Shown: piece after piece, positions 1 through 64,000 of the stretch
Layout of the letters: every line of letters starts with the position of its first letter
Numbering within the stretch: the stretch's first letter is position 1
DNA from: Acanthamoeba lenticulata
Taxonomy: Eukaryota; Discosea; Longamoebia; Acanthamoebidae
Direction of reading: 5' to 3'
NCBI GenBank assembly: GCA_002179805.1
Contig: NAVB01000132.1
Coordinates: 17,065 to 81,064 of the forward strand
DNA: 64,000 nt
Made by a program: the position numbers and the translations under genes
The notes under the pieces: generated by a model
Database searches by the model: none
Told to the model about the DNA's origin: nothing
Seen by the model: the letters and a program-made list of their open reading frames with translations, nothing else

Positions 1-236
1 AAGTTCTCTGGAATTTACGTCGACATTATTTCCCTCTCCTCCATCATTGGTTGGTTGAACATTTGGTTATTGCTTGCTGTTTTTCAAATGCGTTGTATTT
101 TGATGGCTTATGTACAAGAGATACGAGCGTGCACAACCTGAGGCCCAACACACGTCCCAGCAGAGTGGGTGGTGTCGGCCCATTAATAAATAAATGAATA
201 AATAATCACGCACAGAAAAAGAGGAGCAGTGGTCGC

Positions 237-2868
237 TTAAAGCGCGTGTTCGTGGTGGAGCGAGCGTCTGCGTTCCGCGTACTCGGGGTTGAACGGAGGC
301 GGGTTGCCGGCAGCGGCCCCGTTGGACGGGTACTGCGGCCCGCCGGCTGCGGGCGGCATCATCTGCTGCTGCTGTTCGACGTAGACCGCGGGGAGCGACG
401 ACGAGGAGGACGGGGAGGTCATGGTCCCGTAGCCCAGTTGTTGGCCCTGCGGCGAGGTCGCGTAGAAGGGCGGCAAGTAGGCTGCCGGGGCCTGTGCCGC
501 CGGAAAGGTGTACATGCTCGGCGCGTACATCTGAAGAATACCAAATGCAATAATGAGCGTTCATGATTTATCAAATAAGAAGACAAAAATAAAAATAAAA
601 ACAAAAACTAACACGTACGCCGGGTGGCGTCTGGGGCGGGCTTGGCGAATAGGCCTGGGCTGGCTGGTAGGCTGGCATGCCGTAAGGCGAGGCCGCGCCA
701 CCGTGCATCGCTGCCATCGCGGCCTGTTGCTGCTGTTGCTGGGCTGAGATGGCAGGATCAACCATGCCGTACATGTTCATCCCAGCCGGCGGCGTCTGAG
801 GCGGCTGCAGTTGCTGCTGCAGGATAAAGTTGGTTCAGTCAAAAAGTATAATAAATAAATAAAAATAAATAAAAATTTACAAATTGAAAGCAGGTGCAGA
901 GAGGGACGAACCTGGGGAAGGCTGGAGCCGCTGCCAGGGCTAAGCGCGACCTGCGGCGCCTGCTGGGCGACGGGGTCCTGCACGATGAAGAAGTGCTGGG
1001 GCAGCTGCGACTTCTGGGTCTGCACGCTAAAGTCGACGTCGCGCAAGAGGATCGGCTGGCCGAAGCACTCGTATTTGACGACGTCCACCGGGTACAGCCG
1101 CTGGTTGTTGCCCAGCCGCTTCATGCCGGACGCGATCTGCTGCTTGACACCCGCCGCGTTGAAGAGCAGAGTGAGGAGCTTGGTGTCGAGCAGCTCGACA
1201 ACCTCAGCCTTCTGCTGCGGGTGTCGGTAGATGCTGTAGGGCCCGAGCGGCTCCCACAGGCCGCCGTCCTTGCCGATGGCCCCGTTGTTGATCTCCGAGT
1301 AGAGGTCGGTCTCCAGCGAGAAGAAGGGCTTGTCACGTCCCGCGCCTGGACGCGTTGTGCGGGTCGATGACGAACCGCCCGGCTGCACGCGCAGGAAATC
1401 CGCGTTTTCCTCGTGCGTTTGCCACATCTTGTCGATCAGCTTCTGCGTGTCGATCGAGATGTTGGCCTGCAGCGGCGCCCACCAAATTTTCTGCATTTTT
1501 GTCATTTTGGTTTTGTTTGACGTCAGTTCAGCTCAGTCAAGCCAATAAATAATAAAAAAATAAATATATTTATCTCTTAATAAATAAAAAGACGTCAAGG
1601 CAGAAACGTACGGAGCCCTGATACTGATGGATGCGCTCAAAGAGTCGATAAAGGGCGACGCCCGAGTGCGGGCGCTCGAGGAAGGCGTCGAGGAAGCCTT
1701 CGTTGTTGCGGGCCACCTCGAGCACGAACAGGTCGTCACGTCGCGTCCACTTGTTAGGCAGCCGGAAGATCATCCCCACGTGCGAGTAGGGCGAGTTGGT
1801 CGTCAACTTGGTCATCGAATGCAGCGCGCCGATTCCGCTGTAGGCAATGAGGTCTCTGCACGCGCCGACACAATGCCACGTCAGCAACTCACGCCATGGC
1901 CAAGCGTTTGCGAAAAGCCAAAAAAAAAAAAAAAACTCGTGTACCCGGTCTTGAAGCTGTCGATGTAGTCATCGTAGAAGAAGATCTGCTGGCCGCGGTC
2001 CTCCGTGGGCTTGGTCTCTGGCGAACAAGAGTAGAGGAAGCGGATGTGGACCTTGCCCTGCACCTTGTCCTTCTTGCCCGCCCGCGGCTGGAGCGGCAGC
2101 CAAAGGTCGATTACGTCCTCCTCTGTTGTCGACAGCTAAGAGGGTAAGCCTAAAACGATCGTGAAAGAAGACATCACATGGGGAAGCGAGGGCACATGTG
2201 TAATCCCACCTTGGTGCTCCTTCATCGGGTTAGGCAGAACGGCTTCGCCAGCGAACTCGGTACGGCGGAGGGCCAGGCACCGGGAGACCTCGATCACCAG
2301 GTCGCCGCCCTCGTCCAGCGAGCTGGAGCCGAAAAAGCGAAAAAAGTAAAATAAATACATAAATGCATAAATAATAAGATCAGGTGATAGCGAGAGGCAA
2401 CGTACAAGAAGAAGAACTCGCCACACGAGCCGTTCTTGAGCTGCACAAGCAACGAACGAAGTTGAGAGAAGCGACGTGGGATGAAAAAGAGAGCAGAGAA
2501 GGAAGTACCTTGTGGCTCTTTTGCTCGAGCTTGCCCACACGGAGGGTGCAAAAGAGTTTTTCTGCAAAGACGATGAGGGAGAGGATCAATTGGGGAAGCG
2601 CGGGTGCGCATGAGGGCAAGCAACATACCTTGCGCGAGAGACTCGTCCACCTCAAGCACTACAGCGGCAACGACCGAGCAGGGCCCGCAAGCACAAAAAG
2701 AAAAGGAGAAGAACCAAGAGAGCGCACGTGAGCAAGCATGGGACTTGAAAAAAAGGGCAGAAGAAGGCGGCAACCACACGCACCGAGTACGGCGAGCTTG
2801 TTTTGGGTGCGGTCCCAAATGTCAGCGGTGGTGGGTCGCGAACGCCAGTACTTGTTGGTGGGTGCCAT
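237..2868 (-). CDS. C2-domain protein with permuted-papain-like region and Pro/Gln-rich tail
   Basis: The start is the methionine at 2868 (MAPTNKYW); a methionine at 2904 is an alternative. The coding sequence runs leftwards through about seven short introns to a stop at 237. The first exons build a C2-like beta sandwich: VVLEVDESLA, EKLFCTLRVGKLEQKS, DLVIEVSRCLALR, then the typical closing strand LWLPLQ...KVQGKVHIRFLY. C2 domains bind phospholipids, often with calcium. The middle exon (about 1570-1887) reads DLIAYSGIGALHSMTKLT followed by YSHVGMIFRL, which resembles the YaeF/YiiX permuted papain (NlpC/P60-like) fold, where the serine-histidine motif carries the active-site His. I could not find a convincing catalytic Cys, so enzyme activity is unproven. 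The last two exons (237-830) are rich in Pro, Gln, Tyr, Met and Ala. Membrane-associated hydrolase or scaffold is the inference; domain order is the main observation. Confidence 0.6.
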
Positions 2869-3489
2869 CGTGCGGCGGTGGGCCTTCGTCAGCATGCCGA
2901 GCAATGAAATGGTGGAGACGAAGGTTGTGGTTTGGTAGTAGGATGGAGATGCAGTGAATCGAACGTTCTACTGCCGATGTCGATTCCTCTTACGATTCAG
3001 GCGTCAATTGGACTCTCGGGAACGTGAAACAGATTCGCTACGGCTTCAGGCAAAGGTCTCAGAGCTTCGATTTCGTTCGGTTTTCTATGGGCCAGTCGGA
3101 GATAAAGGTTACAAACTGGGGAGAGATGGAGCACAGACAGATGTGAGACAAACTACCACAACAAAGGGAAAGCTCGGCGTTGTGATCTTGATGCGAGTTC
3201 ACTTGGTAACGCACCAAGCAACAAAGGTCAGAGAAACAAGAAAAAAAGTTTGCGGCGCAACTCTGCCGTGCTTCTCGCCTTGTCGTAGGAGGTGCAAGAG
3301 CCAAGCAGACGATGCCAACCAACACAAGCTGCAGGGGAGAGCGAATCTTTCTTTGTCTTCTTCGTGTCTCGTTGCTGTGCCGACGGAAAGTCGCCCGTGT
3401 CTGCATACTTCGAATTCTCTCCACATACTCGGCCTTTTTATTTTTATCATGTGCCCGAAAGAAAACAAAAAGTAAAATAAGAACATACA
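2869..3489. promoter_or_regulatory. Divergent intergenic region, C2/papain gene and cyclophilin
   Basis: About 620 bases separate two head-to-head genes, so this stretch should hold both promoters and 5' untranslated regions. It is less GC-rich than the exons. Open frames on both strands here lack domain-like sequence and normal codon pattern. I saw no clear TATA box or RNA gene. Confidence 0.4.
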
Positions 3490-4566
3490 ATGCAACGAGC
3501 ATTTCTGGATGTGGACATTGGATCGGCACAGCAACATGCTGTGGAGGTAGAGCAGCACCAGAGGGCGGCGCAGTTCTTGACGGCCGTGGGCGCTCAGTAT
3601 GGTTTGCCCTCCAATCTTCAGGTACGCACGCCAAACTGACTGGCTCATCAGCTCCACCAACCGGCCTCACTCACAAGAAACTGCAAGGATCTGGACGAGG
3701 GTCAGCGGGAGACCCTGGCTGAGCTCTACGCCGCCGACCCGTCCTGGACCGCCAAGGGACCCATGCGTGCTGCCCCGCCCACTCCGCTGCGAGCAGGCCG
3801 CATCGTAGTTGAGGCACGTCCTTTCTTGACGTGGCGCCTGAGCTGAATCCTCATCGACCGTTCATCCACGCAGCTGTACGGTGACAAGGCACCCAAGGCA
3901 GTGGAGAACTTTGCAGCTCTGTGCACAGGCGAGAAGGGCATCTCCAAGGCCACCAAGAAGCCGCTCCACTTCAAGGGCTCTCGCTTCCACCGCATCCTCA
4001 AGGACTTTGTCTGCCAGGGTATGCTAAATCCTTCTTTTTGTTGTCTTTCTGCCGTCACCAAATGCTGCATCATTGACGACATCACGTGCGCTGTACCTGC
4101 AGGAGGCGACTTCACGCGCGGGGACGGGTCTGGTGGTGAGTCGATCTACGGCCGCAAGTTCAAGGACGAGAAGGACGGTCTCAAGTTGCTGCACAAGGCC
4201 ATCGGCACTCTCGCTATGGCCAATTCGGGTAGGCGCCTCAGTTTCGGGCTGGGGTGCACCATGCATGGACTGTTGGCTCATGGGGCCTGGTGGGGACAGG
4301 CAAGGATTCGAACTCGTCGCAGTTCTTCTTCACACTGGCGGACAACTTGACCAAGCTCAACGGCAAGCACGTCGTCTTCGGCCAAGTCATCGAGGGCGTC
4401 GACATTCTCCGCAGGTCTCTTACTCTCCCCAATTTCCCTTTCACAGTCCTCAAGCCCACCTGTACTGATGGCATTGGAGCCAATGGACAGGATCAACGAC
4501 GAGGCGGCGTCGGCCGACGGGATCCCCAAGGTCGACGTGGTCATCGCCGATTGCGGTCTTCTCTGA
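3490..4566 (+). CDS. Cyclophilin-type peptidyl-prolyl cis-trans isomerase
   Basis: The enzyme catalyses cis-trans isomerisation of peptidyl-proline bonds during folding. Joined exons contain the cyclophilin signature in order: [78 protein letters not shown] and a final ADCGLL stop at 4564-4566. The catalytic Arg (FHRI) and the FxMANxG-like core are present. About 85 residues precede the isomerase domain and are poorly conserved. There are four or five introns; the one after the glutamate of RIVVE begins GCACGTC rather than GT, so it is a GC-AG intron (donor at 3814). The insertion [12 protein letters not shown] after the CTGEKG motif is typical of the larger cyclophilin A/40 class loop. The paralogue type is not determined. 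Confidence 0.9.
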
Positions 4567-4645
4567 TAGGCGAGCAAGATGCGATGTTGTGCATATGGTC
4601 CGCGCAAGAACAACAACAACGCGTAAGGCGTTTCGGCCATAACAA

Positions 4646-5585
4646 TCAAGAGAAGACGACGGGGATGTTGTTGAGCAAGCGCTGAAGCGCCTGCTCGTTG
4701 GCGAATTCGGCTCGGTGGCGCGTCATGATGTAGAACTGTCGGCTGTCCACTTGCTGGAACCTGCGTGAGATTGGCGTGAGGACATGACGATGAAGTGGCG
4801 CGTGGATGAAGGAAGCACAGTACCGAACGAAGCGGTCGGTCGGGTTGAACTTGCCCACCGGACTGATCTCGGAGATGTGGATGTCAACCTGGCGACGTGA
4901 AAAGTGTGTCAACAGAAGAAGTGGCAAACCTCAAAGGAGAAGAAGAGGGCGCACCGTCTTGCCGGGTCCGCCCAGGATGGAATGAGTCTCGATTCGCAGC
5001 GCCGAGGCAACGTTGGTGTTGCGCGTGCTGGGGATCGCCCACAGCCGCCGCACTGCTCGCCGCGTGCTCAACCTTGTAGGTCCACATGAACGTGAGAATG
5101 CGGGCTGATGGGGCGGACGGAGGCGGACATGACGGCATACCAGGTGAAGAGGGGCACTGTCAAGGCGCAAACGGCACCGAGGCCAAGTGCAATCTTGGTG
5201 AAGGTGGCGGACGAGGAGACGAACTCACCAGTGAGCTGCTTGGCTTCGTATTGCATCAAGGCGTAGGTGCCGTAGGCGGTGCAGCTGACTGCAGCCACAC
5301 CCGCCTGCACCAGGAACTCGCCTCGGCGGTTGGCCGAGTAGAGCAGCAGGCCATCCTCTGGCAGCACGTACTGACCAAGTGCACAGTCAGTGGTGAGATC
5401 AGTAAGGAGATTGGATGCACTGCTTTAAGTACCTTGGTTTTGGCCGTGCGTGCGACAGTGGCAAACGCTGTGCGCCTACCCGTCAAGGTGGCGGCCGAGC
5501 GTAGGGTCGGCGCAAAGCACAGGGTAGAGGAGGTGGCCGCGCCCGAGCCAGACCGGAACGCAGCAAATGTGGTGGCTCTCCTCAT
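4646..5585 (-). CDS. TMEM223/TMEM70-like mitochondrial membrane protein (tentative)
   Basis: The start at 5585 gives a Ser/Thr/Arg/Ala-rich leader with few acids (MRRATTFAAFRSGSGAAT...), typical of a mitochondrial targeting peptide. Exon 2 begins YVLPEDGLLLYSANRRGEF and then holds two hydrophobic segments: one around VQAGVAAVSCTAYGTYALM, the other KIALGLGAVCALTVPLFTWY. After these come a RRAVRRLWAIP segment, ETHSILGGPGKT, VDIHISEISPVGKFNPTDRF and, in the last exon, FQQVDSRQFYIMTRHRAEF. This short two-helix layout followed by a soluble tail fits the TMEM223/TMEM70 family of respiratory-chain assembly proteins. Between 5041 and 5110 the reading frame moves from one frame to another without room for a normal intron, so either a junction is unusual or the sequence has an indel. 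The gene lies head to head with UTP21. Confidence 0.5.
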
Positions 5586-5799
5586 CTTGTCTGGTGTGCA
5601 GCTTTTGCGGACAAAACCGCCGGAGAAGAAAGGAAGAAACAACAAAACGGATTTGTTTCCATCTTTTTTTCTGTTGCTTGCTCCATTCCTTCATCTCTGC
5701 CTCTGCTGCGGTGCGCTTCCGGCCGACTCCGTAGAGCCTCCTCTATCTGCCCTCCTTTCTCTTGCAAGAGAAACTAGAATCTTGCAAATTTTCAAAGAA
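5586..5799. promoter_or_regulatory. Short bidirectional promoter, TMEM223-like and UTP21
   Basis: Only about 215 bases separate two divergent start codons, so the two genes very likely share a promoter region. It contains pyrimidine-rich tracts but no motif I can name. Confidence 0.4.
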
Positions 5800-8700
5800 A
5801 TGAGTCAAGTGTTCCGGCCGTATCGCGCCTTGGGTCTTGTGGGTGAGCGCATCCCCTTCGCACTCCTGCATCATGGAACGGAAACCTTCCTCACCACAAG
5901 TCTTGGCAAGACTTTTCACACCTACAACGTACTCCGCCCCTGCATCAATCTCATCGCGATTTTGTGCTGATTTTATTTTCCATTCATATTCTTAAAAATT
6001 ACAGTGTGACAAACTCAGGCTCGTCTTCATCAGTACGCTCTCTTTCTCTTTTCCTCACTTGGTGCCTGGCCTAATCTCAACACTGCTGCGCAGGTGGCTT
6101 GCATGAGCGCAAGATCAGGGCTCTGGTGATGTACAAGGACTTTGTCTTCTCAGCTGCCGGTCCCCTCATCCACGTTTGGAAGCGCGGCAAACCCGTACAG
6201 TGCCCTAGCACTCATCATCACCATGCACAGCGTCTGAGCGACTGGGCTGACTTGTGTCGTTTCCATGACTCTCTCAGGTGGCGGCGTTCAAGGGCCACAC
6301 GGCCACGATCACACACATGTACGCCTTTGGCGATACGCTGCTCTCAGTTGCCCGCAACTCTGTGCTCAAGATCTGGGACGCCTCCCGATGCGCTGCCGTC
6401 GCCCGCACCGGCGAGCACGCCAACGTCGAGGCCGATGACGAGATAGACTTTGGTGCCGACTTCCACGTTTCGTGCCTGGTGCCACATCCTTTCTTTCTCT
6501 CTTTTGATGCTATTGTCGAGCGATGCACCCGAAGCTGACGAGCTACCAATTGTGATGACCGTGGCAGACTCACCCGACGACCTACCTGAACAAAATGCTG
6601 TTCTGCAGCCAGGAGGGCACCATGCAGCTGTGGAACCTGAAGACCAAGAAGTTGGTTTACGACTTCAAGGGCTGGGGCTCGCCCATCCTCTCCGTTGCTC
6701 AGTCTCCCGCCGTAGACGTCGTCGCCGTCGGTCTGGTAATGTTCCGCGTCTTATTTCTATCCTTATTTTTATTTGTATTTTTAAAACAAGAAATCATTTT
6801 GGCTGACTTCAATTGCTTTGTCAGGCCGATGGGCGCATCATCCTGCACAACCTGCGCTACGACACAACGCTGTTCACCTTCACGGTACCCGAGTCGCAGA
6901 TCACGAGCCTCTCCTTCCGCACAGACGGCCCGGCGATCCTCGTTGCCGGCACCGACAGCGCGCGACTCACGGTCTGGGACCTCGATGCCAAGAAGCTGGT
7001 GGTCGTCGCCAAGGGCGTCCACCACGGTCCCATCATCGGCGCCCGTTTCCTGCCCGAGCAGCCGGTCATCATCACCAGCAGCACCGACAACGCCCTCAAG
7101 ATGTGGATCTTTGACCACCCCGACCAGCAGCCGCGCCTCCTTCGCGAGCGCTCCGGTCACTCGGCTCCGCCCCGTCGGATTCGCTACTATGGTACGGCCG
7201 CCCGCACCTCACGATTATCGTCTAGATTTGTTTATTTATTTATTTATTAATGACTTTTTCTTCACAGGTGATGGCACGAGGACCACCAACATCATCGTGT
7301 CGGCCGGTTCGGATCGGACGATGCGCCTCTTCTCCACCACCCAGGACCAGCAGTCGCGCGAGCTCTCCCAGGGGCACCTCAAGAAGGCGGCCAAGAAGTT
7401 GCGTCGGTCGGAGCACTCCCTTCGGCTTCCATCCGTTTTCACCTTTGACTCTTGTACAAGACTTGCCTCCTTTTTTTTATTCATTTCTTTATTTGAATTT
7501 TTTTTTGTATAATTTTGGCTCATGGACTCGACGTGCAGCTGCGACGCGAGCGCAGGACTGGGACAACTTGGTGACGATCAGCGACCAGGAGACCGTCGCC
7601 AGGACGTGGAGCACGCAGCGCTACGCCTTGGGCAAGTTCCAGTTCCGCCTCCCAGGGTCCGCCCCGTCGGCCGTGGCCGTGAGCACCTGCGGCAACTTTG
7701 CCATCGTCGGCAGCCAAACTGGCCGCATTTCTTCCTTCAACCTTCAGGTCCTTGCTTTTTCCTCATTTTAGATCTTATTCGAATCTATTTTTATTTTTAT
7801 TTTTATTTTTATTTATTTTTTAAAAAACTAAATCATTATTAATGCAGTCGGGGCAAGAACGAGCCAAGTTCCCGTCACACAGGCGCTCGATCACGGGTCT
7901 TGCCGTGGACTTTTTGAACTCGACCCTCGTGTCGGTGTCGCTCGATGGCAAGGTCAACTTCAGCCAGTTCTCCGCCCAGCCCTCCTTGCTTGGTTCGCTC
8001 AATCTGGGTTCCAGCTGCACAAAACTCGCCATTGCCAAGGAGAGCAACCTCATTGCCGTACGTGGTTCTTATTTTAATTTGCCCTTAATATTTTATTCAT
8101 TTCATTAATATTGTTCAAAATTACAGGTGGCTTGTGACGATCTTGCTGTGCGCGTGATCGACATCGAGTCCCGGCGGGTCGTGCGTATGTTCGCGGGCCA
8201 CAGCCACGGCATCACGGTACCGCGCCATCACACAGCCGCAAGCACTTGTCCTTGAAAGAGCGCTAACGCTGGACTGTGCGCGGCGTGCCAGGACATGGCG
8301 TGGAGTCCGGACGCGCGAATGCTCGTGACGGCGTCGCTGGATGCGACCGTGCGCGTGTGGGACGTGCCCAACGCGATGCTCATCGACTGGTTCGCCGTCG
8401 CGACGCCCGTCATCTCGCTGGCTTTCGCCCCGTCAGGCGACTTCCTCGCCACCGTCCACACGACTCAGCGCGGCATCTTCCTCTGGTAATGCGTCCTCCA
8501 GACCAACCGTGCCTCGTCGCTGCTCTGCTGACAATAATGTGCTTCAATTATAATCACGCAGGGCGAACGAGATGCACTTCTCGAACGTGCTGCTCCGGCC
8601 GGTGCCCGAGTCGCCCCGGCTCGCCAGCCTGCCCAACGTCATCGCCGACGAGAACGATGAGGCCGACGAGACGGACAAGAAGGAGACGGAGGAAAAGGAC

Positions 8701-9423
8701 GACGAGGACAAGGGCGACGAAGAAGAAGAAGCGGCGCAGATGCTCGACGCCTCCTCGGCCGACGACATGGCCGGAAGCAGCAAGCAGCGGAAGCATCCGG
8801 AGGGACAGCTGCAGGAGGGACTGGTGACGATGGGCAAGGGCAGCGTGCAGTGGCAGAACCTGCCCAACCTCAGCACGATCAAGGAGCGCAACAAGCCCGT
8901 CGCGCCGCCCAAGAAGCGCGCGGCGGCGCCCTTCCTGCTGCCTGTGCTGCCGGGCCTGGAGCCCAAGTTCATCGTGTCCGGCGAGGCCGACGGCGACCAG
9001 CAGGACAAGGCCGGGCCGCAGTCGCGCATCATGAACCTGTCGGCGCTGGTGCCCAAGACCCGGTTCGTGGCGCTGCTTGAGGAGGCCCGGTACGACGAGG
9101 CCATGACGCACCTGCGCGAGCAGTCGGCGTCGGGCGTCGACGTCGAGCTCAAGACCATCAACCTGGAGAACGGCGCGCGCGACCTGCGGCTCGTGATCGA
9201 CTTCCTCGTCCACCAGCTCGAGTCTGGCCGCGACTTTGGCCACATCCAGGCCTACGTCAACACCATCCTCAAGGCCCACGGCGAGGTGCTGGTCGAGCAG
9301 GAGAACCTTCGCGGCGACCTCGAGCGCCTCCGCCGCGCCCAGCGGCAGGCCTGGACCCGGCTCGAGTCCCTCTTCCACCACAACCTGTGCCTCGTCGCTT
9401 ACTTCCAGAACATTCAGACCTAA
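5800..9423 (+). CDS. UTP21: UTP21 (WDR36) WD40 protein of the SSU processome
   Basis: UTP21 is a U3 snoRNP component (UTP-B complex) needed for 18S rRNA processing in the nucleolus. The N-terminus, FRPYRALGLVGERIPFALLH followed by TTSLGKTFHTYN, is the family hallmark. Tandem WD40 repeats follow over about ten exons, for example FKGHTATITHMYAF, LWNLKTKKLVYDFKGWGSPI, LTVWDLDAKKLVVVAKGVHH, SAGSDRTMRLFS, VARTWSTQRYALGKFQF, DATVRVWDVPNAML. The last exon carries a highly acidic linker (about residues DENDEADETDKKE onwards) and then the Utp21 C-terminal domain (LVPKTRFVALLEEARYDEAM through YVNTILKAHGEVL) to the stop at 9421-9423. Length, domain order and both terminal signatures agree, so the call is secure; only a few splice sites are uncertain. 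Confidence 0.93.
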
Positions 9424-9502
9424 ACTTTTTTTTATTTTCTCAAATAAATAAAAAGAGAGATTTTTAAAAAGATTTTTCTCTTGATTGGAGCTATTGGAGA
9501 GC

Positions 9503-10327
9503 TCAAAGTAGAGACGCGCCGGTCTTGATGTCGATGACACGCGCAAAGTACTTGGGGTGGAGCACGCCGTCGATGCCCGCGGTGAGGATCACTCCATTGG
9601 CCGACTCTACGAACTCGACGCCGTCTGGCGGATGGAAGGAAACACAGGCGATGAGGCGGTCAGCATAAGTGGTGAAATCGAGGACCCAGATGGAGTTGTG
9701 GACGTACCGCGGATGGCGCTGTGGAGATCGACGTAGATGAGCACTTGGCACGACTGCCGCATGCCGCTGATGACATCGGCCGAGCCGTACTCGCCCTTGG
9801 CAAAGTGAATGTGCGTGCGGTTCATCTTGTTGAGGCCCGTCGTCTTGATGCTGGCCCAGGCGTCGTGGTAGGTCCCGTGCACCACCGTCGGGTAGAGCGA
9901 GGCGTCGGTGATCGGCCTCATGTCGAGCTCCGTCAGCTGTTAGAGCAAGAACAGTGTCAGCAGTCCGGGTGGGTGGCGCATTGCGCACAGGACGGCTGTC
10001 TCTCTGTTTGACGTACGCCAGGAATGGAGTGGCCCTGGTTGGCTCGTATGTAGAGGCCATCAGCCCGCTCCTGAAGGGCATAGCGCTGCTTGTCTGATGT
10101 GTCAACCACGTGCTTTACCTCGTCCACTGTGTAGCCCTGTAGCTGGCGGTGTAAGTGTTAAATAAAAAAGAACAAATCAAGTGTGTCACCTTGAACTTGG
10201 GTCGCGCAAGAAGAAGGTCGAGCTTGATGAAGCCGTCCGGTCCAATGGGCAATCTTTCTTTGATCGCGCCATGCCGTAGGACGTAGGAGAGCGCTTTGGA
10301 CAGCTGCACCTCCCGGCTGAGGCGCAC
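9503..10327 (-). CDS. TPT1: tRNA 2'-phosphotransferase (Tpt1/KptA family)
   Basis: Tpt1 removes the 2'-phosphate left at the splice junction of ligated tRNAs, transferring it to NAD+. The start at 10327 gives LSKALSYVLRHGA, the first family motif with the catalytic Arg-His pair. Next come GFIKLDLLLARPKFK, the winged-helix part YTVDEVKHVVDTSDKQRYAL, RANQGHSIPG, and the NAD-binding half: VVHGTYHDAWASIKTTGLNK, MNRTHIHFAKGEYG, VLIYVDLHSAI, FVESANGVILTAGIDGVL and PKYFARVIDIKTGASLL. There are four introns. Total length, about 230 residues, is usual for the family. Confidence 0.93.
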
Positions 10328-10716
10328 AGGCTTATTTAGGCAGGGACAACTTCACCTCAGCAACAAAGCGCTTTACCTTTCATTTTCGCGTCTCCGACCG
10401 CCTCGACCACCTCTTCCGCCTCGACCACCTTGCTCCATCTGTTTGTGTTTCTTGCGAAGACGACCGCGATCGTGCTTTTCTGGCGGCACAATAGGAAAAA
10501 AGTGGAAACACTTTCCGTTAATTTTTGAGTAGCGGCCAGGCCGCCTCAACAAGCTGTGTCGTCATCATCATCAGGTGTAGCGCCCTCAGGGATGAGAGAT
10601 GGAAGAGCAACACGGCTGAAGCAAGAGGCGTTCGCCTTGCTTGTGAAAAACACACGAAATTATTTCTTGTTGGCCTTTTATTAGTGCCTTTTTCTGTCTT
10701 TGTGTAGCCAGCAAAG
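10328..10716. promoter_or_regulatory. Divergent intergenic region, TPT1 and small membrane protein
   Basis: About 390 bases lie between two divergent genes. It contains CGACC-rich repeats near 10395-10440 and an AT-rich stretch just before the downstream start. No RNA gene or named motif was recognised. Confidence 0.35.
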
Positions 10717-11260
10717 ATGTTCGACTACCTCTTTAATCACGACAATGCAGTGTTCTTCAACCACGTCTACATGTTCCTTGTTCTTAGCTTCACGATAGGT
10801 AGCATCGTATTCATGCGGCACACAGCAAAGAGCCAGTACGCCCTTGCTTCCCACCGCACAGATGTTCGTTAATTCATTGCTTGATTCCTAAATCACCTTG
10901 ATACCTTATGCTTCAGGGGGGGCATGCACAAGGACGCTTCCTTCCGCTTCATGGCCTTCGTGGCCCTCTTCTTCTCCCTCTTCATCTTTTTTGGCTATGC
11001 CCTGGTACGTGCACTACGTACTTGCTCGGCTCGACCTGCAACGCTCATCGCTGGGGTTGTGCTGCACACAGGTCTATCTGGCAGGCTTGGGTATGTGGGC
11101 GCTGCCACTGCTCTACCTGACCGCCATGTCAGGCGCTGCAGCCATCGTCTTCTCGCTCGATAAGGCGCTTACGGGCGGCGCCTTTATTAAATGGGTAAAG
11201 TACAGCGGCAATCAGGTCACCAAGGCCGTCTTGCCCCTTTACTCGACCCACCACACTTGA
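10717..11260 (+). CDS. Small multi-pass membrane protein, unknown family
   Basis: Three exons join to about 130 residues: MFDYLFNHDNAVFFNHVYMF..., then GGMHKDASFRFMAFVALF..., then VYLAGLGMWALPLLYLTAM... to a stop at 11258-11260. Both introns have GTACG-type donors and CAG acceptors and keep phase. Hydropathy by eye suggests three or four membrane helices: LVLSFTIGSIVFM, FMAFVALFFSLFIFFGYAL, YLAGLGMWALPLLYLTAM and possibly GAAAIVFSLD. The short polar links are positively charged (HTAKSQ, DKALTGG). I do not recognise the family, and the tail (WVKYSGNQVTKAVLPLYSTHH) gives no further clue. An ER or other endomembrane protein is plausible but not shown. Confidence 0.6.
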
Positions 11261-11343
11261 TGTTACCTTCGCTCTTCGAATTTAAATAGAAAACTAAATT
11301 CAAAATACAAAAAGAGTTGAGTTGTCGACAAGGCAGTTGAAGA

Positions 11344-14150
11344 ATGGACAGCCCGAAGAAGCAAGACTCTAAGGACAAGCTTCATCTTTCCCTTGTACGC
11401 GAGCAGGACCAATCTTTGTTTCATTCTGGCAAATTCTTTCTCATTTTCTCAAAATCGATTTGATCGCTCTGTGTTGGTTTTGATGAAGGAGGGGGATATG
11501 ATCGTGCTCCAACACAAGCGACGCCCGTCTACGAGTTCCAGCCGTCGTTCTTCGGGTTCGCGTTCGTCTCTCCTGCAGACCGAGAGCTGCCACCAGACCG
11601 ACTCGACCGACTCGGGCAGCGAAGACGCTGGCGAGGACGGAGCCTTTGCTCGCGGTGCGTCTCCTCCTTCTTTTCTCTTCTTCTTTTGTCTTTCCCTAAC
11701 CCAGGTTTGGGTGGTGCAGAGACCGACACCGAGCCGCTGGAGCCGTGGCTCATCCAGGTCAAGGAGAAAGGGCCCGAGGTGCGCCCCACAGCGCTTGCCA
11801 GCCAAACGCGAGCACTTGGCCAAGGCCATCATCGTGGTGTTGGCGGATGGCTGATGAACCATTGCAGATCTTGGGCGAGGGCACGGTGGTGTTTCGACGC
11901 GATGACGAAGGGAGCAAGAAACGCGAATGCATCGCCACCTTCTCCTTTGTCGCCGTCGAATCGACTCCGTCGTCCTCTTCCTTGTCCTCCTCGTCCTCTT
12001 CCTTGTTGGCGTCATCGTCGTCATCGATCCCGGCCGGCGGATGGAACGCCGCCCGTTTGGCCCGCCTCGTGCGGGCGCAGGCTTATGTTCGTCGCTTCCT
12101 CGCCATCAAACGTGCGCTTCCTGTCTGTATTTTTATCATTATTATTCTATTTTTCAATTCATTTTAAATAACGAATTATGAAATATTCGACTGAGGCTCA
12201 TCGCTGGTGACAGTGAAGAAGCGGCTGAAGGTGGTGCAGGAGCTTGTGCAGACAGAGACGAGCTACACCAGTTCCTTGCGGCTGCTGGTCAAGCTCTTCA
12301 TTGACCCCCTCGAAGCTGTATGCGCCCAAAGCCTTCATCGCAATGAGGTCTGCCTGACGTTCTAAACAATGAACATTCCTCAAATGCGGCAGCGTGTGAC
12401 AGAGGGACGGCCTATAATCGAACCGCAGATCGTGCTCGACATCTTCTCATGCATCCGCGAACTGCTGGAGCTGCACGAGACCTTCCTGCAGCGTCTCGTC
12501 GCCCGGCTCGGTGACCTCGCCGCCTTCCGCACCCACACCGTCTCCGACCTCTTTCTACACCACGTACTCAATTCTTCACCTCACTTTTTTAGTTATTATT
12601 TAATATTCATTGTATATTAATCGTAATGATTTACTTTTATTCTTTCTTTTTTGTACAGACCAAGTTCCTGCTGCTGTACCCGTTCTACGTGAACAACTTT
12701 GATTTGGCCTCGGCCACGTTGAAGAAAATGAAGGCAAACAAGCCCGAGTTTGCCGAGTTCGTGCGACAGCGCGAGCGGCGCTCGGAAATGAAGCTGCAGG
12801 ACGTTGAGTCGCTGCTGCTTATGCCCGTCCAGCGCATCCCTCAGTACACCATGCTCCTCCAGGTCGTTATTCCTTTCCCCTGCTTTTATTACGTTTAATT
12901 TCTTCATCATTTTTAGATGTCAATTTTGCTGAATATAATACAAAAAAAACATTACAAAACAAAAAACAAAACAAAAAACAAAACAAAACAAACAGGATTT
13001 GATAAAGCAGTGCCGTCCCAAGACGCCCCAACACGAAGAGCTGACGCTGGCGCTTCAGCACCTGCGTGAGAGCCTGTCCCACATCAACGAGCAGAAGCGC
13101 GATGCTGACAACGCCGTCCACCTCGAGAGGCTCCTCCGCCACTTCATCTACCGCTCCCGCAAGGACGTACGTCCTGCTCATCCACTTCATCACCTTCATT
13201 GTCGTTTTCGCTCTTCGTTTTTCGTTCTTTGCTGAGTTGGTATTTTGGGGACATCAGCAACTGTTGCCCAACCGAAAGCGACGGCTGCTGAGCGAGGGTC
13301 CCGTCGTGTTCTACGTCAAGGGCAAGGGCAAGAAGCTCTGGCTCTTCGTGCTGTCCGATGCGCTAGTCATGGCCAAGTCCAAGACGAAGGAGCCCAGCGC
13401 AGCTGCCAAGTCCGCGACCGTCGTCTCGCCTCGTACCCCTACGGCGTCAAAGCACAACGTACGCCCTTTTTTTTATCAATTTTATATATTTTATTTTTCA
13501 TGTTTTAAAAGCTTTATTGCTGCCCATTACCCTTGAGCAGGCTCCGATGGGAGACTACAAGGTGCAGCAAATCGTGTTCCTGAAGGACCTCAACATGTTG
13601 TCCATTCCCTCCACTGGTGCTGCGGCTGCCCTCCTCCGTTCCTTGTCGTGGCTGATGGCAAAACGTCAAACTGACGACGATCATGATCATGGTGGTGACG
13701 ACTTGACACAGCGCCGACGGGAAACGAGGGGCGGTTCTCCGTGCACGGCCGCGGCGTCAAGCTCGAGTTCGGGGTCGAAGGCGGTGCCCGAGCGGCCCAA
13801 AACTGGGTGCGCTCGCTTCAGCTCGCGCTGCTGGCCTACCAACACCAGGCCAAGCGCAAATACCTCAAGACGAGTACGGCGCCCACACAAACAAACAACA
13901 AAAGAAAAAACCAAACAACAAAACAAAACACAAAATACAAAACAAAAAAAAATACAAAACAAATAACAACATTACGCTCACCGCTTCATCGTGGTTCGTG
14001 GCTGTAGCAATGCGGCGTTCGTTGCGAGCCAAAGGCCAACCGACGGAGGGCTCACCACGTTCGACTGAGGTGCCGCCACTTACCGCCTCATTGCCAAGTG
14101 GACGCGTGGCCCTCTCCGACGTCTTCTTGGCCTCCACCACACCATCGTGA
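11344..14150 (+). CDS. RhoGEF (DH-PH) with IQ motif
   Basis: Rho guanine-nucleotide exchange factors activate Rac/Rho GTPases in actin control. After a Ser/Arg-rich N-terminus, a segment with EPWLIQVKEKGPE and GEGTVVFRRDDEGSKKRE leads into an IQ-like helix (AARLARLVRAQAYVRRFLAI) expected to bind calmodulin. The DH domain follows: VVQELVQTETSYTSSLRLLV, IFSCIRELLELHETFLQRL, LLYPFYVNNFDLASATLKKM, and the conserved third block VESLLLMPVQRIPQYTMLLQ, then RLLRHFIYRSRKD. A PH domain then reads GPVVFYVKGKGKKLWLFVLS, VQQIVFLKDLNMLS and ends WVRSLQLALLAYQ. The basic C-terminal tail stops at 14148-14150. About nine introns occur; two are packed with A-rich CAAAA repeats (12940-12995, 13885-13970). Confidence 0.85.
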
Positions 14151-14343
14151 GGCTGGCTATTTCAACAACCAACAACTGTCCCGCTAGTGTATTATAGTTT
14201 TTCTTTTTTCTGCTGGATAACAGAAGCTCTCATCTCCTCCCCTTTTGGGCTGTCTCTTTCCTTCTTCGTTTCTGCCTCTCGCCCGCAGTCGCCCCTTCGC
14301 TGTATGCGGAGTTGACGCGTTCCTTCGCATTATCAACTCTGCG

Positions 14344-14666
14344 CGGGTGCAGGAATTCATGACCTTTGCAAGACGTGGCTACCTCATCAAGAATCATCCT
14401 GCCTAATTTGAAAGTGGCCATCCTAGCTCAGACCAATACTGCTGTGGTCAACCAATCAGGATCTTCTTTTACCATTCGCCCGAGGCAAGCCATCATCAGG
14501 TTTTCCCTCAACTTGTACTTCGCTGTCCTGACAGCCTCGGACTTGACCAGCCACATCACTCACGTGAAGAGCGCCAAGGAAATCACCGGCAAGCTGGGCA
14601 AGCATCCCCTCCGCCCTAGCTCAGCCATCTCAAGATCCCGCGTCTACCTCAACAGTGAGATGACTT
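14344..14666 (+). pseudogene. Decayed partial copy of the adjacent EF-hand gene
   Basis: Bases 14349-14420 (TGCAGGAATTCATGACC then CGTGGCTACCTCATCAAGAA) nearly repeat 15054-15130 of the downstream EF-hand gene, and 14545-14655 (GCCAAGGAAATCACCGGCAA, then AGATCCCGCGTCTACCTCAA) nearly repeat 15785-15870. The two matched blocks are in the same order as in the parent, but most of the sequence between them is missing and stop codons interrupt the frame (for example TAA right after ATCATCCTGCC). This is a truncated tandem duplicate that no longer encodes the protein. The rest of the interval 14151-14867 shows no gene and presumably includes the promoter of the intact copy. Confidence 0.75.
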
Positions 14667-14867
14667 CTTGCTGTAGTTCTGGCATGCTTGACCTCTGCCA
14701 AGTGATCGTTCTTTTTTGGTGGCCAAGTGCACGACGCACTGACCATTTGACATGCCTACTTGAATCAGTTAATGAAAAGCTGGCGCGAGAAGAATGGCGC
14801 GCTGTCCTAGAGAGAAATAAGGGAATCCGGAGACGACAAAAGAAGAAAGAAGAACGAAGACGACACG

Positions 14868-16119
14868 ATGGGCGCGAAGCAAGTGAAGCTGCTCAAGTTC
14901 CTAGACAATGACGAGGACCGCAAGGCTCTCGACAAAGCCTTCGAGCAGTACGACGTGGACAAGAATGGCACTCTCTCCCGTCAGGTGCCTGACCCCCCCC
15001 GCGTGAACGGTGTTTGCCGTTACAACATCATTTTTAACTTATGGGCATATCTGCAGGAATTCATGACCTTCACGCTAGACGTGGTGACCTACCTCATCAA
15101 GAAACACCCCGACCTGAAAGTGGCCGACCTTGCCCTCACCCAACGCGGAGGCGACACCACGGTCCTAACCGCTATATCTAATTTTCTTTAATTTCAGTTT
15201 TATCAGGCATTGGCCGGGTCAATATGTCCAAATTAGTGAAAAACTAACTGCTGAGGAACGGTGCAGTTGGGCAAGGCGGACGAGCAGCTTCAGAAGCAAG
15301 TAGCGCGCCAGCTCGGCCGCTGCATGTTCCAGGTGCGGGGGACTTAAGGAAAGGAGAAGCAGACATGCGCGATGGACTGATCCTTGCACGTCCTTTCATG
15401 CTCGGGAAAATGTGCTCAGGTGGTGGACAAGGATAAAAGCGGCGCGATTTCTGTGGAGGAGTGGAAGGCCACCAACTGGAGCAAGCTGCTCAAAGAGGTC
15501 AAGGTCCACATGAAGGAGCAGGAGGCCGCGTACGCTACTCTAATGCTACTCTCCCGCCCGAGCTTCAATGAACGGGAAAAGCGTGACTTACCGTCATCTC
15601 TTCCAATCAAATCAGTCTCGTCTCCGAACTCACCAGGATGCCCAAGTGGAAGGTCACCATCACCGGAGGTAGCCCTTTCTATTCACCATGACTCGCTTCA
15701 GGCAAGACGGATGATCGCTCGGAGGCTCATCCAAAACTTGTTCTTGGGACAGCCTCTGACATGACTGGCTGGATCACCGTGAAGGGAGCCAAGGAGATCA
15801 CCGGCAAGCTGGGCTATCATCCCCTGGTTTCCACCTCGGGCATCACGGGATCCCGCGTCTACCTCTATGGTATGACGTTCTTATGCCTGGCGGGCTTTCT
15901 TACCCTTCTCATTGCGAGATCGTTCCTGAACTTGTAGGCGAGGTTACGGACGACTTCCCCATGGGCGCGGCAGTCGAGCTGTGGCTCGACGCGATTCTGG
16001 AGCCGGGCACCTCTGGCTTCCCCTACAAGCTCTCGGGCGCCATGGCACAGAAGCTCGGCAAAGGGATGCCCCACGCTCTTGTGGGCCAGGTGCACGTCGA
16101 CATTTCTCCAGACTTTTGA
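14868..16119 (+). CDS. EF-hand calcium-binding protein with unknown C-terminal domain
   Basis: The start at 14868 gives MGAKQVKLLKFLDNDEDRKA. A first EF-hand loop, DVDKNGTLSRQE, is followed across an intron by FMTFTLDVVTYLIKKHPDL. A second loop, DKDKSGAISVEE, sits at about 15424-15460 and is followed by WKATNWSKLLKEVKVHM. Both loops have the canonical 1, 3, 5, 9 and 12 ligands, so calcium binding is expected. The later exons encode MPKWKVTITGG, DMTGWITVKGAKEITGKLGY, GSRVYLYGEVTDDFPMGAAV and a final VGQVHVDISPDF; I do not recognise this beta-rich part. At least five introns, some with uncertain ends. A broken copy lies just upstream. It converges on the GTPase gene, with 128 bases between the stops. 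Confidence 0.7.
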
Positions 16120-16247
16120 GAGTATGGCCATACCGTCACTGGGGACAGCCAGCTGTAAGTTGGCAAAAACCCAAACCGTCTAATGTTTCTCTTGCGGTTG
16201 TGTCGCTGGGCACAAAGCCAATAAAAAATTCTTCTCCAACTTTCACG

Positions 16248-19200
16248 TTAGAAAAACGGCCAGGGCGAGGGGACGGTGACAACGTGGCCAAAGGCAAGCA
16301 GGATTTTCATGTCAGGCCCAAATACGAGCACGTTACCCAAAGCTTGATTGTTCTTGAAGGTTTCTACGTGATGATGCGCCAGCTCGGAGCCCTGTGGCGA
16401 ACGGATCGTTGGTTGTAAAGAAAGAGAAGAATGACAAAGAGAGACGAACATACGTTTGTTGGCTTGAGGACCAGCACGAAGCTCGCATCATCTGCTGCCG
16501 GCATTACGTCCTCCACCCTTGGGTGACGGTTTATAAAAATCAAATTTACAAAAATTTAAAAAAAAAAACAATAAACAATAAACAAACACGAGGAATGAAG
16601 TGATGGTATGTACCGGCACGTCAGCAAGGCCGCGTGTATGAACAAGATCAGTTGAACGCCACGCTTCAGCTCCATCTGCCGCTTATCGCCAGTGCCGGAC
16701 ATGAGGCTTGCAGACAAGGTGACCTGCACGGTGAAGCTCTCCACCGCCGCCACTGCTGCTGCTGCTGCTTTTGATCCCATCCCTGCACCAGCGTCGGCGC
16801 TTGCTTGGCTGACAGGCAGTAGCACGACGCCGCGCGTGAGCCCGAGACGAGCCTCCTCCCGTTTCTGCGTCTTGCTCTTTGCGTGGATGTCGTCGTTCTT
16901 CTCCTTCTCGGCCTCGTCTGTGTCTGTGTCGAGGCGCTTCAGTTGGAGGCCCACCAGGGCGCCCGCCTCGGCGTACGGCCTGTGCCCCATGTGGAACAGC
17001 CATTTGAATCGATAAGCCAACACACGACGAACGCGAGCGCGCACGAGCCCAAAAGAAAGAAGGTGCGAGATTGCAACGTACACATGGCGGTTGTAGCACT
17101 CGATCCGCTCGACGACGAACGTCTTTGTCGTCGTCGTTGTGACCAGCCGCTGCTGCGCCTTCTTGCTGGTGTTGCTGATCTTGCTTCTCTTCGCGATGAC
17201 TGCCTGGAGCAGGTGGCCCTCGTGCACGACGCCCGACTGCACAAGTGCCGCCACCACGACTTGTTTCACCGCCTTGTCGTTGTCAACACCGGTGGACGAC
17301 GACGTGGAGGACGAGGAGGGGCCGGACAAGCGGCCCACGATTGGATGCAGCACAGACACGCGCGTGGCCGCAAACACGCGCCGCCGCGCCAGCAGCTCTG
17401 AGCCGCCCCACCATCAAGACGGCGTCAACCAACCAACCAAGTAATGAATCAGGCTCGCTGCTGAAACGCACGCACCGCAGGGCAAGGACGACCACGATGA
17501 AGATGAAGGCGACCAAGAAGATGAGCCGAGTTCAGTGGTGCAGCAGCTGCCGCACGAGGCCTCATCGGCCAGGCGCTCCACGGCCTGCGTCAGCGTTGGG
17601 CCCGAATACCTGCATCAAGATTATAATGATTAAAAAGAAGATAAAAAAAAAAATTGTTTTAAAAAATGATGAATGGACAGGAGCCACGGGCAGCGGCACA
17701 CCCACACAATCACATACACATGCACATACACACCACCAGATAGAGGGGAGGAAGGACGCACCATCCCCAGTAAGGCGTCGGTTCTACCAGATTGGTCCCA
17801 TCCCAGGCAGATATCGGCACCAGTATCACATCTAATTTGTTTTTGATTTTATGTTTTGTTTTTTTTTTGGTCGAATAAATCAACAAACTAAACAAAAATG
17901 TTGTCTATGAGAAAAAGGATAAGAGATACAGTGGTGCACCTTCGGTGCGGAATCCAGCTCGTGCAGTCATGTTCAGCACGTCCTCAGTGATCTCCTGAAG
18001 AGAGGCGATCGTCCACAAACATAAACAAAAATAAAATGGAAAATTTAAAAAAAAAACCTAAAAATCCTCAACGCCAAGTTTCAGGAGCGAAGTGGGCACG
18101 CACAGCGAAGCGAGCTTGTTGATTGTGGCGGACGCCATGGTGGTCAATTTTGTTCACGGCCACGATGAGCCGAGTCATGCCCACCGCCCGGGCCACCTTC
18201 AAGAAAGCGAGAGTCCCGCCCCAGCTGTAGTAGTGGCCACTGGCGAATCCAACTTCATATTCGCCCTGGCAGGCGGCAACGACTAGCACCGCCGCATCGC
18301 ACATCGACGCTCCCTGTTTAGCCGTGTTTTTTAATATATATATATATTCTATGATAAGCCAAACATAACGCTGAGAACTCGTAAATAAGTTGTTAACAAG
18401 AGGGAGGTGCATGTCGCATCGTTGTTCACGTACGTCACAGGCGTTTTTGTGAAAGTCTCTGTGGCCGGGCAGGTCGATAAACTCAACCACGTGGCCATTG
18501 GGCAGCGTGCACGACTTGCTGTGCCAGTTGATCGCTGTTGTTGTGTTTTTATTATAAATAATAATATTTTAAATTTTGTTAGTACTGTTCAACTTTGTTC
18601 TTCTCGGGAGGGAAGCGAGCGCGTACAGATGCCTCGCTCGCGTTCGATACGCAAAGAGTCCAAACACCAGGAATACATGAACGAGTTCTTTCCGATGTAG
18701 GAGGACTCCCGCCTACCGACTTCCAGCTCGTCCGGCGTGATGGCACCAAGCTTGGACAGCAGATGCCCTGTGCCGCAAGTGAGCGCAGCACGCAGGAATA
18801 TAATGAATATTAAAAAGAAACAATAAAAAATTGACAATTCGGTGATTCGGTGGCCACAACGCACCAGCTGAGGGTGGACTTGCCGCAGTCAACGTGGCCC
18901 ATGAGGGCGAGCCGCAACGTCGGCCTAGTCGGTCTTGTTGTTGTTGTTGTTGCCTTGAGAGCGTAGTTGGGATGATGGTGACGAGAGGAGGACAGGCGAG
19001 CATGCCTGTGGAGGGCTACGTAGGTCTTGCGCCACCCTCCGTCGCCACCATCTTCCTCCTCCGAGTACAGGTTGTACACTCCAGAAGAACACGACGACGA
19101 AGAAGAAGAAGGTGGCGGTGATGAAGAGGAGGAGGAGGGGAAGAAGCGTCGGAGGGTCATGTGGCGCCAGAGCATCGCGTCGGCTGACAGCTGGTGCAAC

Positions 19201-19391
19201 TGGCGGCAGGCAAGGCCCACGCCACGCACCACGGTCTCCGGCGCGTCATCAAGCACAAAAGACAGGATGTGCGCCCACACCTTGCCCCCCCCCCCGCCCA
19301 AATACGTTTAGTAAGAGAAAGCCCGTCCGTGAAGGCAGTGCAGGCGCACCTCGGGCGGAAGCGTTGGGAGCGACGCATGGTTCTCCATCAT
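16248..19391 (-). CDS. F-box protein fused to eEF1A/HBS1-like translational GTPase
   Basis: Exon 1 (MMENHASLPTLPPE) splices to VWAHILSFV, giving an F-box: LPPE-VWAHILSFVLDDAP, then GLACRQLHQLSADAMLWRHM. A Ser/Pro-rich and acidic linker follows. The GTPase domain has all five G motifs: GHVDCGKS (G1), ERGIS (G2, Ser for the usual Thr), DLPGH (G3, DLPGHRDFHKNAC), NKID (G4, RLIVAVNKID) and PISAWDGTNLVE (G5). Domain 2 (VVVAALVQSGVVHEGHLL, FVVERIECYNRHV) and domain 3 (VESFTVQVTLSASLM, EDVMPAADDASFVLVL, HVETFKNNQALGNVLVFGPD) follow as in eEF1A, eRF3 and HBS1, ending at 16248. F-boxes bind Skp1 in SCF ubiquitin ligases; eEF1A-type GTPases deliver tRNA-like partners to the ribosomal A site. A joined function is inference. 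The junction just after KSTLS is off by one base in phase with the visible AG, so that exon end is unresolved. Confidence 0.85.
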
Positions 19392-19456
19392 TTGAGTTTA
19401 TGTGTTGTAGAGGTCCACCACAAGCAGGGCTAGCTGAAAAAACTATAATAATTTAT

Positions 19457-21157
19457 TTATTGTTGTGCCTCTTGGTCGTTGTCTTCTCCACCGTCCTCCT
19501 CTTGTGGGGACGTGGACAGAAAGTTGTTTCCGCCGCAGCACACATCGCGCCGTGGCAAGAGCCGCTCGTAGGCGTCGTCGCCCACCATCGCGAAACGGGC
19601 CAGAGGGGCGTAGGCACCGCCCATCAGCTCCAGCAAGCGGCCCCAAAACTGCGAACGTCGCCCCGCGTTCTGCGCCCGTGATCCGCGTCGTTGTGCAAAA
19701 CACCAGACACGCATGCACATGTGAGACCACCTGCGCACAGACAGCTGCGACGAGAAAGGTGGCGAGGGGCACCCGGTCCTCTGGCAACTTGGGAGAGAAG
19801 AGCGGCGCGCGTGGAAAGAGGACGTCTGTGGAGACCTCGGCCGTGAACCACAGGCCTTGCGCCACCTGCCGCTCTAGCACGCCCGGCGCCCATCGCTCAC
19901 AGCCCCAGAAGAACCGCACGGCCGTCTCGTCGGCCGCCCGCGTGTTCTTTTCTCGTCAAAACACCCACGCTCACGCCCACGCCGCAGTAAGAATGGAAAA
20001 GTGGGCCGGAGCGCTGAGGCGAGGCGAGGTGGCGGACCTCGAGGCTCTCCTCCCACTTGGGCCCCTTGTTGCCGGTCCCGTAGTAGAGGTTTCCCGTCGC
20101 GCGTGGGGCCGTCTGCGCCGCCGGGAGCCGAAAGCGGCTGAGCCAGTACCAGCCCCTGTGGCTCCCGCCCACGTAGGACCGGTAGGACGGCGGTACGCCG
20201 GTTCCCGACTGCTTGAGCAGGCTCTCGGGCCGGTTGAGGAGCAGCCCGAGGGCGCCGCGCTCCGGGTGGTGCTCCAGCAGGAGCACGACGGCGTGGTGCC
20301 AGCTGGGGTTGGGCATGCGTGGGTGAGCCACCAACACGCGGCCCGGCCTCAGGTTCCCTGTTCAAAGAAGGTGATGGAGGTGATGCTGGAAAAGGTGACC
20401 TTCAAGAGAGGAGGGGCAGAGGAAGGCCATACATCGAGGCGAGGCGGTCATGCCCTCCCATAGACGCGGGTCGACGCGCCGCCACAAGTCCTGCGCAGGA
20501 AGTCGGGCCAGCTGCTCGTCCATGGCCCCCAAGAAGCTCAGCTTCTTCAGCACCTGCCAGGTTCAGGCAGGCATGCGAGGAGTCAGGTTGCCACACATAA
20601 GAACGTCAGTGGTCATGATGAGGAGTACGTCAAATCCCAATTCCATGCGCTCTTCCCACTCCTGTGGTGATGGCGGGGCTGGTCAGACCCAACGGGGGGC
20701 GGCATGCTGCGTGCAAAAGTTGGGAGCGCACTTCGTCTGTGGTGGGTTCGTGTTGAGCCCTGAACTCACGCCGCACGAGTGTGACCAGGGGCACAGGACT
20801 GCCAGCAACTAAGGGTGGGGGTGGCGCATAGCACACGACGTCGTGCCCGCCCAGCGCGTGGTCGTACAGGGACTGAACCGGTGATGTGGGCTTCGATGTG
20901 GTGATGGGGGCAGCACTTGCCACGCTTTGCGGCGTACCGGGGGTAGGCCATGGTTTGATTGAAGGTTCCATAACGCAGCACCACGCGAACGGGCATGGAC
21001 GAGCGAGTAGAGCTTGCAGGGCTGGTAGCGCGTCAATGGGACGTGCTGCATACATGAGACCTCGGTAAAGGCCACGCACAAGGCGCTTCCGCTCGTGCAT
21101 GTGGTGGCAGTGATGTGAAGCGGCTTGTTGGCGCTTTTTCAGAGCATCCAGTACCAT
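19457..21157 (-). CDS. LYR-motif region plus AlgH/YqgE (DUF179) domain protein
   Basis: The N-terminal exon (start 21157, or the in-frame Met of MHERKRLVRGLYRGLMYAAR) holds an LYR tripeptide and, one or two exons on, PLVTLVRREFRAQHEPTTDE, which together look like the complex-1 LYR fold that binds acyl-ACP and Fe-S assembly factors. A linker (LKKLSFLGAMDEQLARLPAQ) leads to a clear AlgH/YqgE domain: LVAHPRMPNPSWHHAVVLLL, GALGLLLNRPESL, LYYG, then RFFWGCERWAPGVLERQVAQ, GLWFTAEVSTDVLF and a final WGRLLELMGGAYAPLARFAM. The acidic tail stops at 19457. AlgH domains are of bacterial type and in eukaryotes usually act in plastids or mitochondria; a mitochondrial role is inferred here. Splice junctions in the LYR part are uncertain. 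Confidence 0.7.
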
Positions 21158-21201
21158 TTTACTTTACATTACATATTTCGTCAGCCATTATAAGTAAGGC
21201 T

Positions 21202-21274
21202 GGGGGTGTAGCTCACATGGTAGAGCGCTCCGTTCGCATCGGAGAGGCAGCGGGATCGATACGCGTCACATCCA
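21202..21274 (+). tRNA. tRNA-Ala(CGC), with two stem mismatches
   Basis: A 73-base cloverleaf: acceptor GGGGGTG/CACATCC, D arm GCTC...GAGC, anticodon stem CTCCG/CGGAG around loop TTCGCAT (anticodon CGC), T loop ATCGATA, discriminator A. The alanine identity pair G3-T70 is present. Two non-pairs stand out: G4 opposite A69, and G52 opposite G62 in the T stem. A T-run (TTTT) about ten bases downstream and a longer one at 21293-21301 are pol III terminators. No intron. Confidence 0.8.
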
Positions 21275-21379
21275 GGATTATCTTTTATCAAAAATTTTTT
21301 TTCTGTCACAGATTAATCTCGTAAGTGTTTTTGTCTATTAAAGGTTAATATGAAGCTAGGATCAGTGACTTCGTAAGGT

Positions 21380-21452
21380 GGCCGGTTAGCTTAGTTGGTA
21401 GAGCGTGGTGCTAATAACGCCAAGGTCGTGGGTTCGATCCCCACACTGGCCA
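21380..21452 (+). tRNA. tRNA-Ile(AAT)
   Basis: A well-formed 73-base cloverleaf: acceptor GGCCGGT/ACTGGCC, D arm GCTT...GAGC with TTAGTTGGTA, anticodon loop CTAATAA (anticodon AAT, read as IAU after editing), T arm GTGGG-TTCGATC-CCCAC, discriminator A. An eight-T terminator begins within five bases of the 3' end. It has no intron. Confidence 0.95.
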
Positions 21453-21902
21453 TTCTTTTTTTTAATTGTTTAGCTTAAAATCTTATCTTTTTTTAATGAG
21501 CGAACGGTCTCACCGGTTACATGTGCCCATACTCTTATTGGTTCGTAGTTACCCATTAAATCTGAAACAATCATCATCGGCGAGATGAATAGATGAAGAA
21601 CCGCCACGCTCTGGGTCTGGTTCGGTTGTTACAAATGTCATACAATATGTGTGTGGGTGTTTCGAATAATAATGGTAGTGTGGTGCAGGGCGGCAGGCTG
21701 ATGAGCGTTCCACACGCGCAGTCACTTGTCGCCCCTTTCGTTCTTGCTTGGTTGTGCTCTTGCCGCGCTTCTAGCTGCGTGCGATCTCGTTTTTTTGTCG
21801 GCTAGTTGGTTGACAGCCTCACGGTGTCGGGGCAAAGTTCTGCTCGTACACCCTGTGTAGCAATAAATGCGCGGAGTGTCAGGCCGATCATCTCCGCGAG
21901 GC
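21453..21902. other. Intergenic region between tRNA-Ile and the cyclin gene
   Basis: About 450 bases with no supported gene. It starts with the tRNA-Ile terminator and ends at the cyclin 3' end. Scattered ATGA and CTGA motifs do not form a credible box C/D snoRNA. Confidence 0.4.
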
Positions 21903-23157
21903 CTAATTCGGGAACAGCGTCACTGCCCTGAAGACGTCCTCACCCCCAGAGAGCAATTCCCATCTTGAGGTGTGGTGTGTGCGCACCTCCAAATGTGATC
22001 AGCGCACTGGGAGACGCGCACAAAGTCGGACTGGGTCAGCTTGGCCAAGCGGTAGGGCCAGATAGGGGTCATCTTGAGCATACGCCGGGCTGAAGCCACC
22101 GCCGCGGCAGCCACCACGGACGGCTTGTAGTGAACAAAATTGTGGTCTGCGCCCCCGACACAAACGCAGTGAGTCAAGAAGCGTGTTGAGTGGTACCCCT
22201 CCCCGCCGCAGGGACGGGACAAGGACGCACCATGCAGGCAGACATCAACGAAGAATTCGGCGTATTCTCGCTGGCAGCGCTGGACGAGGGGGAGTCGATG
22301 GGTCGGAATGGTGGTGTTGTTGATGAACTCCTCGAAAGGCTGCACGACGAGGGCACCACCGCCATCGTAGAGGTCGAGGAAGTGCCGTGGGGTCAGGACA
22401 AGAAGGTTCCAGTCGAGCAAATCGAGAAGAAGGCTCTCCATCTTCACGATGAGTTGCGGGGTGTAGCCGTCTTGGCAGCAGCGGTTGAGGTCGTACGTGG
22501 AGGGCACCTGGCCGTCGTTCTCCTCCATCTTGGCTGTGTGCAGCAACCACAAGAAGAAGTGAACAACAAGACTTGTGGACCCACTTCACTTGAGGGTGAA
22601 CGAGCACATGGGCAGCTCTCATCATAATGAGGGAAGAGAGGACAAGCACCAGCGGCATAGATGCAGGCGGTGGCCATGAGCTGGAGGCGATTCGGCGCGA
22701 CGTACTGGTCAGCCAGCTTGGTAATGACGGCGTCAAGGTAAGCCACCGCGGTGTGGATAGTGAGGGGAACCAAGTTGAGGACACTCTCGCCGGTCTGCGA
22801 CATCCACTCGACCAAGATCGAACGGCGGTTGATGTAATCCGCACTGAACACCTTGGGCTTCATTGTTTGTTCCTTGGCCATCATCTCGGTTCGCATTTCC
22901 TTCCAATCTGCGCCCTGCCCGTCCACGTTGAAGCCGAGCACCTTGGGCAAGCAGGGGAGACGACGGGACTGGCCCAGCTTGTGCATGGCGAGCTTGCCCT
23001 TGCAGCGATGGTCGTAGCGGGCCAGCTCATCTGAGGTGCCTTGGCTTCCACCCATGCGCTCGTCCTCGCTCAAGTACTCCTCGTCATTGCAATCAGTCGA
23101 GGGCAGGGAAGGGGAACGGGGCCACTGGAGCTTGCTTGACGGACTCGTCGTCGTCAT
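21903..23157 (-). CDS. Cyclin (A/B-type cyclin box fold)
   Basis: Cyclins bind and activate cyclin-dependent kinases. The first exon (start 23157) has an acidic, Ser-rich leader and then the cyclin box: FSADYINRRSILVEWMSQTG, ESVLNLVPLTIHTAVAYLDA and LQLMATACIYAA. MRAIL of canonical B cyclins is here RRSILVEWM. Exon 2 continues AKMEENDGQVPSTYDLNRCC, KMESLLLDLLDWNLLVLTPR and HFLDLYD, a helix pattern typical of the end of the first box, then the second box follows (EEFINNTTIP, YAEFFVDVCLH, HYKPSVVAAAAVASARRML). The final short exon gives HIWRAVTLFPN before the stop at 21903-21905. No destruction box was seen in the leader. Closest by eye to cyclin J or B-like forms; the exact class is not settled. 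Confidence 0.85.
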
Positions 23158-24199
23158 CTATAACAAAAATGAAAATGGCAGCCTGAAAGAAAAATCGCAA
23201 CAAGGTGAGGATTTGCTCCAAATTTGGGGTGACATCTGGTGAGGTGACAAGAGGAGTTCAGCGGTGTACTTACGCTGGTGCGTGTGTGTGCTTCGTCTTG
23301 ACAAGACAGAAAGGTATGTGGGGCTGCAGACTCGTGTGGGCCGTCACACAGTGCCGCGAGGTTTGTGCTCTTGTGTGTTGGCGCGCGAAGCGAATGAGGG
23401 TTGGGACGGCAGGCAGCCTCGTATTTGAGGCCAGGCGCGGAGTGGGGGGGAGAATATAATAACACAACCCCCCAACCCTCACGGTTCGGGTTTCTATCGT
23501 GTTGCACCAAGGCACACAACCAGGTGGCGGGAGGTCACTCCGAGCGATGTCGCGGAAGCTCAGCACATGCTGCGCCAATACCTTTTGGCCGTCCCCAATT
23601 TTTTGGTCGGCCGGAGGCCGATTTTGTTGCCTCGGACTGCGCACACTTGGGCACAGCAACGGGGAACAGAACGTCCTGCTCGCCAGCACGTAGCTTTTCG
23701 TGACCCAGGGGCCCAAAGCTGAAAAGACAGTGAAACACTGTCAAGGGCAGTACACTCAAACCTCGTCCTTTGCGGCGGTGCACTCAGCTAGAGGGCAGAG
23801 AGGCAGGCTTGGCACCCCCTATGGTAATAACGCACTTACGCTGGCCACGTGCGAATCAAACCAAACCCCGAGACGTAGGACAATTCGCCTTCCCGCGTCG
23901 ACACTCCGGCCACAGCAGCAACCAGACGGAGATACCCAAGAGTAACTTGTGGTGGCCCACCCGGCGAAGCACGAGGCTGCAGCGCAAACGAGACGCATAC
24001 CACCGAGGTGGTGAACGACTTGGAGCCAAACGCTAGCAACCGTTGGCAGCAGTGTAAACTTTTCTCTTTTCTCTTTCCTTTTCGCATGAGGCCTCTCCTT
24101 TTGTGTGTTGCGTGCAGTGAACTGCTGAGGCAACAAGGCTGCGTGCGAGGTAGTCCTGTATCCCACCAACAGAAGCGACACAAAACACGCCCGTAAACG
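23158..24199. promoter_or_regulatory. Divergent intergenic region with a possible Sm-like site
   Basis: About 1.04 kb between the cyclin (leftward) and a small ORF (rightward). Overlapping open frames on both strands show no domain signal. At 23597-23606 AATTTTTTGG is followed at once by a CGGCC-gga-GGCCG hairpin (23608-23620), the shape of an snRNA Sm site plus 3' stem-loop, but I could not match the upstream sequence to any known snRNA. Otherwise nothing recognised. Confidence 0.3.
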
Positions 24200-24424
24200 A
24201 TGAGCGAGCAAGAAACGTCTGCACCTGCTCCCGAAGCTCCTGTGTCTGCGCCACGGCCCGTGCTGAAGAAACCTGTGCGAGGTAGGCGCCCCAGTGCACT
24301 GGACGCGATCATGGGAACCGCTGGAGTTTCTGCCCAGGCCGCCAACACCGAGTTCGTTGATGGAGTCAGTCGGAATGGCACAGTCAGATTCCATGGCAAG
24401 GCTGTGGCAGACGAGAGTTCTTAG
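24200..24424 (+). CDS. Small hypothetical protein, 74 residues
   Basis: A single-exon frame from 24200 to 24424. The first 25 residues are rich in Ala, Pro, Glu and Ser (MSEQETSAPAPEAPVSAPRP), followed by a basic patch (VLKKPVRGRRPS) and a short segment with Gly and Val (NGTVRFHGKAVADESS). The ATG follows AAACG, and third positions are GC-rich like neighbouring exons, both of which support coding. I do not recognise it; it looks largely disordered. It lies 209 bases upstream of the DGCR8-like gene on the same strand. Confidence 0.5.
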   Translation: MSEQETSAPAPEAPVSAPRPVLKKPVRGRRPSALDAIMGTAGVSAQAANTEFVDGVSRNGTVRFHGKAVADESS

Positions 24425-24633
24425 CTCCCCCCCTCCCAAATCCCTATTCAACCTATGCTTAGTACTCTTGCTTGTGTAATGACTCCTCCACCTTCACTGT
24501 ATCTACTTGCCTTCACTCCACACAAGCAATCTTTTTGGCCTCCCCAAGCAAGAATCTGCTGTTGGCTGAACAGACACATCCCATATTGGCATCCCGGGAA
24601 AAACTGGGCTCCTGCAGTTGAGAGCAAAGCAAA

Positions 24634-27219
24634 GATGGAGACGTCGGAGGGGGTGGCCTCTACTCGCAAGCGCAAACGGGAGGGTGAACAACAAGATCTT
24701 AGTGGAGGGGACAATGAGCACGATCGAAGGACCATGTGTTGGTACGGTTTTAGTTGCCACCGCAGGATTGATCCTCTGCATGAGCGACGATTTCGCCATC
24801 CAGCAACGGCCGAAGACGAAGCCGCTTGGTTGGCTGCGTGTGCAGAAGAGGAGGCACGCTTGAAAGCTGTCTATGAGGCCGAGGAACGGGCGCACCCGCT
24901 TCCGGATGGTTGGCAAAGGGTTGTGCACGACTCGGGTCTTGTGTGCTACGTGCACCAGCCGTCGAGCGCCGTCAGCTGGACTCGCCCCTATGTGGTCCCT
25001 TCCGTTGACCAGGCGTCTGCACTCCAGGCCGTTGCTGCACATGAGATACCCCTCTTCCCCTTCGCGCTCATCCTCCAGGTGGCCGAAGCGTCAGCGCGGA
25101 GTGAGGCCAACCAGCGGTACTTGCATTGCCTTGCCTCTCCCCTCCCCACAGCAGCGGATGTTGACGTCGACTGCTTGCTTGTCCAAGCACACGGGCCTAC
25201 TTGGCCGAGCGAGAGGAGACGCGCAAGTTCCTGGAGGAGAAGCGCGAAGCGACGACCGCAGGGCGTAGCGCGTACGAACCACTCGGCCGAAAGGAAAGGG
25301 AGGCGGACAAGGAAAGCAGTGGCAGCGCCGCCTCTCCTTCTCCTGCTCCTGTTCCTTGTGGCGACAAGTCGTCTTCGCGTGCTGCAGCAGACCCCGCGTC
25401 CACAAAAGGCGCTGCCTGTGCGTTAAGCGTCTCCCCTTCTCCTGTCGCTCCGGTTCATGATGGTACCGGTCATCACGTGATGAGCCATTCACCTACTGGA
25501 CGCGCGCAGCAGCCGCTACGCCGTTGGAGAAGGCTATTCTCACTGTCCTCAGCCACGCTGTCAAGCACAAGAAGCTGGGCTCGCCAGACGATGCTACCTC
25601 GGCGCCTGGTTCTTTCTCACTTGCCTAGCCTTGCCGTTTGTGTTTCGTGGGCATCGTCGAGTGATGACTCACTTTCGTCTTGCGTCGCACCCAGCGGCGC
25701 TCGTGAAGATGGACAAGCGTGCGAGCACGAAGCCAAAGAAGGTCGCGACCTTCTCGGCCAAGGCGTCTGCCCTTAAGACACCAATCACTCACCTCCAGGA
25801 GTACTGTCTCCATGTGCTCAAGACCCTCCCCCACTACGTCACCACTACACAAGGTGCGGCTGCACTGCATTTGCAATTTTGTTGCTGCTCTGCGTCGTGT
25901 CCCATTTTTGTTCCCTACCCCGTTTGGGGTCCCCTTGGTAAACTGCGTGCTTTTTGACGGCGTGCACGCAGAGGACCCAACGCGGCCCTACGTCACGACC
26001 GTTCTCGTCTCGGGGAAGGAGTATGGCCGCGGTGCCTACCAAAACAAGAAGCGTTCCAAGGTTGCACCACCGCGCGTTCCCGAGCCAAGACAATCAGCCC
26101 CTTTGCTTCGCTTTTTCATTTTTTTCGTTTTCGTTTTCGTTTTTCGTTTTCATTTTTCATTTTAGGGCTCCCTGGCCGGCAACAAAACTCAAACAAAAAC
26201 CGTGTATTGCTGGTGGACAGCACCTGGCGGCCGAGGCTGCCCTCCGCCTGCTTTGTCCGGAGTACGCGGCGAGCGCGCCTCCGATCGAATCGTCGGATCG
26301 CAAGGAAGAATGCTTAGCCGCACCCGAGGCCCCGGTTCCCGCAACTCCCAGCCCTTTTCTTCTTTCATCGGTTAACTCCGCTATTAACATCGGCTCGCCA
26401 GGATCCCTACCAGTTGGCGGTTGATGACCATGCTGTGCTGTCGCTGGCTAACACCAAGAGTCCCACGCAAGTGTTACAGGAGTACAGCAATAGGTGCCCC
26501 CGCCTCCGCCCCTTGTGCCATCTTTCAGGCCCATGGCTCAACCGAGTGGGCACTCGGTGGCAGAGTGCACGCCCTTCTCGAATTCCGCGCGGAGGAGGTG
26601 TCCGACCACGAGGGTGGCATCGAGGAGGAAAGTCGCCTCGAGAAACATCGACAACCGGGAGACCTGAACCCTGCACAGAGAGTCGAAGTGCGACTGGAGG
26701 GCCTGCGTGCCTCGGTGAGACCACCCCGCCCCTTTGTCCCTGTGGCGCCTGTGTTATTTGGCTAATTGCATGGGCTGGCAGGCCGTCGCAAAGAACAAGC
26801 GAGAGGCCAAGCAGCGCGCGGCCCAGCTCATGCTGCAGCAGATCTACCCCGAGGCGCGCAGCTGGGGCGAGCTGCTCGACCTCGAAGCGGCCAACACGAC
26901 TGCCGTACGGCTACCCACTGCCCACAGCCCCCTTGTCGCCAAGTGTGTCAGCAGCGTGCGATGGGCTGACACGGCCATCGCTGGCCCGTCGGTGCAGGCA
27001 CAAGCGGGTGCCACGCCGGTGGCTGCCCACCACCGTCGCCACGACGGGGAGACCAGCGAGACAGACAACAATGAGACCAACGACGTCGGGCCCAACCTGC
27101 GCCTCTTGGCGCAGCTCAAGGAGGAGATGCGCAAGCGAATTGCGGCCACGCCTTCCTCCTTGCCCGCTACAGACCCGACAGCGCAGCAGCCGTCATTTTG
27201 TTCTTCGCTCCGCTATTGA
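24634..27219 (+). CDS. DGCR8/Pasha-like double-stranded-RNA-binding protein with PBZ-like finger
   Basis: Start METSEGVAST at 24634. Residues 35-56 (CWYGFSCHRRIDPLHERRFR then HP) match the PBZ zinc finger pattern, with C35, C41, H49 and H55. Residues 88-119 (HPLPDGWQRVVHDSGLVCYV, SSAVSWTRPYV) match the DGCR8 WW domain, including DGW, HxSG and SWTRPY. A charged region follows (AYLAEREETRKFLEEKREAT). First dsRBD: TPITHLQEYCLHVLKTLPHY, PYVTTVLVSGKEYGRGAYQN, KKRSK then HLAAEAALRLLCPEY. Second: SPTQ(VLQEYSNR), GRVHALLEFRAEE, VAKNKREAKQRAAQLMLQQI, YPEARSWGELLDLEA. The C-terminal helix PNLRLLAQLKEEMRKRIA matches the DGCR8 tail. DGCR8 binds primary microRNA hairpins with Drosha in the nucleus. The heme-ligand IPC motif of animal DGCR8 is IPL here. 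One junction near 26471-26528 is unresolved. Confidence 0.85.
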
Positions 27220-27427
27220 TGAAGCCCGATGCCCGAGCCATCCACCAATACCGCTTTCTCCATGGCCCAGCCTTGGCCCTGCAAAAAGAACGCCCGTTGA
27301 CGCGTCTTCGCTGCTTGGGAAGACCACAAGACACACAAAGGAAGAAAGGGAGGCAAGAGGAAGCTTGTTTGGAGGCCGCGAGCTTGATTGAGTGGATTTG
27401 GTGCGGTAGTGCGAGTCTAGTGACAAC

Positions 27428-30299
27428 ATGCACGCCAACACACAAGAACGCGAATTTACTTTGTTTAACAAATCAATCAAGTGTACGTAAGCAAGAGCTT
27501 GTCCTGCCAAGTGTCCATCTTCAACGCAATCAGCGATTCATAATTTAATATTGGATATAATAATTCATCATTAATCGGCAAGGGGTCAGAGAGTAACGAC
27601 GAGTCATTACAAAACGGTTATTATCTGCAGGGACGAGCCAGGCAGTGGCCAACCTCTATGCTGAGCTGGTCGGGCCGCCCTACTCGCTCGAGGGTCGGGA
27701 GGGCATGCGCAAGAGCCAGTTCCAGCAGCTCATGCACAAGCTGAAAGTGCCCATGCCCCGCACAGGTACAGCCTGACCAAACCTTCTCATGATGCCGACG
27801 TGCACTTCATCATGTCTCTCTCTACCGCGGTGCAGGCCCGTTCAGCTCGACCATGAACGACCGGATGTTTCACATGTTCGACAAGCGCAAGACCGGGCGG
27901 GTCAGCCTAGAGGACCTGCTCCACGGCCTCCACGTCCTCAGCAACGACGCGCGACGCGACAAACTCGCACGTACCGTTGCCTCCCCCCTCCTCATCACGA
28001 AGTCGTTGCGGTGTTCTTACTCTGCGGGCCCGCTCTAGTGGCGTTCAAGGCGTTTGACCTGCACAACAAGGGCCAAGTCACGCTGGCCGAGCTGATGGCC
28101 GCCGTGCGGGACGTCACCAGTACGGCTCGTCATGCTTCTCTTAGTCAAAAAGGCTTGCTTTTTGTCCTTATTTTCTTGTTGTCGCTGCGCGCAGACCTGC
28201 TCTACGTGGGCAAGAAGGTGCCCACGCCCGAGCGTGTCCGAATGTTTGCGATAGGAGGTAACCCCGCGCGCGCCCTTTTATCTGTGCCTTCCTCTGAGAA
28301 GAAAGGATCTGACGCTCCCGCCCGCCGCGACGACCAGTGATGGCGCCCTACAACGAGGACGAGGCCGACGAAGAGGCCTACGTGCTGAGCGCCCAGCAGT
28401 TCATCGACTCGGCCGAGGCCACGTCAGGCCAGCTGGCCAACCTGTTCAGCCTGGGCTCGATCGATCCCACGGGCGCCGACGCCGCCAAGGCCGGCGAGGA
28501 AGCCGACGCGGCACACGAGGCCGACGCGGCTCCACCGGCAAAGCCCAAGCCCGGCCCAGGCCATGCTGCCCCCTCCCGCCCAGGGCCGGCGCCGACGGCC
28601 GGTCGGGGCGCGGGGCCAGCACCGAGCGCTCGCGGCGGCGCCAGCGCTGGTCGCGGGGTTGGCCGCGGCTTGGCTCCCGCGGACGAGACCTCCGAGCACC
28701 TTGCCGAGCCGGTGCGCGAGCGGCGGCGCAGCAGCCACGAGAAGGACAGTGGCGCAGCGGCGGCGCCCAAGGAGAACCGGCGCGCGAGCGAAGGCAAGGG
28801 CGTGCCGCTCGGCGGTGTGGCGTTGCCACAAGCGGCCGCCGCGGCCGCCGGGGCGACGCTCATCAGCCCACGCGGGTCCAAACCGCCACCGCCCGTGGCT
28901 GCGCCGGCCGGCACCAACGAGAAGCGGCGGAGCGACGGCGACAAGGCAAGCCCCAAGGAGGCTGGTATTCACCTTCACGGCTTGGCTTGGCTTGGCTCGG
29001 CTCATCCTGACCCTCACCCCAATGTGTCTGTTGGACAGCTGCAGAGAGCGACGCGGCCGAGACAACGGATGAAATGAACAAGCGGCTCGTGGCGCACGTG
29101 CGTGCGCTGCAAGCCGAGCTGCGCAAGTACATGGACTTTGATAAGGTACGCCATTTTTCTTTTAAATAAAACTTATTTACTAATTAGTATCGAGTTGAAT
29201 GTTATCTTCAAGTTTTGTTTTTGTTTTTGTTTTTCTTAATTTATTATATATATAATAAATTAATCTATTTGGGCCTCCTTACAAAGGAGCACAAGCAAGA
29301 ACTGGAGCAGCTGCGAGCGCAGGTCACGGAGCTCTCGGCCGAGAACGTTCAGCTGAAGAAGAAGCTCCACAAGGCTTCGCAAGAGGCCAAGCAGCACGCC
29401 AAGGAGAAGGACAAGGAAAAGGGTGCGACATCCACCCGTCCACGTGTGAACACGCATGCTTGAGGGACTTGGGCTCACGCGGGGAGGCCACAGACCAAAC
29501 AGCAAAGGCTCTGGCCAAGCGGGCCGGCGAGGTCGAGAGCGAAATGGCCAACATGGAGCAGTACCGGCTTCCCTCCCCCCTCCGGGCCTTCAAGCTTGTC
29601 ACCATCGCCTCACATGATCTTTTCGCAACGCAGTGGATTCGCGTCAGTGCTGCAGTTTTTGGTGGGACCGCCGATCGAGCAGAAGCGCGCGTCGACCCTC
29701 CAGGACGTGCGGGTCCTCAAGTGCGGCTCCATGGTCAAGCGGTACATCCCAGTTTCTCCCTGTTTCTCCTCTTTTTCTTGGCCTTGCCCGCGTGCTTACC
29801 GGGAGCGCGCAGGGGCGGAGTGATCAAGAGCTGGAAGCGGCGCCTGTTCATCCTCCGCGAGAACATGCAGCTCATCTACTACGCCGTCGACGAGCGGCCG
29901 CAGCCCCGAGGCACGCGATCGCTGGGGCCAGGAGGAGGAGGAGGGGGAGGCGGGGCGCGGCGTGGGGCGCAGGAACTGACGCTTGGGTGTATACAGGCAT
30001 ACTGGACCTCCGGACCGTGGTGGTGGTGCGCGTGCCCAAGGAAGCGCCGTCTCACGTTCTCGAAATCATCACCAACTCGCGCCACTGGTTCGTCGCTTGC
30101 GACTCGGAAGAGGACGCGCAGGTACCTGCCTCAGGCCTGGACTCGTGTTTCGTGTGTCTCGGGTGTTGTTTCCCCCGACCCATCCCTCTTACCGCGATCT
30201 GTGGCTTGTGGGCAGGAATGGTGCCAACTGCTCAACCATATGGTGGAGACCAACAAACTGCGACCAGCTGTGGGCGCAGAACGGCTCATGATGTCGTAA
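27428..30299 (+). CDS. EF-hand, coiled-coil and PH-domain protein
   Basis: A short first exon (MHANTQEREFTLFNKSIK) splices at GTACGTAAG to TSQAVANLYAELVG. EF-hand-like repeats follow: MFHMFDKRKTGRVSLEDLLH and LAFKAFDLHNKGQVTLAELM, similar in layout to calcineurin B and NCS-type sensors; several loop ligands are present. The next part is a long low-complexity Ala/Pro/Gly region (28440-28960), a coiled coil (LVAHVRALQAELRKYMDFDK, EHKQELEQLRAQVTELSAEN, VQLKKKLHKASQEAKQHAKE) and a PH domain: LKCGSMVKR, GGVIKSWKRRLFILRENMQL, IYYAVDE, LEIITNSRHWFVACDSEEDA, EWCQLLNHMVE. The stop is at 30297-30299. PH domains bind phosphoinositides, so a calcium-regulated membrane adaptor is the inference. About eight introns. 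Confidence 0.75.
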
Positions 30300-30583
30300 C
30301 AAGAACAACCTTCCTTCTTGCTCCCTCTGCATTCCAATTTTTTGCAACAATTTACCTTTGGTAAGCGCACGCGTTGGTTTGGCGCCAACAAGTGTTGACA
30401 AAGCAAAACACAAAGGAAGGAATCGCCTCCTGCATCGCATCCATAGTAAACACCAACAAAGCGCAAACCACATGCTGTGTGCCATAAACTCCGATTTTGA
30501 AGAACTCTCAGAATTCCACAAGCTCGTTTGGCGATTTTGGTTGGCGTTTCTTTTAATTTGTGTTATTGCTTTAGTTAAACAAG

Positions 30584-31829
30584 ATGAGCACAGGAGAAGC
30601 TCCAACGTACAACACCGAGGCAAGAAGTTTCGTGGTGCGAGAGCTGCGGAGTCTTGACGAAGCCGATGCGGCCGGCCTTGTGTGCAAGCGCGCGTTTGAT
30701 GCTATTCAAATCCCTTACTTTGGCCGCTCGCTGGGCGGTCCTGACCCGTCGCGTATGTGTCGGTGGCTCCGTGCCCTGGCCACACGCCACAAGGTATCTG
30801 TTCCCTTCACCTCCGGAGGTGAAAACAATATTCCTTTGAATAAAAGCCCCTCATAACTGACCATGAACAGAGTGTTGCCTTCGTGGCGTCTGACTCCAGC
30901 ACTGGCGCCATCGTAGGCTCGGCGTTCATGGACCAGAGAGGCGAGGTCGCTTCCGTCGGTTCGTGCTTCGAGGCCCACTAACACAAGGGTGGATCAGAGG
31001 GACTCATCGCGGCATGACAGGTCCGGTGAGTGTCGACCCCGACTTCAAGGTTCCTGGCGTCGGCCGCGCACTCATGGAGGCTCTGATCGGTGCTCATCGT
31101 CTCGCTAAAGAACATGAGTGAGTCCGGCCACAGTGCTCACCGTGTGTGGCGGCGGACAGAGAGGGGACGGAGAGACGGCTTCAAGTCGATTCGGCTCGGG
31201 CAGGAGGTCTACTACGTCGTTTCCTTCGCCCTCTACGCCAAGCTGGGCTTCGAGCCCAAGGAACAGGCCAGCCATCTCATGGGCCGCTGCACCGCAGACT
31301 GGCCAGAGCCCCGGCGCGACCTCGTCCTACGCCCGATGACCCTCGACGACGTCCCGGAGTGCAACGCGCTCCACAAGTACGTGCACTCATTCACCAACCA
31401 CGCAGGGCGACGTTGGGCTGACCGCGTCCACCATGTAGGAGAATCGTCGGAGTGGACCGCGCGGTGGAGGTGACCGACTGCCTCAGCCCAGAATGGGTAG
31501 CGGGAAGCGGTGCGCCGATGGTCGCGCAGGAACCCGGAGAGGGCGGGCGCATCGTGGGCTACTCCACGAGCGCCATGCGCGTGGGCCACAGCGTGGCCGA
31601 GAGCGAGGAGATAGTGGCCCGGCTTCACTACTGCATGTCGCTCGCGTTGCCCGAAGCCGTACGGGATGACGACATCGTTCTGCGCGTGATCGACCGCAAG
31701 TATCCCGCGCTTCTGCTGTGGGGCCTCAACCAGGCCGGCCTTCGCGTGCAGCGCCTGGGCACCCTCATGGCGTTGGGCGCCTATGACGAGCCCAAGGACG
31801 GCTGCTACGTCCCCTCCATCATGTACTGA
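30584..31829 (+). CDS. GNAT-family N-acetyltransferase-like protein
   Basis: GNAT enzymes move the acetyl group of acetyl-CoA to an amine. The start at 30584 gives MSTGEAPTYNTEARSFVVRE; a beta-strand/helix start RELRSLDEADAAGLVCKRAF fits a GNAT N-terminus. Exons 2 and 3 give VAFVASDSSTGAIVGSAFMD and SVDPDFKVPGVGRALMEALI, the latter containing the acetyl-CoA loop (here GVGRA). The next exon has a second GNAT-like unit: VSFALYAKLGFEPKEQASHL, then RRDLVLRPMTLDDVPECNAL. The last exon runs RIVGVDRAVEVTDCLSPEWV to YVPSIMY and the stop at 31827-31829. Two half-GNAT units suggest a tandem type. The substrate is unknown. Some junctions, especially at 30960-31020 and 31110-31200, are uncertain. Confidence 0.75.
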
Positions 31830-31948
31830 CCTGGCCACATGATGGCGATGAAGGTGCAAATAAAGGGCGCCAATAAAAATGTGGTGGAAGCTGCTTTGTT
31901 CAGTGTGCGATGATGGATAAATAAGACGATAAAGGCTGGACTTCGAGC

Positions 31949-34900
31949 TCAGTTGGCCTTGGCCGGGGGCTGGGGCGAGGCGACGGGCGAAGCGGGGCCA
32001 GCGGGCGATGCGGCGGCAGAGGGCGAGGCGAGCAGCTTGAGGTGGGTGTCGAGCTTGCGGTCGCCAATGTACATGAGGTACTTGGCGTTGGGCGGGCGGA
32101 AGCCGTTGAAGGACGAGGCCGAAGCGATGGTGTAAGCGCCCATGTTGACGAAGTAGAGCCAGTCGCCAATCTCCATCTCGGGCAGGTCGATGTCCTTGCA
32201 CACGACGTCGATCGAGTCGCACGTCGGGCCGAACAGGGTCGAGCGCGACTTGACCTCGGACGACTTCATCGAGAGCGGCAGCGGCTTGGCGTGGTCGAAC
32301 ACGATGTTGTTGAACGACCCGTAGAGCCCGTCCGACAGGTAGTATAGCACCTCGCGGGCCGGCGTGTCCTCCTGCTCGGTCGTCATCGCCTCAGTGTCTT
32401 CGGCCGCCGTGTCCTGACGCTCCTCTTCCTCGCCACCGACGAACGAGAGCTTGTTCTGGGGCCTGTGCAAGAAGAGCAAGAGCGACAGCGTAAGTCACAA
32501 GACTAAAGAAAAGAATGTGAAGAATAGTGTGATGAATAAATGGCGGTTGTTTTCAGAAAAGCAGAATTCATTGATTTATAATCATAAGTGATCATCGAGC
32601 TGGGTTTATGTGGTTCATCCTTGACAACCGCCAAAAATAAATAAATAATAAATAATAATACATAAATAGAAGATGGGGACTCGTACCGGTTGCGGCAGAC
32701 GAAGCGGTCGCGGCGAGAGATGATGGTGACGGCCAGGGTGTAAGCAGCCGTGCAGAAGTAGCGGCCGGGCTCGGCGATGATCTTGACCTCTGGCGGGAAG
32801 AGCTCGTCGAGCAGCTGAGGCACGCCCTCGATTGTCTCCTCAAACGTCATTCCGTCGTCGTCCACGCCCGGGTAGCCCTGCAAGATGATGGTGGATCGTC
32901 AGCAAACATCACCAAGAGGCCACACGTGAAGAGAGGAGCAAGAGCGCAAGAGAGTTCAGGTTTTGCATCAAAGAGTATCCTCATAAAGGATCGGTTCTCC
33001 AAGGTGAAGTTGTCATCATAACGGGAGAGGTAGATATGATGAAGATGGAGATAATCAAGACAGAGGAGAAAACGTACGCCGCCAATGTCGAGCAGGTTGA
33101 GCTTGTAGCCAGACTTGTCGGCCTCGTCAAAGACGCGGCGGGCGAGGCGGATGGCGTCGTGCCAGGCCTGGCTCGAATAGCAGCCGCTGCCGACGTGGAA
33201 GCTCACGCCGACGAGCGTGGCGCCGAGTTCCTTGCAGCGCTGGATGAGCTTGCAGCTCTCCTCAAAGGAGGCGCCAAACTTGGTGCCAAAGGGCATGAGC
33301 GAGTAGCGATCGTCGGGCAGGATGCGGATGACGAGCTTGGCCGCCGGGTGGAGGGCGATGATCTTGTCGAGCTCGGCGCAGTTGTCGAGGGTCATAAGGT
33401 CAAAGCCGTGCTCCTTGGCGTAGAGGATGTGCTCCTTGCCCTTGCACGGGTTGGCGTAGATGATGTTGTCGGCGGTGGCGCCGATGCTGCGGACCTCCTC
33501 GAGCTCGGCCTGCGAGGCGCAGTCGAATCCGGTGCCCAGGTAGTGCAGCGCCCGGATGATGTTGATGTCCGGGTTGGACTTGACGGCGTACATTGGGTGC
33601 ACCCGCGGCATGTACTTCTTCCACTGCAGGAACTTCTCCACCACGGCACCCAGGTTGACCAGATAGAACGCAGAGTACTGGCCCTTTTCCAGCTCCTTGG
33701 CCAAGAGCTCCTCCACAGTGCTCACCGTGCTGATCAGCTCGATCGCTGACGTCGTAGACAGCTCCTGGTACACTGTAAGGAGAAAATTGTTTAATAAATG
33801 AGCCAAAATAGATTATTAAGATTAAAATGGAAGAAATTGGTTTTCAGAATGACTGTCACAAATCATTGATTTAAAAAAATTATGTGTTATCATAGGCGTA
33901 GAATTAAGTCTTATTCATCATTTGCAACGTAAAAAATGAGTTGGTAGGGAGAGTAGTACCTTTGAGCTTGAGGTCCTTGGCCGAAGCGGCCTCAGCCTTG
34001 GTCTCGTAGAAGTCGTCCGGAACGACGGGAGCGAGCAGGTCCGAGGGCTCGAGCGCGGCGCGGACGAGCGGGTTCCTGCGGCGCCGACGGTCGCGGGGGC
34101 GCGGCCTCAGGGCGGCCTTCTCGCGCTTGCTGCGGCTCTTGTGGGCCGGGCGGCGACGAGCAGCCTTCTCGCCCTGCGGGATCGGCTTCTCGCTCAGCAG
34201 GGAGCCCGACGACGAGCTTTCCTTGCGGGGAATGAGCTTCTTGCGCGCAACCACCTTGCCACTCGACTTGGCCTGTGAATGAGGAAATGAAGGCGTAAGC
34301 CAAACCAAAACTAAACTGAAACAAATTTAGAAATAATGAATAAATTGTCAGGTAAAGGGATGGCGTGTTCTAGTCATAACCATAACGGCTCAGACTGCGA
34401 GCGGTGTTACCATATATTCATCATAAAAACATATATATAATATAATATAAAGTAATTGCTAACGTAATGTGTAAATCGAGCGCAAAGTGTTACCTTCTTC
34501 TCCTTGAGCTTTTGCCTCTGCTTGGCACCAAGACGGAGGCGCTTCTTCTTGCCGTCCGGGCCAGAGATGATGATCTCGGTAGTCTCATCACCCTCGCCCG
34601 AATCGCCCTCCTCCTGGTCGCCCGAGTAGCCCTGATCGAGGTCCACGTGGACGTCACCGCTAACTTCGCCATCCAGGGGCCCTTCTTCCGTCAGCGAAGG
34701 GTCCTGGTCATCGATTATGTCGCTCACCACGTGCGCGACGATCTCGACGCAATGGTCGTTCCTGAAAGGAAGAACAAAAATGAATGTTACTTCATGTACG
34801 GAAAATCGCGAAGAAAAGAGAATAATAAACAATTAAAACTAATCAGGTTGTAAAAGATGTGATCTCAACGAGGGAAGTCTCCTTCCCACTCATTTGTCCC

Positions 34901-35397
34901 TATCTAATGGAAAGTGTATCATCACGTGGGATAGACTAGAAGAGAAAAAAGAAGTGGACGCGAATAACGTACTCGAACATGGGCACAATACGCAGCCCGC
35001 TCACGCGGCGAGGACGGCGCGCGTGGGCGGCGATGAGCCGACTCTCGTCTGAGTTGTCTGACTGATTGTTGTCGTCAGCAGAGTCGCCTTCGGTGTCATT
35101 CCGGCGACGCTTCTCTTCAGCATCGGCAGCAGAGTAGAGATCGGTCTCCTCGGCCGAGTCGTAGGTCTTATTATATTCCTCATCAGAGGCGGTGAGATCG
35201 CCCTCCCAGCTCAGGGCGCGATCAAAGATGTGCTCGAAGTCGTGGTCCTCGCCATCGTAGTTGAGCTGGCGTCGGAGCATGATCTTGAGCCTTTCAACCT
35301 GCTGCTTCAGCTTGCGGTTCTCCTCCTCGAGGGCCGAGAAGGCGGTGGGATCGGTGGCGGCATTGGTAGTAGTAGCGACTTGATCAACTCCGTTCAT
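31949..35397 (-). CDS. ODC1: Ornithine decarboxylase with long N-terminal extension
   Basis: ODC makes putrescine from ornithine and is PLP-dependent. The catalytic region shows YAVKSNPD (PLP lysine), VSFHVGSGC, IIAEPGRYFCTAAYTLAVTI, DGLYGSFNNIVFDH, FGPTCDSIDVV (active Cys) and WLYFVNMGAYTIAS, with a Pro/Ala-rich tail ending at 31949. All key residues look intact, so it should be active rather than an antizyme inhibitor. Three upstream exons join it in phase through good splice sites: MNGVDQVATTTNAATD with a leucine-zipper-like EENRKLKQQVERLKIMLRRQ (35397-34972), an acidic exon ending KKKRLRLGAKQRQKLKEKK, and a very basic exon with RRRPAHKSRSKREKAALRPR. This adds about 330 residues before VYQELSTTSAIELISTVSTV, which is unusual: eukaryotic ODCs are about 450 residues. 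A separate upstream gene merely joined by my model is the alternative. Confidence 0.85.
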
Positions 35398-36502
35398 CTT
35401 GGTTGTCAGGGAGCGAGCAAGTATCGAAAAGGATGGTTCGAAAGTTACGGAAAGCCGAGAATCGGGTCGGTGTTGAAATCGGATGGATGAAGAAAGAGAA
35501 TAGAACGTTTGTAGATTTCACTTGGGAAGGCACGCAGCTGTTCTCAGATGGGCAACTGTTCGCATCGAAAAAAGATGAAAGGACTTAGCATCACATCGGA
35601 GATTTTAAATCACACGTAAGGAGGGTCCATCTTGTACCTTCCAGACGCACGGAGTCAAGATGACCGATTCCCTGAACCGGGAGTCACCGTTGAAGTAGCG
35701 CGGAGGAGCGTGGACGACAGGCGTTTTCTGGCGGATCGAGTAACGACGTCGCTGGTGGGATGATCAAGAGGTCTTCCCTAACGACTGTCCTTTCGGGCGC
35801 AGCTAGCTATCGGGTAGGTGAAGTGGGTTCTGAACGGATTTCCGGTTCCTTCCGCAGCACAACACGTCTGAATGGATTGCAAGAACAAGACCAGAACGGA
35901 GAAGGAGAAGAGGGGGAAAAAAGCGAGGTCAGCTCCGCGCCCGGCCAACAAAGCAAGGGCTAAACATACTGAAGAGATAAACACGAGAGCTAGGCTCATG
36001 AAATAAGAGGTCTTTAAAGACACAGTGATGAGGGGAGGCCTCAGCCAGACGCGGCAGACGAGTTGGACGCTTCTCCGGCAGGATGCGTACAAACCGCCAC
36101 CACACACAGCCAGGATTCGCAGTCGCCGACGACGACGATTCCTCCCTCAACCACCACCATTCTCGCAGAGAAACTAAAGGAGCCGAGGCTCGTAGAGGGA
36201 GGTGAATACAGACCTAGCGCGGTTGGCTGTGTGGGTGGGTGGGCGCGAAGGAGAAGCAAGATAAGATCCCGCGTGGCGTCCCGGCTTTTATGGCGGCCAC
36301 CGGGGCCGGCCACGCGCGTGGTCGTCACAAAAACTCGGGTGGCCATTCCCTCATTCTTCCCAATCTCGCCCCACCCCGCTGCGCCCTTAAAAAAAGAACA
36401 AATGGTCGGCAAGTGGTCGGGCAAGTGTTGGGTTGCTTGGGGGTAACCCGACGCACGCGAGGCAGTCAGACTGCCAGCTGGAGCAACCATTTCCCTCTTC
36501 TT
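35398..36502. promoter_or_regulatory. Upstream region of the ornithine decarboxylase gene
   Basis: About 1.1 kb between the PhyH stop and the ODC start, both genes leftward. It should hold the ODC promoter and 5' leader. An ORF on the + strand (36063-36446) lacks domain signal. No transcription-factor motif or RNA gene was identified. Confidence 0.35.
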
Positions 36503-37785
36503 TCAAGAAGACGAGGAGGGACGCGGCCTGGTGGGCCACTTGTCCAGTCCCCAAATGCGGCGGCCCAGGGGCGTCAGCGCCGGTGGCTGGTGCAGGCCCG
36601 CCTCTCGGTCATTGGTCTTCTCTTTCCCTCGCACTGGGTTGCCCGTGGAGTAGTGTGTGGGCCGCTCGCCCGACTGCATCGCGGCCAAGGCCGTCCGGCG
36701 GTAGTGGCGATGCTCCTTCACGATCTCCGGAGTCACGCAGGGACCATCTAGCGCCAAGAAGCGCACGAACGCCTGCAGGCGCCAAAAGCCCGGGATCGTG
36801 TTCTGCCCGCCGTTGTGCGGCAAGCAGCTATTCCACACCACGAGGTCGCCCTTCTTCAGCGGCACCTCGATCAGGTGCTCGCGGGCGTAGGCCGCATCGG
36901 CAAAGTTCACGAACATGGATTTGGGCACGCGGTTGTCACCGAACTCGCCGTTCTCGAACCGTCGCTTGTACTCTGCAATCAACTCGGGCTTGTGGAAACC
37001 TATGCGGACGTAACGAGCACGATCGTGAGCATGCAAGTTGAGCAGAATCACACGGAATGGAACATAAACAAAGCATTGCCTGGGATGCAAAAGAAGCCTC
37101 CGCCACCAACGGGGCAATCAGCAAGGCAGATGCCTCCTTGAAGCTCCGGGTAGGCCTCAGAACGGCGCCAGAAGTTCCAGTCTGTATGCACCGCCAGGCC
37201 TTCGTTGGTGCTGAGATTGCCGTCCTTGTCCTGTTTGTATGTAGCAAGAACGATCAGGCTCGTGCTCACGATGGCCGTGCTTGTGGCCTTAGTACATAAT
37301 GAGTGGGCTTGATGCTGATGCGGTCGATGCTCACGCAGAGCTTGTGGCTCTCGTAGAGTTGAGCAAATACAGAATACAGGTTCGGATGCTGCCGCAGTTC
37401 GTAAAGGCCGGGCAGGTGCCACAGGTCCACGCAGCTGTGCATCGGCAGCTTCGCCCAAGGCTTGGGGTCGTCTGCGAGCACTTACATGAGGTTGCTGCGA
37501 CTGGCGAAACGCTGCTAAGGAGAGGGGGGGGGGGGTATGACCTGGGCGGAAGTCCTTGAGCAAGTCGAGCCGCTGCCAAGCTTGCTCAACGATAGTGTCG
37601 CATAGTTGAGACTCAACCACGCCAGGCACGACTAAGTAGCCTTCATCGTCGTAGCGTTGCAGCTGCTCTGCAGTCAGCGGGAAGCTCAGTACAGCCGGCT
37701 CAATAGCGGCAATGAGGCGCAGCCTCTCCTCTCTTGTCTGCGCCTCACTACGTGTTGAGGCACCAACTTCTCCTTCTGCTTCCAT
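36503..37785 (-). CDS. PhyH-type Fe(II)/2-oxoglutarate dioxygenase
   Basis: The family (phytanoyl-CoA hydroxylase and relatives) hydroxylates small molecules using Fe(II) and 2-oxoglutarate. The start at 37785 gives MEAEGEVGASTRSEAQTREE; the fold opens with LTAEQLQRYDDEGYLVVPGV. After an intron comes KLPMHSCVDLWHLPGLYEL, LCVSIDRISIKPTHYV, and the iron motif in AVHTDWNFWRR (His-x-Asp). GGICLADCPVGGGGFFCIPG and a later exon with EVPLKKGDLVVWNSCLPHNG, including the distal His of LPHNG, complete the triad, and WRLQAFVRFLALDG gives the basic co-substrate residue. A Pro/Arg/Ser tail ends at 36503. About five introns. The specific substrate is not determined; no peroxisomal signal is obvious at either end. 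Confidence 0.82.
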
Positions 37786-37917
37786 CCTCGGGTGTCGTTG
37801 TCAGCAAGTGGTTCCCATCTGTGAAGTGGTTCACATCTGTTGTTTCTTCTTTTTATTTTCTCGGCTCTTATTCGCTGACGGGTGGCAGCTGCCTGCGGGC
37901 AGCTTTTCGCAAGAACA

Positions 37918-40900
37918 TCAGTGCGTAGTGGCCGTGATATCGACAGACTTGGCCGCGAACATGAGCTGGGTGATGGAGCTGGCTAGATCCACGATGGCAT
38001 ACTTGGCCGAGGGGATGGTCTGCGACACGTTCATGAAGCCGTGGGGCAGGCTATCGTAGATGCGCAGCTCCACCTGTCGAACACAAGCTTAGCACGAGAC
38101 GCATCGGCACGCGCATGCAACCGTACCGGCCGGCCTTCCTTCTGCAATCGGTGCGCAAAGTGGACGCCGTCGTCGAGCAGCGGGTCGAGCCCACCGGCGG
38201 CGATGTGCGTAGGCGGGAACTTGGCCAGGAGCGACGCCGGCGCCATGCTCGGGCTGATGTACGGGTCCGTGAACGTCGTCTGATGCGCATCACCCGCACA
38301 CACACACACACACACACCGCGTAAGACCATCGGTGCCAGCTGCTCAAAGCTGCAGGCGGCGCTGCGGGCAAGCACTGCGTACGCTTCGCTTGCTCTCCGG
38401 CACGTAGGAGTTGAGGCACAGCTCGGTCGAGGGGAAGTTGAGGACGGGGTCGTGGTTGAAAATGGTTCGCGAGATGGTGGCCGCCAGCGACAGACACAGC
38501 GCCGGATAGACGAGGACCACCCCGACCGGCACGGGCAGTCCCTGATGCATTCCGAGTAGAAAGAAAAGAGGCCTTTAGCCCTGGCCGACAACAGCGAGGA
38601 GGAAGGAGAGAAGGGCCAACCTCAGCGATCGCGCGGAGGGTAATGCCGGCGACCAAGTTGCCGCCCGCTGAATCGCCAACCAGCAAAACTCGGGGCGTGG
38701 CCTTGGAGTCCTCTGTGGCGCAGCCATTAGCGCACATAATCCGAAGGCGGCAGTGGCGATTGGGGGAGAGGGCCGTACGCGAGACGATCCCGAGCTCGTG
38801 ATAGTGCGCGAGGACCCACTTGTAGGCGGCGTAGCACTGGTGGTGCGCCGTCGGGTACGGGTGCTCGGGCGCCAGGCTGTAGTCGACGGTCAGGATCGGG
38901 ATGCCGGTGAGGCCGGCCCATTGCTTGAGGTAGGACAGATGGCTCTGCGAGGACTGCGCGATGAAGCCTCCCCCGTGGACGTGCAGCACCAGGCAAGGGG
39001 CCTCGGCGCCGCCCGCGGGAGCCGCCTCCTCGTCGGCCGTACGTCTCTCCGGGGCGGTCCGGTCCCCGTCGCTCTGGCTGCGCCCGCGGCCGGACGTGGG
39101 CGGGTGGCCGCTGTTGTTGTTGTTGCTGCGGGGAGCGCCGCGCGCCGCCGCGGCCTCCTCGTCGTGCAGTTCGTCACGCTCTTCGCCCACGGGAATCTGT
39201 ACAGGTGCGGAGTGGCCGGGCTCGTCGTCGTCCTTCCTTCGCAGCGCGGGGAAGAGCGAGCGATAGGACGACGGCGAGAACACATGGAACGAAGAAGATG
39301 ACGCAGAAGAAGTAGAAGAGGAAGAAGAAGCCAACGACGAAGGCGTTGGCGGCGCGCCGCTACCGGGTGTTCGCGGCGGAGAGTAGAACGAAGACGACGT
39401 GGGCGAGAACGCAGTGGGCGAGAAGGCGTGCATTGCGTCGTCCTCACTCTCGTCTTCCGTGGTCGCGTCATCGTCACGGCGGGACCAGTAGGCCGGGTCC
39501 ATCCAGTGGGTGGGCAGCGAGGGCGGCGCGAGGAAGGAGAAATAGTTGGACAGGGACGCAAAGTAGGTCGACGACGAGGGACGCAGCGAGGCCGGCGGGT
39601 CCCAGATGAATCGGGCGCGCATGGTCGCGGGCGGCGTCGGATGCTTGCTGCTGCCGCCGTCTTCACCACTGCCGTCGTCCTCGATAGGCGGGCACGGAAT
39701 CTCGAATACTCGCTCGATGGCCACTTTTTGATTCGTCGAGTAGCCGAGCGAGACGGCGAACCAGTGATACCTTGATAAATTAAAAGAAAGAATTAAATAA
39801 TTTGAAATAAAATAAATCGGTTTTTGCACACAATATAAATTTAAAAAAAAAAGAAAGAAAAAAAAGGGCGTACATGGGGTCTTCGAGGACGTCCCACACA
39901 GACCGCAACATGTCAAGGGAGATGGAGCGCTTGAATTCAACGGCCTGGCGGGCTGCCTCTCGCGGCGAGAAGGCATACTTGAGCATGCACGAGGAAAACA
40001 TTGTTTGCTTCGACACGAAGTTGCCCATGGCGTACGACTTGCCCGTGGCCGCAAAGAAGATGTTGAGTTGCTTTGCGTAGGAGGCCAGCTCCTTGTTGTA
40101 CTGCATGCAGACGTGGTGCAGTTGTTCAGTTCTTGATCCCATAGCCAAGAGCAAGCGAGAGCGCACCTCGTAGCCCATGTGGTGGGGCTGCAGATGACTG
40201 CGCCAGGGCACGCTCTGGGGCAGGGCCGCGTCGAGGACAGGCAAAGTCTCGTAGGGCTGGTCGGCCGACGCCGGCAGGACGCCAATCACGGTCAGGCCCT
40301 GCACCGTCTGTTCGTGTGTGGCCATTCTCGCGTCCGTGAGGCAGCTCAGCAGTGTGAGCCTTGAGCGAGAGGGATACGAGCGTACGAGTTCGAGAAGGGC
40401 AAAGGTGGTCTGCATGCTTTCCCGGAGCTCGGCGAACCTGGCCTCCATCTGGGCGAAGCTGCACTGCTCCAGGAACGAGCGGAAGTGCGCCGACGCCTGC
40501 TCGTCCTCCAGAGGCGCCGAGGGCGGGACCTCCTCCACGGCCAGCCCCTGCACCTTCAAGTGCTATGCACAATCTCATGTGAGCGCCACCGGTTGCTCGG
40601 AGGTGATTGGCAGGTTGGGCGCGCGGGACTCACCTCCACGACGAGCCCGTGCGTGACGCCCATGTGGTGGATGAGGAACCCGTAGGCCGCGCTCAACGGT
40701 TCCTCCACCACGCGCAGCAAACTGAGGCGTCGGCGTGATGGACGCGGAGCGGTCAGTCCAATGTTGTGTGCATGTGGAGAAGCAGACACGATCCAGGGGC
40801 GGAGGAGCACCTGCGATAGCCGCCGAGGGCGACGACGCCGAGCCGGTCGGCCGTGGGGAGCTGCAATTGGCGGATGGCGTCGAACAGGAAGCGGATCTGG

Positions 40901-41427
40901 CGCATCACGGTATCCAGCTTGACGAAGTAGGCTTGTGCTTCATCGTATCTGTCGCACAAGCCATGGCCATGTGTGAGCGGAAGGCGAGAAAAAGAAGCAG
41001 CACGTGGGCTTACGCGTAAGTACCGCTTGGAGTGCCTGTTGTCCTCCCACAGGGCCTTGGCGTGACTCACCAGGAGCAGAATGCGGACGATGACGTCGGA
41101 CAGCGCCTCCTCCTTTGCTTCAAGCGCGGCGAGGAGCTGTGCCACTTTCTGTTGGACGGCCTCCTGGCCGCCGGGCTTCCACTTGAGCTCCAGATAGCGC
41201 AGGTGGGGTGGTGGCGAAGGGAAGCTCGTGAGCGCCGCAGAGGCCGCCAGATGCGAGGTCGAGGTTGACTCGACGGCGACGTCGGTGGCGCTTGAGTTGT
41301 GGACAGTTGCGGCCACAAGTTCAGGAGGAACACTCGTGGTGGCATCGTCGCACGATGCATCGTCTCGTTTGCCCAGGGCCATAATCTTGCGCAAGGGCCC
41401 GGGAAATTCGATGTTCCCCCAACTCAT
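37918..41427 (-). CDS. LIPE: Hormone-sensitive lipase (HSL family)
   Basis: HSL hydrolyses diacylglycerols and steryl or retinyl esters at lipid droplets. The start at 41427 gives MSWGNIEFPGPLRKIMALGK. The N-terminal HSL domain is present: RYLELKWKPGGQEAVQQKVA, YDEAQAYFVKLDTVMRQIRF, LSLLRVVEEPLSAAYGFLIH, YAMGNFVSKQTMFSSC. The catalytic half shows the oxyanion motif VLHVHGGGFIAQSSQSHLSY, LTVDYSLAPEHPYPTAHHQC, the nucleophile GDSAGGNLVAGITL, an Asp in IAAGGLDPLLDDGVHFA, and the His in IYDSLPHGFMN near the end. The stop TGA lies at 37918-37920. A long Ser/Pro/acidic insert (about 39000-39500) separates the two halves, at the place where animal HSL carries its phosphorylated regulatory module. 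At least eight introns. Confidence 0.9.
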
Positions 41428-41866
41428 CTCTTAAGCAGAGAACAAAATGTCGAAATGCAAGACAAAATTGCTGTACGAGGTGGGTCCTCCTTGATCAAGC
41501 TCTCCTGGCAAATAAATGAAACTTATGGCGGCTCGCGTCGTTGCAAGTATTACGACGCCAGAGGTTGGCGCAGGGCCGGTTGCTCTTCCGGAGCAAGCCG
41601 CCGACGCGTCGCACACAACGCCCGTTGGGCTCGCCCCCGTCAATTTCGCCTCCCCCAGATTTCTGGCGCCTCTCGCGGGCAAACGTTCGGTCGGTCTGGC
41701 GTTGCGCTCTCAACGTGATGATCACTGATCACGACGTCTCTTCCACCTGCTGCAAGAAGCTTCAAGTGGCTTCACCAGACATGAAAAAGAGAATGGAGCT
41801 GGTAATAGGTCTGTTTTTTCCACATTAAACCACGACCAGCGTTCGGCCGCTTGCCAGGGCCGTCGA
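41428..41866. other. Intergenic region, HSL upstream and WDR89-like downstream
   Basis: About 440 bases between the HSL start and the WDR89-like stop; both genes are leftward, so this should be the HSL promoter and leader. No gene or motif is recognised. Confidence 0.35.
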
Positions 41867-43305
41867 TCAAGGCAGGGTCCACATGCAGATCTTGGTGTCC
41901 TCACCGCCGGTGATGAGGGTTCGTCCCTGGCGGTGCGCGAGGCCGGCTGCGTGTGAGAACAATATCGCCTTTCACCGTGAGTGCGTGAGTGTGTGACGCA
42001 CCTGCACGTCCCAGTCAAAGCACCGCACCACCCCGTGGTGACCGCCGTGCAGTCGAGAAACAGGCTTGATCCCCGTCTGCTCGACTCGGAGCACGTCGAC
42101 GTTGCCCCTGCAGATGGAAACACTTGAGCGGTTTGCAGGGGATGCAGCGCGCCAGCGGCTTGAGGACGACGTACTCAAAGGTCCCTGTGACCATGAAGAG
42201 GCCGTCGCTCGCGGGGTCGTACTGGCAGTCGATCACGTAGTCGATGGGCACCACGCCGGCCAGAGCCTGCCGAGCGTCGTCCAGCTTGGCGACTTCCTCG
42301 TTCTGTTCAACGTTGTAGAGGCACATCGTCTGGTCCGACGAGACGACATACATGAAAGCGCCACTGGGCCCGAAGAAACCGAGCGTCTCGACAGCCTTGT
42401 CAGTAGGCGTGACTGCGAGAGCGCCACACGGCCACGCCACGGTCCGTCAGCAAAAAGCCACACGTGGAAGGAGAAGCCAAGGGGGCCAACCCGACACCAG
42501 GGCGTCGTCTTCGTTGGGCTGCGTAGTGTCGAACATGCACACGAGGCCGTCTGTCGAGCTCGAGAAGAGCCGGTTCTGTGCGACTGGATGGAAGAGGATC
42601 TGGACATCATCGAGTATGAGCGCGAAGCACCTCTTGTGAAAGAAGGATGGTGCACGCACATGAGTGATCTCCTCGTTATGGGACTCTGAAAAGATGGCCT
42701 CGGGCGGTTGCTGCTTGCCCGGCGCGGCCTTGCGGAGGTCCCAGAAGAGGATGTTCTCTTTGGCGCCAGCCGCCAGCACCATGTCGCCCGCACCGCCGAT
42801 ATCAAAGCTCTCCACCGGCTCATTGGCTACGTATCGTCGTCACGACAAGCTGACGTCAGCTGCCGCAAGTCACAGAAAGAAGTGAGCGAGGAGCCAACGC
42901 ACCGGCGAAGATGCAGGCGAGGGCCTGTGTGCGGAGGTCCCAGCATCGAATGCTGCCGTCGTGTGAGGAGGACCAAAGGAGGGAAGGGTTCTGCTTGGCA
43001 AAAGCGATGCGCGTGATTGTGTCGTCGTGGCCAGTGATGCGGCCTCCAAAGTCAAGGGTCTGCCGCGAGAATAAGCAGATGCCGTTGGTCGAGTCGGCGG
43101 ATGCAAGTATCTCGACCGGAGCTGGCGCTCCGGGGGTGGCCAATTTTGTGGATTTACTGAAGTGGGTGAGATAGGTGGTTGGATCAGCCTCCTCCAGCTG
43201 CTGCGCGAGCTGGCGCTGCACCTGACGCTGTTGTGCGTCGGAGGGCGTGGGCACGATCACCGACTTGGAGAGGAGGCCAGAGGGGATTGCTGCCGGGGCG
43301 TCCAT
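41867..43305 (-). CDS. WDR89-like WD40 repeat protein
   Basis: WD40 propellers scaffold protein complexes. The start at 43305 gives MDAPAAIPSGLLSKSVIVPT. Repeats include GGRITGHDDTITRIAFAK with LLWSSSHDGSIRCWDLRTQA, MVLAAGAKENILFWDLRKAA, EEITHVRFHPVAQNRLFSSS with DGLVCMFDTTQPNEDDAL, GAFMYVVSSDQTMCLYNV, and the last exons, VSRLHGGHHGVVRCFDWDVQ and RTLITGGEDTKICMWTLP, ending at 41867-41869. The layout (single seven-blade propeller, NEEITHVRFHP and the final LITGGEDxxxxxW) is most like WDR89, for which no firm biochemical role is established. About seven short introns, including one exon pair with uncertain ends around 42400-42500. Confidence 0.8.
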
Positions 43306-43433
43306 ATCACCGCGAGTGGCAAGATGAAGATTTGCACACAACCCCTTTTTTCCTTTATTTTTTCCGTCTTTTACAGGTCTTCTTTCTTTGGTGGTCTTCT
43401 TTCTTTAGTGTCTTTCGGCTAAACAAGAACCCA

Positions 43434-44165
43434 CTACGCATCGCCGACGGCCTGCCTCTGCATCTTGCTCCAGCGAAGGCCGCACGCATTGCACAGCCTG
43501 ATATTGGACGTCACTCTAGAGTGTGAGCAGCAGGTTGGTTCTTATCGGTCGTCAACGTACGTCTGGCTGCCGTGAGGGCCTTTCCTCCATTCTGGGGTCT
43601 TCTCGGTCTTGCACCCGAAGCACTGCCGAGGGATTTCGATTTGTGGTTTGGGTTGCTCCCTTGTTTTGACTGACCTGGCCTTGCTTGCCGAGGACGACCG
43701 AGGCTCTGGCTTCATCTTAGCAGCGTTGGGCGGCAGGCGGGTGGGCAGCTTGTGAGAGCTTGGTGTCGGCGAAGGCCCTCGCGTTGGTGATGATAGCGTA
43801 GCGGTCCTATTGGGCGTGAGGTTGATCCAACACATGGCCAAGTCGGGGAAGAAAGGCGAAACGACGTCGGCTTGCTCACGGATCACCGGCGAAGGAGGTG
43901 TGGAAGGACGAGGACTCCACGTCAAAGGTTGCTTCTGTGCTGGCTGAGCCTCAAAAGCGCTTAGCAGAGAGCAAACTTCCGCGATCTGGTGCAAGACTTG
44001 ATGGAGAGCTTCAGCAGATTGCTCGTACCGCCCGTTCTCGCACAGTTGCCTGAGTCCAGAAAGAGCGTGATTGACCTGTGGAGAGTCTGACAGGTAAGAG
44101 GGGTGTAAACGGCAAAGAAGCGCAAGGAGAGCTGAGACCTTAGCCAAGAGGGAAGTAGAGAGCAT
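43434..44165 (-). CDS. GATA-type zinc finger transcription factor
   Basis: GATA factors bind (A/T)GATA(A/G) in DNA. The first exon (start 44165) encodes about 200 residues: a helical N-terminus (LLAKVSALLALLCRLHPSYL, LCENGRYEQSAEALHQVLHQ), a Ser/Pro/Thr-rich middle, and the first half of a GATA finger, CFGCKTEKTPEWRKGPHGSQ. After an intron (donor GTACGTTGAC, phase 2) the finger continues LCNACGLRWSKMQRQAVGDA and stops at 43434-43436. The four Cys (C-x2-C and C-x2-C) and TPEWRKGP are standard. Only one finger is present, and the basic tail after it is very short. It is divergent from the kinase at 45160. Confidence 0.88.
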
Positions 44166-45159
44166 GGTGTATGGGTCTGGGGTTGTGGTAGTGTAAAGCC
44201 TGGCTGTTGTTGGCGTAAGTGAAGAAAAACAAGAACTGTTCAGGAACAGTGAGAAGTGGTCGTTCAGGCGACCGGCAGATCCACCTCAGAAAGGAAGCCG
44301 TGCATGCCGCCAAAGCCTTTCCTGGCGCTAGCGTAATGCCCGCACACAACCCTAAGCCATCGTGCCGGTCTAGGCATGGAGTGGTGCTGTGCACAGTGCA
44401 TATTGCTCAACCCGTGGTTTCCGATATCATCTGCTGATCGCTTTCCACTGCTGTGCTTTTTTCCGGGCATCGTCTGTTCAACCTCTCCCCAATAGGTCGC
44501 TTCTTGGACCAAGCCTTTGTCGGCGGAAGGTATCCGGAAGGTTGGCATTTTCTGGCAATTTTTTTTTTTTTGGCACAACCCGGCAAGAAGGCGTTTCAAC
44601 CAAAATTCCAGCAGTTGACTGGAAAACGCACGGCATGCAAGTGGCGGTCACGCCAAGATGGTGATCTGTGGTTCGGCTGTGGGCGACTCTCGCTACACAC
44701 GAACGGTGCTGGCTGAGATTTCGACCTCTTTTCCGACTCATGTACGTCTTGGCTGAGGTGTCAAGCAGACAGGCTATGTACGCATGAGTTGGCCGGCGTG
44801 GGCCTACGGGCGGCTCAGCCTGGCGAGCGCGGCGGCTTCAGCGTGGGGATGGAGAGAAACGAGAGAAAACAAGCTCCAAACTTGGGGGAACTGGGCCACT
44901 TCGTGCGCCCCGTTTGAACCCAGCCCGGCACCCAATAAAGAGTAGCGCAAGTCACGTTCAATTATTCAATCAGCCTCCTCTGAAGTAACACAAGCTCTTC
45001 TTCACCAAGAAGTAGAGAGCAGTCCGATATAGTCTATCAATCACACCTCCTTATTTTCCTTCTCGTTCGCACCTCCTCTCCAAACTTCCAACCACCACCC
45101 TCTCCCTTTTAGAGCAACTCCGCCGTCCAGCTACTCCTTCACCTTCCTTCCACTACACA
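44166..45159. promoter_or_regulatory. Divergent promoter region, GATA factor and protein kinase
   Basis: Nearly 1 kb separates two head-to-head genes. The last 150 bases before the kinase ATG are strikingly pyrimidine-rich (CTTCC, CACCTCC, TCTCCC tracts from about 45040 to 45155), as in leaders of strongly expressed transcripts. AATAAAG at about 44934 may be a TATA-like element, though its distance is not proven. A T-run at 44560-44572 is also present. No RNA gene was recognised. Confidence 0.4.
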
Positions 45160-46143
45160 ATGGCCGTCGCTACTACTACGACTACTGCTCTTCACCACCA
45201 CCTCCACAACGACATGCTCATCATGGAGGAGAACGACATGGACCTTATCGACATCCACAACCTCATCGGCAGCGGCTCCTCGGCTCAGGTCTACCTGGGC
45301 AAGCACACCAAGCTCAACCTGAGCATGGCCGTCAAGCTCATGAAAAAGGACTCCACCACCGAGCGTGGTCGCAAGAGGATCGCCCGTGCGCGCAACGAGG
45401 GCCTCACGATGGCTGCCCTTCAGCACAGGAACATCTGCCGAGTTTACGGCACCCTGGAGACCAAGAAATACGTCGTCCTTCTCCTCGAGTACTGCAAAGG
45501 AGGTGCGTGTTCCCTTCTATCCCTACTTGCGTTGTTGAACACTCGCTTACGTACTCCTCTCTACACAGGTGACCTTTTCGATAAGCTCAACAACTTTGGT
45601 CCCATGTCCGAGGATGAGGCGCGCCGCTACTTCCTGCAGCTCATCGACGTGGTCAACTTCATGCACCAGCGTGGCTACATTCACCGCGACATCAAGCCCG
45701 AGAACATTCTCGTCGACGAGGCCGGCAACCTCATTCTCACCGACTTCGGCTTCGCCCGCCAGTATGACTACAAGCAGCGCCTCGACGAGTGGGTGGGCAC
45801 TCTCCAGTACACTTCGCCCGAGATCGTGAGCCAGACTCCTTACATCGGCCCCGAGGTCGACGTGTGGGCCTGCGCGACCGTGCTCCTCGCCATGCTTACC
45901 GCCCGCGTGCCCTTCAGCGCCCAACGGGAGTCGATGGTGGTGAAGAAGATCAAGAACGGCGACTTCTCCTCTGCGATCGTCTCATCGGGCGTCAACCTTT
46001 CGCCCGAGGTGATGCAGCTCCTCCGTCACATGCTCGAGCCTAACGTGGAGAAGCGTGCGACCATGGCCGACGTTCTCGCTCACCCTTGGGTGCGCGGCGA
46101 GGGCGCCTTGTCCTCCTCGACGACGGTCTCGAGCCCCTTCTAA
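45160..46143 (+). CDS. Serine/threonine protein kinase (CAMK-like)
   Basis: The kinase phosphorylates Ser/Thr on target proteins using ATP. The two exons encode about 305 residues. Order of motifs: glycine loop IGSGSSAQVYLGKH, VAIK-type lysine in MAVKLMKKD, LQHRNICRVYGTLETKKYVV, catalytic loop YIHRDIKPENILVDE, magnesium DFGFARQ, P+1 region VGTLQYTSPEIV, then PEVDVWACATVLLAMLTARV and PNVEKRATMADVLAHPWV. The kinase fold is complete, with little outside it except a His/Thr-rich leader. The SPE in place of APE is common in CAMK and AMPK-like groups. The single intron at about 45504 interrupts just after YCKGG. The family member is not identified. Confidence 0.9.
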   Translation: MAVATTTTTALHHHLHNDMLIMEENDMDLIDIHNLIGSGSSAQVYLGKHTKLNLSMAVKLMKKDSTTERGRKRIARARNEGLTMAALQHRNICRVYGTLETKKYVVLLLEYCKGGACSLLSLLALLNTRLRTPLYTGDLFDKLNNFGPMSEDEARRYFLQLIDVVNFMHQRGYIHRDIKPENILVDEAGNLILTDFGFARQYDYKQRLDEWVGTLQYTSPEIVSQTPYIGPEVDVWACATVLLAMLTARVPFSAQRESMVVKKIKNGDFSSAIVSSGVNLSPEVMQLLRHMLEPNVEKRATMADVLAHPWVRGEGALSSSTTVSSPF

Positions 46144-46379
46144 GCTATCTTCTGTCTCTTCCTACCCTCCTCTGTCTATCCTCCAACGTCCGGACGGCCA
46201 GCTCGATAGCGAGCTTCGCCAATCCTCCTCTTGTACCCTCGAACAAACTGATCATGGTGTACCATCTCCTCTGTGAGGTCGCAACACGACATGTACATAA
46301 ACCGATTTTCTATTTATCTTATCGCACTTTCTCTTCCTGTTTTGGCCGGAAAAGATAAAGGAAAAATGAATCTTTATTC

Positions 46380-47245
46380 ATGGATGAAGAAGGTGTTGAC
46401 CCCAACGACGAGTACCAGCTAGCAACTCCGCTGCGCAAGCCACGCTTGTTTGCTTACGACTGGGCCAAGGGATTTGTGTCCCCCTACCGCCCAGCAGAAG
46501 TACTAGTCCCTCCCTCTCCACAGCCGCAAGCCCACTCACCGCGACTACGATTCGCAGGAAGAAGTTGTGCGGTCGGTGCTAGAGCTGGTACGGCCACAAG
46601 AAGACGACGTTGTGTTCGATCTGGGTTCTGGTGATGGCCGCTTTCTCTTGTCCTTCGCTGCCGCCATACACGAGAGGCACGGAGGCAACACCGTGGCGCG
46701 CTCCGCAGAAAGCCCAAAGCCCGTTATAGGCTACGAGCTCGACGCTAGTCTTGCGGCGCTCTCTCGCACCCACGCAGCAGACGCTGGGCTCAGTCATCTC
46801 ATCGAGGTGCGAGAAGAAGGCACGTCTCCCTTTACACACGACACTGGGAGTTTTATGCACACGGAGCGTTCTAACCTGTGCACGCTGCTGCCGCGGAGCA
46901 GACTTGACACAAGCGGATCTGTCGCCAGCGACTATAATTGTAGCCTTCCTGCTGCCTGAAGCGTTGCGCTCCCTCATCCCTAAAGTGCGTGCGCCTTCCC
47001 CTTTGCTGGATGGCTGCCACGGACTGACATCGGAATCACAGCTGCTCGAATTCCTTTCCGTCTCGCCTCGCCGCCTGGTGGTGACGATCGGTTGGTCCCT
47101 GCCAGAGGAGTACCGCACGGATCTCTTGCTTGCGGCGCATCTGCTTCCTCCTTGTGACGCAGAGCCCAAAGATGCAAAGTCTCAATTCGCTCGGCTGGGT
47201 TATTACGTGTATGGACAGCGCTGGGGTTCGACCAGCAACAGCTAA
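46380..47245 (+). CDS. SAM-dependent methyltransferase, FAM173/ATPSC-KMT-like
   Basis: FAM173-type enzymes methylate a lysine of mitochondrial carriers or the ATP synthase c subunit; assignment here is by resemblance only. Start MDEEGVDPNDEYQLATPLRK at 46380, then KPTHRDYDSQEEVVRSVLEL after the first intron. The SAM site is VVFDLGSGDGRFLLSFAAAI, followed by VIGYELDASLAAL, HLIEVREEDLTQADLSPATI and a VAFLLPEALRSLIPK segment. The last exon has LLEFLSVSPRRLVVTIGW and ends YVYGQRWGSTSNS. The second intron starts GCACGTC (donor at 46820), a GC-AG type that alone keeps frame here. The first intron end near 46490-46530 is uncertain. Confidence 0.78.
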
Positions 47246-47467
47246 GGCGAACAAACCTTGCTTTCTTTCTTGTTTTGGGCGTTGATGACGTCAGCACGCC
47301 CAGGCAAATTTCGTGGACATGGGAGGGACGACACGTCAGTGTTGGTGACGGTGCGCAGATAGATAGGTTGGCTTGTTTCATCTCCATCTTTGGCTGCGTG
47401 ACGATCAACATCGCACCTGGCCGTTCCTCCCTTGCTCGATCGAACTTGACTTCCAATTGAGCGGTAG

Positions 47468-50400
47468 ATGAAGGCTCCCACAAATCCCTTCGCCAGATCT
47501 ACGCCCCACCAAAGTGCACTTGGGGTGCCTTTCAGTCCTGCGGCTGCCTTCAGTGCCCCTGGGCTTGGTGGCGCTCCACCTCCTCAACAAACGGCCGACT
47601 CAATTCAAACGGCCACCCCTGTTGCCCACACGAGTGTCGCAGCTGCGCCAGCGCAAACGATGCAGGGTCCTCCCATTCTTCCGAGGCAGCCAATGCAGTT
47701 CCCACAATCCCAATTTCAGGCCAATCAGCACCTTGGAGGCGCCACTCAGACCCAATGGGTTACTCCTCCTACAACTGGTGGCCCTCCCACCACTCCCTAC
47801 GGCCAAATCTCTTCACCGCCTGCCGCCCACGCTGGTGGTGCCCCTCATATGCAAGGCACGCCCCCCACCGGAGGAAACTGGGGCGCTGTGCCTGCGGTGG
47901 CTCAGGTCACGCAACAAATGCAGGTAAAATTGCTCTTGGGTTCTTCTTGTTCATTCCTCTCATCATTACACTTTTATTTATTAATTCTTTTTTTTATGTC
48001 ATAAAAATAATCAACCTCGCTATTTTATCTCGTCCAGGGCATGCAACTAGCGGCCGACCCGTCGCAGCAGTACTCTGCCCCGCCGGTCCACTACATGACC
48101 GCGATGACTACCCCCCACCAGTACACCGGGGCAGCGCCGCCAACCCAGTTCACCCCCGCTGGGGGAGCGCCTCCTCCGTCTCAGTTCACTGGGCAAGCAC
48201 CGCCTACCCAGTTCACCTCCACTGGAGGAGCGCCTCCTGCCCAGTCACAGTTCTCTGCGCCGCCGATGCAGTTTGTGCCGGCCACACCTGAGCCCGCCCA
48301 GCAGCCTCAGGCACGGCTGGACCTCAACCAGGTACTCCCCTCCTGCCTGCATGAAACCCGTCGGTGTGTCCACGAGCGAGATTGTGTTTTCCTCACTTGG
48401 CCGACCCGGTAGATGCCGTCTGCTGCGCGCGACACTACCAAGACCGTGGAGTACCGCACGAGCTTCTGCGGCATTCCGCCCACGCCCGGCAGCCGTTTCT
48501 GGGTCGTTGAACAGGACAACTGCTCGCCGCGCTTCATGCGCGCCTCGACCTACAACGTGCGTGACTGCCTCGTCCTTAACCTTTACTAGCACCTGCCCAT
48601 GCTGAGCTGCCGCCACCATCACCACCATCCGGCTGTTGTTGGCCACACACGAACGCAGATCCCGGCCTCGTCGGATCTCCACATGCAGAGCGGCCTCCCG
48701 TTCGGACTCCTGGTCCAGCCGATGGCTGAGCCCGGTCTGGGAGAGTCTCCCGTGCCCCTCGTCGACTTTGGCTCCTCCGGGCCTCTGCGGTGCGCTTCAA
48801 AAGATTCTTAATTTATTCTTCTTTTACTTATTTGTTGATGCTTATTTTCACAGATGCGGCCGCTGCCGTGCCTACATCAACCCCTTCGATACGTTCATCC
48901 GAGGCGGCACTCACTACGTGTGCTCGCTTTGCACGGCCGTCAACGAGGTGCCGCAAGCCTACTTCTGCCCGCTGGAGCCCTCTGGCCGCCGTGCCGACCT
49001 CGCCCAGCGGCCGGAGCTGTCCCGCGGCTCGGTCGAGTTCGTGGCGACGGCCGAGTACATCACTAGACCGCCCATGCCGCCCGTGTGGGTGTTTGTCATC
49101 GACGTATCGGCCACCGCGCTCGCCACCGGCCTGCCCCAAACGGTCGCCAAGGCCCTCGAGAAGGTGCACTTTTCCTAGTCGCACTACTCCGGCGTCCAGT
49201 TTTACTCATCGTTGTTGTTGTTGTTGTTGTGCCGCCTCAACGAGCAGCTGTTTGCCGAGTCGGCGGCTGATGAGCCCGCGCGTGTGGCGATCGTGACCTA
49301 CGATGCCTCGGTCCACTTCTATCAAGTGCGCAACCAGCAGCAGCCCCGCATGCTTGTCATGCCCGACATCGACGAGGTACGTGTACTCTCCCCATGGCCC
49401 ATTGATGTTTGTCAATCAACTGATCAACCCCTTTTTGTTCACGGGCATTCAGCCGTTCGTGCCGTGCAGCATCGAGGCTCTCGCCGTGCGCTACACGGAG
49501 GCCAAGCCGGCATTTGACTCACTGCTGTCTCGGCTTCTCACCCTCTTCCCGACCCCCGAGCAGGACTCGGCCCTCGGCGCCGCCCTGCAGGCCTCCTACC
49601 ACCTCCTTGAGGAGAGCGGTTCGTATTTTCATCCTTTTGTTTCTTTTTCTTTTGTATTTTGTATTTTGTGTTTTTCGTGGTGGTCGCTTACCTGCAGCTG
49701 GCCATGGACGTCGTTGACAGGAGGCAAGATCTTCCTGTTCGCCTCGTCGCCCCCCATGTGCGGTGTGGGTGCGCTCAAGCCGCGGGAGGAAATCAAGCCG
49801 GGCGCCGAGAACGAGAGCACCCTGTTCCGCCCGCAGAATTCGTTCTACACCAAGCTTGCCGAGACCTGCGCCACTAACAAGGTCACCGTGGACCTCTTCC
49901 TCTTCCCGCAGACTCAGTTTGACGTCGCCTCCGTTGGCGAGGTACGTACTCTTTTTTCCTCTTTATGTCTCGTTACTAAGGCATTTTCTGAGAATTATTA
50001 TTCAATGATTTATGTTCTTCCGGAATAGTAACATTAATGCTCTTGCAGGTGGCCAAGGGCACAGGCGGGCACATTTATTACTACACGCCGGGCCTGGCCA
50101 CGGAAGAGATGAGCAACAGGCTCTACCCGGACATCGCCAAGAACCTCGCCCGCGGCACGGGCTACGACGCCCTCATGCGAGTACGCTGCAGCACGGGCCT
50201 CAGCGTCAAGGGCTACGAGGTGCGTCTCTCTTTTCGTCCGCTCGCCCGCCTTCGCTTGCCAAGCGCTGACTCTGCCGCCGCCGCTGCTGCCGACGTATAG
50301 GGCCACTTGCGTGTGATCGAAGGCCGTGACGTCGAGCTGCCCACCGTGGACTCAGCCAAAACGATCGCGTGTCTGTTGCAGCATGACGAAACGCTGCCGG

Positions 50401-51740
50401 AGAAGAGCATGGCCGTGTTCCAGGCTGCACTGCTGTACACCACGCACCAGGGCCAGCGCCGCATCCGCGTCCACACGCTGCAGCTCCCCACGGCGTCGGC
50501 CCTGCCCGCCGTCGTCCGCTCGGCCGACGTCTACACGTCGGTCGCCCTCATGGCCCGGCACGCCATCAAGGAGGTCGCCCGCGTCTCTCTCCAAGGTGCT
50601 CCTTCCTTTTACTTGAGGCGCATAGTACAATTAATTTTAAAATTAATCATTGGTTTGTTGCTGCAGCTGGCCGCAATGCGCTGGTGACTGGCGCTGTGTT
50701 CCCGCTCTACTCCTACCGGAAGAACTGCGGACAGTCTCAGGCGACCACGCAGCTCGTGCTGCCGGACTCGCTGCAGCTCCTGCCCGCGCTGACCCTCGGC
50801 CTCCTCAAGAACCCCATCTTCAGGTCCCTCTTCCCTCTTTTTCTTTTCTTTTGGTCTTTTAAATTGTTGTTTATTCACTTATTTTATTTTTTCAAATAAT
50901 TCCAATTATTCACAGGCCGGAGACGCGCCCCGACGAGCGGATGGCCCTGTTCGCGACCTTCAACACGATCCCGCTGGAAGTCCTGCCCACCTTCTTCTAC
51001 CCGACGCTCTTTGCCCTTCACAACGACTCGGGCGAGGTACCGCCTCCCCATCTTCCCTCTCGCTCACCATGTGAGCTTTATCGGCGACTCGCTTGGGCCT
51101 GACAACGATCGTGACGCACATCAGTGGGGCCAGAAGGACGAATCCGGCACGGTGGTGTTGCCGCCGGCGCTCCGCCTGTCGACGACGCAGCTCGAGGGCC
51201 ACGGCGCCTATCTCATGGACGACGGGCGCCACATCTACCTGTGGTGCGGCCCCAGCATCAACCCGAGCCTGCTGGAGGACCTCACCGGCTCGCCCGCCTT
51301 CCACCTCATCGACCCCATCAAGGTGCGTCCTCTCTTCTCTGTCCCGCTCGCTCCATGTTGGCTTCTCACGGCCTTTTTCATCTTCTTCTCTTCAGGCGTC
51401 GCTGACGGCGCGGGACAACGAGCTGTCGCGGCGCGTGTGGGAGGTCATCGGCGCCCTTCGCGCGCGTACGCCGCAGGAGCAGGTGGTGCAGCTGGCCCTC
51501 CCGCGCACCCGCGCCGAGCTGCAGTTCTTCGCCGGGCTCGTGGAGGACAAGTCGCCGCAGGGCATGTCCTACGTCGACTTCCTGGTCCACCTCCACAAGC
51601 ACATCCAAACCAAGATATCTGGGTTCGTTGTGCCGTCATCATCGTCAAGGAGAAGTAGTTGATCTAACATGTGAGGGGGTGACGCGCGCAGTGATGAGAC
51701 GTCGCAGGTCGCCATGCGGGCGATGGTCGAATGGAGCTGA
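47468..51740 (+). CDS. SEC24: COPII coat protein SEC24
   Basis: SEC24 is the cargo-binding half of the SEC23/24 inner COPII coat that buds vesicles from the ER. The N-terminal exons are Pro/Gln/Ala-rich (QQTADSIQ, GNWGAVPAVAQVTQQMQ, QYSAPPVHYM). Then come FGLLVQPMAEPG, the zinc finger CGRCRAYINPFDTFIRGGTH with YVCSLC, and the vWA-like trunk: VWVFVIDVSATALATGLPQT, DEPARVAIVTYDASVHFYQV. Beta-sandwich, helical and gelsolin-like parts follow (VTVDLFLFPQTQFDVASVGE, YDALMRVRCSTGLSVKGYE, NCGQSQATTQLVLPDSLQLL, AYLMDDGRHIYLWCGPSINP). The last exon ends TSQVAMRAMVEWS at 51738-51740. About 14 introns. One intron hides an in-frame stop after KALEK (49164-49258). Confidence 0.93.
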
Positions 51741-51890
51741 TCTTCTCCTGTTCTGCCATCACGCTCGTTACTTGCCTTCTTCTCCGCCTTACCTTGATTG
51801 GGACCCTAAAGGGTTCTTTTTTTTAATCATTTCTTAACAAAAAGAGAAACAGAAATACGCTGGAGCTCTTTCTCGACCCTTTAGCATGCT

Positions 51891-53052
51891 TCAAGGCGTC
51901 TTGAGCCACTCCTGGGCCAGCACCCAGTAGACATCAGGCAGACTGTCAACAGGACCGTCGGGCCACACCCAAATGCTTTGGATGGCGAACTTGGGCAACG
52001 TGTAGAAGATTTCCACCAGTTCGGCGTCGGTCTGGGACGCGGGCAAGAGACCAAAGCCGTAGTGCTCCACACCCCCAGCGCTGGGAATGTCCTGCTGGAG
52101 CATCCCTTGAAGAGCGGGAGGCACGAACCCATAGGTGCCCATGTCCATCCAAATGTCCACCGCTGCATCCACCCCAGCAGCACATGTTAGCTGTTGGCTC
52201 GAGGAAGCCGGGGATCAAACCTTTACGACTATCTGCGAAGGAGGATCCCAGCCCTGCCGTGTCGTAGCTGAGGATCAAGCCTTCATCGTTGAGGGTTTGC
52301 CTGAAACGAAGGAGAAAGTCGTCCAAAATCTGAAGCACGTGATCTATGTAAGCACTACATATATAACACATGAAGAACCTAATGGGGAGAATGGTACGCG
52401 CTCGTCCGGGACACCAGACTCCCAATCGATGTTGTATCCGGCATACTTGTTCTTCTTGGCAATTTTCGTGGCTCGGTAGATCACATCATCTGCACCACGA
52501 TGTTAAGTTGCAACGCAGATAAAAAGCGAGGAGTCAACCTTGAAGGTCGCGTGAGTTCATCAGCAAGTCGAGGCCAGTGCCATCGTAGCCAGGAGGCAGA
52601 GTGATACAAGGCATCACCTTCAGCCTGCAGCTTATCTTAGATAGAAAAAAGGATAGAGCTAACTAATGAGGAGGTTCAGAGCTCGGACCCGAACGACTTC
52701 ACTTGGGCGATGACACTATCCCACAAGGGACAAACCGAATAAGTGCCATTGTTGTTGCAGGGCTGCTGCGCCGGAACTGTTGGGTCGCAACTGCAGGCGA
52801 AACGGCCGTTAATGTCAATCATATACGAGATGACGCTTATATGAGTGAGCGAGGCAGCATTTTGCTGTATAACCGCTGAGTGTCGAGTGGCGTGAGTACC
52901 CCCACGCATCAGAAAGGGGGTTAGGTAATACCCGCTGTAGTGTTACGACCAAAGTCGCTCCACAATACAGACATCTTGGCGGCATCTGCTAACCAAATGC
53001 ATGCCACAGTGCTGAGTAGGAAGAGGGCAAGGCAGTGTGGGCCCGTCTTCAT
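51891..53052 (-). CDS. Secreted GH18-like protein
   Basis: The start at 53052 encodes a signal peptide (MKTGPHCLALFLLSTVACIW then LADA). The mature chain, over about six exons, reads KMSVLWSDFGRNTTA, AAVIQQNAASLTHISVISYM, GRFACSCD, LWDSVIAQVKSFGS, MPCITLPPGYDGTGLDLLMN, IYRATKIAKKNKYAGYNIDW with ESG, ILDDFLLRFRQTLNDEGLIL and DIWMDMGTYGF...HYGFGLL. The strand-four motif AGYNIDWE matches the GH18 chitinase DGxDxDxE site with the last Asp and the catalytic Glu kept but the first two Asp replaced. The fold is thus GH18-like; activity on chitin-type glycans is possible, not shown. Two Cys in SCD...C and CNNN suggest disulfides. Converges with SEC24. Confidence 0.7.
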
Positions 53053-53180
53053 CACCGTTAAAAAATTTGTGGGTTGTTTGGTTCTTTTGCCAGTTTAAAA
53101 GAGAAAACTTCAGTTTGATAAGTTGAAAAAAAGAAAATACGGCAGTTTCGAGGAGGCGTTAGCCGGACTCGAAACGATGT

Positions 53181-53220
53181 TTGTCACGACAGTTGTCGCC
53201 CCGCACCTTTTTTAGGGGCT
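53181..53220 (+). repeat. Left terminal inverted repeat
   Basis: Pairs with 53699-53740 in inverse orientation; cores TTGTCAC, GTTGTCGCCCC and TTTAGGGGCT are shared, with a few substitutions and a 1-3 base gap between cores. Confidence 0.7.
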
Positions 53221-53256
53221 GCCGGATAGCGGTGGGCCTGGTGTGACTGTTGGTGA

Positions 53257-53409
53257 GCGAGGCCGCGGCGGCCGGCCTCGCAGCGGCTGCGCCGCTGACT
53301 GCCAGCGTAGTGCTGGCAGGGTGGTGACCGGGTTGATAGGAGGCTCCCCTTTATATAGGGGAGCGGCGAGAGGGAGAGGCAAGTTTTTTCTTGTTCTCTC
53401 TCCCTCTCG
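53257..53409. repeat. Cluster of five hairpins inside the element
   Basis: Successive palindromes: GCGAGGCC/GGCCTCGC (53257-53281), CAGCGGC/GCCGCTG (53281-53297), CTGCCAGC/GCTGGCAG (53299-53319), CTCCCCT/AGGGGAG with a TTATAT loop (53344-53363), and CGAGAGGGAGAG/CTCTCCCTCTCG (53367-53378 with 53398-53409). All arms are perfect. Confidence 0.8.
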
Positions 53410-53698
53410 GCGCGCGAGACAGGGGACGACCCGCCCACCCGCCCCGTCGCGCCTGCGCGCGTGTGGGGATGCGCGGTTGTGACGTGCGCCTGGCCTCCTA
53501 CGCGAGGGGGTGTTTTTTCCTTTTGCAGCCGTCACGCTCTCGGTGATGGTTCTCTCGCTGCTAGGGCGCCGATGGAGCGACCGCGCGCGAGTGGCGGGGC
53601 GTGGAGGAGGCCAGGCGAGGCGAGGAGTCGAAGGAGGAAGGCTTTTATTCTGAAAGAATAAAACACCCAACGGTTTGAGGACGCGTGGTTGCCGTTGG

Positions 53699-53740
53699 AG
53701 CCCCTAAAGAAAGGCTGTAGGGGCGACAACGGAGTGACAA
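53699..53740 (-). repeat. Right terminal inverted repeat
   Basis: Inverse partner of 53181-53220; reads AGCCCCTAAAG, then GGGGCGACAAC and GTGACAA at the outer end. Confidence 0.7.
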
Positions 53741-53794
53741 TGTGAATTTTCAACTCTCACTGAACAGAAACAGAACAGCCACCCACTCTCGACC

Positions 53795-55370
53795 ATGGAC
53801 GACACAGCTGGCCTGCCGTTGCCCACTGAGGTATTGGATCCTGATGCTACTTCCTCTGTGGAGAGGGAGTGAGAGAAGTTAATGGGCCTATGAACTGACT
53901 GCTTCTCAGCTGCGGTTCAGCGTATGGGCCCTACTCGACGTCCGTAGTCTGTGCCAAGCGGCCCTGGTGTGCCGAACCTGGCGCACGCTCTCCTCCGACA
54001 ACCACTTGTGGGTATGTCTCAAGGCGACAAGGTGCGACAAGCTTCGGCATTGACGACGTTGTTATTGCGGGTCTATCGATGCAGAGGGAGGTGTGCCGCC
54101 GGGAACTGAGCGACCTCGAGTGGACTCCGCGCATGCTGGCCCGTCGCCACAAGTCGTGGAAGCACCACTTTGGCGTGCGTCTGCGTACCGTCGATCCCTT
54201 TCGTGTGGCTCTTCAACGGGCCGCCCAGGCGTTGCTCGACGACGCTCACCGTCGCGCCGGGTAGTAGCCCAAACCTTATTTCTTCTTTCTCCCATGGCGG
54301 GCGGTGGGAGTGCCTCGTGACATCTTCTTCTCTTCTGTTTCAAAGGGGCAAGCCGTCCACCGAGTCGGTGGAGCTGTTGATCGCGCTGAACTACGACACC
54401 AGCCGAGACTACCGGTTCTCCTTCAAGGTCTCCTTGCCACATGCCATCAGGTACCTCGCCCAAGGGCTGGAACTCACTTGGCCATGCATCGACTTCATCA
54501 GCCTCATGGTGAAGCTTCCCGCGCTCTCTGACATCTGACGTGCTCAATCGATTGGGGTCGTGCGCCCGCGCGCGGGGGGACGTCCGCAGCCATCCTGACG
54601 TGCGCAGGCCCATGGCCGTCATCGCCGCCGAGGGGTCGACCGCCCTCGAGGCCGAGGCCACGAGCCTCGGCCTCAACTTCTACGACTTTGACTACCTCCG
54701 TTCATACCAACGCAACCGAAAGAAGCTCAAGAAATGGGGTACTGTAGTTCTCAGCTCCTCCATCCCCACACGGCGACTTGAGCTATTTTTTCTGGTGATG
54801 GTGATGATGCGAACATGAAGGACCTTTTCTCCGTCGACGTTGCAGTCAGCCGGAACGTCAAGTACTGGGCCCCGGCCAACGCGATCCGACAGGTTCCACG
54901 CATCGTGGGTCCGTGCCTCAACAGGGTGGGCAAGTTCCCAGACCTGCTGCCCGAAGGCGTGCCCCTCAAGGAGGTGGTTGAACAGGCCGGCCGCACCGTT
55001 CATGTTCGGCTCCCGAGACGGCCGAACATTGACCTTGCTGGTGGACACTCCTCCTTCTCCTCCTGTGGTGCTTGGCACACAACTCACATAAAGTGCGACT
55101 GTTTGTGTCGTTGTTGTGTCGCCAACAGTGGGCCATGTGGGCATGACAGTCGAGCAGCTGGTGCAGAACGTGGAGCCGATCGTGGCCCGTCTCGCCGAGA
55201 TCTTGCAGCGGTGGGAGAGGGTGCGCGGGATCGTGCTCCACGCCACGCGGGGGCCCGCCTTCCGTGTCAGCTCGAACAGCAACTGCAAAAGCAGCAGCGA
55301 CTGGAAGAAGCCTCCCTGCCCCCTCTTCGCCACGAACGCTGATTCTGAAGAAACAAACAACGCAGCATGA
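53795..55370 (+). CDS. F-box protein fused to ribosomal protein uL1 (L1/RPL10A) domain
   Basis: Exon 1 (MDDTAGLPLPTE, 53795-53830) splices to LRFSVWALLDVRSLCQAALV and CRTWRTLSSDNHLW, together a canonical F-box. A helical piece follows (REVCRRELSDLEWTPRMLAR). The rest matches uL1 from end to end: VDPFRVALQRAAQALLDDAH, GKPSTESVELLIALNYDTSR with DYRFSFKVSLPHAIR, MAVIAAEGSTALEAEATSLG, YDFDYLRSYQRNRKKLKKW, DLFSVDVAVSRNVKYWAPAN, VPRIVGPCLNRVGKFPDLLP (uL1 signature LLGPGLNKAGKFP), and VGHVGMTVEQLVQNVEPIVA. The stop is at 55368-55370. uL1 forms the mobile L1 stalk that moves tRNA out of the E site. Basic residues are fewer than in true RPL10A, so this is not the structural ribosomal protein; a ubiquitin-ligase receptor is inferred. 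Confidence 0.88.
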
Positions 55371-55613
55371 TGACGATGTGGCCACAACGACGACATTTTT
55401 ATGCACGATCTGGTTATGATCTCTCTCTCTCTCTATGAATGCTGGTTGCCGCGTGCTTCGCGCAGGCTGATCGGGGGAAAGTAGGCGCTCATGTGCGGAT
55501 CCACGGTGGTTCTGCCGCGTGGACCGCGTACGGCGTGGAGTGGATCCCGAGGTGCTACACTCCCGGGAAATAGAAGAACGAGAATGGGCCACATGAAGTG
55601 AAGTCTCTTTATT

Positions 55614-58608
55614 CTAACCTTTTTTCCGTCCAGCGGTGAAACGTAGCAAAAAGTATGCAAGGACATGAAACACCACATAGTTCATCAACAACAATAAAAA
55701 ACCGGCCCACAATGAATGTTCATTGTCATCAAACCCAAGTTTTTTCAGTTCAGCATTTCCATCTAAATTTTTATCATACATTAAACAGATAATCCATACA
55801 ATTATCATGCATTTAAACGTACCAGCCACACATGCTTTGTCAAGGGAACATGTAAATATCATTCCTTTAAATTCAAGATTTGCTAATATTTGAAAACCAT
55901 ATTTAAATAATGAAAAATATTTTGCCCAAAAAAACCAATATGGGATCGATTTTTCGTTCATGAAAAAGCCACCTAAAAATTAAATGAATATCAATGAACC
56001 CACAAATCAGAAAAAAAATACATACCTAATAACATTAATGGGATAAAAACAACTGGAGATATGGCCATGCCAATATCCATACTAGGAGCTCCAGCACTTA
56101 TTGCCATTCCTTTAAATATATGTTAATCAATTTTAATAGCTTTAAAAAACATTTTTTAACATACCAAGACCTTGAGCAACATTTGCTAAAACAATTATTG
56201 CAGCAACAAAAATAAAAAAATTTTCTACATCAGCTTGGAATCCCACCTAACAAAGAAAAAGTTAAAAAGTGATAACTTTTTAAACACAAAAACATAGTAC
56301 CATCCAATAAGTAATACAACAAAACAAAAATGGGAATAAAGTGGTGAAAGGGATTTCAGCTGTGAGCTTGGCAAGATAGTAAGTCAATGTGCTATATGCA
56401 CCAACAGCATGCTCTCTAATAAACACAGGCCGTTCAACAGGAAAAATCACTAATGTACTCATTAAACCACTCATAGCTAGTGATGATTAGTATCACTGTT
56501 GAATAAACATGGAGGAAGCTGTACCTTGATTTACAGTAATAAAGAACAAGGCGCCATTTCGGTCTTGGATACTTTTTTGGTCTTTGCCCACCTGCAGATG
56601 CGTGGTTAGTCAACGAACAAGGAAACCATGGTGGATGGTTGTACCTGTAGGTAGAGAAAACCGACCAGTAGAGAAAGAAAAAGGGTTTGTGCAATTCTTG
56701 CTTGCACCATGAGAGGATTGCGAGCGTTAAGGAGGAAACATCTGAGGGCCAAGATCGCTGCGCCAGCCAGTATGGATCAGCTTTCAGAGTACGCGGGAGG
56801 TCATAAAAGGTATGTACCCCATCTATATATAAAGTTTGGTCCATGCACGACCTTGAGGTCTGATGGATCGCCAGGTTGATCTGGGTCTGTTGCGTGCAAG
56901 TCCGAAGAGGAATCACGGATGCTTATTGGTGATCTCCGGTTCTCCATATCAGCTTCATCAATCACAGTCTTCTTTTTCAGAAACTCATCGTCATGCCATG
57001 CGGGCAGATCTGGGCGAGGCCCGGAGTGAGCATTCATGGCTTTTTCGATTTGGGGCAGTACTGTACCGTGTGCTTCGCGGTATGCAGAGACCAACTTCTG
57101 TACTCTGGCCTCGCCTTCCTCCTTTGTAGAAATGTACGAGTCTGACTTCACCAGGTTCACTGATACGGTAAATAACAGATCGTGAGTTGGCCGCTTGGGA
57201 GACTGGGACTTGAACGAGGTAAGCGTACTTATGTATTCAGCAGGGTTGCAAAGCTTGGGGCATTTAAAGCCTAATTTCGCAAAGTACGGCACCACTTCCG
57301 TGGTGGGTCCGTTGTAGACAATGTGGCCGTCGCTCAGGAGAAGTAAGCGATCAAACTTGAAGAAGATGTCTGTGCTGCAAGAGTTCTTTCAGCTTTTAGC
57401 ATTCATATTTCGAAGAGGCGAAAAACCCTACCTGGGCTGATGGATGGTGGATACGATCGTTCTGCCCATGGCCGCCAGCTTCTGAAGAGTTTCCACAAGC
57501 GCCAAAGCCGTCGCGGAATCAAGACCTGTGCTCATGGGTCGGCTGAGTGAGGCTTAGGCCAATCTTTCCTCGGTGTGGTCGGAGGTACCTGACGTCGGCT
57601 CGTCGAGGAAAAGTGCCGAAGGGTCTGTGATCATCTCCATCCCAATGCTTACCCTCTTGCGCTGACCACCAGATACCCCTCTCTGCTCGACGTTTCCGAT
57701 TCGGGTCTTCTGGCAGCCCTCCAGACCCAGCTGAGCCACGCATGTGAGTTACTTTACCTTGAAGAGCTCAAGTTGTGGCACCGGTTCATCTCACCTCTTC
57801 GAGGAGGGCCTGCACTTTGCGCATCTTGCCCGGTGCTGTGATGGGCAGCCGCAGCTGCGCAGAGAACCAGAGCGTCTCTTTGGGGTTCAGTTGCGCGTAC
57901 AAGACGTCGTCCTGTGAAGCACCGACCCCAAGTTGAGCAGGGCACGACACGAGACATCTCAGTCATGGACCAAATGTTTATGAAGACGCACCTGCATGAT
58001 GTAGGCGCACAGCCGGGCAAACTTACTATCGCTCACCTTGCTACGCGGGATGCCATTGACGAAGATGCCGCCTCGCATCTTACCTCCCTGCGTGCGGCCG
58101 CTGAGGATGTTGAGCAGCGTCGTTTTCCCCGCCCCTGTTGAAGAAAGACGTCAGCCAAGAAGGAAAAGACTTGAGCTCTCGGTGTGGGCAGCGCACCAGA
58201 GGGACCCATGATGGCCGTGACCTCGCCCGGGCGAAGTTGGCCATGCAGGTCCTTGAGCAAGGCCTTTGGCCGCTTGGCTGCAAACAGGTTCCACTTGCTC
58301 GTGCTCTCCTTGACGCTGTAGGTGAGGTTGCGGAAGCTTATGGTGACCGGCAGCACTTGGGTCACTTCTGACGTCACGGAGCTCCCCAACGTCAACGATT
58401 TCTTGTTCACGCTGCCAGCATGACCCGGGTAGAGGGCTGCGTTGGGAGTATGATCTTCCTCCTCATCTCCAGACTCGCTCCGGTACCCTTTTCTAACCTC
58501 TCCTTCCTCTTCCTTTTCTTCTTCTTCTTCTTCTTCATGACTCTCTCCGTCTTCTTCGTCCTGTTGTTGGTTGTGCACCCAGGGGTCGTCTCGTGCAGGT
58601 TCTGCCAT
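55614..58608 (-). CDS. ABCG-family half transporter
   Basis: ABCG half transporters export lipids or drugs as dimers. Start [20 protein letters not shown] at 58608 with an acidic leader. The ATPase domain comes first: [14 protein letters not shown] strand (here [12 protein letters not shown]), [14 protein letters not shown] then the Walker A rest [33 protein letters not shown], signature [18 protein letters not shown], Walker [13 protein letters not shown] with [20 protein letters not shown], and switch His in TIVSTIHQP. The membrane half follows: [78 protein letters not shown] and [17 protein letters not shown] order is that of ABCG. The last 1 kb (55614-56600) is strongly AT-rich, unlike the NBD exons. 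Confidence 0.9.
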
Positions 58609-58815
58609 CGATTGAGGCGTGAGACGAGAAGGCTAAGTCTTGCACTTGAAACAACAAATGGTAAGAGTGTCGTCTTCGCTACGCGAAATACAACTCCAGC
58701 GGAATCGATTTCCTTAACTGCATAATTCACCGATTGTAGCGTAGCAATGCAACGTAATTGTGCTTTTTCGACCAATCGGCAACCCAGAGGAAATGGGCCG
58801 ACTGCGCGCTCACGC

Positions 58816-60575
58816 TTAGGTGGGCCGCCCGGCCAGGCGGACAGCACGGCCGTTGTGTCCGCCAGCGGCGAGCGCCTCGAGGGAGGAGAAGAGGAGGTCC
58901 CAGACGAGCTCGCCATAATGGGCCGCCTGGACGGCCACGAGCAAAACCAGCGCGAGGAGGACCACGTACTGGACCAGCAGCCACAGGCCGCTCGAGCCGG
59001 CGCTCGTACCGACCGACTTGTTCTCCTCCTCTTCCTCCTGCTCCGTTACGGCGATGGCGCGCTTCGTCGTCTGTGCGCTGCGCTCGCGCTTCAGGGCCAC
59101 CAGGCTGCGCTCGGCCTCTTCCAGCTCGGCCTCCACCCGCTCGGCCTCCTCGCTCTGCCGCACACGCGCCTCCTCGAGCTCTTCCATCATGCGCTGTCCC
59201 AAAACAACATCCGTTGTGAGCAAGCAAGCCAAACAGTGTGACGGCACATGGGCCTTGCGACCCGCGCGTGCGCACCCGTCGCTGCTCGATCTCCTGTTGC
59301 AGTCGCATGCTCGGGTCCTGATTCTGCCGCTTGAGCAGCTCTGTGATCGTGCTTTGTAGTTCCCTGTGCGGAAAGTGCGCGCGCGCGCGGATGTGAGAAT
59401 GCGTGATCGTCCTGGACGTCCAGGGCGCATCGTACAGACGCCTGGCGGTGAGGCGCTTGACGTCGGCGAGGAGGCCCGCGACTGCGGCCTGCTCCGCATC
59501 GACCCCTCGCTCACCGACGACGTGGTCATCGACGTCGTGGCTCTGATTCAGGTCGAAGCTGGAAAGGTCAAAGTCCGAATCGACGGACTCCGAGCTCCAC
59601 AACGACCGCGCTCGGCCACCAGTCGGCGTTGTCTCGGCCTCGCTGGTTTCGTCGTCCTGAGTGAGGCTCTTGATGAGGTTGCGGTTGGCGCTAAACCGCT
59701 TCTCGCCTGGCGGGGCGATGGGCGTGTAGGGCGCCGCCGGGATGGCCGCCAAGTGGCTGGTGGCGGTGGTTGCCGCGGCCTCGCCCGGCTGGGCGCTGGG
59801 CGTATAGGGCGCCGCCGGGGTGGCCGCCAAATCGCTGGTGGTGGCGGTGGTTGCCGCAGAGCCGCTCGCCATCACTGGTGACGAAAGCAACGGCATGAGG
59901 AAGGCGTTGGACGACGACGATGAGGCTGAAGAAGAAAATGAAAATGGTGATGTAAATGAAGCTGGAGGTGAGAAAGACAAAGGAGGAGGGGAGGGTCGGC
60001 GCCGGCGCGAGGGTGAATTATGCGGTGAAGTCGGGAACGAGGAGGACGAGATAGAAGGCAGCGGCGAGGCGGCCTCTGGCACTTTGAGAGACGGGTGCGT
60101 CGTGAATGGGGCGTCCGGCGAGGACGAAGCGCGCGACCTTGGCGAGGGCTCGGTGGCCGCGCTGGGTGCGCCGCCGTCATCTTCGCTGGCGGTGTCTTCT
60201 AGAGACGGGAGACGGAAGGCAAAAGGGAGCGGAGTCGCGCCTACATCGGGAACAAAGGCAGGAGTCGCGAGCGGTGTCGCGGTGTCAAGAGCAGGAAAGG
60301 AGAAGGGGCCGCCAGAGCTCCCCGGCGTGGCGGTAGCAGCCGTCGAGAAAGAAAGGGCAAAAGGCGTGCTGTCGTAGGGAGTGGCGGGAAAGTAAGATGA
60401 AACTCGAGGTGGCGTGCTTGCATCCTCCCCCTGTGTAACATTGCACGATGACAACGTAGCCGAGCGAAAAATGAGAATCAAAATGATCATATTTTCTTCA
60501 ATAATTAAATAAAAATCTCGAACATACCGTCAACGCCCTAAAGGCTGCCTTGGTGTCTGTGTTGTCTGGCTCCAT
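58816..60575 (-). CDS. Ser/Pro-rich coiled-coil protein with C-terminal membrane anchor
   Basis: A short first exon (MEPDNTDTKAAFRALT, start 60575) splices to a long exon of low complexity rich in Ser, Pro, Ala and Thr (GEDASTPPRVSSYFPATPYD onwards). Inside it two copies of an about 26-residue unit follow each other (SDLAATPAAPYTPSAQPGE and SHLAAIPAAPYTPIAPPGE). Then come KRFSANRNLIKSLTQDDET, a helical part (AEQAAVAGLLADVKRLTARR, RELQSTITELLKRQNQDPSM) and a charged coiled coil (MMEELEEARVRQSEEAERVE, AELEEAERSLVALKRERSAQ). A single hydrophobic helix, LWLLVQYVVLLALVLLVAVQ, is followed by about 35 residues to the stop at 58816. This is the layout of a tail-anchored golgin or ER tether. I recognise no family. 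Confidence 0.65.
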
Positions 60576-60730
60576 CAACCGACGTTGTGCAATTAATGCC
60601 TGTGGTTTTGGCGCCAACGAAACTGAGTTTCTTTTCTTTTGTGCCTCGCAGTTTCCTTTTTGTATTTCTGTGTTCTTTATTTGTGTACTTTTCTGAATTA
60701 GTATTTGCACAGTAAAAGACAGCCTGGAAG

Positions 60731-61646
60731 ATGCAGAAGCGCGTGGCGGTACGGTCGTGGATGTGTGCCACCTTGCGCCAGACAGTGCCACGTTCAAGTA
60801 TCGCTCTCATTCCTCTACACAGGCCACTACGCACCTCCTGCTCCGTGCTCGCAAAAGGTACCGGCCTCGTCCTCTCTCCACACACGGCTGACCGCAGCGC
60901 GGTACAGTGACGAAGAGCGATGCCGAGTGGAGCACCGTACTGTCGCCTGAGGAGTACCACGTGTGCCGCAGGAAAGGAACCGAGGCACCCTGGAGTGGCC
61001 AGTACGCCAACATGACCCGCACGTGTTTTGTGCACGTACATGCTCAACACTGTTCCCTTCCCCTTGCAGGTTCAACTATAACAAGGCAAACGGCACGTAC
61101 ACATGTTCATGCTGCGACGCTCCTCTCTTTTCGTACGCTGTCCCCTCTCCTGAGTACGCATCAACCTGTATCAACACGCGCCTTCGTCAGGTCGCGCGCC
61201 AAGTTCGACAGCGGCAGCGGTTGGCCCTCGTTCTACGACAAGCTCGGCGAGATTGACTTTCATCGTGACGACTCGTACGTCCACAAGAGGAGCCATTTGC
61301 GCTGCTGAGGTTCACTGCTCACGCGCGGATTGGGGGAGGGGCCGGGCACCAGCCACGGCATGAGCCGGGTGGAGGTCACCTGCGCCAACTGCGACGCCCA
61401 CCTGGGCCACGTGGTACGACCATGGCCCTCCGTGTAGAGCCCACTTGTTTTGCGTTTTGTTTCTTCAAGAAGGCATGCCTCACACAGGGTGTGTGGTGGT
61501 GGTGTGTGGTCCAGTTTGAGGATGGGCCCAAGCCCACGGGTCTGCGGTACTGCATCAACTCGGTGTCTCTTCAGTTTTCTCCCGAGGACGAGAATACAAG
61601 AAAGCAGGCCGACGAGAGAAGAAAGGAGGAAGAGCCGCCCAAGTAG
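60731..61646 (+). CDS. MSRB: Methionine-R-sulfoxide reductase B (MsrB)
   Basis: MsrB reduces methionine-R-sulfoxide in oxidised proteins using a Cys and thioredoxin. The first exon ([20 protein letters not shown]...) is basic and Ser/Thr-rich, like a mitochondrial targeting peptide. The family motifs follow: [50 protein letters not shown] with the first zinc Cxx[41 protein letters not shown] with the second CxxC, and [20 protein letters not shown] with the catalytic Cys in RYCINS. A charged tail ([18 protein letters not shown]) ends at 61646. Five introns, all with usual sites. The gene is divergent from the tail-anchored protein, about 155 bases away. Confidence 0.92.
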
Positions 61647-61856
61647 AGAGTGGTCCACTATCGCAAAGTCCTGCCGCCCCAGAGATGACGATGATGATGT
61701 ACAAACCGCCTTTCTTGATTCAATGTTGAGGCCTTAAAGTGAACTTTTGCAAAGTTATCTTACACGCGTGGACCTGAGCCGACGATGGCGATTGGCAATC
61801 GTGTACTCCTTCACGCGAGCGCTTTTTGGACGTCCTGCGCGCTCACTCGGGTTAGA

Positions 61857-64000
61857 TCAACGGCTTTGTTCTTCTTCTTCTTCTTTTTCTTTTTCTTCTT
61901 GTTGTCGCGAGAGGGAGGAGAGGTTTACCATCAGCTTGAGCTGCATGGTTCGGCGGCCCTCGAGCGGATGGCGCAGCTGCGTCTTGATGAGCGTTTGGTT
62001 GAGACTCTCGATCGCCTGGACCCACGCCCTCGCGTCCTGCATCATCATCATCATCATCCCAATCCAACCCCCAACCCAATCGCTGTCAGCCTTTGTGGCG
62101 CCAAAGCGAGAGAAAGTCCTGAAACGTACGGCTTCGCTCTCGGCCTCGAACCGGTAGGTGCGGAGGGCGGTGAGAAGCTCGAAGCAGGCGCTCTTCGCGC
62201 CCGACAGCTGTCGGGCCTTTGTGAACAAAATGCTGATCGCATCTCGCTGCACTTTCTCCTAAGGCGTGATTCGGATTAAATCGAAATAAGAATAATAAAT
62301 GATTTTTAAAAAAGAACAATTAAAACAAAATAGCTGGAGAAGAAGAAGAAGACGCACTTCAGAGGGAGAGGGTTGAGCCTGCTGGGGCGAGCGGTAGTAG
62401 AGGAGATACTCGCCCTGCAGCACGAACCACCGGCGATTGGAGCCCCACTTGATCTTGAGCTTCTTAAGCCAGCCGCTCTTGGAGATGTGGTCCACTTGGA
62501 ACTGGGGCTTCTGCGCCAGCCGATCGTGGAAGACCCCCGCCTGGGCCGACGTGATCGCATTTCCTGCACCACACCACGAAACAAAAACACAAGCATGAGC
62601 GGGACGACGATGATGATGACAGCACAACGGCCGTTGTTGATCGTCATCGCTGAAGGGCACATCCGACGTACGGAGACTGGAGATCCACGAGCACATCTCG
62701 AGCTCGGATTGAGCCATGAGCCAATAGATGCGCTTCCCCTCCATGATTTCAAAGCACCACGTCTCCCCGGGCACCTCTTGAATCGTGCTGCACGCACGCG
62801 CATTGGCAATGACAATGGCCAGGCGCATGGTTTGGTTCCTCAGCATCATCCACCCGTCGACCATCAATCAACTTCACTTCGGTGGAACCACTGCGTACCA
62901 GATGAGGAGGTCAATGGGCGGACCGGCCAGTTCCGATTCCTGCACGCCGCCCATGAAACACGTCAGCACGATGATCAAGGGCGATACAAGCAGGTGTCTG
63001 GGGTGTGTGTGCACACGTACGTCCTTGCTGGTGTAGTAGCAGAGGAAGTTGTTTTGTTTGAGGATGAAAAAGAGTTTCTCCCATCGGTCCTCTTCCTCCT
63101 CGGACTTGGCCTCGAGCAGCATGGTGAGCTCGCCCCGCCGCTTCTCCTTCCGGATCATCGACGACACGCGCGGCCTCCGCGCAAAGTCGCCCCGCTCCAC
63201 CATTTTCTGCACATGCACAACACATGACAACATGCTGCTTCAGTTCATCATCGTGATCAACCCAAGGAGGTTGATCGTATGCACCATTTTGACTTCGTCG
63301 ATGGAGGACATCCAGCCGAGAAGCTCCTCGTGCGAGGCGGCTTCGAGGTAAATGTTGAAGCGGGCCGTCACGATGCAGAAGACGAACCGCTTGTCAGCCA
63401 TCTTCTCCTCCTTGGTCGAGCACAGCGACAGGTCGACCTCGCCCGCCGGCTTGTTCGGGTTGGCCTTGGCCTCCTGTTGCCACAAGCATTAGCCAATTGA
63501 CAAACCACAAACAAATCAACTTAAAACAATCAAATGGGCCAATGGGCGGACCTCCTCCGAGTGCCAATAGACCATCTTGAGGTTGGCGTCAAAGGCAAAC
63601 CAGCGCCGCTTCCACCGCGGCTGACGCGAGCCGTCGGCGTCGCCCGTCGAGAGCTTGTTGAGGTAGCCCGACGACAGCGTTAGCGTCTGCGGCTCGCCAG
63701 TGGGAAGGGCGGCGGCCGTGTCGCCACCGCGAGGGCTCGGCAGGCCGATGGTGGAGCCGCTGAACTTGACGCCAGCCGAGGCCGATGGCGCGGGGTAGAT
63801 GGTGGACCCGCCGCCGGTGTGCTTGCCCAGGTTGGGCGACGAGTTGAAGCTCACGCCGCCCCGGGCCAACAGGGCCGCCCCGGTGGCGCCCGAGGTGGCT
63901 GCAGCAGACGAGGATGAGGACAGGCCGCCGGACGGGTCACGAACCTCTTTCTGCTGCGTAGGCGTTCGTGCAGGGCGAACACAGAAAAAGAAGCAACAAA
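61857..64000 (-). CDS. Multi-PH-domain protein (5' end beyond the window)
   Basis: The reading frame enters from the right edge (…GGLSSSSSAAATS…, then ARGGVSFNSSPNLGKHTGGG) so the start is not in the window. PH domains bind phosphoinositides. Three are visible. First: SGYLNKLSTGDADGSRQPRW, KRRWFAFDANLKMVYWHSEE, RFNIYLEAASHEELLGWMSS. Second: EEDRWEKLFFILKQNNFLCY, ESELAGPPIDLL, TWCFEIMEGKRIYWLMAQSE, LEMCSWISSL. Third: KSGWLKKLKIKWGSNRRWFV, LQGEYLLYYRSPQQ, ALRTYRFEAESE, ARAWVQAIESL. The C-terminus is a coiled, very acidic EEKEKEEEEEQSR to the stop at 61857. No enzyme domain is visible in the part shown; a membrane scaffold or GAP/GEF is possible depending on the missing end. Confidence 0.75.

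Follow-up and report, generated by a model that had tools for sequence, protein, structure and literature searches.

We analyzed a 64,000-nucleotide stretch of the Acanthamoeba lenticulata genome (the window, C118:17065-81064, from an assembly of 48.48 Mb in 1825 contigs) in which an initial annotation had reported a DGCR8/Pasha-like protein at 24634..27219. The gene starts with an ATG at 24635, one base later than annotated, and ends where the annotation placed it, with a TGA stop at 27217-27219. It lies on the + strand and comprises nine exons encoding a protein of about 617 aa. All of the motifs quoted in the annotation were present in the sequence, in the order given and on the + strand, and its architecture held up, but it had noticed neither the eight introns that split the gene nor a PBZ zinc finger.

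24635..27219, +: predicted DGCR8/Pasha ortholog gene; frame open across all GT-AG junctions, intron 2 ambiguous
24635-25116, +: exon 1
25188-~25417, +: exon 2 (3' edge approximate)
25510-25608, +: exon 3
25695-25853, +: exon 4
25972-26060, +: exon 5
26221-26334, +: exon 6
26402-26493, +: exon 7
26564-26714, +: exon 8
26782-27219, +: exon 9
24656..24682, +: basic stretch ASTRKRKRE near the N-terminus; position matches KKRK in the relative P0001
24734..24802, +: PBZ (APLF-type CCHH) zinc finger, residues 34-56 (Pfam PF10283, APLF)
24896..24991, +: WW motif of DGCR8 type (PLPDGW...SWTRPY), residues 88-119 (PDB DGCR8 WW)
25040..25078, +: HEIPLFPFALILQ stretch after the WW, nearly identical in P0001
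25775..26265, +: dsRBD1, residues 298-368, spread over three exons (Pfam dsrm; DGCR8 match)
26402..26455, +: DGCR8-type linker between the dsRBDs, DPYQLAVDDHAVLSLANT (DGCR8 ...HISIEDSRVYEL...), from the profile alignment
26456..26856, +: dsRBD2, residues 410-497 (DGCR8 match)
26857..26889, +: W-x-x-LL helix RSWGELLDLEA (DGCR8 KNWGSLL), from the PDB DGCR8 alignment
27088..27144, +: C-terminal helix GPNLRLLAQLKEEMRKRIA (DGCR8 PNLHILSKLQEEMKR), inside the continuous profile alignment

The gene model and its relatives

Homology, splice signals and an uninterrupted reading frame were used to build the gene model. Each of its eight introns is GT-AG, with lengths of 67-160 nt in the version used. Intron 2 is ambiguous, with 18 open models of 565-637 aa that differ only there; we used the 617-aa version. 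A custom spliced aligner guided by P0001 reproduced the model's edges at every intron except intron 2, a check that is only partly independent because P0001 was in view when the edges were placed by eye. For intron 2 the acceptor was that of the model and the donor was different, and the aligner passed over a part of the last exon with low similarity, splitting the alignment there. The alignment scored 1270. With a shuffled guide the score was 62 and on the opposite strand 53, and the difference from the shuffled guide ruled out a chance reading frame. When the assembly was searched with P0001, six matches were obtained, all inside this gene, which is therefore single-copy in the assembly within the reach of that search.

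Searches of 5.8 billion proteins, in which the best 7999 or 8000 candidates by word sharing were scored, identified at least two relatives, both environmental. P0001 (556 aa, 57% identical in the alignment) has the full architecture including the PBZ finger; P0002 (411 aa, 38% identical in the alignment) lacks the PBZ finger and the WW as listed. The best PDB match was DGCR8 for both (5.9e-21 and 3e-12, respectively). No further relative appeared among the candidates scored when the search was repeated with the alignment as query. Given that number of scored candidates, nothing can be read from the lack of animal DGCR8 among the matches.

Other features were seen in the window. Just upstream of the gene, 24200-24424 (+) holds a 74-aa open frame (MSEQETSAPAPEAPV...) that is possibly a separate small gene, and tRNA-Ala(CGC) and tRNA-Ile(AAT) genes lie near each other at 21201-21453 (+). 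A 600-aa open frame at 58730-60529 (-) had no Pfam match at 0.001 and is one of three such frames among the seven that were scanned.

Relationship of the protein to DGCR8

A profile built from the predicted protein, P0001 and P0002 matched DGCR8 in the PDB at 4.4e-29, while the next protein, ADAR, scored 5.6e-7. Profile positions 288-551 aligned with DGCR8 residues 509-746 in an unbroken block running from dsRBD1 through the linker, dsRBD2 and the W-x-x-LL to the C-terminal helix; the WW aligned as a separate stretch. The protein is thus specifically related to DGCR8 (PDB 6v5b, 6lxd), with WW, dsRBD1, linker, dsRBD2, W-x-x-LL and C-terminal helix in identical order. The initial annotation's proposal that the WW, both dsRBDs, the W-x-x-LL and the C-terminal helix line up with DGCR8 is borne out by this collinear match, and the full-length profile match on which its reading depended is significant. 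The C-terminal helix was weak when scored alone (-1.2 bits). Used as a single sequence, the protein matched DGCR8 at 1.1e-21, and the best 6 of the 26 chains listed were DGCR8, counting 4e5r, a chain named MGC78846 that we take to be frog DGCR8. We also searched the 48-Mb assembly with the PDB DGCR8 core, exon by exon and with two candidates scored. Both matches fell in exons of this gene (E 3.5e-6 and 0.0087).

The individual domains gave a similar result. Two dsrm stretches were found by Pfam in the whole protein (1.4e-21), and an NCBIfam scan returned a single RNase III match, below cut-off, over dsRBD1. Against PDB chains, dsRBD1 alone matched DGCR8 at 6.6e-12 and TARBP2 at 1.3e-5. A query of dsRBD2 with the linker and following helix matched three DGCR8 sequences and no other PDB chain at E<=1; the aligned part was the latter half of dsRBD2 together with the helix that follows it. 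Thirteen of 17 linker residues are identical in both P0001 and P0002. KKxxK-type residues, which have an RNA-binding role, are kept in both dsRBDs in the alignment to PDB DGCR8. GPNLRLLAQLKEEMRKRIA resembles PNLHILSKLQEEMKR, which we take to be the Drosha-binding tail of DGCR8, a binding role that comes from animals. The WW matched the PDB DGCR8 WW at 3.2e-7 (3le4) and 7.4e-7 (4e5r), and the best other WW protein was NEDD4L at 2.5e-4. The Pfam WW model scored 14.7 bits on exon 1, below its cut-off of 26.9, and for the whole protein it did not appear among the matches at E<=1.

Like TRBP, Loquacious and HYL1, the amoebal protein has tandem dsRBDs. These proteins, however, gave a poorer match than DGCR8 to dsRBD1 (the TARBP2 value above) and were unlisted for dsRBD2 at E<=1, and they are not known to carry a WW or the C-terminal helix. 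Since both dsRBDs prefer DGCR8, a Dicer partner of TRBP type was rejected.

The predicted protein runs, in order, from the basic stretch, PBZ finger, WW, HEIPLFPFALILQ and a variable middle through TPLEKAILTVLSHAVKHKKLG, a short conserved helix-like stretch ahead of dsRBD1, to dsRBD1, the linker DPYQLAVDDHAVLSLANT, dsRBD2, RSWGELLDLEA, a variable tail and GPNLRLLAQLKEEMRKRIA. The basic stretch ASTRKRKRE is a possible nuclear localisation signal. Animal DGCR8 differs from the amoebal protein in three respects: the latter has the N-terminal PBZ finger, it lacks a Cys in HEIPLFPFALILQ, and its region between the WW and dsRBD1 gave no detectable alignment with human DGCR8 when the three-sequence profile was compared with the PDB. 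A heme-binding dimerisation domain with a Cys ligand is conserved in animal DGCR8, and HEIPLFPFALILQ sits about where we presume the heme-ligand Cys motif to lie; neither the amoebal stretch nor its P0001 counterpart contains a Cys.

The PBZ finger (PF10283) scored 2.4e-5 on the exon 1 piece, over the cut-off, and 1.8e-4 on the whole protein, just under it. It matched APLF at 2.4e-9, and 18 of its 23 residues are identical in P0001. The amoebal finger has the CxYGxxC...PxH...F.HP pattern of the APLF fingers but differs from them in one extra residue and in a His in place of the Tyr after the second Cys. The aromatic residues of PBZ fingers have a role in poly(ADP-ribose) binding. The fusion of such a finger to a DGCR8-type protein, kept in P0001, may indicate a link between ADP-ribosylation and miRNA processing, which is a guess because His occupies an aromatic position of the finger.

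Drosha and other small-RNA genes in the same genome

RNase III matches were found at twelve places in the assembly, on five contigs. The gene on one of these contigs, C20, was spliced with the related protein P0003 as guide.

C20 (L010, C20:1-8000), about 6074-2721, -: predicted Drosha gene

The initial annotation had named a Drosha-type RNase III as something to look for in this genome, and one is present here. In a stitched 661-aa version, the product of C20 matched Drosha in the PDB at 1.5e-66 and DCL4, the next protein, at 5.5e-18; the best five of the 35 chains listed were Drosha. On that comparison, assignment of the gene as a Dicer was rejected. The spliced model has tandem RNase III domains by Pfam, and both contain the RLEFLGD and ADxxEALLG glutamate/aspartate motifs, which have a catalytic role in RNase III enzymes. 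Its C-terminal dsRBD scored 22.8 bits with dsrm, just under the cut-off of 23, and that of P0003 scored 39.4 bits. The alignment with Drosha extends to the YLFDGF and PRFH-FPRF motifs, which score low by themselves. No helicase family was found at E<=1 within the 872 modelled residues, whose N-terminus is incomplete. A PAZ match of 21.6 bits, below the cut-off of 28.8, distinguishes C20 from P0005, a Drosha of the animal clade for which no PAZ was listed at E<=0.01. We infer that this PAZ trace is a sign of descent from Dicer, and the C20 gene may represent a stage between Dicer and the Drosha of animals.

Two further genes appeared Dicer-like by eye in translated frames, one on C452 with helicase-like sequence and one on C1398. 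The C1398 locus (L012) and one on C492 (L013) are near-identical PAZ-like, double RNase III loci of Dicer type, which probably reflect either two haplotypes or a duplication that is recent. The same kind of pairing is seen for a profilin-like gene, on C312 and C1019. C822, the fifth contig, has a single RNase III match. Piwi-domain (Argonaute) matches occurred on three contigs, C249, C27 and C734. The genome thus carries predicted Drosha, Dicer-like and Argonaute genes. A search of the assembly for ERH, by family and by protein and without a positive control, gave no match; ERH is a Microprocessor helper in humans according to an excerpt of PMC10605862.

Drosha-like double RNase III proteins were also seen among environmental sequences (P0013-P0020 and P0006), and their hosts may also carry DGCR8. 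In the oomycete proteins P0022-P0024 we saw by eye FDGF and PRF-like motifs where Drosha has its own. An oomycete DCL2 family is described as PAZ-bearing in an excerpt of PMC4791657.

For a first Drosha tree we used 18 of 33 collected proteins and three genes of the genome itself, leaving out P0009, P0014, P0016, P0018, P0019, P0025-P0031 and P0033-P0035 as near-duplicates, fragments or more distant sequences. In it, P0006 grouped with the Acanthamoeba Drosha (85/96). A second tree, in which P0006, P0032 and the helicase Dicer were dropped as long rows and the spliced C20 model was used, served for an AU test. The animal rows formed a clade (95/99), and an Acanthamoeba group of C20, P0003 and P0004 (99/98) fell outside it. 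A constrained tree that joined the Acanthamoeba group to the six non-sponge rows (P0005 plus five named animals) was 24.7 log units worse (p-AU 0.000835), for a single nesting within the sampled animals that was picked after the first tree had been inspected and with ichthyosporeans absent. Both trees drew warnings about long rows and about atypical residue composition in several rows, including the C20 Drosha. The AU result speaks against a recent gain of Drosha from an animal and would still be compatible with ancient transfer from another holozoan.

A candidate Microprocessor and its age

On these comparisons, the gene is very probably the Acanthamoeba ortholog of DGCR8/Pasha and would form a Microprocessor with the Drosha of the same genome. 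The protein would enter the nucleus and dimerise via its WW-containing region, and the two dsRBDs would grip the stem of hairpin transcripts. The C-terminal helix would then engage both RNase III domains of the C20 Drosha, this enzyme would make the first cut of primary microRNAs, and the Dicers and Argonautes of the same genome would complete the pathway. The N-terminal PBZ finger would probably recruit or regulate the protein through poly(ADP-ribose) or RNA. The gene, its domain order, its specific kinship with DGCR8 and the Argonaute, Dicer-like and Drosha genes of the genome are what the sequence itself shows; dimerisation, complex formation, pri-miRNA cleavage and the role of the PBZ finger are what the likeness to DGCR8 and APLF predicts.

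Among the alternatives, the one with the most in its favor is that the protein is a true DGCR8 ortholog whose main task is not miRNA processing, for example cleavage of rRNA or mRNA hairpins or PBZ-based DNA-damage work. The miRNAs are few for a dedicated machine (excerpts of PMC11014262 report one sequenced from A. castellanii and five from A. lenticulata), the PBZ type of finger occurs in the DNA-repair protein APLF, and an excerpt of a 2026 review cites DGCR8 in UV-damage repair (PMC13315211). Against this, the two dsRBDs are conserved, as is the C-terminal helix, and Drosha is present, so the RNA-cutting parts have been kept. In addition, 11 of 13 genomes from species that fall between the two sequenced yielded orthologs of the Acanthamoeba miRNAs, and the more distant Acanthamoeba yielded none (excerpts of PMC11014262). 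We therefore regard a main task outside miRNA processing as improbable. A generic WW/dsRBD protein that resembles DGCR8 by convergence is barely credible. The WW and the dsRBD are common modules, and the Pfam WW was below cut-off or unlisted, but DGCR8 is the best match for the WW, dsRBD1 and dsRBD2, the linker and tails align as well, and the reverse search led to this gene only; the profile and per-domain matches led us to reject it.

It is also quite unlikely, though less so than convergence, that the gene reached Acanthamoeba by transfer, with an animal or an ichthyosporean as donor, or that it is contaminating DNA. The holders of Drosha and Pasha named in excerpts of PMC8061703 are animals and ichthyosporeans, which would fit a transfer. 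Of the seven long frames scanned in the window, however, four could be assigned to common families (decarboxylase, kinase, hydrolase, WDR36/Utp21-like) and the other three had no match; because frames match common families and the G+C of the window is even at 52-61%, contamination is unlikely. The existence of two relatives as diverged as P0001 and P0002 also argues against transfer, as does the rejection of the single nesting of Drosha inside the sampled animals (p 0.0008).

If the gene is indeed the DGCR8/Pasha ortholog, it differs from those described in being amoebozoan. The amoebozoan origin is supported by profilin: the A. castellanii protein matched the assembly at 91% and 85% identity along its whole length, pointing to Acanthamoeba or very close kin. 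A search of the assembly with 18S primer and universal patterns, run without a positive control, gave no match. Excerpts of the literature place the origin of the Microprocessor in unicellular relatives of animals, the ichthyosporeans (PMC8061703, PMC7765534), describe DGCR8 as seemingly restricted to animals (PMC10605862) and call Drosha-type enzymes animal-only, with Drosha-type genes absent from D. discoideum (PMC4894637). The 2026 review, as excerpted, did not identify DGCR8 in the set of pathogenic free-living amoebae that it covered and suggests that amoebae may use distinct mechanisms; it gives ACA1_291000 of A. castellanii as the best match for both Dicer and Drosha, with 40% identity to Drosha at 2E-78 (PMC13315211). 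A Dicer duplication in Acanthamoeba is inferred in an excerpt of PMC11014262, the main text of which mentions neither DGCR8 nor Pasha. In the open-access journal literature that we searched, titles and abstract openings contained no report of an amoebozoan DGCR8. By its description in an excerpt of PMC4894637, Dictyostelium RbdB is comparable in that it, too, is a dsRNA-binding protein from an amoebozoan and is required for the processing of miRNAs; its partner is the Dicer-like DrnB, unlike the Drosha partner proposed here.

The occurrence of DGCR8 and Drosha genes in an amoeba suggests that the pairing of the two predates animals and the lineages nearest to them. Our data lean toward a Microprocessor retained in Acanthamoeba, with a tie to ADP-ribosylation through the PBZ finger, in which case animal miRNA biogenesis would have begun in single cells long before Holozoa. 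The DGCR8-like gene offers a direct explanation for the miRNAs known in Acanthamoeba, and it allows the question of how old the animal miRNA machinery is to be put to the test in an amoeba used in the laboratory.
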